Shown piece after piece: positions 1 to 64,000 of a DNA stretch of 64,000 bases. This DNA comes from Allomyces macrogynus ATCC 38327. Its lineage: Eukaryota > Blastocladiomycota > Blastocladiomycetes > Blastocladiales > Blastocladiaceae. Location: NCBI GenBank assembly GCA_000151295.1, contig GG745367.1, forward strand, positions 427,052-491,051, in the 5' to 3' direction. A program made the position numbers and the translations under genes. A model generated the notes under the pieces. The model was not told the DNA's origin. It made no database searches and saw only the letters and a program-made list of their open reading frames with translations. Position 1 is the stretch's first letter; each line of letters opens with the position of its first letter.

Positions 1-1
1 C

Positions 2-2529
2 AGCTGTCATGCCGACCGACGGACGCCTGATCCGGCCGATCCCGGCACGCTCTCCGTGCACTTGGTCGTGTGCCTGACCGATGTTCTCGCTCTGATCTTC
101 CCGTACCTGACGGACGACCCCGTTGCGCTCTTCCGGGCCAGCCACGTCTGTAGCACATGGCGCTCTGTCATCATGGACTCGCACGCGGCCCGTCTCTGGC
201 CGGCCGCGTACCACCGCCTACCAGGCTTGCGGTGCCGCGACCCGCCGCTCGAAGGCAAGCCAACCTGGCAGCGGCACCGGTGGCTCGCGCTCGTCACGGC
301 GTTCCGCGACAGCAGCGACTGGGGTGGGCTCAATGAGTATACCGACCAGCTCTCGGAAACGAATGTGCCAGGCGAGCACTTGGTTCGGCTCGAGCAGTTG
401 CACGCGGTGCGAGAGCATTTGCCTGTGGGGGAGGTGGTTGCGCGGTGTCCGCATTTCTTGGGTGTGTGCAATCACGCGGTGTGATCGAGGACGAGGGCGA
501 GGAGCCGCGTGAGCCGTTGGTCGCAGTGACGGAAAACTGCGTTGTGTTTGAGCCGCGATTGAGTACGCTTCTCGCCCAACGTCGAAGATCAAGGGTTATC
601 TTGGAGAAACTGACGCGGTGGTTAAATCGTCGCGTAGCGGGCCATGTGGACGAGCCGCGGACGCGATCGGTGCTCCAAGTCCAGCCGTTCTCGTCCTCAA
701 CCACGACCGGCGCTGATTCGCCACCGCGCGATGCGTTCCTGATCCATGGCTCTCCGGACCCCGTTGAGGAAATTGACGACGACGGCGCCCTGACCAACGG
801 TTGTGACCCCTTCTTCAAGTCCACCGGCGTCACGCAGTCGCGGTGGATGTGGACGCAGTCGGCGACGCATGTTGACCTCTTCACGCTGCCCACGGCCAAC
901 CTGTTCATCCGCGTTATGCACCCCGACCGGCTTCGCATTCTCGGCACATCGTGCTGCGACGACTGGCTCGTTGTCCTCTACCGCGTCCCGCTCGACTGGT
1001 CCAGGTCGTTTGCGTCTGACCCGGAAATACCCTGGCGCCACAAGGATAGCCCCGACCATATGGCTACGCCGTGCATATTGACCGTCTACGACTTGCCCAA
1101 TGTGATATTGCCGCACGTCGAGCTCGACCGTTGTCTGCGGCTCGACGCGGGGGGCGTCGGGATCGAGATGGCTGCGGCGGTGTGGGTACCTTACGAGCAC
1201 GGATTGACGCACTCTGTCGTCGACCCGGACGCTGTGCACCCGTTCGCCGTGACCGACCTGGACCCGTGGGTAGTCGATCGCGCCCACCCGACGCAGCCGT
1301 GCCGGCAGTTGCTCAAAGTCGTCGTCAACGAGCAGGGCGACGACCGGATCGTCGGCCAGCGACTCGTCGTGATCACGTTTGACGTAACCGACCCAACTGC
1401 ACCTGTCACGCTCGTCGCGTGGCAGCCGTACGGAATCATCCCAAACCACACGACCTACAGCGAAGGCGAGCCGTACAATTTCGCTGAGGGCGGCACCTGC
1501 TGCAGTTTCCGCAAATGGCGGCTGTTTGGGCGCATTCTCATCGGTTCCACACGCGAGGGCACCTGTTGCCCGCCGATCCAGTTTGCGCGCGACGATTCTG
1601 GGCATGATCGCGGGGCGACACTCGCACCGAACCTGCAAGCAGTACTTATCAACGTCACTGGCGCCGGTTTTTTCGCCATTTCGGTCCTCTTCCGCGAACC
1701 ACTGCTCCGCGCGTTCCTCTTCCACGACGACTGGGAACACGTGCTTGAGCGGTACCTCGCGAACCTGTGCGGCCATGACATCGTGCTCGCCGCGCAGTAT
1801 GACCTGCGACTCGCCGAACTCGCCTACCTCCGCATGCTCTTCCCCGCCGACACGACCGATGCGGCCCTCACCACCCTCTCATCCCTCGTTCGCTCGACTC
1901 CACTCCACGCGCTCGCGCACCTCCCGCGCCTACCGCGCCAAGGCACGTGGCACCACGCCGAGTCGATGCACCGGACACGGCAGGACCGGCTCGTGATTGT
2001 CTTGCGCGCGTCGCCCGTGCAGACGCTGTTCGCGACGTCGAGCACTGCCGGACATACAGCCATGACGTGGTCCGGGATGAGGGTGGAGGTTTGGGATGTC
2101 GCTGGGATGCGTATGGTGAAACGCGTGGCAATGCCGAGGACGACCGAGTTTGTGATCGGGCCGGGGGTGCCGAATCCGGTGTGGGAAACAGAGAATGAGA
2201 CAGTGGGTAGCGGTTCGACCGCGGCGGTGCGCACAACGGACGAGGCTGTGGTCTGGGACTTGCTTCTCCCGCCACGGCGCGGGGGCGATGGGCCATGGGA
2301 CGACGCGTGGGTTCTCGATGTGCTCGCGCAGAGTATGGGCGCGAGGAAGGAGGAGGACGGCGACGAGGACGGGCCCGTACGGCACGTGTATTCGCCGGGC
2401 ACAGTCTTGTACGTCACGCCGACATGCACGGGACTCGCGGTCGTGCGGAGTCTCGGGGCGATGCGCGGCGCGGCCGTAGAAAAATGGCAGTATGGTCGGC
2501 CACGGGCGTCGGTGGAGGGTGGAATATGA
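2..2529 (+). CDS. F-box protein, 5' partial, with a frame break near 465
   Basis: The frame open from the window edge to 484 encodes an F-box (core LTDVLALIFPYLTDDP, then RASHVCSTWRSV), the Skp1-binding module of SCF ubiquitin ligases. The rest of the protein lies in another frame (about 466-2529, some 690 codons) and has no leucine-rich repeats; a late segment VEVWDVAGMRMVKR resembles a WD/propeller blade. The two frames meet at about 465-484, where I see neither a convincing short intron nor a start codon (the downstream frame opens only at a GTG), so a one-base indel or a very short intron is likely. No in-frame ATG precedes the F-box, so the start lies upstream of the window. A degraded relative of residues around INVTGAGFFAISVLFREPLL lies at 11263-11511 on the other strand, so this is a multicopy family here. 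The substrate is unknown. Confidence 0.7.
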
Positions 2530-3564
2530 CCGGTCAAGACTTGCGGGAACAGTGGACCAATGTGGAGTTCGCGCGCCGAGAGGGCCGCGATTTTTTGATG
2601 TGAATATCACAGGATGATTGATGTCAAGAAAGGGAAAGGTTTGCCATGGTCACAGCGGCGAGATGGCGAGGACAACTAGTAATGCCAGCGTTTGACTCGT
2701 TCGAGGAGGGGTGCGCGACACACGAAACAGGTGAGGGTGAGCAAATAACTCGCGAAATTATCGGGCTCCTGAATGCACCTGAATGCGACGCTCTTCAAAT
2801 CATATCGGCGGCAGATCCCAACTGGAAACCTCGATCGAAATGGACGTCAGAGAGGTGAGTCGAGCGCAGAGCAACGTTTGGTAAGTTTTCTTCCTGAATA
2901 TTCTAATTTTACACATGATAGTTAGCTGTTTTTGGTCTGACACGGCGCTTTTGACAAGGCCTTTATCTTTCCTGCAATCACGGCGTCGTGGCGTCTTGCC
3001 CCGCAACTTGGTCCACCATAATCCGTGACCAGTGCGGGAGGCTACCCTCGTGTACCGCATTCGTCGTTGCCAGCCAACCCCAGCTGGATCCCCTCAGGAC
3101 GAGGGAGCCCAGCTGGAGAGAGGCTGGCGGAGCGACGCTATGTGTGAGCGACAAGTTTTCATGTCTCTCAGTCCAGTTCTCTTTAAGTCTGATCATCTCC
3201 ACATATTGGATAGAGTTCCATAGTATTTCTTGAGGTGCCATTTCTGAGAGCTGTAAAAATTATCCCCACTAAGATGGTGTGCAATTATCAAACTTGAGCC
3301 TCTCGCGGAGCGGCGCCGATGAAGCGGCGCCGACCCAAAACATCGATCACACTCCAGCTTTTCCGCAGCATCTTCTGGCTTCGGTCAATCCGTTGCTGGT
3401 TCGCGCCGTGGTCAGTGCTGATCCGTGTCGTGGTCACTCGCTGTTGGTTAACTTAAATTCAGAATCGGTCAGCTGCAGGGCACATCCAGGGAACAGCCAC
3501 GACCCTGCCAAGGACACGCTCACATTCAAAAATACATTGATCCACCCACCCTACGGTTGACAAA
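2530..3564. other. intergenic, about 1 kb, no gene recognised
   Basis: The gap between the convergent F-box and LRR genes contains only short ORFs with no family resemblance. A direct repeat of GCGGCGCCGA occurs twice around 3309-3333. I see no RNA gene. Confidence 0.6.
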
Positions 3565-4683
3565 TGATCACTCGCCCTCATCAATCTTGGTCACGTCCGG
3601 CCGCCGCGGCCGGCCCACGATCCCCAACAACCCTTCCTCGGCAAGATCCTCGCCATCCACCAAATCAAACTTGGCGCGCATCGCGTCGAGCGGTACGCCC
3701 AACTCCCCCGCCGACTCGGCCCATGTCCCTCCGCGCAACTTGCGGCTGATGAAACGCAACCGCCAGTGATCCGGCCGGTCTGGGAAATGCTCGAGCAGCG
3801 CCTGCATCACAGCCGCCTTCCCGTAATACAATTCGATCGTGCACAGCGACGACGGGAGCGCGCGAACCCACGCGGCGTGGTCGACGGCCGGGTTGTTAAA
3901 CATGCGCACGGCCACGTTCCCGGCAATGCCTAGGTACTGCATTTTGCGTGGGACCGGGACGGGCACGGTGTCAAGCCAGTTGCCGCTGAGATCGAGGTGC
4001 CGCAAGTTTGGCGCCCAGGATGAGAGGCCGGCAAAGTGCGCCATGGTCAGGTCATTGTTGATGAGCAGCAGCGCCTCGAGCGTCGGCGGCAGGTTGGGGA
4101 ACAGCACCGTCACGAGCTCACTGGTGAGAAACGGGCCGCAGGAGAGGTCGAGCGAGAGCAGCGTCGAGGAGAGCCGTGGGCGAGCGAGGTGCACTTGGCG
4201 TGGTCCGAAATGTAGTAGTCCTGTCGGGGGCCAATGAACCGTCAGTGACCAGTGCCGCCCTGCGCACGTCGACGCATGCCGCGTACTACGGACCTCCAGG
4301 ACGATGCACAAGTTCTCACACGTAAACGGGGTCCGCGAGAGGAGTTCCACCACCGATTCAATCTAGGCAAAAAGATTCACAACCGTCAAAAAGAGCGCTC
4401 CATCCGCATGCCGCATCGTCACGCACCCCGCCCTCCCCGTTTCCGACATGGATACAGACTGATCTCCACTTGGTCCACCTCGTCGGGCATGGCCTCCGCG
4501 AGCTGCCGAAGCGTCATGACTTCCGTGACCGCATCAATGGTCGTCTCCACCTTGAGTTCCCGCAACCGGCCGCCATTGGGCAGTGCCGCCAGCGCCCGCG
4601 CGGCGGAACAGGGTGGCCCGTTCCCAATTGTGAAATACTGAAGCGACGTGAACTCCGGCAGCTGTTCCGCGAGCGCGTACCCA

Positions 4684-4717
4684 ATCGCGATCCACCGGTC
4701 ATCGCGATCTACCGGTC
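4684..4717. repeat. 17-bp tandem duplication breaking the LRR gene
   Basis: 4684-4700 and 4701-4717 are two adjacent 17-mers differing at one base (ATCGCGATCCACCGGTC and ATCGCGATCTACCGGTC). Read on the minus strand the extra copy puts TAG after the residues NEPKDR and changes frame; with one copy the reading continues as KDRWIAIGYALAEQ. Confidence 0.85.
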
Positions 4718-5086
4718 CTTGGGCTCGTTGTAGATATCAATTCGAAACTCGACGAGCAACTGCGGCAAAGACAGCGTGATCATATCGAGCAGCGCGGAGA
4801 GCCGCTCACCCGAATCAATCACCGACAAGGGCCGTAAATTGCGCGGCAGCTTGCTGTCGCCCACGAGCAACTCGGCAAAGATCGACTCGCGGTTTGGCGA
4901 AAAATCGTGCAGGACCAGCCGCTTCACGGTCGACGGAATGCGCGGGACCGGCGGCAAGGCGGCGCGCCGCCAGGTAGGGGGCGATGTGAGTTGACGAACA
5001 AATTCGACGACAGGTCGACCGCCAGCGCGGAGGAAGGTCGAAAAATGAGCCGGGCACAACGAACGACCCACAGATGGCGTCTGGTT

Positions 5087-5140
5087 GGGGGGGGGGGGGG
5101 GGGGAGGAGGGGGGGAGGGGGAGGGGGGGGAGGGGCCCGC
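5087..5140. repeat. G18 homopolymer and G-rich tract
   Basis: A run of 18 G (5087-5104) is followed by several more G runs of 5 to 8 up to about 5136, giving at least four adjacent G-runs on the plus strand, a pattern able to form G-quadruplexes. It lies in the 5' part or upstream region of the minus-strand LRR gene. Confidence 0.85.
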
Positions 5141-5706
5141 CCGGGACCTGCTTGGGGCCCTTGCAGGACATGGGCAGAAGCGCCGGGAGGAAACGCGCGC
5201 AAGGCCAGCAACGTCAACGAGTGACAATCGGCCAGCAAACGCGAAAGACCTTAGACCAGCCAACGTGAAGGACCGGCCAAGCCGCCAAACGTGACCTCGT
5301 CCGTCGTGAACGTTTCTGGTTGGATGTGCTGGCTCTCGCTGATCACAGCCGACAGCGCTGCTTCTAGCCAGCCTGGCCTGTCGACCCGCCGGCGCGAGAT
5401 CAGAGCCACAGGCGGCTGGCTCAACGACAGCTCTTGGAGACGCTGCGGTGCCGTTGATGGTCAAGATCGCGAGGCTCGCGAGGGGCAAGGGGTGGTTCGC
5501 ACTCGAATGATGTGGATCCACATCACTGCACCTCCACCACACACAGACGACAACGACGTCGCTCAGCAAATCGCAGTCTACCCGACGTCAAGTCCAGCGC
5601 GACTGGCCGCACTCGGCCGCCTCCACCGCCGCTCGCGCAGCCACTCGGGCCCTGACGGCCTGCACGCTCCGTCTGCACGGTCCCGCCCCAGCTCGCGTAA
5701 TCAACA

Positions 5707-7536
5707 ATGACCGACGTAATCATGGCTGAACACGGCGCCAACGGACCTGCCACGACTGTTGCCCCGAGCGCCGTCCTCAACCTTGCGCGCACTGTAACCG
5801 CTGCATCTCTTGCCGACAATCTCGCTTTCTTGCTGCACGACTGCCAGTACACAGCACTGGCCAGGCTACTTCGGCTGAACAGCGACGTGGGCTTCGCGTG
5901 GATGCTCTCCCACGATGCCGACCATGTATGGCTCGCTGTCCCGAGCGGAACGACGTACTGGTCGAATCACGCTGACCACATTGAGTCGCGGTGCCAGAAT
6001 GAGCTCGTGCGCCTGATTCTCGAGCGCGTGCCCGACCCATGGGCCACCATCTTCAAGGGCGCACGTACACGTGCGCCGCGACTTGCAGAAGCTCGAGTAC
6101 TCCAGCGCCGTCGAGAACCAGATGCGGTTGACGTCGTGCGTAGGAATCCGCTTCCCACATTCCGTTCCTTTCGGTCGCAGTTGACCTGACCTGGGGTTGC
6201 CGTTTCTCTGCGTAGCGGATTCCTTTCCCATGTGTTTGCGCGTGGCGATAGCGCTCACCTCCCCGTGCTCTACTCGATCCTCGAAGACTTGGCGCAGCTT
6301 GCTATCCTGGTCCGCTGGTGTTGGTTTTTGCGTGGGGCTGAATGATCGGTCGGCCTCACCACTATCGATCGTTCCGCGTGACTAGGCCGACGAGGAGAGC
6401 GCCAAGGACGGCCACATTGTCGAGCACCTGCAGCGCGCCATGCAGCACTTCCAGAGCGCGTTTGCGTCGTGCATGGGCGACCGGTACGCCCTCTTCCAGT
6501 AGACTCGACTCGTTTCGCGTCCTCCCTCCCACCTGACATTGGCATCAATGCGCTAGTAACCCCGACCGACTCCGATCCAAAAAGGCCGGCGCCCTGCACG
6601 TCGTCAACGTGCAAATGCGCGTCTTCTTCCGCGCCGACCAGACGGCGCTGATCGCCAAGTTGTTCGAGACGGTCGACCACCGGCTGAGGCACGACTCGTC
6701 CAACATGGCCGCAACCGCTGCCGATATTGTCACCTACCGGTACTGGTACGCGCGCGACTGTTTGCTCAACGACCGGTACGTTGACGCGCGATACTGGCTC
6801 GAGTTTGTGCTCGAGGAATTACCGGTCAAGGGTGCGCAGGGGGACGAGGCGCAAATGCGGATGCGACGGAACGTCGAGTACGGTTTTCTTGTTCTGCGGC
6901 CATGGCACTGTTGATGAGCAAAATTGACTTCAAAGTGTTGTGAACTATTAGATGGGTTCTCCGTTCGCTCATTCCGCTCCGAATTGCCGCTGGCACGCTA
7001 CCAACGAACGACCTCCTCGCCAGTTCCCCGCGCCTCGAAGCGCTCTACGCGCCAGTCGTGGCCTCGCTGATCAAAACGGACCTGCAAACTTTTGACGCGC
7101 ACCTCGCCAATCCAGACGTCGAGCGGCATTTGACCAACGTGTGCTTGCTCGACCTGGTCCGGTCCATCCGATGGCTCGTGGTCCGCCGCGTCGTGAAGAA
7201 GGCATGGTTGGTCGCAGGTGCCGGTACGCGGTTGCGGCTCGACCATTGCCAGATGGCCTTGAGCGTGTCGCAAGGGAGCGAGGTGGGGGGCGTCGAGACG
7301 GAGGCCGCGGTGAGCACGTTGATTGCCATGGTGCGTGTTTGAACGCGTTGGAGTGGATTTGACCGGCACATACTGACCATGGTTTCGTTTGGTTCCAGGG
7401 CCTGATGACGGGATACGTGTCGACGCATCACCAGTTGGTGGTCTTGGCCAAGGCCAACACGTTCCCGAAGGTGCAGGACCAACTCTACACGACGTTTGAG
7501 CTGTGGGATGTGTGGAACAAGACATTGCGAACATGA
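5707..7536 (+). CDS. PCI-domain protein of the CSN12 / PCID2 (Thp1) family
   Basis: PCI proteins of this family act either with the COP9 signalosome or with Sac3 in nuclear mRNA export (TREX-2). The N-terminal part starts at ATG 5707. Later exons carry LQRAMQHFQSAFASCMGDR (6418-6480), VVNVQMRVFFRADQ (about 6602), and VLRSLIPLRIAAGTLPT (about 6957). The last exon has GLMTGYVSTHHQLVVLAKAN, the winged-helix signature GY(I/V)S-HQ--LV-SK just before the C-terminus. Clean introns are 6499-6556 (58 nt) and 7331-7398 (68 nt, GTGCGT...CCAG); others lie around 6141-6230, 6310-6370 and 6915-6953 but could not be phased exactly. Near 6060-6078 the frame slips by one base inside an 8-bp inverted repeat (GCGCACGT AC ACGTGCGC), probably a sequence error. 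I cannot separate CSN12 from PCID2/Thp1 by eye. Confidence 0.7.
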
Positions 7537-8618
7537 ATAGTCGACATTTTCCCTTGTTTTTCGTCTTTTCTTGCATGTTGACGGTGTTTTGCGGCGGCTG
7601 GACGGGCGGCAGGTTGCGCATAACAACTTGACATGTCGCTGTCGATGGTTGCTCCATATCCACGAATCGTCATGATTCGAAGTGGCTTTTACTTCTCGAC
7701 CTGGCGGTTCGGCTCCAGTTCGTGAAATCCGCGCCCTGATGAACCATCGGCAAGGTGAGCACCAGTCCGACAAGCTTGGCGGGGATGCACGAAACTTGTG
7801 GCGACAGGCAACACGCGACCCAAGCGCGCGGATCTGGAGACAGGAGACGAGTCTCAGCCCAGATGTGAGAGGCTGCGAGACCAGAGTCCGACGAATCGGG
7901 CGCCTGGGTCCTTGCGAGACCCATGAGGGACGTCTCCGCGATCCAGGGCCTCGGGCGCAACCACCGCCCCGGGACACCAGCTGTCCCGCGCCTGCCAAAC
8001 CCCGCCGCGCGTGGCGCCGGCGCAGCGCCCCGTTCACGTTCACACGCACCGCGCGCACCTTCACAGCCTGCACAACCAACGTCGACCCGACCGGCCATGG
8101 CGCCATCGCGACCGCCCAGCGTGGCATCTCGCCCTCTTGTTGCGCCTTGCCGCCCACAAATACGCGTCTCGGATCGCGTCCGCGGTCGCGTCTGACGTGC
8201 TCCCAAGCAAGTTATTCCGCCGCTCCCCCTCGACAGTTCTGATCCGTTGCCGCGGACGTCGTTGATCACGTTCTACGCTTTCGCCAAGCTGACCGTCTCA
8301 ACGTGGCATCTCTCCCGCGACCCCCTGCATCTCGTTCCTGCTCTATTCACGGAGGCTCACGCGACCACATGATCGCGCCGGATCAGTTGCTGCCCGTCCG
8401 GTTGCCGCCGCCGAGCCATGCTTCGGGCGACAACCGGCCTGCTGGGCGTCGTGCGGCCATTCAGGCCATCGTTCTTCACCGTCGCCAGCACCCGTACTGC
8501 GGCGTATAAAAGCAGCGTGCCCCGCCTTGCTCGTCAAGGCAGCGCCGCGTCCAACGCTCCACTCTGCCCGTTCGGAACCGCGCTCTCCACCCACCGCCGT
8601 ACTCGTTTCGTCTCCACT
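7537..8618. other. intergenic region and MetE promoter
   Basis: No gene recognised. ORFs on either strand here have no family resemblance. The 3' end holds the TATA box and probable 5' UTR of the methionine synthase gene. Confidence 0.6.
8505..8511 (+). promoter_or_regulatory. TATA box of the MetE gene
   Basis: TATAAAA lies 108 bp before the conserved ATG at 8619 and inside an upstream in-frame open stretch (ATG at 8418). This placement supports 8619 as the main start. Confidence 0.6.
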
Positions 8619-11157
8619 ATGGTCCACGCCGCAAATCTCGGGTATCCGCGCATCGGTGCCAACCGTGAGCTCAAGAAGCTCGTCGAGGGCTACTGGGCGG
8701 GCAAGGTCTCGGCCGCGCAGCTCGAGTCGGGCGCGCACGCGCTTCGCGTCGCCAACTGGCGCGCGCAGGCCGCGGCCGGTATCGACGTGATCCCGAGCAA
8801 CGACTTTGCCTACTACGACCAGGTGCTCGGCCTTGCCGTCACGTTCGATGTCGTGCCCGATCTGTACCGCACCGCGATTCCCGACCCGCTCGACCGCTAC
8901 TTTGCCATGGGCCGTGGTCGCCAGGACAGGGCCAAGGGCATCGATGTGCCCGCCATGGAGATGAAGAAGTGGTTCGACACCAACTGTATGTTCATTTTAT
9001 GTGTTGCCCAATGTCAAGGCTCGCTGGTTTCATGGTTCCTGATCTTCTGAATCGCTGCCCTCCCGTCCAGACCACTACATTGTCCCTCGCTTTGCGCCGA
9101 CGACCGAATTTGCGCTCGCCACGGCCGACCAGGAAGTCAAGCCGATCCGCGAGTTCCTCGAGGCGCAGGCCGCGGGCATCCACACGCGCCCGGTCCTGCT
9201 CGGTCCCGTCTCGTTCCTGCTCCTCGGCCGTGCCGACAAGGGCGCGCCCGCCGACTTTTCGCCACTCGACCTGCTCGACCGTCTCCTGCCCGTCTACCAG
9301 TCGCTGCTCGTTCGTCTCCGTGCTGCTGGTGCGACTGAGATCCAGCTCGACGAGCCTGCGCTCGTCCTGGACCTGCCGCCGACCGTTGTCCCGACGGCCC
9401 TGACACGTGCCTACGCTGCGCTCACCAAAGGCCCCAAGATCATGGTCGCGACTTACTTTGGCGGGATCGAGCACCACCTGTCGGCGATCGTCAAGCTGCC
9501 AATCCACGCGCTGCATATTGACCTCGTCCGTGCGCCCGAGCAGTTGGCTGCGGTTGTCAACGCCGTGCGCCCGACGCGCCTGCACCTCTCGCTCGGTCTC
9601 ATCGATGGCCGCAATGTGTGGCGCACGGATCTGACGCGCGCGATTGAGAGCGTCACGTTCGCCATGACCGCACTCGGCGCCGACCGTGTGCTCATTGCCC
9701 CGTCGTGCTCGCTGTTGCACGCGCCTGTCAACCTCGCGCCCGAGTTTGCCAAGACAGCGCCGCTCGCGGCGCTGCCGGACGTGCGAGAGTGGCTCGCGTT
9801 CGCCGACGAGAAGCTGCGCGAAGTTGCGCTCGTCGCAAAGTACGCGGATGCCAAGGCCCGCGGCGAGACGATCGCTGCCGATGTTGCCAAGGCGCTCGCC
9901 GAAAATCAGGCCGCAATTGCCGCGCGCCGCGCGTCGCCGCGTCTGCACAATGCAGCGGTTCACGAGCGTGTGGCCAACCTCAAGGACGCCGACTTTGTCC
10001 GTGCGGTCCCATTTGTGCAGCGGTACGCCGCGCAGCAGGCGCACCTGCACCTGCCGGCGTTCCCGACGACCACGGTCGGCTCGTTCCCGCAGACCAAGGA
10101 AGTGCGGTCAATTCGCGCGCAGCTCAAGAAGAGCGCCATCACTGAGGCGCAGTACTGGGCGTTTGTGAATGCCGAGACGGAAAAGTGTGTGCGATTCCAG
10201 GAGGAGGTCGGGCTTGACGTGCTCGTACACGGCGAGTTTGAGCGCAACGACATGGTCGAGTACTTTGGCGAGAACCTCGACGGGTACGCGTTCACGGCCA
10301 ACGCCTGGGTGCAGTCGTACGGCACGCGGTGCGTCAAGCCGCCTATCATTTTTGGTGATGTGGCCCGCCCGAAGCCCATGACCGTCGACATGATCATGCG
10401 CGCGCAGGGCTTTACCAAGAAGCCGCTCAAGGGCATGCTCACGGGCCCGATCACGATGCTGCAGTGGTCATTTGTGCGCGATGACCAGCCGCGCCGCGAC
10501 ACGGCCTACCAGCTGGCGCTCGCGATCCGCGATGAAGTCGTCGACTTGGAAAAGGCTGGGATTCGCGTGATCCAGATTGACGAGCCGGCGATTCGTGAAG
10601 GTCTGCCGCTGCGCCGCGGCGACTGGGCCCTCTACCTCGACTGGGCCGTCAAGTCGTTCCGCCTGGCCACGTCGGGCGTGCGGTCCGAGACGCAGATCCA
10701 CTCGCACATGTGCTACTCTGACTTTGCCGATATCTTTGACGCCATTGCCAAGCTCGACGTCGACGTACTCTCGGTCGAGGCCGCCAAGTCGGACTTGAAG
10801 CTGCTCGCAGCGTTTGCCGCCAAGGACGCGTACCCGAACTGCCTTGGGCCCGGGCTCTACGACATTCACTCGCCGCGTGTGCCCTCGGTCGCTGAACTGC
10901 GTGACCGCGCCGGTGATTTCCTTGCTCGCCTGCCCGCCGCTCGTCTTTGGGTCAACCCGGACTGCGGGCTCAAGACGCGTGGGTGGACCGAGGTGCGCGC
11001 GGCTCTGAGCAACTTGGTCGCGATTGCGCGCGAGCTGCGTGCCGCACACCCGGAGATTGTGATTGCTGAGACGCCCACGACGGTGGCCGTGACGGCTGCC
11101 AAACCGGTCGCAGTCGAGACGGTCGTCCCGGCTGCGGCGACGGCTCATTCGGCCTAA
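8619..11157 (+). CDS. MET6: cobalamin-independent methionine synthase
   Basis: Transfers the methyl group of 5-methyltetrahydropteroyl-polyglutamate to homocysteine. Exons are 8619-8985 and 9071-11157 with one 85-nt intron (GTATGT...CCAG), giving 817 residues against about 765 for the family. The N-terminal half opens with ANLGYPRIGANRELKKL. The catalytic C-terminal half has LVHGEFERNDMVEYFGE, GMLTGPITMLQWSF, IQIDEPAIREGLPL, the zinc-site motif IHSHMCYSDF, GPGLYDIHSPR and NPDCGLKTR. A tail of about 35 Ala/Val-rich residues follows the last conserved block. The frame is also open upstream from ATG 8418, adding 67 Arg/Ser/Thr-rich, acid-poor residues that look like a mitochondrial presequence; the TATA box at 8505 argues against it for the main transcript. 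Complements MetH at 25239-29500. Confidence 0.95.
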
Positions 11158-11262
11158 GTGAGCGGGTGGAGAAGGGAGAGTGTTTGTAATTAGTGTTCAT
11201 TTTGAGGGGTTTGTTTGAGTAAAGGCGTTCTTCCATTCATGTCGGATTGATTGAACCCGCGC

Positions 11263-11758
11263 TCAGTGAGACCAAATAGACATGTTGGATCGCTGCTCGC
11301 GAGGATGCGTACGAACGAGCGCGAATTCGTCGGGCTGCAACTCGAACTCCTCGGCGAAGATGTGCGCAAAGCACTGCTCGAGCGCGCGTTCCTTGCTGTC
11401 GTGGATGAGGAACGGGCGCAGGAGAGGTTCACGCAAGAGGGCCGAAATGGCCGAGAAACCGGCACGGGTGACGTTGGTGAGCGTCGCGTGCAGGTCCAGC
11501 GCAAGGATCACGACGGGGCGATCAGGTCCGTCGCCACACGTTGCGGCCCGCGCCGACGAGACCGAGCGACAGGTGCAGTGCGGCGCCGACAGGAGGTGGC
11601 CAATCCCGCCAAGGTAGGTTGCGACGATGATGATGACCTTGGGGCCGGGCGCAGGGCCGGGGCCGGTGGTGACCAGCGCTAAGTCGCGGAGGCGGCGCGC
11701 GAGTGCCTCGAGCAGCTCGCGAATGACCGGCTTGGCCCGGCTTGGCGACCGCTGCGAA
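11263..11758 (-). pseudogene. chimeric pseudogene: MetE fragments joined to an F-box-family fragment
   Basis: Reading 11758 to 11521 on the minus strand gives broken matches to MetE exon 2: KPVIRELLEA (MetE KPIREFLEA), VATYLGGIGHLLSA (MetE VATYFGGIEHHLSA) and, in another frame, LHLSLGLVGAGRNVWR (MetE LHLSLGLIDGRNVWR). The stretches between these blocks in MetE are missing. From 11511 to 11263 the strand continues as LTNVTRAGFSAISALLREPLL, closely matching the F-box protein at the window start (INVTGAGFFAISVLFREPLL). There is no start codon and there are frame changes. It is a relic of two unrelated local genes fused by rearrangement, just downstream of the intact MetE and in opposite orientation. 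Confidence 0.75.
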
Positions 11759-11775
11759 CGTGGCCGTCAGAGCTG

Positions 11776-11952
11776 AGATCGTTGATCGATCAGCTTGTTA
11801 CTGCGGCAAGTGGCGAGTTGGTGCTGTCGTTGATGGAGGAGCAGTTCGCGGTCTGCATGGTCAGCTCGCTGCTCATTGAGGAGAGCCCGCCGGCTGCTCT
11901 GCGACTCGCGGCCGTCCACGTCTACGCCGCCAACGGCCAGCAGGATGGATAG
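11776..11952 (+). other. possible coding remnant of unknown identity
   Basis: An open frame without a start codon reads SLIDQLVTAASGELVLSLME and ends in AVHVYAANGQQDG then TAG at 11950-11952. It looks like the helical end of a larger protein, but I recognise no family. It may be a further piece of the rearranged pseudogene zone between MetE and BRF1. Confidence 0.2.
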
Positions 11953-12165
11953 GAAGGGACAGGCCGACGAGGTGGGTGGCCGGCAGAAGCAGTAGCCCCA
12001 GATTTGCGCTGGGTGGGCTGAGTCGGACTGGGCTGACCTGCTGTGCCCATCGATGCAGTGCAGTGCTTGCAGTCCACCTCAATAAACCGACCGACGATCC
12101 ATTGCCCACATCCGCGTCGGCGCCGCAAAGGCCTTCCCCACGTCGTCGTCGTCGTCGTCGTGGGT

Positions 12166-17179
<5,014 letters not shown>

Positions 17180-17935
17180 GCGGTGTGGGAAGTGGGTTGG
17201 CCGGCCGATCGTCGTACGAACTGGCTGCCGGTCGTGGTGAAGGAAAGGATTTGAGGTTTGGTTTTGCTGTTGTTTCGTTCATGTCTGGGCGAAAATAATG
17301 CCTCATCATCTTGATTTGAAAAGCAACTACGTTCTGTCTTGCTTGATCGTGGTTTTGATCGCGAGAACGTGCACGCCGACATGGACAGACGCAGCAGGCG
17401 CTCGTCCTGCTCTCGGTCGCTCGCCAGCTCCGGCCATGGCAAAGTGTTGAAGACAGGATCGACAGGTTCATGCGTGACACCGGAGCTCAACCTGGGCCCT
17501 TTTGATCACGGCAATGCAACGCTGCCCGTCAGCTGCTGCCTTGGTCCCATTCTTGCAGACCGCGGCCACGATCACCTCGTTCATACTGTGCGCGACGTTG
17601 CAACTTGCCAGCCAGCCTCGCCCAGGCCGAAGCTGCTGAAGGATTGGTCGTGGATCGAGTCATGACTCTGCTGGCAGCTGTGACTTGGTGGCACGCCCCC
17701 AACCGACGCGGACGTGCACGCGTGCTCCTCAGGCGCGCAACCAACTGCCTCACCTACGAAGATCACCGTCGATAAATCCCGGCACAGCGCGTTTTCTAAC
17801 GCGCCCAACCACTCCCAACCACCCGCAACGCGCTCTCTGGTGGCCTGGCCGCCATCCAGTCCCCAGTCCGAGTTCCGCGACCGGCTAGCCGCTCGACTCC
17901 GCTCCTAAAGCTGCTCCTGCCTGACCGAAGATACC
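17180..17935. other. intergenic between CDC48 and CAND1
   Basis: About 750 bp with only short ORFs lacking family resemblance. It should hold the CDC48 3' UTR and the CAND1 promoter. No RNA gene seen. Confidence 0.6.
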
Positions 17936-20900
17936 ATGAGCTCTGTATCAACGCAGGTCATTTCTTCGCTGCTGTCCAAGGTAGTCTTTTTGTCCTGTTT
18001 TGCTGTCCCCGATGCGTTGCGCCTTGCTGATCGACCACTTGCTGCTCTTGAGATGGACTCGGCCGACGCCGACATCCGGTACATGGCGCTCAACGACCTC
18101 ATGGCCGAGCTGGCGCGACCTGACGTTACGGGCCTCATCGACGCGCGCTACGCCGACAAGCTCGTCGCCGCCGTCCTCAAGCTCGTTGCCGACGTGAACG
18201 GCGGCGTGCAAAACCTGGCCATCAAGTGGTGCGTTTTCTGTGCCTATTGTTCTCGCCTCGCCCCTGCTCGCCCACAGACTGATACGACGCGCCTTTTGCT
18301 GGCAATAGCCTTGCACCGCTCGCTCAAGTCGTGACGCCCACCACGAGCTCCAGTATCGCCGACAACTTGCTCGCCTACCTGAAGCCGGGCGTCAAGGACG
18401 AGTGCCGCGACCTGGTCGCCATGGGCCTCAAGTCCCTGGTCGCCGACGTGACCCCCGCCTCGGACGCGGCCAACAAGCTCATGGAACGCATTGTCCCGCG
18501 CGTCATGGAGTACCTGAAACTGCCGACCGCGGCCGAGGCGACGCAGGCCGATTTGCTCGACCTGCTCACGGACCTTCTGACGCGGTTTGCGCCCGCCATT
18601 CGCCAAATCGACCAGATCACGTCAACTTTGCTCGTCCTGCTGCGTCACCGCAAGCCCACTCTGCGCAAGCGCGCGGCTGTGGCCCTTGGACACGCCGTCC
18701 CACTCGTCGCGAACCCGGACCCGCTGATTGTTGCCGTCTTGAAGGACGCGCAGCAGAGTAATACCGCACCGGCCGTGCGTCGGACGTATGTGCAGTGTCT
18801 TGGGCACGTGGCCAAGGTCGCGGGCGCCGACCGCGTGCGCGCGCACGTGCCGGCGATTCTGACGGTCGTCGCCGCGCCGCTGCAGCAGCAGGCCGACGAG
18901 GATATGGACGATGCCGAGGCCGCGGCCGAGGAGGACGAGTTGCGCGAGGCGTGTTTGCAGACGCTCGAGGCCGTGTTGGCAGCGTGCCCGTCGGCGATCG
19001 GGCCGCACGCAGGGACGCTCGTCGACAGCGCTGTACAGTGGCTCCAGTACGACCCAAACTACGTCTATGACGACGATGATGATGACGAGGCTCTAGATGA
19101 CCAGGCCGGATCGGGTGGCAGCGACCTGGAGGACGAAGATGACGGATTTGATGCGGGCGCCGACGACGAGGGCCAAGGCTACTCGGACGACGAGGATATG
19201 GCGTGGAAGGTGCGCCGTGCCGCTGCGCGCTTTTTGACGACGTTTGTTGCAGCGATTGCTGCTGCGCGCGACGAGCAGGCCATGACGGCCATTGTCTCGC
19301 GCATCTACCCGGTCCTGACCAAGCGGTTTGAGGAGCGCGAAGAGGGCGTGCGGCTCGAAGTGCTTGGGACGACCACGGCCGTCTTCCGCGCGATTGTCGC
19401 AGCGCACGACGCGGCGCGTGGGGCTGCGCAGATTGTCCAGTCCGCGCAGACGCGTCTGGTCCGCCGGCTCGCCAAGCACGTGTTCCGGCACAAGAGCCAT
19501 GCGACGCGACAGGCCGGGTTTGCCGTGCTGCGTGTTGCTGTGCCCGTGCTCGACTGGAGCTCGGTTGAGTGGGCGCCCATCATCGCGGCTGTCGAAGCGA
19601 CGGTGGCCGATGACAAGGTGGCGGCCTCGGGGATTGCGACGGCCGGGGTGGGCTCGGCAGCGACTGTGGCCGCGCTCAAGTCCGAGTGCTTTGCCCTGCT
19701 GAATGCGCTGTGCACGCTCCCGGCCAATGTTGTCCCCGGGAACGTGGTCGCGTCGCTCGCAGCGGCCGTCATCGTCGCGCTCGACGACAAGAACTACAAG
19801 GTGGCCAGTGACGCCCTGACCGTGGCCGAGCGTATGGTCCCCGTGCTCGTGGCGTCGGAGCACTTGGAGACGGTGCACACGCTGTACGCAAATGCGATTG
19901 CCAAGCTCTTGGCTGCGGCCACGGCGCTCGACGACGAGGTCAAGGAGCGCGCGCTGCTCCTGCTCGGTACGATTCTCGCGCAGGCCGGGACCGCTGCGGG
20001 TTTGGCCGATAAGCAGGACGAGTGGGCTGCGGTCCTCAACAAGCGGCTCAGCAACGAAGTTTCGCGCATGACGGCGGCCAAAGTCGTGCTCACCATCGTC
20101 TCGGGCGCGCCGGGTGTCACGGTGCCTATTCGTCGGGACTTGGCCGATGCTCTCGTTGCCGAGCTCGGCCAGCACGTGCGCAAGACGGTGCGCGCGCTCC
20201 GTGAGACGACGCTCGCGGCGCTGACGGAACTCGTACGCCGGTACGGCTCGGAGCTCAACCCGGCGGGTGTGCAGGCACTTGTCGAGGACGTCAAGGATCT
20301 GGTGCAGGCCGAGGACCTACCGCTCGCCGCGCTCGCGCTCAAGACGCTCGCGGCGGCGGTGGCGCAGGTACCCGACGCGACGTTGCCCGCTGTTGAGGCG
20401 CAAGTCTACCCGATTGTGCTCAGTCTCCTCGCGCAGCCCCAGATTGCCGGCACGCACACACTCGATGGTGTTCTCGCCCTGCTCCGCGCTGTGCCCGCGG
20501 GCCACTTGGCGATGCGCCTGTACCAGGCGCTCATGGGTCAGCCGCCCACGCAGCCGGCGATCCTGGCCAAGGCTGTGGCCGCGGTCGCGCCGCAGACGGA
20601 CGTGCCGCAGGTCGTGAATATGCTGCGTGCCATGGCGCGTGATGCTAACCAGCCCGCGCCCGCAAGGCACTTGGCCGTTCGCGCCCTCGGTGAGTTGGGC
20701 CGAACGACGCCCATTGGCTCGGACGCGGCGCTCGTACAGGACATGGTCGCGTACCTCGGCGTCGAGGGCGACGAGGAGCTCAAGACGGCCGCGGCCGATG
20801 CGCTCGGTCTGCTCGCGGTTGGACACGCGGCCGGTGTTGTCCCGCGTCTCGTCCAGGAAATGAACCAGGCCCGACCAGTCGGGCGCGCGCCGGTACCTCG

Positions 20901-21890
20901 TGTTCCGGTCCGTTAAGCAGCTGCTCGTTGGATGCTGGTGCATCGCTGCCCGCCGACGTGGCTGACGCGCTCTGGGCCGACCTGTGGCGGCAGGCCAGGA
21001 CGGAACGGCTCGAGGAGGGTGCGCGTCTCGTGCTCGGCGAATGCCTCGGACAGCTCACGCGTCTGGACCTCGCGACGCGCGGCCCGCAATTGCAGGAGGC
21101 GCTCAGCACCCCCGAACCCGCCGTCCGCGCAGTGGCCCTCGGCGCGTTCAAGTACGTTCTTGCGCACCCGATCGCGGGTGACGCGGCGATTTTGGCGTCG
21201 CTCGTCCCGGCGTTTGCCGCGGCGATTGGCGACAGTGACTTGCCCGTGCGCCGTGCTGCGCTCGTGGCCGTGCAGGCCGCCGCGCACTCGCGCGCGCTCC
21301 TGCTCGCGCCGGTCCTTGCGCACGTGCAGCCTTTGCTCGAGCGCGAACTGCGCGTGCGCCCGGAACTCGTGCGCGAAGTGGTCATGGGGCCGTTCAAGCA
21401 CAAGGTGGATGATGGCCTCGAGACGCGCAAGTTGGCGGTCGAGACGGTCATGAACATGCTCGATATGCCGGCTGCCGCGCGGCACGTGCTGAACGCCGAG
21501 TCCCTCGCGCGAGTCATTTTCGAGGAGTTGACCGACGTGCACGACGTGCAGTTGCTGGCCTACCAGGCGCTCGCGAAATTGCCCGTGGCCGCCGTCAAGC
21601 CCGTGCTGGACGCGATGGTGAAACCCGTGGAGACGGCCGTGTTCCCGAAAGTCAAGACGAATGCCGTGCAGCAGGAAGTCGATAAGACAAACGAGTTAAT
21701 GCGCGCCGCACTGCGTGCGGTGGTGACGATCGTCGCGCACGTGCCAGATCTCGCCGTGTGCGCGCCGGCGCTCGCCAAGTTTTACGAGACGCTGCGCACG
21801 AGCGCGGTCGCCGGGGAAGTGCGCACGCTCGAGGCGGCCGTGGCCGCGGCTGAGGCTGGACGCACGAATGTCGGCGCGGAGGGCATGTAG
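17936..21890 (+). CDS. CAND1: CAND1, cullin exchange factor (two apparent one-base indels)
   Basis: HEAT-repeat protein that binds un-neddylated cullin-RBX1 and swaps substrate receptors such as F-box proteins. Exons 17936-17980, 18053-18228 and 18309-21890; introns of 72 and 80 nt. Hallmarks: IRYMALNDLMAELAR, VQNLAIKCLAPL across intron 2, RKRAAVALGHAVPLV, the acidic loop after YDPNYVYDDDDDDE, DEDMAWKVRRAAARFL, and near the C-terminus ELVREVVMGPFKHKVDDG. The frame breaks twice, at about 20892 and 20931: the expected segment (ARRYLVFRSVKQLLV) lies in a second frame and DAGASLPADV in a third. Removing two bases leaves 3,801 nt, exactly 1,267 codons, or 1,266 residues, close to the usual 1,230. 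I read these as sequence errors rather than inactivation. Confidence 0.92.
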
Positions 21891-22104
21891 ATGGTGAGCG
21901 TGGGAGAGGTGTGTTGCTGTAGGTCATTTTCTGGTTTGTGGAGGCCTCCCAGAGTTGCGTTTGTCGTTGTTGGTGCTGGAATGAGGTTTAGCTTGCTGTT
22001 GAAGGCATTTCGATTTCCTTCAGTGGGTCAATCCGGGACAACATGGAGAAGGCAAAACAGCATGTCAACACAGCATGTGTTATTCATCAGCGACCTGGAC
22101 TGGT

Positions 22105-23769
22105 TCACTGCGGCGGCGGCGTCGAAGAAAACAACGTGACGAGCGTTGGAGCAATCCGCTTCTTGGCCGGTGCCGGTGCCGGTGCCAGTGCCGCGCCCGC
22201 GCCCGCAGCTGGGGTAGATGCTGCCGTCGTCTCAGCAGAGGGAACGGAGTCACCGGTGGCCGAATACGACGAGACGAGCGTCGGTGCGATCCGCTTCTTG
22301 CTCGACGACGCGTTCCCAGCCAGTACCGGCGCCGGCGCTGCAACAGCCGCACGCGCACCACCTGGCGTATGCGGCGCGGCCGTCGATTGTGCGCCTTGCC
22401 CAAACACGGCCGCGCGCACGGGTTCCGGCGCCTCCACGTCCCCCACCTCGAGCATCTTCCCACCGAGATCCGTCTCGTCCAAGCTCACGACCGTACAGAA
22501 CCCGTCATGCGAGACAGCAACCAAGTGCCGGGCATCGCACGACCACGCGAGATCCTGGTACCGGTACACGTGGAACCCCGTCAAGACGGCGCGCGGGAAC
22601 GCGCTCTGCGTGTCGTAGACGACGAGTGCGTCGTCGCCGCCCACGGCAAAGACCATACGGTAGGGCAACTCGACAATACCCGACCCTGAGACAGGGAACA
22701 GGGCCGGCGCGAACCGAACGGCCCATGCCGGGTGGGTGAATCCGGGCAGCGCGAGGACCGGTGGCGCATTGGATGCGGCCCAGGTCGCGCGCGAGTAGAC
22801 GAGGACAGCGTGTGCGTCGTTCAAGTGTGCGGCGGGACAGAGCAGGAGCTGGCCGTCGGGCGAGAATTGCAGGCGGCGGAAAAAGGAGGTAGATGTGGTC
22901 GTGGGGTCGGAAAAGAGCCGGTGGTACTTTTTGCGGGCCGGTGGCGATGCGGGTGGTACAGCAGCCGCGACGGAGGTCGTGTCTTCGATGCGTGTCGACT
23001 TGTTGATGAGCTTGAGCGACGCAATTGTGCGCTTGGCATCCATTTGCTGGAGGGCCAGGGTGTAGACGAGGCAGGAACTGCGGTTCGCGAGCGAAAGAGG
23101 TGAGTTGGAGGGATGGAAAGCGTAGAGACGTGAACGGGAAAAGGTAAATGCACCGGTCGATACTCTGCGTCGCGATAAACTGACCCAACGGGTCCCATGC
23201 GACGCCCTGAATCATGTCCGTGTGATTGTGCGCCGACCCGATCACGTCGCCTAACAGCGATGCCGTAGGTGGTCAGCATCACCACCTCGAGCAGCACCAT
23301 CGACCCCCGAATCTGCACAGTACCTCTTGCCACGTCCCAAATGCGCAGCTTTTGGTCGGTGCCGACCGACGCCAAGTACTTGCCGCACGGAGACCACACG
23401 AGGTCATTGACCTCGTCCTTGTGCCCGCTACACCGCGCTCAGTTAGTTAGCGCGCGTGTTGTGATCGTCAGCCCCCGGTAGAGCAAATACGAACGTCAGG
23501 ATGGCGCATTGCCGCCACATTTCCGTGTACGAGTCAATGTCCTCGTCGTCGACCAAGAGGTTTCGGCCAAGATCCGCGGATTTCGGGACCTGGTGCCACA
23601 GGCAAATGGATCCGACTAGAGATAGGATGTTGGACGGCATGGGCTCGTGGCCATGAAGAGGGAGGGAGCAGAGGGATCGTACCATTGTCGCCCGTCGCGA
23701 TCCTGTCGCCTAATCATGCGTCGCCGTGACGATGAGCACAACATGTTCGGGCAAAGGCGGTGACCTGGC

Positions 23770-23833
<64 letters not shown>

Positions 23834-24135
23834 AGGTGGAGAAGCACGTACCGGACCGCGACCACCGCACGACGTTGACGCCGGCCAAGTGGCCCGCGAG
23901 TGTCGAGCAAAATTGAACCTCGGATTTCCCGTCGACCTCGGAAACTTGCCAGACCTACGTGGCCACGACCGTAATTGCCATAAGACCAATGGACGAGAGT
24001 AGGAATGGGCAACATGACGTGATCACGAACCCGCGCGAAGTTGTCCCCGCCTGCAGTCGCAAACTTGCCAGGCACGGTTGGCGAAAAGTCGACCGAGGTG
24101 ATGGTTTGCATTCGGTGCCATTGGATTTGCACAGC
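22105..24135 (-). CDS. CAC2: CAF-1 middle subunit (p60 / Cac2), WD40 histone chaperone subunit
   Basis: CAF-1 deposits H3-H4 on newly replicated DNA. Exons by eye: 24135-24031, 23954-23852, 23709-23683, 23615-23495, 23427-23324, 23250-23136 and 23077-22105; together 1,548 nt, an exact 516 codons. WD40 blades include TSVDFSPTVPGKFATAGGDN, VNVVRWSRSGDRIATGDN, VGSICLWHQ, NDLVWSPCGKYLASVGTDQK, IQGVAWDPLGQFIATQSIDR and FFRRLQFSPDGQLLLCPAA. The C-terminal tail carries KKRIAPTLV twice (about 22285 and 22140), matching the Asf1-binding B-type motif of Cac2 and HIRA. The third intron (23851-23710) contains T62. A short first exon with the ATG lies upstream of a 3' splice site at 24137-24136 and was not identified. 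Confidence 0.88.
23771..23832 (-). repeat. poly-T(62) tract inside a CAF-1 intron
   Basis: Sixty-two A on plus, hence T62 on the coding strand, within the 142-nt intron 23851-23710. It follows the 5' splice site by about 18 nt and precedes the 3' splice site by about 60 nt. Confidence 0.9.
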
Positions 24136-24137
24136 CT

Positions 24138-25238
24138 AAGCGGATTTTCGGCGCGGACCAGAGAAGGAAGCGCATGGCGATGGTCAAATGGGAACGGTTC
24201 GTCGCAGAGCACACCAAGCAGTGGTCGCGACGAGTTGGATGCCAGATTCGCGAAGGGCGCAGCGATCGTGATCATACTTTGGCTTTCATGGTTGCAGTCG
24301 TTCCAAGATGAGGTTGCAGCAAGTGTCTGATGCTACTGAAGACTGGACTCGTGGTCGAACAAGTCTGCAGTAGATTCGTGACGACTTGGGCACACGATGC
24401 TGATCCGCGTCCAGCGAGCGACTCACAAAGATGGTCGATGACTGACTCGGCGACATGCTGCGGTTGTCAGACCACGGATGGTGCAGAAATGAAGGCAAAA
24501 TGTCACCAATGTTCTCATTTCCTGTATTGTTCATCGGGTGCTCTGTTCAGCCGGGTTACAAAGTCCGGTTTGGCGAGTTTCATGGCGAGAAAACCAAAAT
24601 CCACGTTGCCATTTCGGCCCTTTCCGCTGGCGGGTCTGGCCAGCACCAGGGCGGGCAGCACGTTGGGCGGGAGAACAGGCGAGTTGTGACGTGCGAAGTG
24701 CACTGCCATGAGCGCATTGCGACGGCAAATGGCGTGCTGGCCGACCGACCCACGACACGGACGCCCTTGAGGACCCGGCTCACACGCATTTCTGCACGGA
24801 TTGCCGCGGATCGCGCACAGACACGAGCGGGCCCAGAGCGCCGGACCGGCGTTGTGTGCGAGACGCCCCGCACCCACCGCGACCGTCCTGCGCGAACTGC
24901 TGGCCGGCCGGCCACGTCGAGGCGCAATGCTTGCTCACTCCCAGTGAAGTGAAAACTCGACATGGCCCGCCATCGCTCTGAGGACCTTCTCTCCTCTTGC
25001 ACTGGTCGAGTCTCCTCGCCATCTTCATCTCGTCGCGCTCGTCTAGACTCGCGACAATCTGCACGCACTGCGACCATCGAGGACCCGACGTGGCGACCAC
25101 TGCGACCGGTTCATTTCGCTCGGCAGCAACCACCCACCGACATTTCCAGCGACAACGGCAGCATCCGCGCGCTGTGAACCCCGCTTTTGATCATGATGGC
25201 CGCACAAGACCTGCTGGCGCACCCGGTTGGGGGTGTGT
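24138..25238. other. divergent intergenic region between CAC2 and MetH
   Basis: About 1.1 kb upstream of both genes; it should contain the first exon of the minus-strand CAC2 gene and both promoters. I see no other coding signal or RNA gene. Confidence 0.5.
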
Positions 25239-28200
25239 ATGACGGACCCGACCTCAATCACGTCACAGTGGCCAATCAAGGACCGAAACGTTGGCCATGC
25301 GACGTATCACGAATCAATTCCTGACCCGGCGAGCAACGCGCAACGCCTAGACGTCAAGGCGTACTTGGAGCGCGAGCTACCAAGGCGCATCATGTTCCTC
25401 GACGGCGCCATGGGGACTGAGGTGCAAAAAGTACGCGACGATGATGAACCGTGCACGATGAGCGTACTCCAGCCAAACACTTATCCCGTTTCTATCCCTT
25501 CGCTATCTAGCTCAAGCTCACCGAGGCTCATTTTCGAGGTGCTGATCGTTTGCCCGCGATCAGTCTGCACCGCGCCGACATTGCGTCGCAAACTAAATCA
25601 TGCCTCTTGACGTGATTTCCAGGCGACCGCTTCAAGAACCACCCAAAGGATTTGGCCGGCAACAATGACGTCCTGGTCCTGACGCAGCCCAACGCCATCT
25701 ACACGATCCACCGCAACTACCTCCTCGCCGGGTCCGATATGATCGAGACCAACACGTTCTCGGGCACGTTCATTGCACAAGAGGACTATCTGCTCCAAGA
25801 CCTGGCCTACGAAATCAACTTGGAGGCCGCCAAGATTGCCAAGCGCGCATGCCTCGAGGTGACGCGCGACCAACCGCACAAGCCTCGGTTCGTGTGCGGT
25901 GCCATTGGTACGTCGTGCATCCATTTTCTCGCCCGATACCAGTGAGTGCATCTCGCTCACGATATTGCCAACCACAGGGCCAACAAATCGTACTGCGTCC
26001 ATCTCGCCCTCGGTCGAAAACCCGGCGTTTCGCAACGTAACCTTTGACCAGCTGGTCGCCGCCTACAAGGAACAATGTCGCGGTTTGCTCGACGGCGGGT
26101 CCGACATTTTGCTCGTTGAGACGATTTTCGACACGCTCAACGCCAAGGCCGCGCTCTTCGCCATTGACGAGCTGTTTGACGACGAGGGGTACCGCCGCGT
26201 GCCCGTGCTCATTTCGGGTACCATCGTCGACCAGTCGGGCCGCACGCTCTCGGGCCAAACGGGCGAGGCTTTTTTGGTCTCGACGCACCACGCGAATCCG
26301 CTCGCGGTCGGATTGTATGGTTTGATTTCCCGCCGGCGTCTTTATGCTTGCCTTTTCTCGTACTTCTGTCTTCTCACAACCACGAACTCTCTCCACCCTT
26401 CAGGAACTGCGCGCTCGGCGCCCCTCAGATGCGCCCGTTCATCGAGGCCATTTGCAACTACACGCCCAACTTCACGATTTGTTACCCGAATGCGGGCTTG
26501 CCCAACACGTTTGGCGAGTACGACGAGAGCCCCGAGACCATGGCCAAGAACGTGGAAGAGTTTGCTAAAGCCGGGTTCCTCAACATTGTCGGCGGATGTT
26601 GTGGGACGACGCCCGCGCACATCAAGGCAATCGCCGACAAAATTGGCCACTATAAGCCGCGTGTGCCGCCGCCCGACCGGTTTGCCACGACCATGATCCT
26701 GTCCGGACTCGAGCCGCTGGCCGTTGACGAGACGACCGGGTACGTGAACGTGGGCGAGCGGTGTAATGTGGCCGGGTCGCGTGTGTTTGCGCGGCATGTG
26801 CTCAAGGGCCAGTTCGATGAGGCGCTCGCGATTGCGCGGACGCAGGTCGAGAATGGCGCGCAGGTGATTGATATCAACATGGACGAGGGCATGCTCGACG
26901 GCGTCAAGGCCATGACGCACTTTGTCAACTTGATTGCAACGGAGCCCGATGTCGCGCGCGTGCCTATCATGGTCGACTCGTCTAACTTTGATGTGGTGCT
27001 CGCTGGGCTCAAGTGCACGCAGGGCAAGTGCATTGTCAACTCGATCTCGCTCAAGGAGGGCGAGGCCGATTTCTTGCGCAAGGCCAAGATCATCAAGCGG
27101 TTTGGCGCTGCGGTCGTGGTCATGGCGTTTGACGAGGTCGGGCAGGCTGCCGAGGCCGACCGCAAGTTTGAGATTTGCGCGCGCAGTTACCAGCTGCTGC
27201 GGTCGATTGGGTTCAACCCGCAGGACATTATTTTCGATCCCAACATCTTGACGATTTGCACGGGTATGGAGGAGCACGACAACTACGCTGTCGAGTTTAT
27301 CCACGCGACGGCGCGCATCAAGAAGGAGCTCTACGGTGCCAAGGTCTCGGGCGGTGTCTCGAACGTGTCTTTCTCGTTCCGCGGCAAGGAGGTCGTGCGG
27401 CAGGCCATGCACTCGGTCTTCCTCTACCACAGTATCAAGGCCGGCATGGACATGGGCATTGTAAATGCCGGGTTCTTGACCGTCTACTCGGAAGTCGAGC
27501 CCGAACTGCTCAAGCTGTGTGAGGCCGCCGTGTGGAACACGGAGCCGGGGATCACGGACAAGCTTCTCGAGTACGCGGAGCGCCACGGCGGCGGCAAGGC
27601 CAAGAAGGATGGCGACGCGGGCGACGCCGAGGCGTGGCGCAAGGAACCAGTCGAGGCGCGCTTGTCGCACGCACTTGTCAAAGGGATCACCAAGTACATT
27701 GACGCTGATATCGAGGAGGCACGGCAGCAGTACGCGCGCCCGCTCTACATTATCGAGGGCCCGCTCATGGCTGGAATGAGTATTGTCGGCGAGCTGTTTG
27801 GTAGTGGGCGCATGTTCTTGCCGCAGGTCATCAAGTCGGCGCGCGTCATGAAGAAGGCGGTCGCCTACTTGATCCCGTTCATGGAGCAGGAACGGCTCGC
27901 GAATATTGCGGCGGGTAATGGCGCCAGCGACGAGAGCTCGTACAATGGCACCGTGATCATGGCCACAGTCAAGGGTGACGTGCATGACATTGGCAAGGTT
28001 CGCAGCAGATCTCCCCGACTTGTGGCTCATCAGCTTGGATTGATTCCAACTCACTCACCATCCCTTTCCTCTCCTCTTTAGAACATTGTCGGCGTCGTGC
28101 TGGGCTGCAACAACTACAAGGTCGTCGACATGGGCGTCATGGTGCCGTGCGACAAAATTTTGGACGCGGCAATCGAGCACAAGGCCGACGTAATTGGCCT

Positions 28201-29500
28201 GTCGGGCTTGATCACGCCGTCGCTCGACGAAATGATCCACGTGGCCAAGGAAATGCAGCGTCGCGGCATGAAGATTCCGCTGCTCATTGGCGGCGCGACC
28301 ACGTCCAAGATGCACACGGCCGTCAAGATTGCGCCACGGTACTCGTCACCTGCCATCCATGTGCTCGACGCGTCCAAGGCCGTGGTCGTTGTGAGTGGCC
28401 TGCTCGACGAGCGGCAGCGCGAGGATTTCATCGACGACATTGATGAAGAGTACCAGGAGTTGCGCGAGGACCATTACGAGTCGCTGCGTGACAAAAAGTA
28501 CTTGTCTCTCGCCGCGGCGCGCGCGCGCCGGCCCGACATTGATTGGGTGCAGCACCCGCCCGTGCGGCCCAACTTGATTGGCATCAAGGCGTTTGACGAC
28601 TACGACCTGACGTCTGTCGTGGGCAAGATCGACTGGAACCCGTTCTTCCAGACGTGGCAGCTGCGCGGGCGGTACCCGAACCGCGGGTTCCCCAAAATCT
28701 TCCTCGACGAGCACGTTGGTGCTGAGGCCAAGCGGTTGTTTGACGACGCGTCGCGCATGCTCGAGGACATTTTGACCAAGAGGCTACTGCGCGGTACGGC
28801 AGTGGTCGGCATCTGGCCCGCGAATGCCGTCGGCGACGACATTGAAGTCTATTGTGACGAGGCGCGCACGACCCCGCCGCGCGCCAGCTTCCACGGGCTC
28901 CGGCAGCAGGCCGACAAGGACGCCGAGGCGCACCACATGTCGCTGAGCGATTTCATTGCGCCACGCGATCGCGGGATCCCCGATTACATTGGCGGGTTTG
29001 CCGTTGGTGTATTTGGGGCCGAGGAGCTGTGCGCCAAGTACGAGAAGGACCACGACGATTACGGCTCGATCATGGCCAAGGCATTGGCCGACCGATTGGC
29101 CGAGGCGCTCGCCGAGGACCTGCACGAGCGTGTGCGCCGCGACCTGTGGGGCTACGCGCCCAACGAGGCCTTGACGTCCGAGGATTTACTGGCCGTGCGG
29201 TACACGGGGATTCGACCGGCGCCCGGGTACCCGAGCCAGCCAGACCACACGGAAAAGACGACGCTGTGGAACCTGCTCGATGCGGAAAAGCATTCGGGCG
29301 TGCAGTTGACCGAGTCGCTCGCCATGTGGCCCGCGTCGGCCGTGTCCGGTCTCTACTTTGCGCACCCGCAGGCCAAGTACTTTGCCGTCGGCAAGATTGG
29401 CAAGGACCAGGTCGTCGACTACGCGCAGCGCAAGAAGATGCCGCTCGCCGAGGTGGAAAAGTGGCTCTCGCCCATTCTCAACTACGATTTGGATGCGTAG
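25239..29500 (+). CDS. metH: cobalamin-dependent methionine synthase
   Basis: Transfers methyl from 5-methyl-THF to homocysteine through methylcobalamin. Six exons: 25239-25430, 25511-25538, 25623-25907, 25978-26314, 26404-27997, 28082-29500; all five introns are 70-89 nt and phases close exactly, giving 1,284 residues, near the family's 1,230-1,265. Domain order: homocysteine-binding barrel ([26 protein letters not shown], zinc motif VGGCCGTTP), folate barrel ([28 protein letters not shown]), cobalamin module (cap, then the base-off histidine loop [20 protein letters not shown] and [14 protein letters not shown]), and C-terminal SAM-activation domain ([35 protein letters not shown]). No targeting signal is obvious. 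Co-occurs with MetE at 8619-11157. Confidence 0.96.
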
Positions 29501-29739
29501 TTGGATTCGGGCGAGGTCGGTTGTGGTGTCGGACCGCGTGTTGTGGTCGTGCATGCTTTCAAATATTACATAACAGCACGTTTATTTTTGGTCCTATTTG
29601 CCTTGGTGAGGTGTTCTCGCACAAAGACGAGCAAGCTGCTCGAGCGCTCGGTCGCTGTTCATTCTTTGGCTCTGTCGCAGTGGGCAAATTGCGCCAGACA
29701 AGATCTCTTCACCTGCAGGTTGATTGTGTGCCAAACATT

Positions 29740-32700
29740 TTACTTCTCGCCAACTCCCCTTTTCGCCACAGCCTGCACCAGATCCGCAACAATAATGCGT
29801 TGCACCGCGTCCATGTCCGAGGTCCTCAAGACAAAGCTTGGGTCCCTCGCGCGCCGCAACAGGCTCCTCGCAAAGTGTGTCAGCTCAGACGGGTGGACAA
29901 TGTTTGTTGCCGCGAGCTCCGGCGCGCGTCGATCTCCGTGTCCTGCAAGCGACTTGGCCGTGGCGAACACGGGCGATGCGGGGGACGGGTCGTCACTAAA
30001 GCCGGCCACAAATGCGTCGACAAGACCCGTGTTCAGCGGCTCGCCCCAAAACATGGCCGTATACCTGCACCAGGAGCAATAGTCAGGGTCCGCTCTAGTC
30101 GAAGGCGCACGGCACGACAAGGGCAAATAAGAGAAACTGTACACTTGGAAATCCGCAAACTGCAGAGCCACGACCAAGTCGAGCAGCTTGAACACGGCGA
30201 GGAGCGAGACCACGTCATCACGCGCCGTCTGTGCCCCGTCTTTGGTGGTCATAACACTTGGCAACACGCGTACCATATCGGCAATCAAAATCGGCCACAA
30301 ACTCGTCAAGTGCTGCGCCGAAAACCGTAGAATCATGACGCGGACCAGCAGGAAGAGCTCATAAAACAGGTCGCCGGAGCCGAGCGCGAGCAAATTGACA
30401 ATGCGCTCTTGGATCAGCGGCATGGCAGGCAAGTGCCGATCCATGTCGCCCGCCCACAAGAGCATCGACAGTCGCCGCACGAGCTGGCACCGCGTCGCGA
30501 CTTCGTGGTCGCGCGAGCTGAAGAGCAGGTTGGTCACGGGCGCGGCGAGCCGAGTGACCAGGTCCGTGACTCGGTCCGGATCTTGCGCATACCCGCGGCC
30601 CAACAGGGCGCACCACTCCGGGAACGCGTCCGAGGCCAGCGGGAAGAACCGGTAGTCGAGGAAATGGTCCCAAATCTCGCGCTTCCATGCGCGCGCCGTC
30701 CACGGGATCGCGGCGATGGAGTCCATGAGCGAGAGAATGAGACGGTAGGTCGGGAGCGCCGGTTGCTTGAGCGCGGGCTGCACAACGTAGTAGACGAGAC
30801 TCGAGTACGCCGCGGCCGCGCGGTCCTGGTCCCGCAGCACGTCACGAACGGCGAGCAGAACTGTGTCGCGCGTCACGGCGAGGAGGGACTCGACCGAGTA
30901 GTCGGGGCCAGCCATGGACGCGATCGCGTCAGCGGATGCAGATGCGATCACGAGGTTGGAGAGTCGAGACTTGCTCGAGGCTTATTGAGGGAGCACGTGT
31001 AAGCAGTACCAGTATGCACATAAATCTCGATACGAGTGAGCGATCGTACATGGTTTGACAGGCGACCCGGGTGTGGCATCAGCTTGGAAAATGGACGCGA
31101 CCAGCGTCGCGTTCAACGCGTCGACCACCTTTTGAAACAGTTCCACGGCATCCTTGGAAATGCGACGATCGGCGTGCCCGCACAGCGCAGAACAATACGC
31201 GGCCGCGAGCTTGACCAACGGCGCGTGTAGAGCATTGGGTTGAATCGACAGGTAATCACGTGCAAATTGCTGGAGCGCGGTCCATGTTTGGAAGTAGTGC
31301 GTGGTGGAATGGCCCGTCAAGGCCAAGAGCGCATCGAAGAGAATGGGAACGGTCCTGCAAGCGGGAGCAATAATGGTGAACATAACGGTTTCGCTCCATG
31401 CCGTTTGACGTGGGCGAGCGAGCGTACAGGGGACGAAACATGGGCGCTTGTGACCCCAACCCGAACCGCATCAAAATACTCGACATGCACGTCGTGCACA
31501 GCGTCTCCATCTCGGCATGGCTGACGGCCAGCAGTTCCTCTAGCGTGCACCCGCCCGCCGACCACACAGCAATGACGGCCTCGATCCACGGGCGCGGGAC
31601 AGCCGTTGAAACATGCTTGGCGAGCCGGTCGAGTCGACGAAACGCGTCCCGTGGTCCGCGACGATCAGGGGCCATGCGCGCGGCCTCGACGAGCATCATG
31701 GCCAGGTCCGAGAATGTGGCAATGGCCGGGTCCAGGAGCCACGGGAGGTGCGACGTGGACCGCGCAGTCGGTTGCCCCGAGTTCGATGGACCCGAACTCG
31801 ACAATGGCGACGCAAAAACGCCCGAGACGTACTGGACGAGACCGAGGCCCTCGTCGGCGCCGCCGGAACCCGATGCTGACCTGCCCGTCAGGGCTGGCCC
31901 GTCCTTGACCGGAAGTGCGACGAGATACACATGTTGGACGCCGCGCAGGTACGCGATAAACGAGTTCTCGTCGGTAGTTTCCAGGAGCGTGCGGTGCAGG
32001 GCCTGGATCATAACGAGGAACAGCCGACGCAGGCTCGGCCCGAGAATTGGCGTGACCGCGACCAAAAATTCAACATACGCGGCAAGAACGGGGGTGTTGC
32101 CCGCCGTGGTCATTCCTTGCGCGAGAATCGCCTCCAATGCAGCTCCAGAATCCGGTACGTCTTGGTCTGCGTCGCCTGCCGAATCGCGCTTGTTGGAAGT
32201 CGGTGAAGAACTCGGCGCAGGCGCCGTCAAGTCGAGGTTCGACCCGAGAATGGCACCGCTGCGCGTCATGGTCGGCGGTGCGGGACTTACGGTCGGAGCA
32301 GCACCGGCAGCCGGCGGCGGCACAATGAGCAGAGCCTTGAGGGTGCCGAGCAGCTTGACCTGCAGCTCAAGCACGCCCCGCTCGATGGCGCGGAAAAGCG
32401 CAGCGATCACTCGGCGTTGGTACGGGTTAGTGAGGGCGAGGAGCGGTTGCGACTCTGGGATCGCGACAAGACGAGCAAAGCTATCACACGCCGCGAGCTG
32501 GAGTTGGTCGGCGGCGTTTTGCTCGGGTACTATAGCACCGTCCGGTGCAAACGACGCGAGGAACAAACTCGAGACGTCCAAGAGCGTGGCCAGGTACGGC
32601 CGATGGCGGTGCAAATCAGGCTGCACGAGCGCCGCGTGCAGTTGTCGTTGGCCGAGCTCGAACAGCGAGCCAAGGAGCGCAAACCCGAAATCGAGGAGTT

Positions 32701-35556
32701 TGTAGTCAACGGCACTGCGATAGTTGTACGCGACCCCAAACGGCAGCGCCACCTCGTCACGTACAATCAACGGGTCCTCGAGCAGTTGCAAGAGCGGAAC
32801 GAGCATGCTGGAGAAGCGAGCGGTGAGTGCAGTCCATCAACGTAAAACGTAAGCGTAGACAACGTACTGGGTGTACGACGCCAAGTACGTGCTGATCCAT
32901 CGCTCAGCGCACCGCCGTGTGGCCCGCGACTGGAGCGCCGTGAGCACCGTCAAGAGCGGCCGGCCCATGACAAGTGCTGCGTCGACGAACCGCTCCTGCG
33001 AGTACCGCCAAAACACGCCAAACGCATCGAAACCAGCTTCGTCGTGCATGCGTGCATTAATTGTGTCCACGACGGTCGTCAGCTGCGTCGGGTCCAAGGA
33101 CAGAACTCGCCAAATTAAATCCACCGCGTGATCATGCACGACCGCATCGCGATGCGCCAGATGCGCAATGAGCAAGTCGAGAATAACAGTGACATGTGGC
33201 GATAGCGTAGCCGTTGGAAGGTTGAGCGCGAGACGGAGCAGAGATTGCGCAACGGACACGCTGGTCGTTGCGAGAAGAGCGAGAAAGGCGACCGGGTCGT
33301 GCGGTGTATGGCCAAGGTCGCCGAGGATAGCCGAAATCGACGAGATTTCGAGGTCGGATCGGTGGTGCTGCACCGAGACAAATAAGAGCCGTTCGAGGGC
33401 ATGGGCCACAGTGGCCATGGGGACCACAAGGAACGCCGAGCCGGGCTCCGAGTAGATGCGGCGAATATGGTCGAGTGCCAGGTCGATTTCCGGGCCAGAC
33501 GTCGGCGCATCCAAATGCCCGCACAAAGATGCAATCAAACGGGCGAGTCCTGCGAAGTCGGGCCGGTCCGGGTCGTCGACGAGAAGCTCGACCACGTGAA
33601 GAATGGCCATGGGGACGTGGATGCGGCGCGTGTCGTCAATGTCGAGGTTGCCCCATTGCAGCGTGAAGTGAACCCATTCGAGGTTGATCTACGGAAGAAA
33701 GTGTGGTCAGGAAGCGAGAGGTCTTCAAGTCAACGGGACGACGAAGACGTGGGAAAAGAATGCGCGCACCTCGTCTGGTGGCTGGTCGAGCCGAACATGG
33801 ATTTCACGCCAAACGGCCGTCGCGTCGAGCACTTCAAAAAACATGGCCGCAGTGCCCATCGCGTCCTGGAAGTCGCTCGGCGCACCCCGAGCATCCTGCT
33901 GCTCCTGCTGCTGAGAATGATAATCGAACAAAATGTCGAGCGTCGCGGGCAGTAGTGCGGCGAAAATCGGGCCACCAACCGCGTGCTTGTCCAGCAGCGA
34001 CGTCAAGACCTTGAAAGACGGGATCATGCGCGGCGCGACCATCGACTCGAGCTCCATGCGGAGGCATTGCACAATGAGACCTTGCGAATGGGCGCGAAAG
34101 TAGTCCTCTTCTTCGCCTGAAATGAACAATTTAACGACGGTCAGTGCTCCATGCGATGCAGTCGGCCAGCATTCAACGTCGACGCACCTTGGACCCACGC
34201 GTACAAGCGACGGTTCAGCGACATGTCGCGATGCAAGGCCACTTTGAGCACCTCGTTGGTCAAGAAGCGCAAATCGTCGTCGTTGCACTCGGCCGATCTG
34301 CAGCCAGAGAGGCCAAAGAAGCAATGAGAATCGCGGAGAACGAGGGTCGCACATCGCGGAGAAAAAACGTACACACGGTGGAGCGGGTACCGTGCAAGCA
34401 GCAGGTCCAGGGCGGATCGTTGCACGAGCTGCGACCGGTCGTGGAAGCACACAGCGAGGGCCTTGACCACAAGCGGCGGAGACCCGCGAATCATGGCCTG
34501 GCGCTTGGTCAGGTAGGTCAATCCGGTTCGTCGGACGGGCGCCGTGGTGAGAACGCACGTCCACAGCGAGTGGTAGAACCGGTCGGTGTCAACTGAACGT
34601 TGGACCTTGTCAATGACGGCCAATGTCTGTTGGGAGGTGAGTAGAAATAAGACGACCGATTCGCCTGTGCGTGAGCATTAAACGCGAAGCGTACCGGTTC
34701 AAAGAACTCGTTGTCCTCCTCCTCCAAACCGGGCAGCAGCGCCATCAAGAGACTAGAGAGGACCGGCAGGACGAGGTGGCCGAGCGTGACAAAGTACTTT
34801 TCGACCAAGGTCAGGAGAGCGGGCTAATGGGGAGAATCATTCGACAGATTCGTCATTTTGCGTTGATGAGCGAGGCGACGAACTCAGTTTGATTGGCCAT
34901 GGTCAGAGGGGAGGTGGGCACCTTGACGGACATGGGCGCAAACGTGAAGTACGGGAACAGGCCAAACGTCCAGATCGTCGCGTCGTTGGCGAGTTTTTCT
35001 GGCTATCAAATGGTCAGGCATCGTGAACAAAGTAACTTCATTGCGCAAGACATGAACGTGCATACTCCCAACACGTCAAACACGACCGAGTACGTTTCGA
35101 GGGCTTTTTGGTGCACGCCGGCCGGTAGCGCTGGGTTGAGGCATTGGGCAAGTCGTTTCGAGACCAAGAGCTTGCCCGGAACGTTGGGCGGGTTGGGAAA
35201 CGACTGGATCGTCTACGATCGCCGTACGAGTTGGAAGGGTGAACGTCTGGCGCGACGCTCGAGTGAGAACGTTGCTCAAGTTGAGCCAACCCACCTTGGC
35301 GAGCTTGGACAAGAAGGTGATCATGTCGGGCCATTCGGCAATCGAATCGAACGTGGCCAGCACGCGCTCCATGGCGGCCGAGTACTTTTTGAACGCATGG
35401 CTGGATCGCATGTCTGGGCATGGCGTCGAGCACGTCGGCGAGCAAAGATGAGCAACCGGTCCGCGCTCTTGTCCTGCTCCAGCTTGTGCACGGCGGGTCG
35501 CGCCTACCTTGATCAATGTCGCCATTGCCCAGGGCGAACAGGTCCGAAGATGACAT
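29740..35556 (-). CDS. DOP1: DOP1 (Dopey) family protein, multi-exon
   Basis: Large scaffold that with Mon2 and Neo1-type flippase acts in endosome-to-Golgi traffic. Start ATG at 35556-35554 ([13 protein letters not shown]), first intron donor at 35507. N-terminal hallmarks: [20 protein letters not shown] (about 35370-35310), [16 protein letters not shown] (about 35165-35110), [14 protein letters not shown] (about 34745-34700), then [15 protein letters not shown] (about 34410). The C-terminal hallmark [12 protein letters not shown] is near 30310-30280. One certain late intron is 30144-30065 (80 nt), joining DFQ to VYTAMFWGE. Other introns lie around 34660, 34300, 34110, 33690, 32840, 31390 and 31000. 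At about 1,700 residues it is close to yeast Dop1 and shorter than animal Dopey. The middle region has Ser/Pro/Ala-rich linkers (about 32290-32150). Confidence 0.85.
30065..30144 (-). other. intron in DOP1
   Basis: GTGTAC at the 5' end (30144) and TGCAG at the 3' end (30065), 80 nt. Splicing removes a stretch with no family resemblance and joins conserved flanks. It can also be read through without a stop, so an open frame crosses it. Confidence 0.7.
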
Positions 35557-36278
35557 GGTGGTGGCCGCGGGTCGACGCGAGCGCGGCTATTATGGCGATT
35601 GACTGAGATCGTAGTCGTTTCGTCGACTTGACACCTTGTAATTCTTGCGACGGGTCGGGTCGCGCGGCGTGGTGGGTGTTGGGCTTGAGCGCCGTTGGCG
35701 GGCGCCGGCGTTCCTCCAGCGCGTCGGGACACGTCTTGCAGTGTTGCGTGCGGTTGGAGCTGATGGTTGTGGGCCAGTAGCCGGTCGTCGCGCGCAGCTG
35801 TCGTGCCGTGGAGTCCAACGTTGCCAGTTGTCGACGGCGATGGCGCTGACGACAGCATGGGTTTAGGAGACGACAAGCGAGCCGCGACGCCGCAACGCGC
35901 AGTGAGCGGCCGGGATGGACGTGGCGGCGCACTCAGCTGACCGCGATTTGGGCGCACACCGCACCCCACCGCACACCGAAGGCACCGCCAGCTCGGCCGA
36001 GATGTACGAGCAGCTGCACCGAACTCGAGGCCGTGGCCGCCGCGCCGGTACTATGCGTTATATTCCCCAGCACCTCACGCAAATGACAGCCCACCGCCTG
36101 CAATTGACCCTTTCTCGACGACGCAGCAACCGCCCGACCCGTTTGTCCAAGCAATTTGCAGGCAGCTGACCACGATTTTGGCCATGCCGTCGATCCTTGC
36201 ATTGCAGCACGTCCTCGCTCAGCATCTCCAATTGTGACCAATTTACCTACTCTCAGCACCGCCGCCACAACGACCAAC
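35557..36278. other. divergent promoter region, DOP1 / Siw14-like gene
   Basis: About 720 bp with no recognisable gene. ORFs on both strands lack family resemblance. Confidence 0.5.
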
Positions 36279-37557
36279 ATGCCCAATCCCGTTCTGGTCC
36301 CGCCGCTCAACTTTGCCATGGTCGCGAGCGGTGTCTATCGCAGCGGCTACCCAAACAAGAAGAACTACGCCTTCCTAAAGAGCCTCAAGCTGAAGAGCAT
36401 CCTGTACGTGCGCTTGGTTCGGCTGCGTCGGGTCCTCGAGTCAATTTCGCAATTGACGCGCCCGCCGGGCTGCCACGGATCACTTGACTGCAATCAAACG
36501 CAACGTCGACGAACGCAGCTACTTGTGCCCTGGTACGTCAACGGTTCGGCGCTGACCTGATCGCATCAAGACCGCAAGGCTTATGATGAATCGACGCGTC
36601 CAGAGGACTACAACGAGGACAACGTCGCGTTTCTCAAGGACAACAAGGTCGCGTTTTTCCACGTCAAGATCAAGGGCAACAAGGTACGAGTTTGCATGCT
36701 CTGGCCAATGCTTCCAATCGTGCCGGCCGCTCGCGCATTGCTCGGCCAGTCCTGTCTCGGTACCGCTTTGATCTGTGGTGCAACCATGTTCACTGCGTTC
36801 GTTGTCGACCCACCAGGAACCGTTTGTCGAGATTGATCCCAACGACATTCGCAGCGCTCTCGAGACCATTTTGGGTGCGTCGCTCGCGGCTCGGATCAAT
36901 TGCCTCTCCACTTCCATGCAACCCAACTCCACGCGATTGCTCGGACTCACGACTGGCCTGGTTCACGGTTGCTCGTCAATCACAGATCCAACCAACCGCC
37001 CGATCCTCGTGCACTGCAACAAGGGCAAGCATCGCATCGGGTGCGTAATTGGGTGCCTGCGCAAGCTGCAGCACTGGTCCATGACGGCCATCTTTGACGA
37101 GTACCGGCGGTTCGCGGGCGAGAAGATTCGACTGGCCGATCAAGAGTGCATTGAACTATTTGATTCGCGCCAGGTCGCGGTGCGCGCGGCCGTCGTCGAC
37201 GCGGCCACCTTGCGCGCCTTCCCCGGGATTCGTGTCGCGGCGAGCAGCGCCAGCGCCGGTGCCGGTGCCGGTGGAGACGGTGCGCAGGTCGCGGGCGGGG
37301 CGGAGAAGGTGTGCAGGTCGCGGCGGGTGAGAAGATGCGCAAGTTGTTGCTGTGGAGAAGTAGTGATCAACGCGGTGGTGGTGCTGCGTGATGCAGAGCA
37401 AGACTGGCCCAGCACGAGCCCGGCACGCAGTGAACATGGTGCGCGGCCAATCATGATGGACGTTGGCCGACATGGGTTTGCCCGAGGTGTATTTCAGATG
37501 GCGAGAGGACGAGACGACGACATCATGAGAGAGGGTTCCCTTGCGGCTGTCGCGTAA
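36279..37557 (+). CDS. SIW14: Siw14-like atypical dual-specificity phosphatase
   Basis: Plant-and-fungi-type phosphatase; the yeast member hydrolyses the 5-beta-phosphate of inositol pyrophosphates. Exons that phase exactly: 36279-36403, 36519-36532 (14-nt microexon), 36571-36683, 36817-36874, 36986-37557; total 882 nt, 293 residues. Conserved blocks: PPLNFAMVASGVYRSGYPN, LKSILYLCP (across two junctions), FFHVKIKGNKEPFVEI, then the active-site loop HCNKGKHRIGC (CX5R: Cys nucleophile, Arg phosphate binder), GCLRKLQHWSMTAIFDEYRR and FAGEKIRLADQECIELFD. About 125 residues follow the catalytic domain, Ala/Gly-rich then Arg/Cys-rich, unlike the short family members; the gene may end earlier through another splice. 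The third and fourth introns are 133 and 111 nt; the second is only 38 nt. Confidence 0.88.
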
Positions 37558-39253
37558 GGTCGGCGCCCACGGGTGCGAGCAGGCCTAACGGCACAAGCGC
37601 GCGCCCGTGCTGTTCACTAATCACGCCTGGGCCAGATGATCGAAGGAGAACGCAACACAGCGGACAGACCCCCCCCCCCCCCCCCCCGACCAAACTGCGC
37701 TCTTCCGCGTGCGCCGCGCGCTAAATTCAACTATTTCGGGCCGGCCGCTTCCCTGATTATCGCTATGTCACTTCCACCTGGTCACATCACGCATTTCAGC
37801 ACTGTTGCGGAGGTTTGGCTGCCAGGCAAAGAGCGAAACGATGGGCGATGGGGCACGGTGCGGTCACGAGATCAGATTGGACGTCTCTTGGTTAAACCTG
37901 CGCGAAACCTATGCCACACTTCGTCGAATCAAGCGTTGACAGTTCATCTTCGTCCAGCTTTTCCGCGACCACGCTATCATCGCGCGTGCCTCGTCCATGT
38001 CCATCCGGCGCCCCAGGATGCGATGCAGCTCGATGCAACGCGATATAGACCGTGAGATTGACAGCCAACTTGGCCGCTGAAGTTGACCTCATGACAATCG
38101 CCACGGGGCCTGGGTCAGCGCGCGCGTACCCTGCCTTGACGGCCCGTTCCGCACACAAAAGTCGCAAAGGCATTCGGCGGCGCGGACTCTTCAGAAGCGA
38201 TATTTGGAAAAAAAAACTTGAAAAATAAATTATCAGATCGACAGCCGACACGATCCACCCTATCACGCATTCCGGGGCATGGGTCCCGTGGTGATGAAAT
38301 TGCGAACGCGTCCATGACCCAAAGGCACGCGCGATGGTGGCGTGTTCGAAACAGGTGGCGCTGGGCGCTGGGCCCTTGGCGTTGTCGGTTATGCTCCGGG
38401 TCTGTTGCTTGAATCGGAATCGGACCCCGACAATCGAAAGCTCGGTGACAACATCATGGGTTTTGTTGCGGCGCGGTGCATGCCGGAAAAGATTTCGGTG
38501 GCGTCCGTCTCCTCCAATCGCGCTAAAGCGGAATACCCAACCAAAGACAAAGGTGAACGTTTTTGCTTTGATGAGCCTTGTCTTTGCGTCGGGTGGGCCG
38601 AAATAAAAACGTCATTTAGGTCAAGCAGGCGTTGCTGGGCGTTGTCATCATGTCCAAACACTGGACGATTAAACGACAGTCAGGCAGGAACAGGACCCAG
38701 ACTCGCCTGAAAGGTGTTGCGGGTGGGTCCGTCTTTCAGGTGGCGTGCCCTCAAAGAATCCAATAATCGATCGAGGCAAAACGGGGGTGCGAAAGAACGT
38801 TGCCTTGCATCTGCTTCGCGCGCCGACCCCAAGGCATCATCGGACCATGCCCCCACACCGCATGTTCGCTGCCATGAACGCGCCATGATGGCGCAAGGCG
38901 ACGTGCGCCGTGATGCGCTGGGCCGAAGTTGGAGAAGCAAGAGCCGGAACGCCAACACCAACCCATTTCCGACCCGTTCAAGCCAGCACCACCACCACGA
39001 ACGACCTCGACGAAATGAAGTCTGAGATCCTGACACGTCGCGCTCAATGAACAAGGAAAAAACATCAAGTCAAGGAAAAAAACGGATTGGTATTGATTTG
39101 ATTCAGGGCGCTGCAGCGCGACAATGCCGGGCCCCAAAGAACGGGGCGGCGACAACGAACGCGCGCGTACGCAAGCGACTATGTACACCATCCACACTTC
39201 CACACCACACTTGCACTTGTTCCCGTCCATTTCAGCTCGGCACCTGTTCCCAT
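37558..39253. other. intergenic, 1.7 kb, no gene recognised
   Basis: Contains a C19 run at 37669-37687 and scattered short ORFs on both strands. No family resemblance and no RNA gene seen. Confidence 0.5.
37669..37687. repeat. C19 homopolymer
   Basis: Nineteen consecutive C on the plus strand, 112 bp downstream of the phosphatase stop codon. Confidence 0.9.
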
Positions 39254-39817
39254 TCACAGCGACACGGGCAAATACGGGCATGACGACCGCCATGCTGTGC
39301 TCGACCGCACGGCACGCGCGCCCGGGGCCACTGGGCGTGGGAGAACGCGCGTTGTCGGCACGAGCGGCGTGGCAGCGGCCAATGATGTCCAGGTCGTTGC
39401 CCACGAGGCACGCGGCGGCGAGAGCGGTGCCGGCGTCGGCGCTGGCGTTGGGCTCGGGCTGGCCATGAACGTGGTTGTCGTGCCAGCACAGGCGACCGCG
39501 GCGGTCGCGGCCGCGTCGGCCGACGCAACAGCGTGCAGAAGGGAGCAGGGCCAGCGTTGGGATGTCGAAGTGCACAAGAACGACGAGGCGGGCGATGCGG
39601 GCAATTCCCCACGCGACCGGATTGACTGGCCGCGGCACTGCTGCTGCTGCGACCACGGGCTCCTCAGGGTGGGGCGATGGCGAATCGCGCCGGGGCCGTG
39701 CGTCGCGGTCAATGCGGTCGCCGTGGCGCTCGACGCGGAAAAGGACTCGAGGTCGACGATGCGCCGCGGACCTGCGACCGGCGACGTGGCGGGCGAGAGC
39801 GGCCAGGCACAGGACGC

Positions 39818-39850
<33 letters not shown>

Positions 39851-40432
39851 GCCAGCGAGAGCTGTGGCCGAGGTCGTGACAGGTGCGGCCATGACCGGCC
39901 CAGGTCGTACAGCATGTTGGTCGGCGCCGAAGCCCGACGTGGCACCGGATGTTGGGGCAGTCGTGCCTTGCAGTTGTTGTGGGTAGGGCGCCGGGATCGC
40001 GATTCCAGGATTCGCTTCAAGCGACGCGACGCCGTGCACGCCGCGCAAATGCTCGCGCCAGCAGTCGCGCCGCGAAAAGCGCTTGTCGCAGCCGGGCAGC
40101 GTGCAGGCAAATGGCTTGGCCCCGGCGTGGATACGCATGTGCCGCGCGAGATGCGAGGACCGCGAAAACGACTTGGGGCAGTCGGGGAACGTGCACGCGT
40201 ACCGACCGCGAACGGGACCGGCCGCGGCCGGCGAGGAAGACGAGGAAGACGACGAGGTGGAGCCGATAGAGCGCGGCGCGCGCGAGCGGTCGGTGCCGGC
40301 AGCGGACAAGGTGGCGTCGGTGGTGCTGATGTGGTTCGTGTTGGCGGGCGCGTCGGTCGTGGCGGTGCTTGCCGTCGCGGGCGAGGACGGGTGGGCCAGC
40401 GGCATTGGAGGTGCAAGGTCGAAGTAGGACAT
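39254..40432 (-). CDS. two-finger C2H2 zinc-finger protein, putative transcription factor
   Basis: Product of 392 residues from ATG 40432. Two adjacent C2H2 fingers lie at about residues 77-135: CTFPDCPKSFSRSSHLARH then CTLPGCDKRFSRRDCWREH, joined by the classic linker HAGAKPF. Finger 1 looks like the KLF/EGR/Msn2 type (R-S-H-L contact helix). Flanks are Ser/Thr/Ala/Pro-rich and disordered, with an N-terminal Ser run and a second Ser run encoded by a GCT/AGC triplet repeat at 39821-39848. The frame stays open upstream to 40879, but a TATAAA on the minus strand at 40640-40635, about 205 bp upstream, supports the start chosen. Targets unknown; the C-terminal 150 residues are low complexity and may be partly unreal. 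Confidence 0.7.
39821..39848. repeat. (GCT)9 trinucleotide repeat coding for Ser
   Basis: About nine GCT triplets; on the minus coding strand AGC repeats encode a serine run in the zinc-finger protein. Confidence 0.85.
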
Positions 40433-40634
40433 GATTGGCGGCGCGCGGGGGCAGGACAAAGGGCAAGTCGGACGCGCAAGTCGGGACAGTGGGAGTCGTG
40501 CGGGCGGGCGGCAGCAGCAGCACCAGGAATTGTTGACAGCCAAGGAGGCGCTGATGAGCGATTGGCACGGTGGGCAAGGAAGGGTGCGAGGACGCGATGC
40601 AGGCCAAGGGCGGTTGGCGGGGGCGGCGGTTGGC

Positions 40635-40640
40635 TTTATA
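40635..40640 (-). promoter_or_regulatory. TATA box of the zinc-finger gene
   Basis: TTTATA on plus gives TATAAA on minus, about 205 bp upstream of the ATG at 40432. Confidence 0.4.
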
Positions 40641-41649
40641 CGAAAGCAGCTAGCAGCGGATTGGGGACGGCCGGGTTGGTCGGACTGGTTGGTTGGCCGG
40701 TCGGTCAGTCGGACGGGGAACGGAATTTGGCCTCCGCGCGCGGTCCCCGCCACGGCGCGCTGCTGCGACGACGTGGGGGATGGCGCCAGTCCGTCTCCGT
40801 GGGCATGCGCACGCGTGCACGCGGTGCACACCCATCGCGGCGACGGACGGACGACAAACCGCTCGGATAAGTTGCGCATCGACCGGCATCATCCGCGCAT
40901 GGTTCGGGTCCGCCCGCACACCACGTTCCGAGCTGGCCACCCTGAACCAAGCTGAACCTGCTGAACCTGCCTGATCCGCGGCCAGTCGCAGCGATTGGCG
41001 ATTGCGCGCACGCATGCCCAAGTCACGCATGCACCTGGCGCTGGCCCCGGGTTGGCCGTGGACCCGCCGCCCACCGCCTCGTCCCCTCTTCCTTGTCGCA
41101 ACTCGCGAAACGACCCGATAAAAACATGATGACAACAACGGCGGTCGATGGCCAGGGCAACTCCACGACCACCGTCACAATCAGGAGGCGTGCTCCGCTC
41201 CGCACGTTTGCTCGTGGTGGTGGCGCGACCAACAGAGTGGCACGCGTGGACGAAGACGACGACAACGACGACGACATCGCGAGCGCGCCGCCCGCTGGTT
41301 GGAAAAAGGACGTCCTTGCGTCCCACCACAAACGCGCGCGGGAACTGGACCTGGACTGAAAAGATAAAAACGGGCGACAAGGGAAAAGGTCGACGACAGA
41401 ACGTGGGACCAATCATTGGCGAAGTGGTGATGGCAATGTGTGGCATCAAAACCTGGGGCCACTGTCGGGGAGTGCCGACAACACAACATGAGGGGAGTTG
41501 ATTTTCAGGTGGGCCGGGCTGGAAACCTCAAGGCGCCAAACCAACTGAGGTTTTCGCTCACCTGGTGCGGGACCCGCGCGCAGCCACTTATCTCGCACCT
41601 GATCAGGCATTCCGCAGGTTGCGTTGTCTAAGGGAAAGAGCCGTACCCT
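40641..41649. other. intergenic, no gene recognised
   Basis: GC-rich spacer between the zinc-finger promoter and the CpG-poor block. Overlapping short ORFs on both strands have no family resemblance. Confidence 0.4.
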
Positions 41650-43489
41650 AACCTGACGTTAACGAAACACGAAATGGCCGTTTGAGGCCTCGATGAATTG
41701 AAAGGGGACTTCGAGAACTTCCAGAAAATGTGGTGGGGAGCTCAAGAGGTGGCCTGAGTCCTGAGCTGAAGGGGGGTTGGAGAGTAATGAGCTGTTGCTG
41801 CTGGCTTGCATTGACATTGCCCATGCCACTATTGGGCCGGGCGCCAGTTGAATGCATATGAAACGGCAGGGGACAACAAGGGGAGCTCGACGGCGCAATG
41901 GAAATCGCAGGGAGATATGATGTGTGGTTCCTGTGGACTCATCAAGGGGCAAGGCAACCAAATGCCTATCTGCAAGCTGGAACAGGCTTCCAGCCACTCT
42001 CAGCCTTTGAACAGACGCCGAAAAAAAGCGAGAGAAGGCTCGAAATGTTTAGAATCATTGAAGAGGTGGGATGGAGTGAGAGTGTGAAGGGGTTCCTCTA
42101 TGGTCAAGTTCTTCTGTGGGCCCATGTGCCCCAATCATTGAAAAATCAATGTAAATATATTAGCTTGTGCTGCCAGCAATGATTTTTGCGCTCATTCAGG
42201 GAGTTCAGCGCATCCACTCCTCCTCCTCCTCCTCTTCCTCCTGTCAAGTCAAGTTGCCCAAAACCAATTCAACACTTCACTGATCATGGCCAATCTGACC
42301 TCAACCATCATCCATGCCTGTGCAATGGCTCCAATCTGTCAACTCCATCCTGCACCAGTGCCACCCCTACAGACAGTTCTGACACCAATGACTGGGACTG
42401 GGACAGGGAAGCATGTCACCCAAATGTCAAGCATGCTTGACCATCTTGCTCTGGTGAAATGGCAGCTAGCTGCAAGCAATGTTGTTGGTGGCGAGACTCT
42501 GCACAGCAAGCCAGGGCGAGTGCATTATCTGCTCCAGTACAAGCACAACATGCTCCAGCACTTGTTCATGATGCAGGCAGCACTCAGGGAGCTGGACCTG
42601 AAAATGTTGACATGACTCTATGCCAAGATCTGCAAGCTGTGCATACCATTTGGCATGCTCAAAAACTGGGTGACCATGGTGGTGAAGATTCTTCATGGAT
42701 ATGTGGGATGCTGTCCAACTGCACTCACATTCCACCCAGGTCAGCTGCACATGTTTGCTGTGCCAGAGGAGGATCTAGCCAAGGGGATTGTGGTTGAGAA
42801 CAATGCAGGGCGTGTCCTTAAGGACAATGGAGTGCATTTCCATATGGTCAATCCAGCCCAGCAGTTGCACCAGCATCAAGGTACTGACTGATTGAATGAT
42901 TGATTGTAGGCGCTCATGACCAGTTTTGTCACTGCACACAACCCTGAAGCCAAGGGCAAAATAGTGTGTCTTGCATGAAAAATGGAACCAGCATTGTGTG
43001 GTTGGGAGAGATGGCAGGAGAGTTGTTGGAGAGTTGGCAGGAGAGTTGAGCCAGCAATATCCATGGACCTCAGCCATGCCATACCATTTGGGCAGGGACA
43101 GCACCACCACGCATCATGTCAATCATCATCAACCAATGCTGGACCAAAAAGACAAAGGCAGGTTGGTCCCTGGCATGGGCTGAGATGGACAGCCAGCATG
43201 GGCGCAGTTACCACCGAGCAAGTCAATTGGATTGGCGACTTTCTTGGGCAGTACCTGCTCAGTTACCTGCACAAAGCCACGTCCGCGTTTCACAAGAAAT
43301 GGGGCCATATGATTGATGACACAAGGATTGGGCGGATTCTGTAGGACCATGGATTGTGGTGCAAGGTTCTCCACCACTTTTTGTCACTCTCCACCAAGAT
43401 GCTGGCCACTCACAAATGCAAGAATCCTCAGTGGTCATGTTCGAGTTCCAAAAGGCCCAGCAGTTGCATGTAGTATGACAAGGTCAGGG
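41650..43489. other. CpG-poor, AT-richer block without a recognised gene; probable decayed repeat
   Basis: Composition changes sharply: CpG is nearly absent from about 42180 to 43200 while TpG and CpA are abundant, in contrast to the CpG-rich genes before it. ORFs of 60-120 codons occur in shifting frames (for example 42286-42615 and 42655-42891 on plus), suggesting a formerly coding element decayed by frameshifts. Stretches such as FRIIEEVGWSESVKGFL (about 42045-42095) look like protein, but I cannot name a family. A (CTC)n tract lies at about 42212-42240. Confidence 0.5.
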
Positions 43490-43673
43490 TGTCGAAGTGT
43501 TCATCTCGCATTTGTGTTTCTTGTTTTTTGTCTTCCCTCATTGTTTCCTTGTTGGAGCTGTTCGAGTTGGATTCTTGTGTAAATAATGGTGGCAACCTAG
43601 GTTATGGTTGCCACCACCGCCAAAGTGCAGAGTGCACACACCAAATGCATTCCTCCTCCCACTCAACCTTGCA
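43490..43673 (+). repeat. copia 5' LTR
   Basis: Begins TGTCGAAGTG, ends about CAACCTTGCA, 184 bp. Matches 48994-49177, 54650-54833 and 60303-60486 in the same orientation. Contains an inner inverted repeat around GGTGGCAACC / GGTTGCCACC. Confidence 0.85.
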
Positions 43674-43677
43674 AAAG

Positions 43678-43695
43678 GTTATGAGCCCTGAGCGC
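43678..43695 (+). promoter_or_regulatory. copia primer-binding site (tRNA-Met anticodon-arm type)
   Basis: GGTTATGAGCCCTGAGCG lies just inside the 5' LTR. Its reverse complement contains CAGGGCTCATAACC, the anticodon stem-loop of a CAU-anticodon tRNA, as in elements primed by a cleaved half tRNA rather than the tRNA 3' end. Confidence 0.6.
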
Positions 43696-43884
43696 ATCCC
43701 AAGCGCTCATGGACTGAACAAACACTGCTGATATCCTTGTCGTGGACCCACTGCTGCTGTGCTCGCCAATTTCTGCGAGAAACGGACCATTTTGACCGAC
43801 TGACTGAGAGGTGACACGCTGGACCCATCTGTTACCACAATGATGACAACAACAACTGAAACTTGAACCACCACCACCTGAAAC

Positions 43885-46800
43885 ATGCTGCATCTGCTCG
43901 AGACAGCGCAACGCCGATTTTTTCGACTCGATTTTGACGATTTTTGCCAACTTTCAACCTGCACCATGACTGTCACCATGACCTCGTCTGTTTTGGTCAA
44001 GATGCCGATCTCTGGCCAACCAGTGACAATTGAGATGCTCAAGGCCAATGGCTCGAACTGGCCAATGTTTGCCAACCATTTTCTTGGCTTTTTGACTGCT
44101 GACCAGCTTGAAGACCTGCTTGAACTCAAGTCCTTCAAGGTTTTGGTTGACACTGATTTCGAGGTTGTGTTGCTGGAACAGCAAGAGGAAATGATGGATG
44201 CGCAATTCAAGAAACTCATTGAGCTCGACTCGGACATCAAGTTTGTTGCCAATGCGATCTATTGGAATGGTCCTGTGGGTGCTGAATGCAAGAAGTACAT
44301 GGCCCACAACAACAAGGCCAAGTTGTGCATCCAGACCATCATCAAGGTCATTTTGCTGTCTGCTGTTGTGTCTGAACTCCTGCTGGTCTTCTCGGACACC
44401 ACCTGTGTCACTGATGCATGGGTGCTGCTGTGCGCTTGTTTTGACAAACATTCTGTGCAAGCCCATCTTGCTAACATCAAGGGGTTGTTCACAAAGCCCA
44501 TGTCGGGTTTTGGTGCTACAGTGGTTCATGAGCACATTGCCAATTTGCAACGCTGTTTTGAAGTGATTTGGTGCCATGAACGTGCCAAGTCGTCCTCGCA
44601 CCTGCACACCAACTTTGCAGACTTGTTCTTGGTCCTCGCACTGCTCTCCTTGCTGCCGCCTGAGTATTCACCAATGGTGCTCTCCTTGGGCGAGCACTAT
44701 GAGGAAATGGCGCTTGTCGAATTACAGACAATTCTTGAGGGGGCCACCGACCAGCTCAAATGCAGCTCTGAGACTGAGACGCAGGGGCTTGTTGTGACAA
44801 AGCGCAAGGACACGAACACCTGTAACAACTGTGGCAAGATTGGTCATTATGTGCGCTTTTGCCTGAACTGGGACCACCAGCGCAAGAACGGCGATGAAAC
44901 CGCGAACTGGCACAAAAAGAAGGGCGCAAATGTTGTGGCCAAGGACGGTGACAAACATGCAATGGTGCATTTGTTGGTGGACAAGTATGAGCGTTTGATG
45001 GCGTCTGCCTGTGGTGCGGACGCCACTGGTGTTGTATTTGGTGCTGCTGAATTTGACGGATTTGCACACTACCCGATTGTCGCCCTCTGCCCCAAAATCG
45101 TGAGACTTGAACGTCAAAGCCATCAGGGCATGGTGATGCCGCCCAGCACGTACCCGCCCATCATTCATGTCAATGCATCGAATTATGAAGGACCAGATCC
45201 TCACCATCATCGTGCGCATGCACTGATGCCTTTGTCGGCGTGCGCACGTCTTGCACAGAGCCTGAAAGTCGACTCGGCTGCTGGTGTGCACTTTTGCAGT
45301 GACAAGTTGCTGTTTGCTATGCTCAACGACATGCGGCCTGGCGAAGGGTTCCTCGTCTCACTGGGTGACCACCACGTGTGCCATCTGATTGGTAAGGGCA
45401 CGATGCGCATCCGCACGCCTTCAGGCAACATTGTTCACCTCAACCCAGTCTGGTACATTCCCGGCTTCAAGACTCTTGTCTCAGTCTCTGAGCTGTACGA
45501 TTGGACTGCTGTGCGAGTCATCTTTAGGGATTGAGACGTCCAAATCGTGCATTGTGAGACTGGGGATCTGCTCGCCAAGGGCGTGTGGCATGGTGATATG
45601 TGGATCGTCCCAGGCGTGTGCGAGAAGGGACCAACCAAGGACGCGTGGGTGCTCGGCGTTTGGGGTAAGCGACCTGTTGGTGCGCATGTCGCCGATGTGG
45701 TCAAGAAGGTGTCGCTCGCCGAGTTGTGGCACGCGCGACTCTTTCACATTGGTCATGATCGCGTTTCGGCCGTGTGTATGCTCGAGCATGGCGTCAAGGA
45801 CGACGTGGGTGTGGTCAAGCCGCTACACGAGTGCATGACGTGTCTTGTGGCCAACGCGCGCAGCCAGCCGCATCTGCTGCGCCATTTGCGTGCAAATCGA
45901 CTATTTGGCGTCCTCCACGCTGATTTGGTGTCGATGAAGACGGTCGGCATGGGGGGTGTCAACTACTTTGCGACAGTCACGGACGAGTACTCACACTGGT
46001 GCTTCGTGCTGCTTCTCCGGCGTAAGGGCGACTTTGGACTGCAGTTTCTCGATTTGCTGAAGCACGCCGAGTCGTTCTTCGGCGTGTCTGCGGGCCGGCT
46101 GCACAGCGACCATGGTGGTGAGTTCATCGGCAACAGTTTATGCTCGATTCTGCTCTCACGTCGCATGCACTTGTCGACAACGTCTCCAAACTCGCCAGAG
46201 TCAAATGGGCTTGCCAAGCGGACGCAGGGTGTGCTCAAGTCGATGGTGCGTGCGGCCATGATGGCCGCCAAGGCGCCGGATTCCCTCTGGCCAAAGTGTG
46301 TGCGCACGGTGTGCTATGTGCGCAACCGTGTGCCAAGTGACTCGCTCGGTGGCTGCTCGCCATACCAGGTTGTTTTCAGCGCGTCACCCAACATGTCGAA
46401 GTGCAAGGTGTGGGGCTTGCTTGGTGGCGCTGTTGTTCCGACAACGCAGGCGCATCAGGGCGCGTCCGGATTTGCTGCAGTTGTGGCAGTGCGCATGGTT
46501 GGCTATGGAGATGAGTTGCCGTGGGTCACACGCAATGGCTACCGTGTGTGGGACGGACAGAAGGTGTTTGTCACGCGTGATGTCAAGTTTGCCGAGCGGC
46601 TCTGTGTTGCAGAGTCACGTGTTGTTGCTGGTGCTCCTCGCACGTTGCCATCGGCCAAGTTCAAGGTTGGGTCGCCCGTGCGAGTTGATTTGGGGTCGCT
46701 GGACGTGCCGTCGACTGTGGTCGATGGTGTTGGTGGCGATGAAGTTGTTGATGAGGAGATCAGGCGTGGTGCGCGGCGTGATCAAGTTCAAGTGCCTATG

Positions 46801-48972
46801 GCGGTTCCGGATCAACTTCCCGCAGTCAACCTGATTGCCGAGCTCCCACTGGCGGGGCCAGCGTTGGAGCGCGATTTTCTACAAGCCGGCGAGAGACCCA
46901 GTTTGCTGCAAGTGGACCAGGAACCAATGGGGGTCCTCGTGGACGTGGGGGAGCCCAGTCGTCAGGCCAATGCGCCAGAAGTGAGTGATGGGGGTGTTGG
47001 TGCTCTTCGACCTGATGCTCATGCGCCCGTCGCGCGGCAATTGTGCCATTTGCGCGGCCTACAGCCCGAGGTCGCTCGCCGTTTTGATCCCGACGCCAAT
47101 GCCCGTGTCTGCAGTATGCCCGACATGGGGGAGGTGGATCCTGAACCTAAAAGGGGCGTCGAACGTGCTGCTGACGCAGTTGAGAATGTGCGCATGTTGC
47201 AGCTGAATAGTGATTGCACTGATGCTTCAGCCCCTCTTGTTCGTTCCCTAGCTGGCCCTGGTGTTGACTCAGGCTCGCCCCTGTCCGGAATTGTTGATCT
47301 CGATTTGCCGACACTGTTTCTATGTGCGCACCTGGACTCGGATCTCAGCAAGTCTGTTGAGTTGGCAAGTGCGGTGCTCGCATGCGTTGCCGCAGCTCAA
47401 GTCGGCGCCCAGGGTGCAGTTTGGGATCCCAAGACGGTCGAGGAAGCGCTAGCGCACCCGGACTGGCGCGCGCCGACATTTGACGAGTACAACTCGCTCG
47501 TCGAGAATGGGACATGGGTGCTCGTCAACCGCCGCCCAGGCGACAAGGTGATGCGCTCCGGTTGGATCTTCAAGTGGAAACTCGGGGCAGACAGAAAGCC
47601 CATGCGTGCCAAGTCGCGACTTGTTGCCAAGGGATACACGGCCATTCCAGGCGTGCATTACACGGACACGTTTGCGCCTGTTGCGTTGTTTGACACGCTG
47701 CGTCTGATCCTGTCGCTCGCCGCGTATCTCAAGGTCTGGCCGCTGCAGCTCGACATCAAGACGGCCTTCCTGTACGGTTACATCAAGAAGCACGTGCTCA
47801 TGGAGCAGCCACCAGGCTTCATTGACAAGAAGAACTCGGACAAGGTCTGCATGCTCGTTAAGGCGCTGTACGGCACCAAGCAGGCCCCGCGCATGTGGTT
47901 CTGCCATTTGGCCGATTACCTGATTTCGCTCGGATTCGTGGAGTCCAAGTATGACAAGTGCCTGTTCATGCACAAGATGGGCAAGGGCGTGATCTTCCTT
48001 GGAGTCTATGTCGACGACTTGCCGATTGTCGCGTCTACCAAGGAGCTGCGCAAGTGGATTGTCGACAAGTTGAAGTCCGAGTTCAAGGTGCACGACTTGG
48101 GCGATGCAGCATGGTTGCTCGTGTGCAAGATTACGTACAGCAACGACGGGTTGATTTACCTTGACCAGAGCCAGTACATCAAGTCAATGGGCAAGCGGTT
48201 CCAGATCCCCAAAAAGATGCGGCCGGTGATCCCGATGCGACCCAACGACTTCAAGGAGCTGCTCGATTTGCCCAAGATCATTGATCCAGTCGTGAAGACC
48301 GAGTACCTCGCCATTGTCGGGTCGCTGCTCTTTGCGGCGACCAAAACGCGGCCGGACATTGCCACTGCGACTGCAATTCTTGGCCGTTTCATGCATGCAC
48401 CTGGTATGCTACATCTCGTGGCCGCAAAGCGGCTTGTTGGGTACCTGTTGGGCACGTCGAACCTCGGCATCAAGTTTTTGGGCAAGGATATGAAACTTGA
48501 CGCGTTAGCTGATGCCGATTGGGCCAAGGATCGTGGCGACCGCAAGTCGACGTCGGGTTTTGTGATATGGGTTGGCGGTAGCCCTGTTGCCTGGCGCTCG
48601 AAGAAGCAGACGCTCGTGGCAAAGTCGACCATGGCTGCAGAGTACGTGTCGGCAAGCTTAGCAGACGACACGATCCTCACGATATGCGCGCTGCTGGAAG
48701 AGCTCGGGTACAAACAGGATGGACCGATGCTGCTCATGGAAGATAACGAGTTGGCGGAGCATGTCGCCAAGGACGCGCTGCTCTCGTCGAAACACGTTGA
48801 GATCCACGCCCACTGGTTGCAGGACCAAGTTGCCAAGAAAACGATTGACCTGCGGCGCGTGGACACGGAGAACCAGATTGCCGACATTTTGACCAAGCCG
48901 CTTGCTGCTCCTGCATTCCGCAAGCTTCGTGACATGATTGGAGATGCGAAAGTGATTGCTCCGCGCACGTAG
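43885..48972 (+). CDS. copia Gag-Pol polyprotein with one in-frame TGA
   Basis: A single frame of 1,696 codons is broken only by TGA at 45532-45534. Before it: Gag, the CCHC knuckle CNNCGKIGHYVRFC (about 44826), and the aspartic protease motif KVDSAAGVHFC (about 45268), with DSA in place of the usual DSG. After it: integrase zinc finger (WHARLFHIGH...CMTC), catalytic residues in LHADLVS, LHSDHGGEF and NSPESNGLAKR, reverse transcriptase with PLQLDIKTAFLYG and catalytic YVDD (about 48009), and RNase H with DADWAKDRGDRKSTSG and AKSTMAAEYV. It would form virus-like particles and integrate cDNA. The stop either inactivates it or is read through; a loss by CGA to TGA is plausible given the neighbouring gypsy copies. 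Confidence 0.88.
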
Positions 48973-48986
48973 GGAATGCTCGCCGT

Positions 48987-48993
48987 GGGGGAG
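48987..48993 (+). promoter_or_regulatory. copia polypurine tract
   Basis: GGGGGAG immediately before the 3' LTR, the plus-strand primer site. Confidence 0.65.
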
Positions 48994-49177
48994 TGTCGAA
49001 GTGTTCGTCTCGCATTTGTGTTTCTTGTTTATTGTCTTCCCTCATTGTTTCCTTGTTGGAGCTGTTCGAGTTGGATTCTTGTGTAAATGATGGTGGCAAC
49101 CTAGGTTATGGTTGCCACCACCACTGAAGTGCAGAGTGCACACACCAAATGCATTCCTTCTCCCGCTCAACCTTGCG
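48994..49177 (+). repeat. copia 3' LTR, shared with the tandem array
   Basis: 184 bp, TGTCGAAGTG to CAACCTTGCG. The neighbouring gypsy sequence starts right after it, with no target-site duplication. Confidence 0.85.
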
Positions 49178-52100
49178 AAACGTGGTTCCGGATTGAAACG
49201 TTTTTGGATTTCGGGTGCTTGTCCAAGCAACCGGCGCGACTTGTGGTTCTCGTTCAGGGAAGCAGGTTCAGGAGCAGCAGTGACATGATCAGGTGGCAGC
49301 GCAATCTCGTCATACTCGCCAATGCCATCATCAGGTTCGTCGCCAGAGTCAGAGGTATTGCTTTCGTCAGTGCGATCTTGGCCTTGTGCTGGCGCACCAC
49401 CCAAAGGTGCCTGTTTTAAGTGGTCGGCGTGGAAGACATCGTGAACACGGTTGGCGGTTATACGATCCGGTAGTTCGAGCTGGAAGCTCACAGGGGAGCG
49501 TTGAGCAATGACCTTGAACGGTCCAATATACGATGGCCGGAGCTTGGCTGTGACTGGAAGTCCAGCAGTATCGGCGTTCAGGTTGTGTGCATTGAGCATG
49601 ACGAAATCGCCGATTAGTGGTTGCCAAACAGCTGCTTGGTTTCAAGGATTGCGTTGCAGCATGCGCTGCTGCGAGTCCAAGATGGCGTCATGAATACGGA
49701 GAAGTCATGAGGCCAGGTCGCTGAACATCAGTGGATCGAGACAAGTGGCTGTAAACGTGGTTGCTGGAAGTCGAGGTAGCATGCCAACAGCTGCTTGGAG
49801 TGGTGACATGCCGAGATCGTGATGGCGGGCAGAGTTGTACGTCAACTGCACAATCGGAACCATGTCCTCCCACCGCGTGCCGTCAAGACCGTGCAGTGCT
49901 GTTTTCAAGATGCGAGGGAACTCGCGGTTGGTCACTTCGGCCTGGCCATCGCTCTGCGGGCGATAAGCTGTTGTCGGCTTGAGCTTCGTGCCAAGACGTT
50001 TCCACAAGTACGTGAAGACCTGTGCACGGAAGAGAACGTCGCGATCGGAGACAATGGACGCGGGAAGCGAAAAGTACTTGACCCACTCCTTGAACAGAAT
50101 TTCCGCAGCATCCTCGGCCGTGATTGTGTCGCGGCATGGCACGAAGACAGCGTACTTGGTAAAGCGGTCAACAATGGTGAGGACCTGGTTGTTGCCTGCG
50201 CGCGACATCGGGAGCCCCCTGATGAAGTCCATGAAATTTCCGAGAACGGCCCTGTTGGAATGGGAAGCGGCTGTACTTGTTGGGGCGGCTGGTTACGGGT
50301 TCGAAACTTGGCACAGGTCGTGCACTTCTTGACTAGCGACTCGACGTCGTGGTAGAGGCCGGGCCAGTAGAGTCCTTGCGCAGCGAGATAGTACGTCCGC
50401 GCAATACCAAGATGCGCGACGCCATTATCGTGATGATGTTCGGCGAGAAGTTGCGCGCGCAAGTCATCAGCGTCAGGGACGACGAGTCGAATCTAGCCAA
50501 AATGATTCTTGAGGTACAGAAGGCCTTCGAGGTGAATAAAGTTGCGGTGCGTATGCGACGTGTGGGGACCAAGGGGTTGCGCGAGCTGCGTCAAGATGGC
50601 TTGGCACCATTCGTCTTGGTCGTAAGCGGCACGAATCCGATCCAAGACCTCGTCAGCCGAAGCATGAGCAGTATTGATTTCCGATAGTTCGACACGCTTG
50701 AGGGGCAAGGTTGGCGGCTCTGGAGGATTCGCAGGGTCCGCCACGTAGTCAGGTTGGCGGGAGAGCGCATCAGCGATTGAGTTCTTGGCCCCAGCAATGT
50801 GCTTGATCGTAAATGGCATGAACGACTGGATCAGATCCAGAGCGGCACGTTGAGCTCAAGTCAGATCGTGTTTCTTGTTGAGGAAATGCGACAGTGCTTG
50901 GTTGTCAGCGAAGATCATGAATTTGCGACCCTCGACCAGGTACCCATCATACTCCTTGAGCGAATCGCGAACGGCCAAGAGCTCAAGGTCATGAGCGGGA
51001 TAATTGCGCTCCATCGGCTTGAGTTTGCGCGAATTGAACGACAAGACCTTGCCATTCTGCACCAAAGCAAAGCCGAGACCAAACGAGCTTACATCGCAAT
51101 AAATTTCGAACGGCAGGCCTGGGTCAATCGGCGTCAGTGCCACTGAGTCAGCGATCAGCCTCTTGATTTCAGCAAATGCAGCGACTGCTAGCTTAGTCTC
51201 GAAGGCATCCCTTGGCGTTCCGTCGGTTAGCAAGTCAGAGAGTGGCGCGACGATGCTCGAGTAGTGGGGAACGTGCGCAGAGAGGTACTGGGCCAATCCG
51301 AGAAATTGTTGGACATCGTTGCGAGTCTTGAGCAGCGGCCAATCCATAATCGACTTGATTTTCTTTGGGTCCGGGCGGATTTCGCCATTGCGAATGACGT
51401 GGCCCAGGAAATGCACATGGTCGTTGGCGTAGGAAGCCTTTTTGGGCGTCGCGTAGAGTCGTTGTTGGCGCAAAGTAGCAAAGACAGCGTCCAAGTGGTT
51501 TGCGTGCTCGTCCATCGTGTCGCTGAAGATCACGACGTCGTCAAAGTAGAAGGCAATGAACTCGTCGCCCAAGTGGCCAAGAACGGAGCGCATCATACGC
51601 GAAAAAGCGGATCCAGCGCCTGCGAGCCCGAATGGCATGACGGTGAACGCAAAGTTGCCAAGCGGGCAGGTGAACGTGGTCCAGACTTGCGAGTCTGGGT
51701 GAACGTGCAGTTGGTGGTAGCCGGAAGCAAGGTCAATCGCAGTGAAAATTTTCGCTTTTGCGACGCGAGAGCGCAACTCGTCGGAATGAGGGATCGGGTA
51801 CGGATCGACAATCGTGGCTGCATTGATGGTGCGAAAATCGACGCACATGCGCAAGTCGCCGTTCTTCTTCTTGACAAACAGAATTGGTGAAGCGAACGGC
51901 GCGTCGCTTGGTTTGATGGCCCCACGCTGCAGGAGCGATGCAATCTCCTTCTTCAGTGCTTCGTGCTCCAATGCCGATAGACGAGGGATGCGAGGCCGTG
52001 GGTATTCAAAGTTCGGCGCGAGTCGGATCTGGAAATCGAGCGGGCCACGATCGGGCGGCTGGAAGCCTTTGGGCAAACCGTTCAAGACATCCTTGTACTT

Positions 52101-53999
52101 GTGCAGGATCGGTTCGATGATTGCGCGGTCGGATGGTGAGAGATGGTTGATGTCAGGTGCAAAGTTGGTGCTTGAGGTGGCAGCTCGAAGCTCGATCGCA
52201 AAGACTGGGCCATCAGCGTTGCGCATAGCACGGCCGAAACCGTTCATGGAGACAGCAGCAATGCTGATGCTGCACCCTGGCGTTGTGCCAGGTATCGGAC
52301 GAGAGTATTCGTCGCCGAGTCGGTTTTTCATGACGCCAGTTGTCCAATCAATGTCCGGGTTCATGTTGGCAAGCCAAGTCATGCCCAGGATGGCCTGGAA
52401 ATCGGCGCCGTTGAGCAGGTAAAAGAATTCGCGCGAGATGAACTTTCCGACTTGCACATCGAGCCAAACGCCCTTGGTCAGAGCACGGGTCTGGCCATCT
52501 AGAGCACGGGTCTGGCCATCTGCGAGAACGCAGTCGACTTGAACGTCGACAGTCTTGGATTCGCCGGTGCGTTTCAGGATTGACGAGTTGAGAAAGTTGG
52601 CACCAGCACCACAATCAATCTTGGCGCGAAGTTGAGCTTGCTGTGGGCCAAGCGAGGCCGTGTGCGAAAATACCGAGCGCGTTCATGCTGAGCCAAGTGA
52701 AATGCGCTGAGGTGTTGCGTCATCAGAGCATTCAGAATCGTCGGTTTCGATCTGCATCAGAACATTATCGACAACCTTGGACACGCCATCTTCAATGCCA
52801 GCAGTTGCGACCTCGACCTTCTTCCCACACGACTTGATGCGGGTGAGTAGGTCCGCCGGGCAACCGTCGTAGCGACCACGGCGAGGGTTACCGCCTTGCG
52901 AGAGACACTGCAAGTTGCTGTGCGACGTGGTCATATGGTACAGGCATCCGTACGAGTCGACAATGTTGTTGCGGTCAAAGTTGCTGCTTGGTGTGCGGTC
53001 AGACTGCTGGCACGGTGAACCGAATCGAGTACGTTGGTTGCCAACGTTGTTGCGGTACGTCGGCTGCGGCTTCAGAGCCGCCAGGTCAATGTCCATGGGG
53101 TCGTCCAGCCCCGTGGTGTGGCCAATCGAGTGTGCTTCGAGCAATGCCTGGACGATCTCCTGGTGCGTCAAGTGTTCACGTCTGTCGCCCGCCTTCTGGA
53201 CCTCGCCGAGAGCACGGGCCAGTTCTTTGCGGGCTCGAGAGTTAACGCGTCCACGCAACAGGCGGAAGTACTCGGCGTCGGACATGTTGCTGACACAGCT
53301 GGCGTGCTCATCAAATTGTTTCAAGAATTCGAATGGGGGAGTATTGCCCTGCCGCAACCGTTCGAGCGCCTTTTACAAGTCGGTGCCAATCGTCAAGGGC
53401 ACAAAGTAAGTGCGGAGCATGTTGATGACCTCGGTCCAGTGCGTTGTCGGAATAGGTTGCGCCGTGCGCCGCCAAAACGCAATCGCCTCGCCAGAAAGTT
53501 GGCCAATAACAAATCGGATCTTGTCTTGTTCGGTCCAGCCACAACCGTTGAGGTAGAGTTCGAGCTTGAGCTGGAATGTGTCCAGAGCACCAATGTCACG
53601 AGAGCCATCAAACGTCGGCTTGTCCATGGCCCGTTGGACCGAGATTGAGTGATCTTGACTGGCGACAGCAGCTGCGGCGGCTTCAGCAGCAACACGAGTG
53701 GCAGTGGCACCCATGCTCATCCAGATAGACTGCGCTGCCACATTTGCAATGGATTCGTGTGGCTTGGTGAGCGTTCCATCATGCGAGACTTGCCAATAGC
53801 TCTTTTCCTTGACAGCATTATTGACAAATGCGACATGGGTATCGTTGGTGGCATCGAGTTTGACCGACGAAATCGAGGTAGTGGCAGTTGCGCCAGAGCG
53901 TTCGTCGATGAACGCATTGTATCCAGAGACGGTCGTGCCTGCGTAACGTGGCACGAGAACGAGAACTTGTTGGGAGGAAGAAGAAGCCTTGGGCGGCAT
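49178..53999 (-). pseudogene. gypsy Gag-Pol, copy 1, with six in-frame stops and one frameshift
   Basis: From ATG 53999 one frame runs through Gag (FRLLRGRVNSRARKELA and a C/H knuckle), protease (KIDCGAGANFLNSS), RT (FVKKKNGDLRMCVDFR, AIDLASGYHQL, catalytic FDD in FYFDDVVIF), RNase H (CDVSSFGLGFALVQNGK, KHIAGAKNSIADALSR) and the integrase zinc finger. Stops interrupt this frame: TAA at 53373, TGA at 52683, TGA at 50856 and TAG at 50493. Near 50232 the frame shifts by one base; the integrase core follows (IVDRFTKYAVFVP, IVSDRDVLF, QSDGQAEVTNR), then TGA at 49705 and, in this copy only, TGA at 49641. The last ORF reads on into the copia LTR. A 21-bp tandem repeat lies in the protease-RT linker (DGQTRAL twice). 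Not autonomous. Confidence 0.85.
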
Positions 54000-54235
54000 T
54001 GTTGTGTTGGTACGTGTGCGAATCGAGTATCGAGAGAGAATGTGCCGTGAAGGCGAGAGATTCGTCGTGAATGCAGAGGAAAGCGCGAGGGTGTAGTGAA
54101 GGTGATGGAGCCGTGAAGGCTTTGAGGTGCGGACTGAGCGGCCATGCGCGAGGAGTCGTCACGGACAGACGCTATCAAAATGATATGGTGTCGAGTGTGG
54201 AATGAGCCTGTTGTACCCAGACGAACGTTTGGACG

Positions 54236-54243
54236 TTTATATA
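54236..54243 (-). promoter_or_regulatory. TATA box of gypsy copy 1
   Basis: TTTATATA on plus gives TATATAAA on minus, about 235 bp upstream of the Gag ATG; the same site lies at 59889-59896 in copy 2. Confidence 0.5.
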
Positions 54244-54324
54244 CATGGAATGACAAACGGGAATCAACAACAACAACAACGGGTTTGCAAAGGAGCGATA
54301 CGGGTAGCTCTGCTTCACATCAGA

Positions 54325-54649
54325 CACGATCCTCACGATGCGCGCGCTGCTGGAAGAGCTCGGGTACAAACAGGATGGACCGACGCCGCTCATGGAAGAT
54401 AACGAGTCAGCGGAGCGTGTCGCCAAGGACGCGCTGCTCTCGTCGAAACACGTTGAGATCCACGCCCACTGGTTGCAGGACCAAGTTGCCAAGAAAACGA
54501 TTGACCTGCGGCGCGTGGACACGGAGAACCAGATTGCCGACATTTTGACCAAGCCGCTTGCTGCTCCTGCATTCCGCAAGCTTCGTGACATGATTGGAGA
54601 TGCGAAAGTGATTGCTCCGCGCGCGTAGGGAATGCTCGCCGTGGGGGAG
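54325..54649 (+). pseudogene. copia Pol tail fragment, array copy 1/2 junction
   Basis: Carries the last 96 codons of copia RNase H (from MRALLEELGYKQDG through KHVEIHAHWLQDQ to the TAG at 54626-54628), the polypurine tract and the LTR boundary. Nearly identical to 48679-48993, but fused directly to the gypsy leader in opposite orientation. It has four or five substitutions relative to the full-length copia. Confidence 0.85.
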
Positions 54650-54833
54650 TGTCGAAGTGTTCGTCTCGCATTTGTGTTTCTTGTTTATTGTCTTCCCTCA
54701 TTGTTTCCTTGTTGGAGCTGTTCGAGTTGGATTCTTGTGTAAATGATGGTGGCAACCTAGGTTATGGTTGCCACCACCGCTGAAGTGCAGAGTGCACACA
54801 CCAAATGCATTCCTTCTCCCGCTCAACCTTGCG
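54650..54833 (+). repeat. copia LTR, array unit 2
   Basis: 184-bp copy of the LTR at 48994-49177, offset 5,656 bp. Confidence 0.9.
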
Positions 54834-57800
54834 AAACGTGGTTCTGGATTGAAACGTTTTTGGATTTCGGGTGCTTGTCCAAGCAACCGGCGCGACTTGC
54901 GGTTCTCGTTCAGGGAAGCAGGTTCAGGAGCAGCAGTGACATGATCAGGTGGCAGCGCAATCTCGTCATACTCGCCAATGCCATCATCAGGTTCGTCGCC
55001 AGAGTCAGAGGTATTGCTTTCGTCAGTGCGATCTTGGCCTTGTGCTGGCGCACCACCCAAAGGTGCCTGTTTTAAGTGGTCGGCGTGGAAGACATCGTGA
55101 ACACGGTTGGCGGTTATACGATCCGGTAGTTCGAGCTGGAAGCTCACAGGGGAGCGTTGAGCAATGACCTTGAACGGTCCAATATACGATGGCCGGAGCT
55201 TGGCTGTGACTGGAAGTCCAGCAGTATCGGCGTTCAGGTTGTGTGCATTGAGCATGACGAAATCGCCGATTAGTGGTTGCCAAACAGCTGCTTGGTTTCG
55301 AGGATTGCGTTGCAGCATGCGCTGCTGCGAGTCCAAGATGGCGTCATGAATACGGAGAAGTCATGAGGCCAGGTCGCTGAACATCGGTGGATCGAGACAA
55401 GTGGCTGTAAACGTGGTTGCTGGAAGTCGAGGTAGCATGCCAACAGCTGCTTGGAGTGGTGACATGCCGAGATCGTGATGGCGGGCAGAGTTGTACGTCA
55501 ACTGCACAATCGGAACCATGTCCTCCCACCGCGTGCCGTCAAGACCGTGCAGTGCTGTTTTCAAGATGCGAGGGAACTCGCAGTTGGTCACTTCGGCCTG
55601 GCCATCGCTCTGCGGGCGATAAGCTGTTGTCGGCTTGAGCTTCGTGCCAAGACGTTTCCACAAGTACGTGAAGACCTGTGCACGGAAGAGAACGTCGCGA
55701 TCGGAGACAATGGACGCGGGACGCGAAAAGTACTTGACCCACTCCTTGAACAGAATTTCCGCAGCATCCTCGGCCGTGATTGTGTCGCGGCATGGCACGA
55801 AGACAGCGTACTTGGTAAAGCGGTCAACAATGGTGAGGACCTGGTTGTTGCCTGCGCGCGACATCGGGAGCCCCCTGATGAAGTCCATGAAATTTCCGAG
55901 AACGGCCCTGTTGGAATGGGAAGCGGCTGTACTTGTTGGGGCGGCTGGTTACGGGTTCGAAACTTGGCACAGGTCGTGCACTTCTTGACTAGCGACTCGA
56001 CGTCGTGGTAGAGGCCGGGCCAGTAGAGTCCTTGCGCAGCGAGATAGTACGTCCGCGCAATACCAAGATGCGCGACGCCATTATCGTGATGATGTTCGGC
56101 GAGAAGTTGCGCGCGCAAGTCATCAGCGTCAGGGACGACGAGTCGAATCTAGCCAAAATGATTCTTGAGGTACAGAAGGCCTTCGAGGTGAATAAAGTTG
56201 CGGTGCGTATGCGACGTGTGGGGACCAAGGGGTTGCGCGAGCTGCGTCAAGATGGCTTGGCACCATTCGTCTTGGTCGTAAGCGGCACGAATCCGATCCA
56301 AGACCTCGTCAGCCGAAGCATGAGCAGTATTGATTTCCGATAGTTCGACACGCTTGAGGGGCAAGGTTGGCGGCTCTGGAGGATTCGCAGGGTCCGCCAC
56401 GTAGTCAGGTCGGCGGGAGAGCGCATCAGCGATTGAGTTCTTGGCCCCAGCAATGTGCTTGATCGTAAATGGCATGAACGACTGGATCAGATCCAGAGCG
56501 GCACGTTGAGCTCAAGTCAGATCGTGTTTCTTGTTGAGGAAATGCGACAGTGCTTGGTTGTCAGCGAAGATCATGAATTTGCGACCCTCGACCAGGTACC
56601 CATACTCCTTGAGCGAATCGCGAACGGCCAAGAGCTCAAGGTCATGAGCGGGATAATTGCGCTCCATCGGCTTGAGTTTGCGCGAATTGAACGACAAGAC
56701 CTTGCCATTCTGCACCAAAGCAAAGCCGAGACCAAACGAGCTTACATCGCAATAAATTTCGAACGGCAGGCCTGGGTCAATCGGCGTCAGTGCCACCGAG
56801 TCAGCGATCAGCCTCTTGATTTCAGCAAATGCAGCGACTGCTAGCTTAGTCTCGAAGGCATCCCTTGGCGTTCCGTCGGTTAGCAAGTCAGAGAGTGGCG
56901 CGACGATGCTCGAGTAGTGGGGAACGTGCGCAGAGAGGTACTGGGCCAATCCGAGAAATTGTTGGACATCGTTGCGAGTCTTGAGCAGCGGCCAATCCAT
57001 AATCGACTTGATTTTCTTTGGGTCCGGGCGGATTTCGCCATTGCGAATGACGTGGCCCAGGAAATGCACATGGTCGTTGGCGTAGGAAGCCTTTTTGGGC
57101 GTCGCGTAGAGTCGTTGTTGGCGCAAAGTAGCAAAGACAGCGTCCAAGTGGTTTGCGTGCTCGTCCATCGTGTCGCTGAAGATCACGACGTCGTCAAAGT
57201 AGAAGGCAATGAACTCGTCGCCCAAGTGGCCAAGAACGGAGCGCATCATATGCGAAAAAGCGGATCCAGCGCCTGCGAGCCCGAATGGCATGACGGTGAA
57301 CGCAAAGTTGCCAAGCGGGCAGGTGAACGTGGTCCAGACTTGCGAGTCTGGGTGAACGTGCAGTTGGTGGTAGCCGGAAGCAAGGTCAATCGCAGTGAAA
57401 ATTTTCGCTTTTGCGACGCGAGAGCGCAACTCGTCGGAATGAGGGATCGGGTACGGATCGACAATCGTGGCTGCATTGATGGTGCGAAAATCGACGCACA
57501 TGCGCAAGTCGCCGTTCTTCTTCTTGACAAACAGAATTGGTGAAGCGAACGGCGCGTCGCTTGGTTTGATGGCCCCACGCTGCAGGAGCGATGCAATCTC
57601 CTTCTTCAGTGCTTCGTGCTCCAATGCCGATAGACGAGGGATGCGAGGCCGTGGGTATTCAAAGTTCGGCGCGAGTCGGATCTGGAAATCGAGCGGGCCA
57701 CGATCGGGCGGCTGGAAGCCTTTGGGCAAACCGTTCAAGACATCCTTGTACTTGTGCAGGATCGGTTCGATGATTGCGCGGTCGGATGGTGAGAGATGGT

Positions 57801-59977
57801 TGATGTCAGGTGCAAAGTTGGTGCTTGAGGTGGCAGCTCGAAGCTCGATCGCAAAGACTGGGCCATCAGCGTTGCGCATAGCACGGCCGAAACCGTTCAT
57901 GGAGACAGCAGCAATGCTGATGCTGCACCCTGGCGTTGTGCCAGGTATCGGACGAGAGTATTCGTCGCCGAGTCGGTTTTTCATGACGCCAGTTGTCCAA
58001 TCAATGTCCGGGTTCATGTTGGCAAGCCAAGTCATGCCCAGGATGGCCTGGAAATCGGCGCCGTTGAGCAGGTAAAAGAATTCGCGCGAGATGAACTTTC
58101 CGACTTGCACATCGAGCCAAACGCCCTTGGTCAGAGCACGGGTCTGGCCATCTAGAGCACGGGTCTGGCCATCTGCGAGAACGCAGTCGACTTGAACGTC
58201 GACAGTCTTGGATTCGCCGGTGCGTTTCAGGATTGACGAGTTGAGAAAGTTGGCACCAGCACCACAATCAATCTTGGCGCGAAGTTGAGCTTGCTGTGGG
58301 CCAAGCGAGGCCGTGTGCGAAAATACCGAGCGCGTTCATGCTGAGCCAAGTGAAATGCGCTGAGGTGTTGCGTCATCAGAGCATTCAGAATCGTCGGTTT
58401 CGATCTGCATCAGAACATTATCGACAACCTTGGACACGCCATCTTCAATGCCAGCAGTTGCGACCTCGACCTTCTTCCCACACGACTTGATGCGGGTGAG
58501 TAGGTCCGCCGGGCAACCGTCGTAGCGACCACGGCGAGGGTTACCGCCTTGCGAGAGACACTGCAAGTTGCTGTGCGACGTGGTCATATGGTACAGGCAT
58601 CCGTACGAGTCGACAATGTTGTTGCGGTCAAAGTTGCTGCTTGGTGTGCGGTCAGACTGCTGGCACGGTGAACCGAATCGAGTACGTTGGTTGCCAACGT
58701 TGTTGCGGTACGTCGGCTGCGGCTTCAGAGCCGCCAGGTCAATGTCCATGGGGTCGTCCAGCCCCGTGGTGTGGCCAATCGAGTGTGCTTCGAGCAATGC
58801 CTGGACGATCTCCTGGTGCGTCAAGTGTTCACGTCTGTCGCCCGCCTTCTGGACCTCGCCGAGAGCACGGGCCAGTTCTTTGCGGGCTCGAGAGTTAACG
58901 CGTCCACGCAACAGGCGGAAGTACTCGGCGTCGGACATGTTGCTGACACAGCTGGCGTGCTCATCAAATTGTTTCAAGAATTCGAATGGGGGAGTATTGC
59001 CCTGCCGCAACCGTTCGAGCGCCTTTTACAAGTCGGTGCCAATCGTCAAGGGCACAAAGTAAGTGCGGAGCATGTTGATGACCTCGGTCCAGTGCGTTGT
59101 CGGAATAGGTTGCGCCGTGCGCCGCCAAAACGCAATCGCCTCGCCAGAAAGTTGGCCAATAACAAATCGGATCTTGTCTTGTTCGGTCCAGCCACAACCG
59201 TTGAGGTAGAGTTCGAGCTTGAGCTGGAATGTGTCCAGAGCACCAATGTCACGAGAGCCATCAAACGTCGGCTTGTCCATGGCCCGTTGGACCGAGATTG
59301 AGTGATCTTGACTGGCGACAGCAGCTGCGGCGGCTTCAGCAGCAACACGAGTGGCAGTGGCACCCATGCTCATCCAGATAGACTGCGCTGCCACATTTGC
59401 AATGGATTCGTGTGGCTTGGTGAGCGTTCCATCATGCGAGACTTGCCAATAGCTCTTTTCCTTGACAGCATTATTGACAAATGCGACATGGGTATCGTTG
59501 GTGGCATCGAGTTTGACCGACGAAATCGAGGTAGTGGCAGTTGCGCCAGAGCGTTCGTCGATGAACGCATCGTATCCAGAGACGGTCGTGCCTGCGTAAC
59601 GTGGCACGAGAACGAGAACTTGTTGGGAGGAAGAAGAAGCCTTGGGCGGCATTGTTGTGTTGGTACGTGTGCGAATCGAGTATCGAGAGAGAATGTGCCG
59701 TGAAGGCGAGAGATTCGTCGTGAATGCAGAGGAAAGCGCGAGGGTGTAGTGAAGGTGATGGAGCCGTGAAGGCTTTGAGGTGCGGACTGAGCGGCCATGC
59801 GCGAGGAGTCGTCACGGACAGACGCTACCAAAATGATATGGTGTCGAGTGTGGAATGAGCCTGTTGTACCCAGACGAACGTTTGGACGTTTATATACATG
59901 GAATGACAAACGGGAATCAACAACAACAACAACGGGTTTGCAAAGGAGCGATACGGGTAGCTCTGCTTCACATCAGA
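54834..59977 (-). mobile_element. Ty3/gypsy body, array copy 2 (degenerate)
   Basis: Near-identical to copy 1. Shares its stops TAA (59026), TGA (58336), TGA (56512), TAG (56149), the frameshift near 55888 and TGA at 55361. Differs in lacking a 3-bp codon in RNase H (EYGYLVEG versus EYDGYLVEG) and in having CGA where copy 1 has TGA near its 3' end. Gag starts at 59652. Confidence 0.88.
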
Positions 59978-60302
59978 CACGATCCTCACGATGCGCGCGC
60001 TGCTGGAAGAGCTCGGGTACAAACAGGATGGACCGACGCCGCTCATGGAAGATAACGAGTCAGCGGAGCGTGTCGCCAAGGACGCGCTGCTCTCGTCGAA
60101 ACACGTTGAGATCCACGCCCACTGGTTGCAGGACCAAGTTGCCAAGAAAACGATTGACCTGCGGCGCGTGGACACGGAGAACCAGATTGCCGACATTTTG
60201 ACCAAGCCGCTTGCTGCTCCTGCATTCCGCAAGCTTCGTGACATGATTGGAGATGCGAAAGTGATTGCTCCGCGCGCGTAGGGAATGCTCGCCGTGGGGG
60301 AG
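59978..60302 (+). pseudogene. copia Pol tail fragment, array copy 2/3 junction
   Basis: Same 96-codon tail and polypurine tract as 54325-54649, 5,653 bp further on and essentially identical. Confidence 0.88.
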
Positions 60303-60486
60303 TGTCGAAGTGTTCGTCTCGCATTTGTGTTTCTTGTTTATTGTCTTCCCTCATTGTTTCCTTGTTGGAGCTGTTCGAGTTGGATTCTTGTGTAAATGAT
60401 GGTGGCAACCTAGGTTATGGTTGCCACCACCGCTGAAGTGCAGAGTGCACACACCAAATGCATTCCTTCTCCCGCTCAACCTTGCG
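60303..60486 (+). repeat. copia LTR, array unit 3
   Basis: 184-bp copy of the LTR at 54650-54833, offset 5,653 bp. Confidence 0.9.
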
Positions 60487-61436
60487 AAACGTGGTTCTGG
60501 ATTGAAACGTTTTTGGATTTCGGGTGCTTGTCCAAGCAACCGGCGCGACTTGCGGTTCTCGTTCAGGGAAGCAGGTTCAGGAGCAGCAGTGACATGATCA
60601 GGTGGCAGCGCAATCTCGTCATACTCGCCAATGCCATCATCAGGTTCGTCGCCAGAGTCAGAGGTATTGCTTTCGTCAGTGCGATCTTGGCCTTGTGCTG
60701 GCGCACCACCCAAAGGTGCCTGTTTTAAGTGGTCGGCGTGGAAGACATCGTGAACACGGTTGGCGGTTATACGATCCGGTAGTTCGAGCTGGAAGCTCAC
60801 AGGGGAGCGTTGAGCAATGACCTTGAACGGTCCAATATACGATGGCCGGAGCTTGGCTGTGACTGGAAGTCCAGCAGTATCGGCGTTCAGGTTGTGTGCA
60901 TTGAGCATGACGAAATCGCCGATTAGTGGTTGCCAAACAGCTGCTTGGTTTCGAGGATTGCGTTGCAGCATGCGCTGCTGCGAGTCCAAGATGGCGTCAT
61001 GAATACGGAGAAGTCATGAGGCCAGGTCGCTGAACATCGGTGGATCGAGACAAGTGGCTGTAAACGTGGTTGCTGGAAGTCGAGGTAGCATGCCAACAGC
61101 TGCTTGGAGTGGTGACATGCCGAGATCGTGATGGCGGGCAGAGTTGTACGTCAACTGCACAATCGGAACCATGTCCTCCCACCGCGTGCCGTCAAGACCG
61201 TGCAGTGCTGTTTTCAAGATGCGAGGGAACTCGCGGTTGGTCACTTCGGCCTGGCCATCGCTCTGCGGGCGATAAGCTGTTGTCGGCTTGAGCTTCGTGC
61301 CAAGACGTTTCCACAAGTACGTGAAGACCTGTGCACGGAAGAGAACGTCGCGATCGGAGACAATGGACGCGGGAAGCGAAAAGTACTTGACCCACTCCTT
61401 GAACAGAATTTCCGCAGCATCCTCGGCCGTGATTGT

Positions 61437-61719
61437 TGTTGGAATGGTGAATCCAGCACTGCTGTCCTTGATCAGGTTTTGGTGCAGTGGTTAACTCAAC
61501 AGGTTATGAGCCCTGTGTGCGCAGAGGTCCTGGGATCGAACCCCAGTTGCGACAGTTGACATTTGGAGCCCAAAAGAGGGGGAAAAAGGAATCCTCGCCC
61601 CTCCAGCTGACCCCAGGTAACTGAAGTTGCAGCAGATACTGGCTTCAGGGGGAGTGTTGGAATGGTGAATCCAGCACTGCTGTCCTTGATCAGGTTTTGG
61701 TGCAGTGGTTAACTCAACA
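61437..61719 (+). mobile_element. TRIM-like miniature LTR retrotransposon
   Basis: 283 bp with identical 65-bp terminal direct repeats (61437-61501 and 61655-61719), each starting TGTTG and ending CAACA. Flanked by the 5-bp target duplication ATTGT (61432-61436 and 61720-61724); gypsy copies 1 and 2 have the uninterrupted site. GGTTATGAGCCCTG follows the first repeat, matching the copia primer-binding site, and GGGGGAG precedes the second, matching the copia polypurine tract. No coding capacity. Identical repeats imply a recent insertion, probably mobilised in trans by the copia family. Confidence 0.8.
61473..61560 (+). other. tRNA-like segment (pol III box A and box B) inside the TRIM
   Basis: TGGTGCAGTGG (about 61480) fits box A, and GGGATCGAACCCC (about 61535) fits box B in a perfect CTGGG/CCCAG T-arm stem with an A-T-C-G-A loop as in initiator tRNA. 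An anticodon-like hairpin ACAGG...CCTGT lies between. The acceptor strands do not pair, so it is not a working tRNA gene; it is either a tRNA-derived (SINE-like) head or a coincidence of the priming region. Confidence 0.4.
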
Positions 61720-64000
61720 ATTGTGTCGCGGCATGGCACGAAGACAGCGTACTTGGTAAAGCGGTCAACAATGGTGAGGACCTGGTTGTTGCCTGCGCGC
61801 GACATCGGGAGCCCCCTGATGAAGTCCATGAAATTTCCGAGAACGGCCCTGTTGGAATGGGAAGCGGCTGTACTTGTTGGGGCGGCTGGTTACGGGTTCG
61901 AAACTTGGCACAGGTCGTGCACTTCTTGACTAGCGACTCGACGTCGTGGTAGAGGCCGGGCCAGTAGAGTCCTTGCGCAGCGAGATAGTACGTCCGCGCA
62001 ATACCATGATGCGCGACGCCATTATCGTGATGATGTTCGGCGAGAAGTTGCGCGCGCAAGTCATCAGCGTCAGGGACGACGAGTCGAATCTAGCCAAAAT
62101 GATTCTTGAGGTACAGAAGGCCTTCGAGGTGAATAAAGTTGCGGTGCGTATGCGACGTGTGGGGACCAAGGGGTTGCGCGAGCTGCGTCAAGATGGCTTG
62201 GCACCATTCGTCTTGGTCGTAAGCGGCACGAATCCGATCCAAGACCTCGTCAGCCGAAGCATGAGCAGTATTGATTTCCGATAGTTCGACACGCTTGAGG
62301 GGCAAGGTTGGCGGCTCTGGAGGATTCGCAGGGTCCGCCACGTAGTCAGGTCGGCGGGAGAGCGCATCAGCGATTGAGTTCTTGGCCCCAGCAATGTGCT
62401 TGATCGTAAATGGCATGAACGACTGGATCAGATCCAGAGCGGCACGTTGAGCTCAAGTCAGATCGTGTTTCTTGTTGAGGAAATGCGACAGTGCTTGGTT
62501 GTCAGCGAAGATCATGAATTTGCGACCCTCGACCAGGTACCCATACTCCTTGAGCGAATCGCGAACGGCCAAGAGCTCAAGGTCATGAGCGGGATAATTG
62601 CGCTCCATCGGCTTGAGTTTGCGCGAATTGAACGACAAGACCTTGCCATTCTGCACCAAAGCAAAGCCGAGACCAAACGAGCTTACATCGCAATAAATTT
62701 CGAACGGCAGGCCTGGGTCAATCGGCGTCAGTGCCACTGAGTCAGCGATCAGCCTCTTGATTTCAGCAAATGCAGCGACTGCTAGCTTAGTCTCGAAGGC
62801 ATCCCTTGGCGTTCCGTCGGTTAGCAAGTCAGAGAGTGGCGCGACGATGCTCGAGTAGTGGGGAACGTGCGCAGAGAGGTACTGGGCCAATCCGAGAAAT
62901 TGTTGGACATCGTTGCGAGTCTTGAGCAGCGGCCAATCCATAATCGACTTGATTTTCTTCGGGTCCGGGCGGATTTCGCCATTGCGAATGACGTGGCCCA
63001 GGAAATGCACATGGTCGTTGGCGTAGGAAGCCTTTTTGGGCGTCGCGTAGAGTCGTTGTTGGCGCAAAGTAGCAAAGACAGCGTCCAAGTGGTTTGCGTG
63101 CTCGTCCATCGTGTCGCTGAAGATCACGACGTCGTCAAAGTAGAAGGCAATGAACTCGTCGCCCAAGTGGCCAAGAACGGAGCGCATCATACGCGAAAAA
63201 GCGGATCCAGCGCCTGCGAGCCCGAATGGCATGACGGTGAACGCAAAGTTGCCAAGCGGGCAGGTGAACGTGGTCCAGACTTGCGAGTCTGGGTGAACGT
63301 GCAGTTGGTGGTAGCCGGAAGCAAGGTCAATCGCAGTGAAAATTTTCGCTTTTGCGACGCGAGAGCGCAACTCGTCGGAATGAGGGATCGGGTACGGATC
63401 GACAATCGTGGCTGCATTGATGGTGCGAAAATCGACGCACATGCGCAAGTCGCCGTTCTTCTTCTTGACAAACAGAATTGGTGAAGCGAACGGCGCGTCG
63501 CTTGGTTTGATGGCCCCACGCTGCAGGAGCGATGCAATCTCCTTCTTCAGTGCTTCGTGCTCCAATGCCGATAGACGAGGGATGCGAGGCCGTGGGTATT
63601 CAAAGTTCGGCGCGAGTCGGATCTGGAAATCGAGCGGGCCACGATCGGGCGGCTGGAAGCCTTTGGGCAAACCGTTCAAGACATCCTTGTACTTGTGCAG
63701 GATCGGTTCGATGATTGCGCGGTCGGATGGTGAGAGATGGTTGATGTCAGGTGCAAAGTTGGTGCTTGAGGTGGCAGCTCGAAGCTCGATCGCAAAGACT
63801 GGGCCATCAGCGTTGCGCATAGCACGGCCGAAACCGTTCATGGAGACAGCAGCAATGCTGATGCTGCACCCTGGCGTTGTGCCAGGTATCGGACGAGAGT
63901 ATTCGTCGCCGAGTCGGTTTTTCATGACGCCAGTTGTCCAATCAATGTCCGGGTTCATGTTGGCAAGCCAAGTCATGCCCAGGATGGCCTGGAAATCGGC

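Follow-up and report, generated by a model that had tools for sequence, protein, structure and literature searches.

A 283-bp TRIM of Allomyces macrogynus with a putative Pol III promoter split across its LTR boundary and a probable Copia helper

Background

How might an LTR element of only 283 bp, without coding capacity, be transcribed, primed and moved, and which other element might lend it the proteins? The question is raised by positions 61437-61719 of a 64,000-nucleotide stretch of DNA (the window; C36:427052-491051 in the contig numbering of the assembly) from Allomyces macrogynus, a blastocladiomycete water fungus with an assembled genome of 54.0 Mb in 75 contigs. A protein encoded on the same contig, C36, matches AMAG_15422 of A. 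macrogynus ATCC 38327 at 100% identity over 369 aa. An initial annotation, made from the letters of the window alone, had described a young TRIM and suggested that it uses the proteins and the tRNA primer of a neighbouring copia. The reading favored here, at a probability of roughly 0.57, is that of a minimal non-autonomous TRIM that would be transcribed by Pol III through promoter boxes split between LTR and internal region, mobilized by the family of the window copia (Copia-A) and primed by a half of initiator tRNA-Met.

Structure and insertion site of the element

By LTR comparison the element is bounded on the + strand by two 65-bp LTRs (5' LTR, 61437-61501; 3' LTR, 61655-61719), which are identical at 65/65 bp, start with TGTTG and end with CAACA. 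A primer-binding site, GGTTATGAGCCCTG, directly follows the 5' LTR (61502-61515), and the polypurine tract GGGGGAG, seen by direct reading, directly precedes the 3' LTR (61648-61654). With two LTRs, a length of 283 bp, below the limit of 1000-1500 bp for TRIMs, no retrotransposon proteins and copies elsewhere that have different target-site duplications, the element has the makeup of a TRIM. In the window the duplication is ATTGT, at 61432-61436 on the left and 61720-61724 on the right. When the flanks are joined they reproduce two uninterrupted sister sites, 49928-50327 at 100% and 55584-55983 at 99.75% identity, in which the empty site itself occupies 50117-50139 and 55773-55795. The identical repeats, the 5-bp duplication and the intact empty site in sister copies, all described initially, are thus confirmed.

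The surrounding sequence (48667-64000) is a tandem repeat with a period of 5656 bp and units 99.1-99.8% alike. These units contain gypsy-like pol sequence as well as a copia 3' end, and the TRIM interrupts the third. Since two sister units have an intact empty site, the TRIM inserted later than the tandem repeat arose.

Direct reading of the 65-bp LTR found neither a TATA box nor AATAAA. The LTR contains a TTTT at its positions 41-44 (61477-61480), which is the sole T4 run on the + strand of the element, recurs in the 3' LTR, and is proposed below as a Pol III terminator and end of R.

Distribution and target sites of the TRIM family

The TRIM family occupies at least 32 loci, comprising at least 11 that have two LTRs or more, 19 solo LTRs and 2 fragments with a single end; all are lower bounds, with a triplicated site on C59 counted as one locus. 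The initial description, a young LTR element that is present in many copies and encodes nothing, is therefore supported, where a lone copy would have spoken against it. Among the 11 two-LTR loci an exact 5-bp duplication is present at zero shift in 8 and with a one-base shift in 1 (C28); the remainder are C14, with 4/5 bases matching, and C68, where a 3/5 match is taken as none. The solo LTRs, read by eye, give an exact duplication in 14/19, a 4-of-5 match in 4/19 and none in 1/19 (C37). Identical LTR pairs occur in 5 of the 11 two-LTR loci, a measure that at 65 bp has little dating power.

The TTTT is unchanged in 39/39 LTRs of exactly 65 bp, a count that takes in 39 of 46 LTRs (7 of other length are left out), counts a single insertion three times at the C59 tandem repeat, and includes paired LTRs, which are not independent. 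Of the 7 left out, at least 2 have a changed TTTT (C34 and one of C68).

Several TRIM insertions sit within the family of the window copia, e.g. in C51, C49:37188, C14:157062 and C53, and at these sites the uninterrupted window copia shows a 5-bp overlap of the TRIM flanks. Both flanks are Copia-A sequence at 12 of the 32 TRIM or solo-LTR loci; in C68 and C37 they derive from different parts of Copia-A.

Some loci depart from the simple pattern. At C44:55460-55649 (L019) a 5'-truncated TRIM, starting at about element base 95, lies inside Copia-A gag with GCTAC on either side, as if a shortened cDNA ending in TG had integrated. C14:157062-157562 (L015) holds TRIM units joined head to tail, three LTRs and two internal regions in all. 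The C59 site consists of one solo LTR and the same flanks repeating every 3901 bp (120594, 124495 and 128396), i.e. a tandem host or repeat unit. Two of the 10 matches to GGGGGAGTGTTGG are non-TRIM (L043 and L044), with no primer site or TRIM-like sequence within 301 bp at each.

Primer-binding site and candidate helper

The reverse complement of GGTTATGAGCCCTG equals nucleotides 26-39 (sequential numbering) of tRNA genes called Met(CAT) by ARAGORN. Drosophila copia takes a 39-nt 5' half of tRNA-iMet as its primer. For fungal Helenus elements and their Copias, the anticodon region of tRNA-iMet and of other tRNAs is described as the primer (PMC10886601). Complementarity of this kind suggests that a 5' half of initiator tRNA-Met would prime the TRIM, a proposal that goes beyond the initial annotation.

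Exact copies of the 14-mer number 87 in the 54-Mb genome versus 0 for a reversed control pattern, so its sharing is not due to chance. They fall into 53 in Copia-A (28 and 20, the window copy, and 4 assigned by an adjoining Copia-A LTR), 22 in tRNA-iMet genes (13 by ARAGORN and 9 by likeness, one of which, L130, is truncated), 9 in TRIMs, 2 in a second family termed Copia-B, and 1 odd copy. The last (L045, C58:394176) lies in no recognized element, 64 bp from the 14-mer of a tRNA-iMet gene, whose ATCGAAAC T loop we take to be initiator-like. At C5:41499-64768, tRNA genes (Asn, Lys, Met, Thr and Ala among those read) recur about every 6.43 kb in the manner of a tandem array. Among the 13 TRIM units that keep the primer-site region, the 14-mer is exact in 9 and altered by one base in 4; the copies thus do not carry different primer sites, which would have told against the initial proposal.

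The proposed helper, Copia-A, was delimited in the window at 43490-49180 (+ strand) by element comparison. It has 187-bp LTRs at 43490-43676 and 48994-49180, an ORF with Pol_BBD (43885-45534) and an ORF with rve and RVT_2 (45547-48972). By direct reading its primer site is at 43677-43690 and its polypurine tract at 48987-48993; in agreement with the initial annotation, GGTTATGAGCCCTG is directly 3' of the 5' LTR in both elements and GGGGGAG adjoins both 3' LTRs. A search with the reverse transcriptase of the window copia gave 81 matching places in the genome, 76 of them at 62-100% identity. The other five are a short piece at 50% and four places, one at C75:248006 and three on C68, at 29-31%. 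Named matches in a homology search with this reverse transcriptase were mostly plant copias.

The likeness extends into the LTR. GGGGGAGTGTTGAAGTGT, 18 exact bases across the junction of polypurine tract and LTR, is common to the C56 and C68 TRIMs and 3 of 12 Copia-A junction rows. The 3' LTRs of these two TRIMs start with TGTTGAAGTGT, as in the same fraction of copia rows (3/12), and the other 9 rows differ by 1-2 bases. The remaining TRIM rows have 8-12 bp in common with Copia-A at this junction; the pattern used misses the TRIM copy at C65:910922, whose tract is GGAGGAG. The initial statement that the LTRs are unrelated to those of the copia therefore holds for the LTR bodies and fails for their first bases. 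At the other end the two families have no common U5 terminus: Copia-A LTRs begin with TG and finish with AAA rather than CA in 24/25 rows (e.g. window 43676 and 49180), versus CAACA in the TRIM. Four Copia-A LTRs without an adjoining primer site or polypurine tract are candidate solo LTRs, of which one has an exact 5-bp duplication (CCCCA).

Copia-B was considered as a source of the proteins. Its copies (C75:244970 and C68:201787; L106 and L107) are degenerate: over some 4.9 kb they agree at about 86%, and their coding part is broken into several shorter ORFs. The low-identity reverse-transcriptase places at C75:248006 and two of those on C68 fall within these copies. In Copia-B the 14-mer directly follows an LTR ending in ACA, like the TRIM, whereas Copia-A ends in AAA; the 14-mer alone therefore cannot single out one helper. 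That Copia-B, or an element that the assembly lacks, rather than Copia-A, serves as helper is nonetheless unlikely: the exact 14-mer is present in only two Copia-B copies, no LTR pair was found for them (part of L107 reads N), and the 18-bp junction, compared with Copia-A only, matches Copia-A.

The primer site and polypurine tract could also be generic or independently acquired, and hence say nothing about the helper. Polypurine tracts are of low complexity, and the fungal copias and Helenus families treated in PMC10886601 repeatedly have primer sites for the anticodon part of tRNA-iMet. We regard this as quite improbable, since classifying the sites across the genome leaves a single abundant copia, and the match of 18 bp at the junction exceeds both signals. 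The helper is thus probably the Copia-A family of the window, which is well supported because of the 14-mer classification and the 18-bp junction, despite the differing 3' ends of the LTRs. For the initial suggestion that the TRIM uses the proteins and primer of this copia, the dominance of its family (76/81 reverse-transcriptase matches) and the junction speak in favor; the occurrence of the 14-mer in Copia-B and the AAA versus CAACA ends speak against.

A tRNA-like unit at the LTR boundary

A feature absent from the initial annotation is a box A/box B unit that spans the LTR boundary. By box consensus, a box A-like TGGTGCAGTGG was matched at positions 44-54 of the LTR (61480-61490) and a box B-like GATCGAACC in the internal region (61534-61542), with the primer site between them. 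A T-arm-like hairpin, CTGGG-ATCGAAC-CCCAG, is located at 61530-61546. Box A plus the next 3 bases differs from the D arm of tRNA-Val(CAC) by a single transition.

In a test chosen after the sequence had been seen, box A and box B spaced 30-75 nt apart arose in 33 of 20,000 dinucleotide shuffles, and none of the 20,000 combined the pair with a perfect 5-bp T stem. Twenty tRNA genes passed the same test in 12 cases, 10 with the stem. On both strands of 271,342 bp (the window, L022-L042 and L106, partly overlapping) the pair was found at two places only, both TRIM copies. Genome-wide, TGGTGYAGTGGTTA, the box A 14-mer, has 42 matches (control 0), comprising 30 in TRIM LTRs, 11 in tRNA-Val(CAC) genes and 1 outside both. 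The last (L147, C25:321310-321400), outside any recognized LTR or tRNA, is possibly an old LTR relic. The divergent C56 TRIM has different sequence around box B, yet still fits the box (GTTCAATTC). The pair is present in 7 of the 13 TRIM-bearing loci, and box B has been lost in 4 of the 11 two-LTR loci.

By the covariance-model threshold and ARAGORN, the unit is not a tRNA gene. An Rfam search with 101 bases aligned the tRNA model end to end at 13.4 bits (E 1.9), below the gathering threshold of 29, and ranked an unrelated snoRNA family higher (14.3 bits, E 0.12). With 601 bases (61300-61900) Rfam returned no tRNA at E <= 1 and only a chance miRNA match, and ARAGORN called no tRNA within the window. 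The tRNA-like stretch folds no better than shuffled sequence (113/200 equally good). Among 32 sequences compared, the best tRNA matches differ by half: the A half fits Val, and the B half fits Ala (score 26), then Met (25). Shuffles reached these scores in 10/1000 cases for A (2/1000 for a tighter A segment) and in 3/1000 for B; L147, a non-tRNA with an A-half score of 36, was left out of this comparison. The B segment of the C56 TRIM is closest to Thr (32), then Val (28). Derivation of the whole unit from tRNA-iMet was considered and not kept, the B half scoring 25 against 26 for Ala and the A half fitting Val.

Taken from sequence, these features suggest a Pol III promoter divided by the LTR boundary. 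An ordinary TRIM, likewise mobilized by Copia-A but dependent for its transcription on Pol II or on read-through from neighboring genes, would account for the weak tRNA score, the lack of a special fold and the four two-LTR loci without box B; its tRNA-like stretch would not act as a promoter and would be a captured tRNA or SINE relic, or in part due to chance. For SMART, an element of similar size, the authors left dependence on host-gene transcription open (PMC3281118). The ordinary TRIM is possible at clearly less than even odds. Against it stand the joint signature of box A, box B and T stem, far above shuffles and background, the location in tRNA-Val genes of 11 of the 12 box A 14-mers outside TRIM LTRs, and a 65-bp LTR without TATA box or AATAAA.

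Proposed replication cycle

In the split-promoter reading, Pol III would be recruited by box A of the 5' LTR together with the internal box B and would start about 10-26 nt upstream of box A, a spacing as in tRNA genes. A stop at the TTTT of the 3' LTR would leave an RNA with a terminal redundancy of about 11-27 nt. Paired to GGTTATGAGCCCTG, a 5' half of initiator tRNA-Met could be extended by the Copia-A reverse transcriptase, the second strand may be primed at GGGGGAG, and integrase would insert the product, with the 5-bp target duplication that is observed along with the empty sites. As both promoter boxes would be within the RNA, the LTR could do without a Pol II promoter, and its small size of 65 bp would be accounted for; solo LTRs are predicted to be silent because they are without box B. 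Against the model counts the TTTT of the 5' LTR, which closely follows the proposed start and should risk early termination.

A fuller version adds an origin to this arrangement. With box A in U5, the primer site at the anticodon-arm position and box B internal, a tRNA-derived, SINE-like transcript may have become an LTR element by gaining Copia ends. Initiator tRNA-Met would pair inside the tRNA-like unit, the short redundancy would depend on where Pol III starts and on the TTTT, and the LTR would be without a promoter of its own. To this whole we give not quite an even chance.

Relation to known elements

SINEs have no LTRs and, with a tail, are mobilized by LINEs. The element described here, with paired and solo LTRs and 5-bp duplications, is no SINE. 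The boundary between SINEs and LTR elements is less sharp where a TRIM has a Pol III promoter, and the TRIMs of this kind described in PMC10886601 hold the small-RNA sequence within the LTR. Pol III promoter motifs, as expected of a TRIMp3, are present in 7 of the 13 TRIM-bearing loci, and Pol III transcription is predicted.

Helenus (TRIMp3; Kojima 2024, PMC10886601) is alike, as characterized there, in being a coding-less TRIM with tRNA-like boxes A and B, a primer site and a polypurine tract. Fungal Helenus elements further show 5-bp duplications and mostly an anticodon-part tRNA-iMet primer, and are thought to depend on Copia elements with unrelated LTRs (PMC10886601); a tRNA primer site, a 5-bp duplication and a Copia-like primer site are all found in the window TRIM. 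In contrast, Helenus by definition has the tRNA-like sequence within its LTRs and measures 311-1263 bp (PMC10886601), versus 283 bp here, with box B outside the LTR and the primer site between the boxes. Because box B (61534-61542) is outside the LTR and only box A (LTR 44-54) within it, the window TRIM is not classed as Helenus, though it would work in like manner. The host phylum is absent from Table 1 of PMC10886601.

Cassandra, a 5S-carrying TRIM, has a Pol III promoter whose start and terminator are reported to leave an 18-bp redundancy, similar to the 11-27 nt proposed for the window TRIM; according to the same account it differs in a 5S-type promoter within the LTR, a length of 565-860 bp and occurrence in land plants (PMC10886601). 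SMART/FRetro129 resembles the window TRIM in size (292 bp), TGT...ACA ends and a 5-bp duplication, and has a primer site, a polypurine tract and an 11-bp LTR motif in common with its autonomous helper, the LTRs being otherwise unlike. It differs in 85-bp LTRs with a TATA box, an internal region 96% identical to part of the helper, and grass hosts (PMC3281118); "tRNA" and "polymerase III" are absent from the main text of that paper. Neither a split box A/box B layout nor an Allomyces TRIM was found in the parts of the open-licence PMC literature covered, which is not proof of absence.

If true, the split unit explains the shrinkage of the LTR to 65 bp and the promoterless solo LTRs, and predicts a short redundancy that can be measured. 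With one abundant copia and divergent TRIMs sharing its junction, the identity of a TRIM helper becomes testable in this fungus, which is grown in laboratories and is not known to be a pathogen. The window TRIM was also considered as the smallest LTR element, a claim rejected on the report of CcaRetroS9, a TRIM of the plant Cajanus with 52-bp LTRs and a length of 233 bp (PMC4717578).
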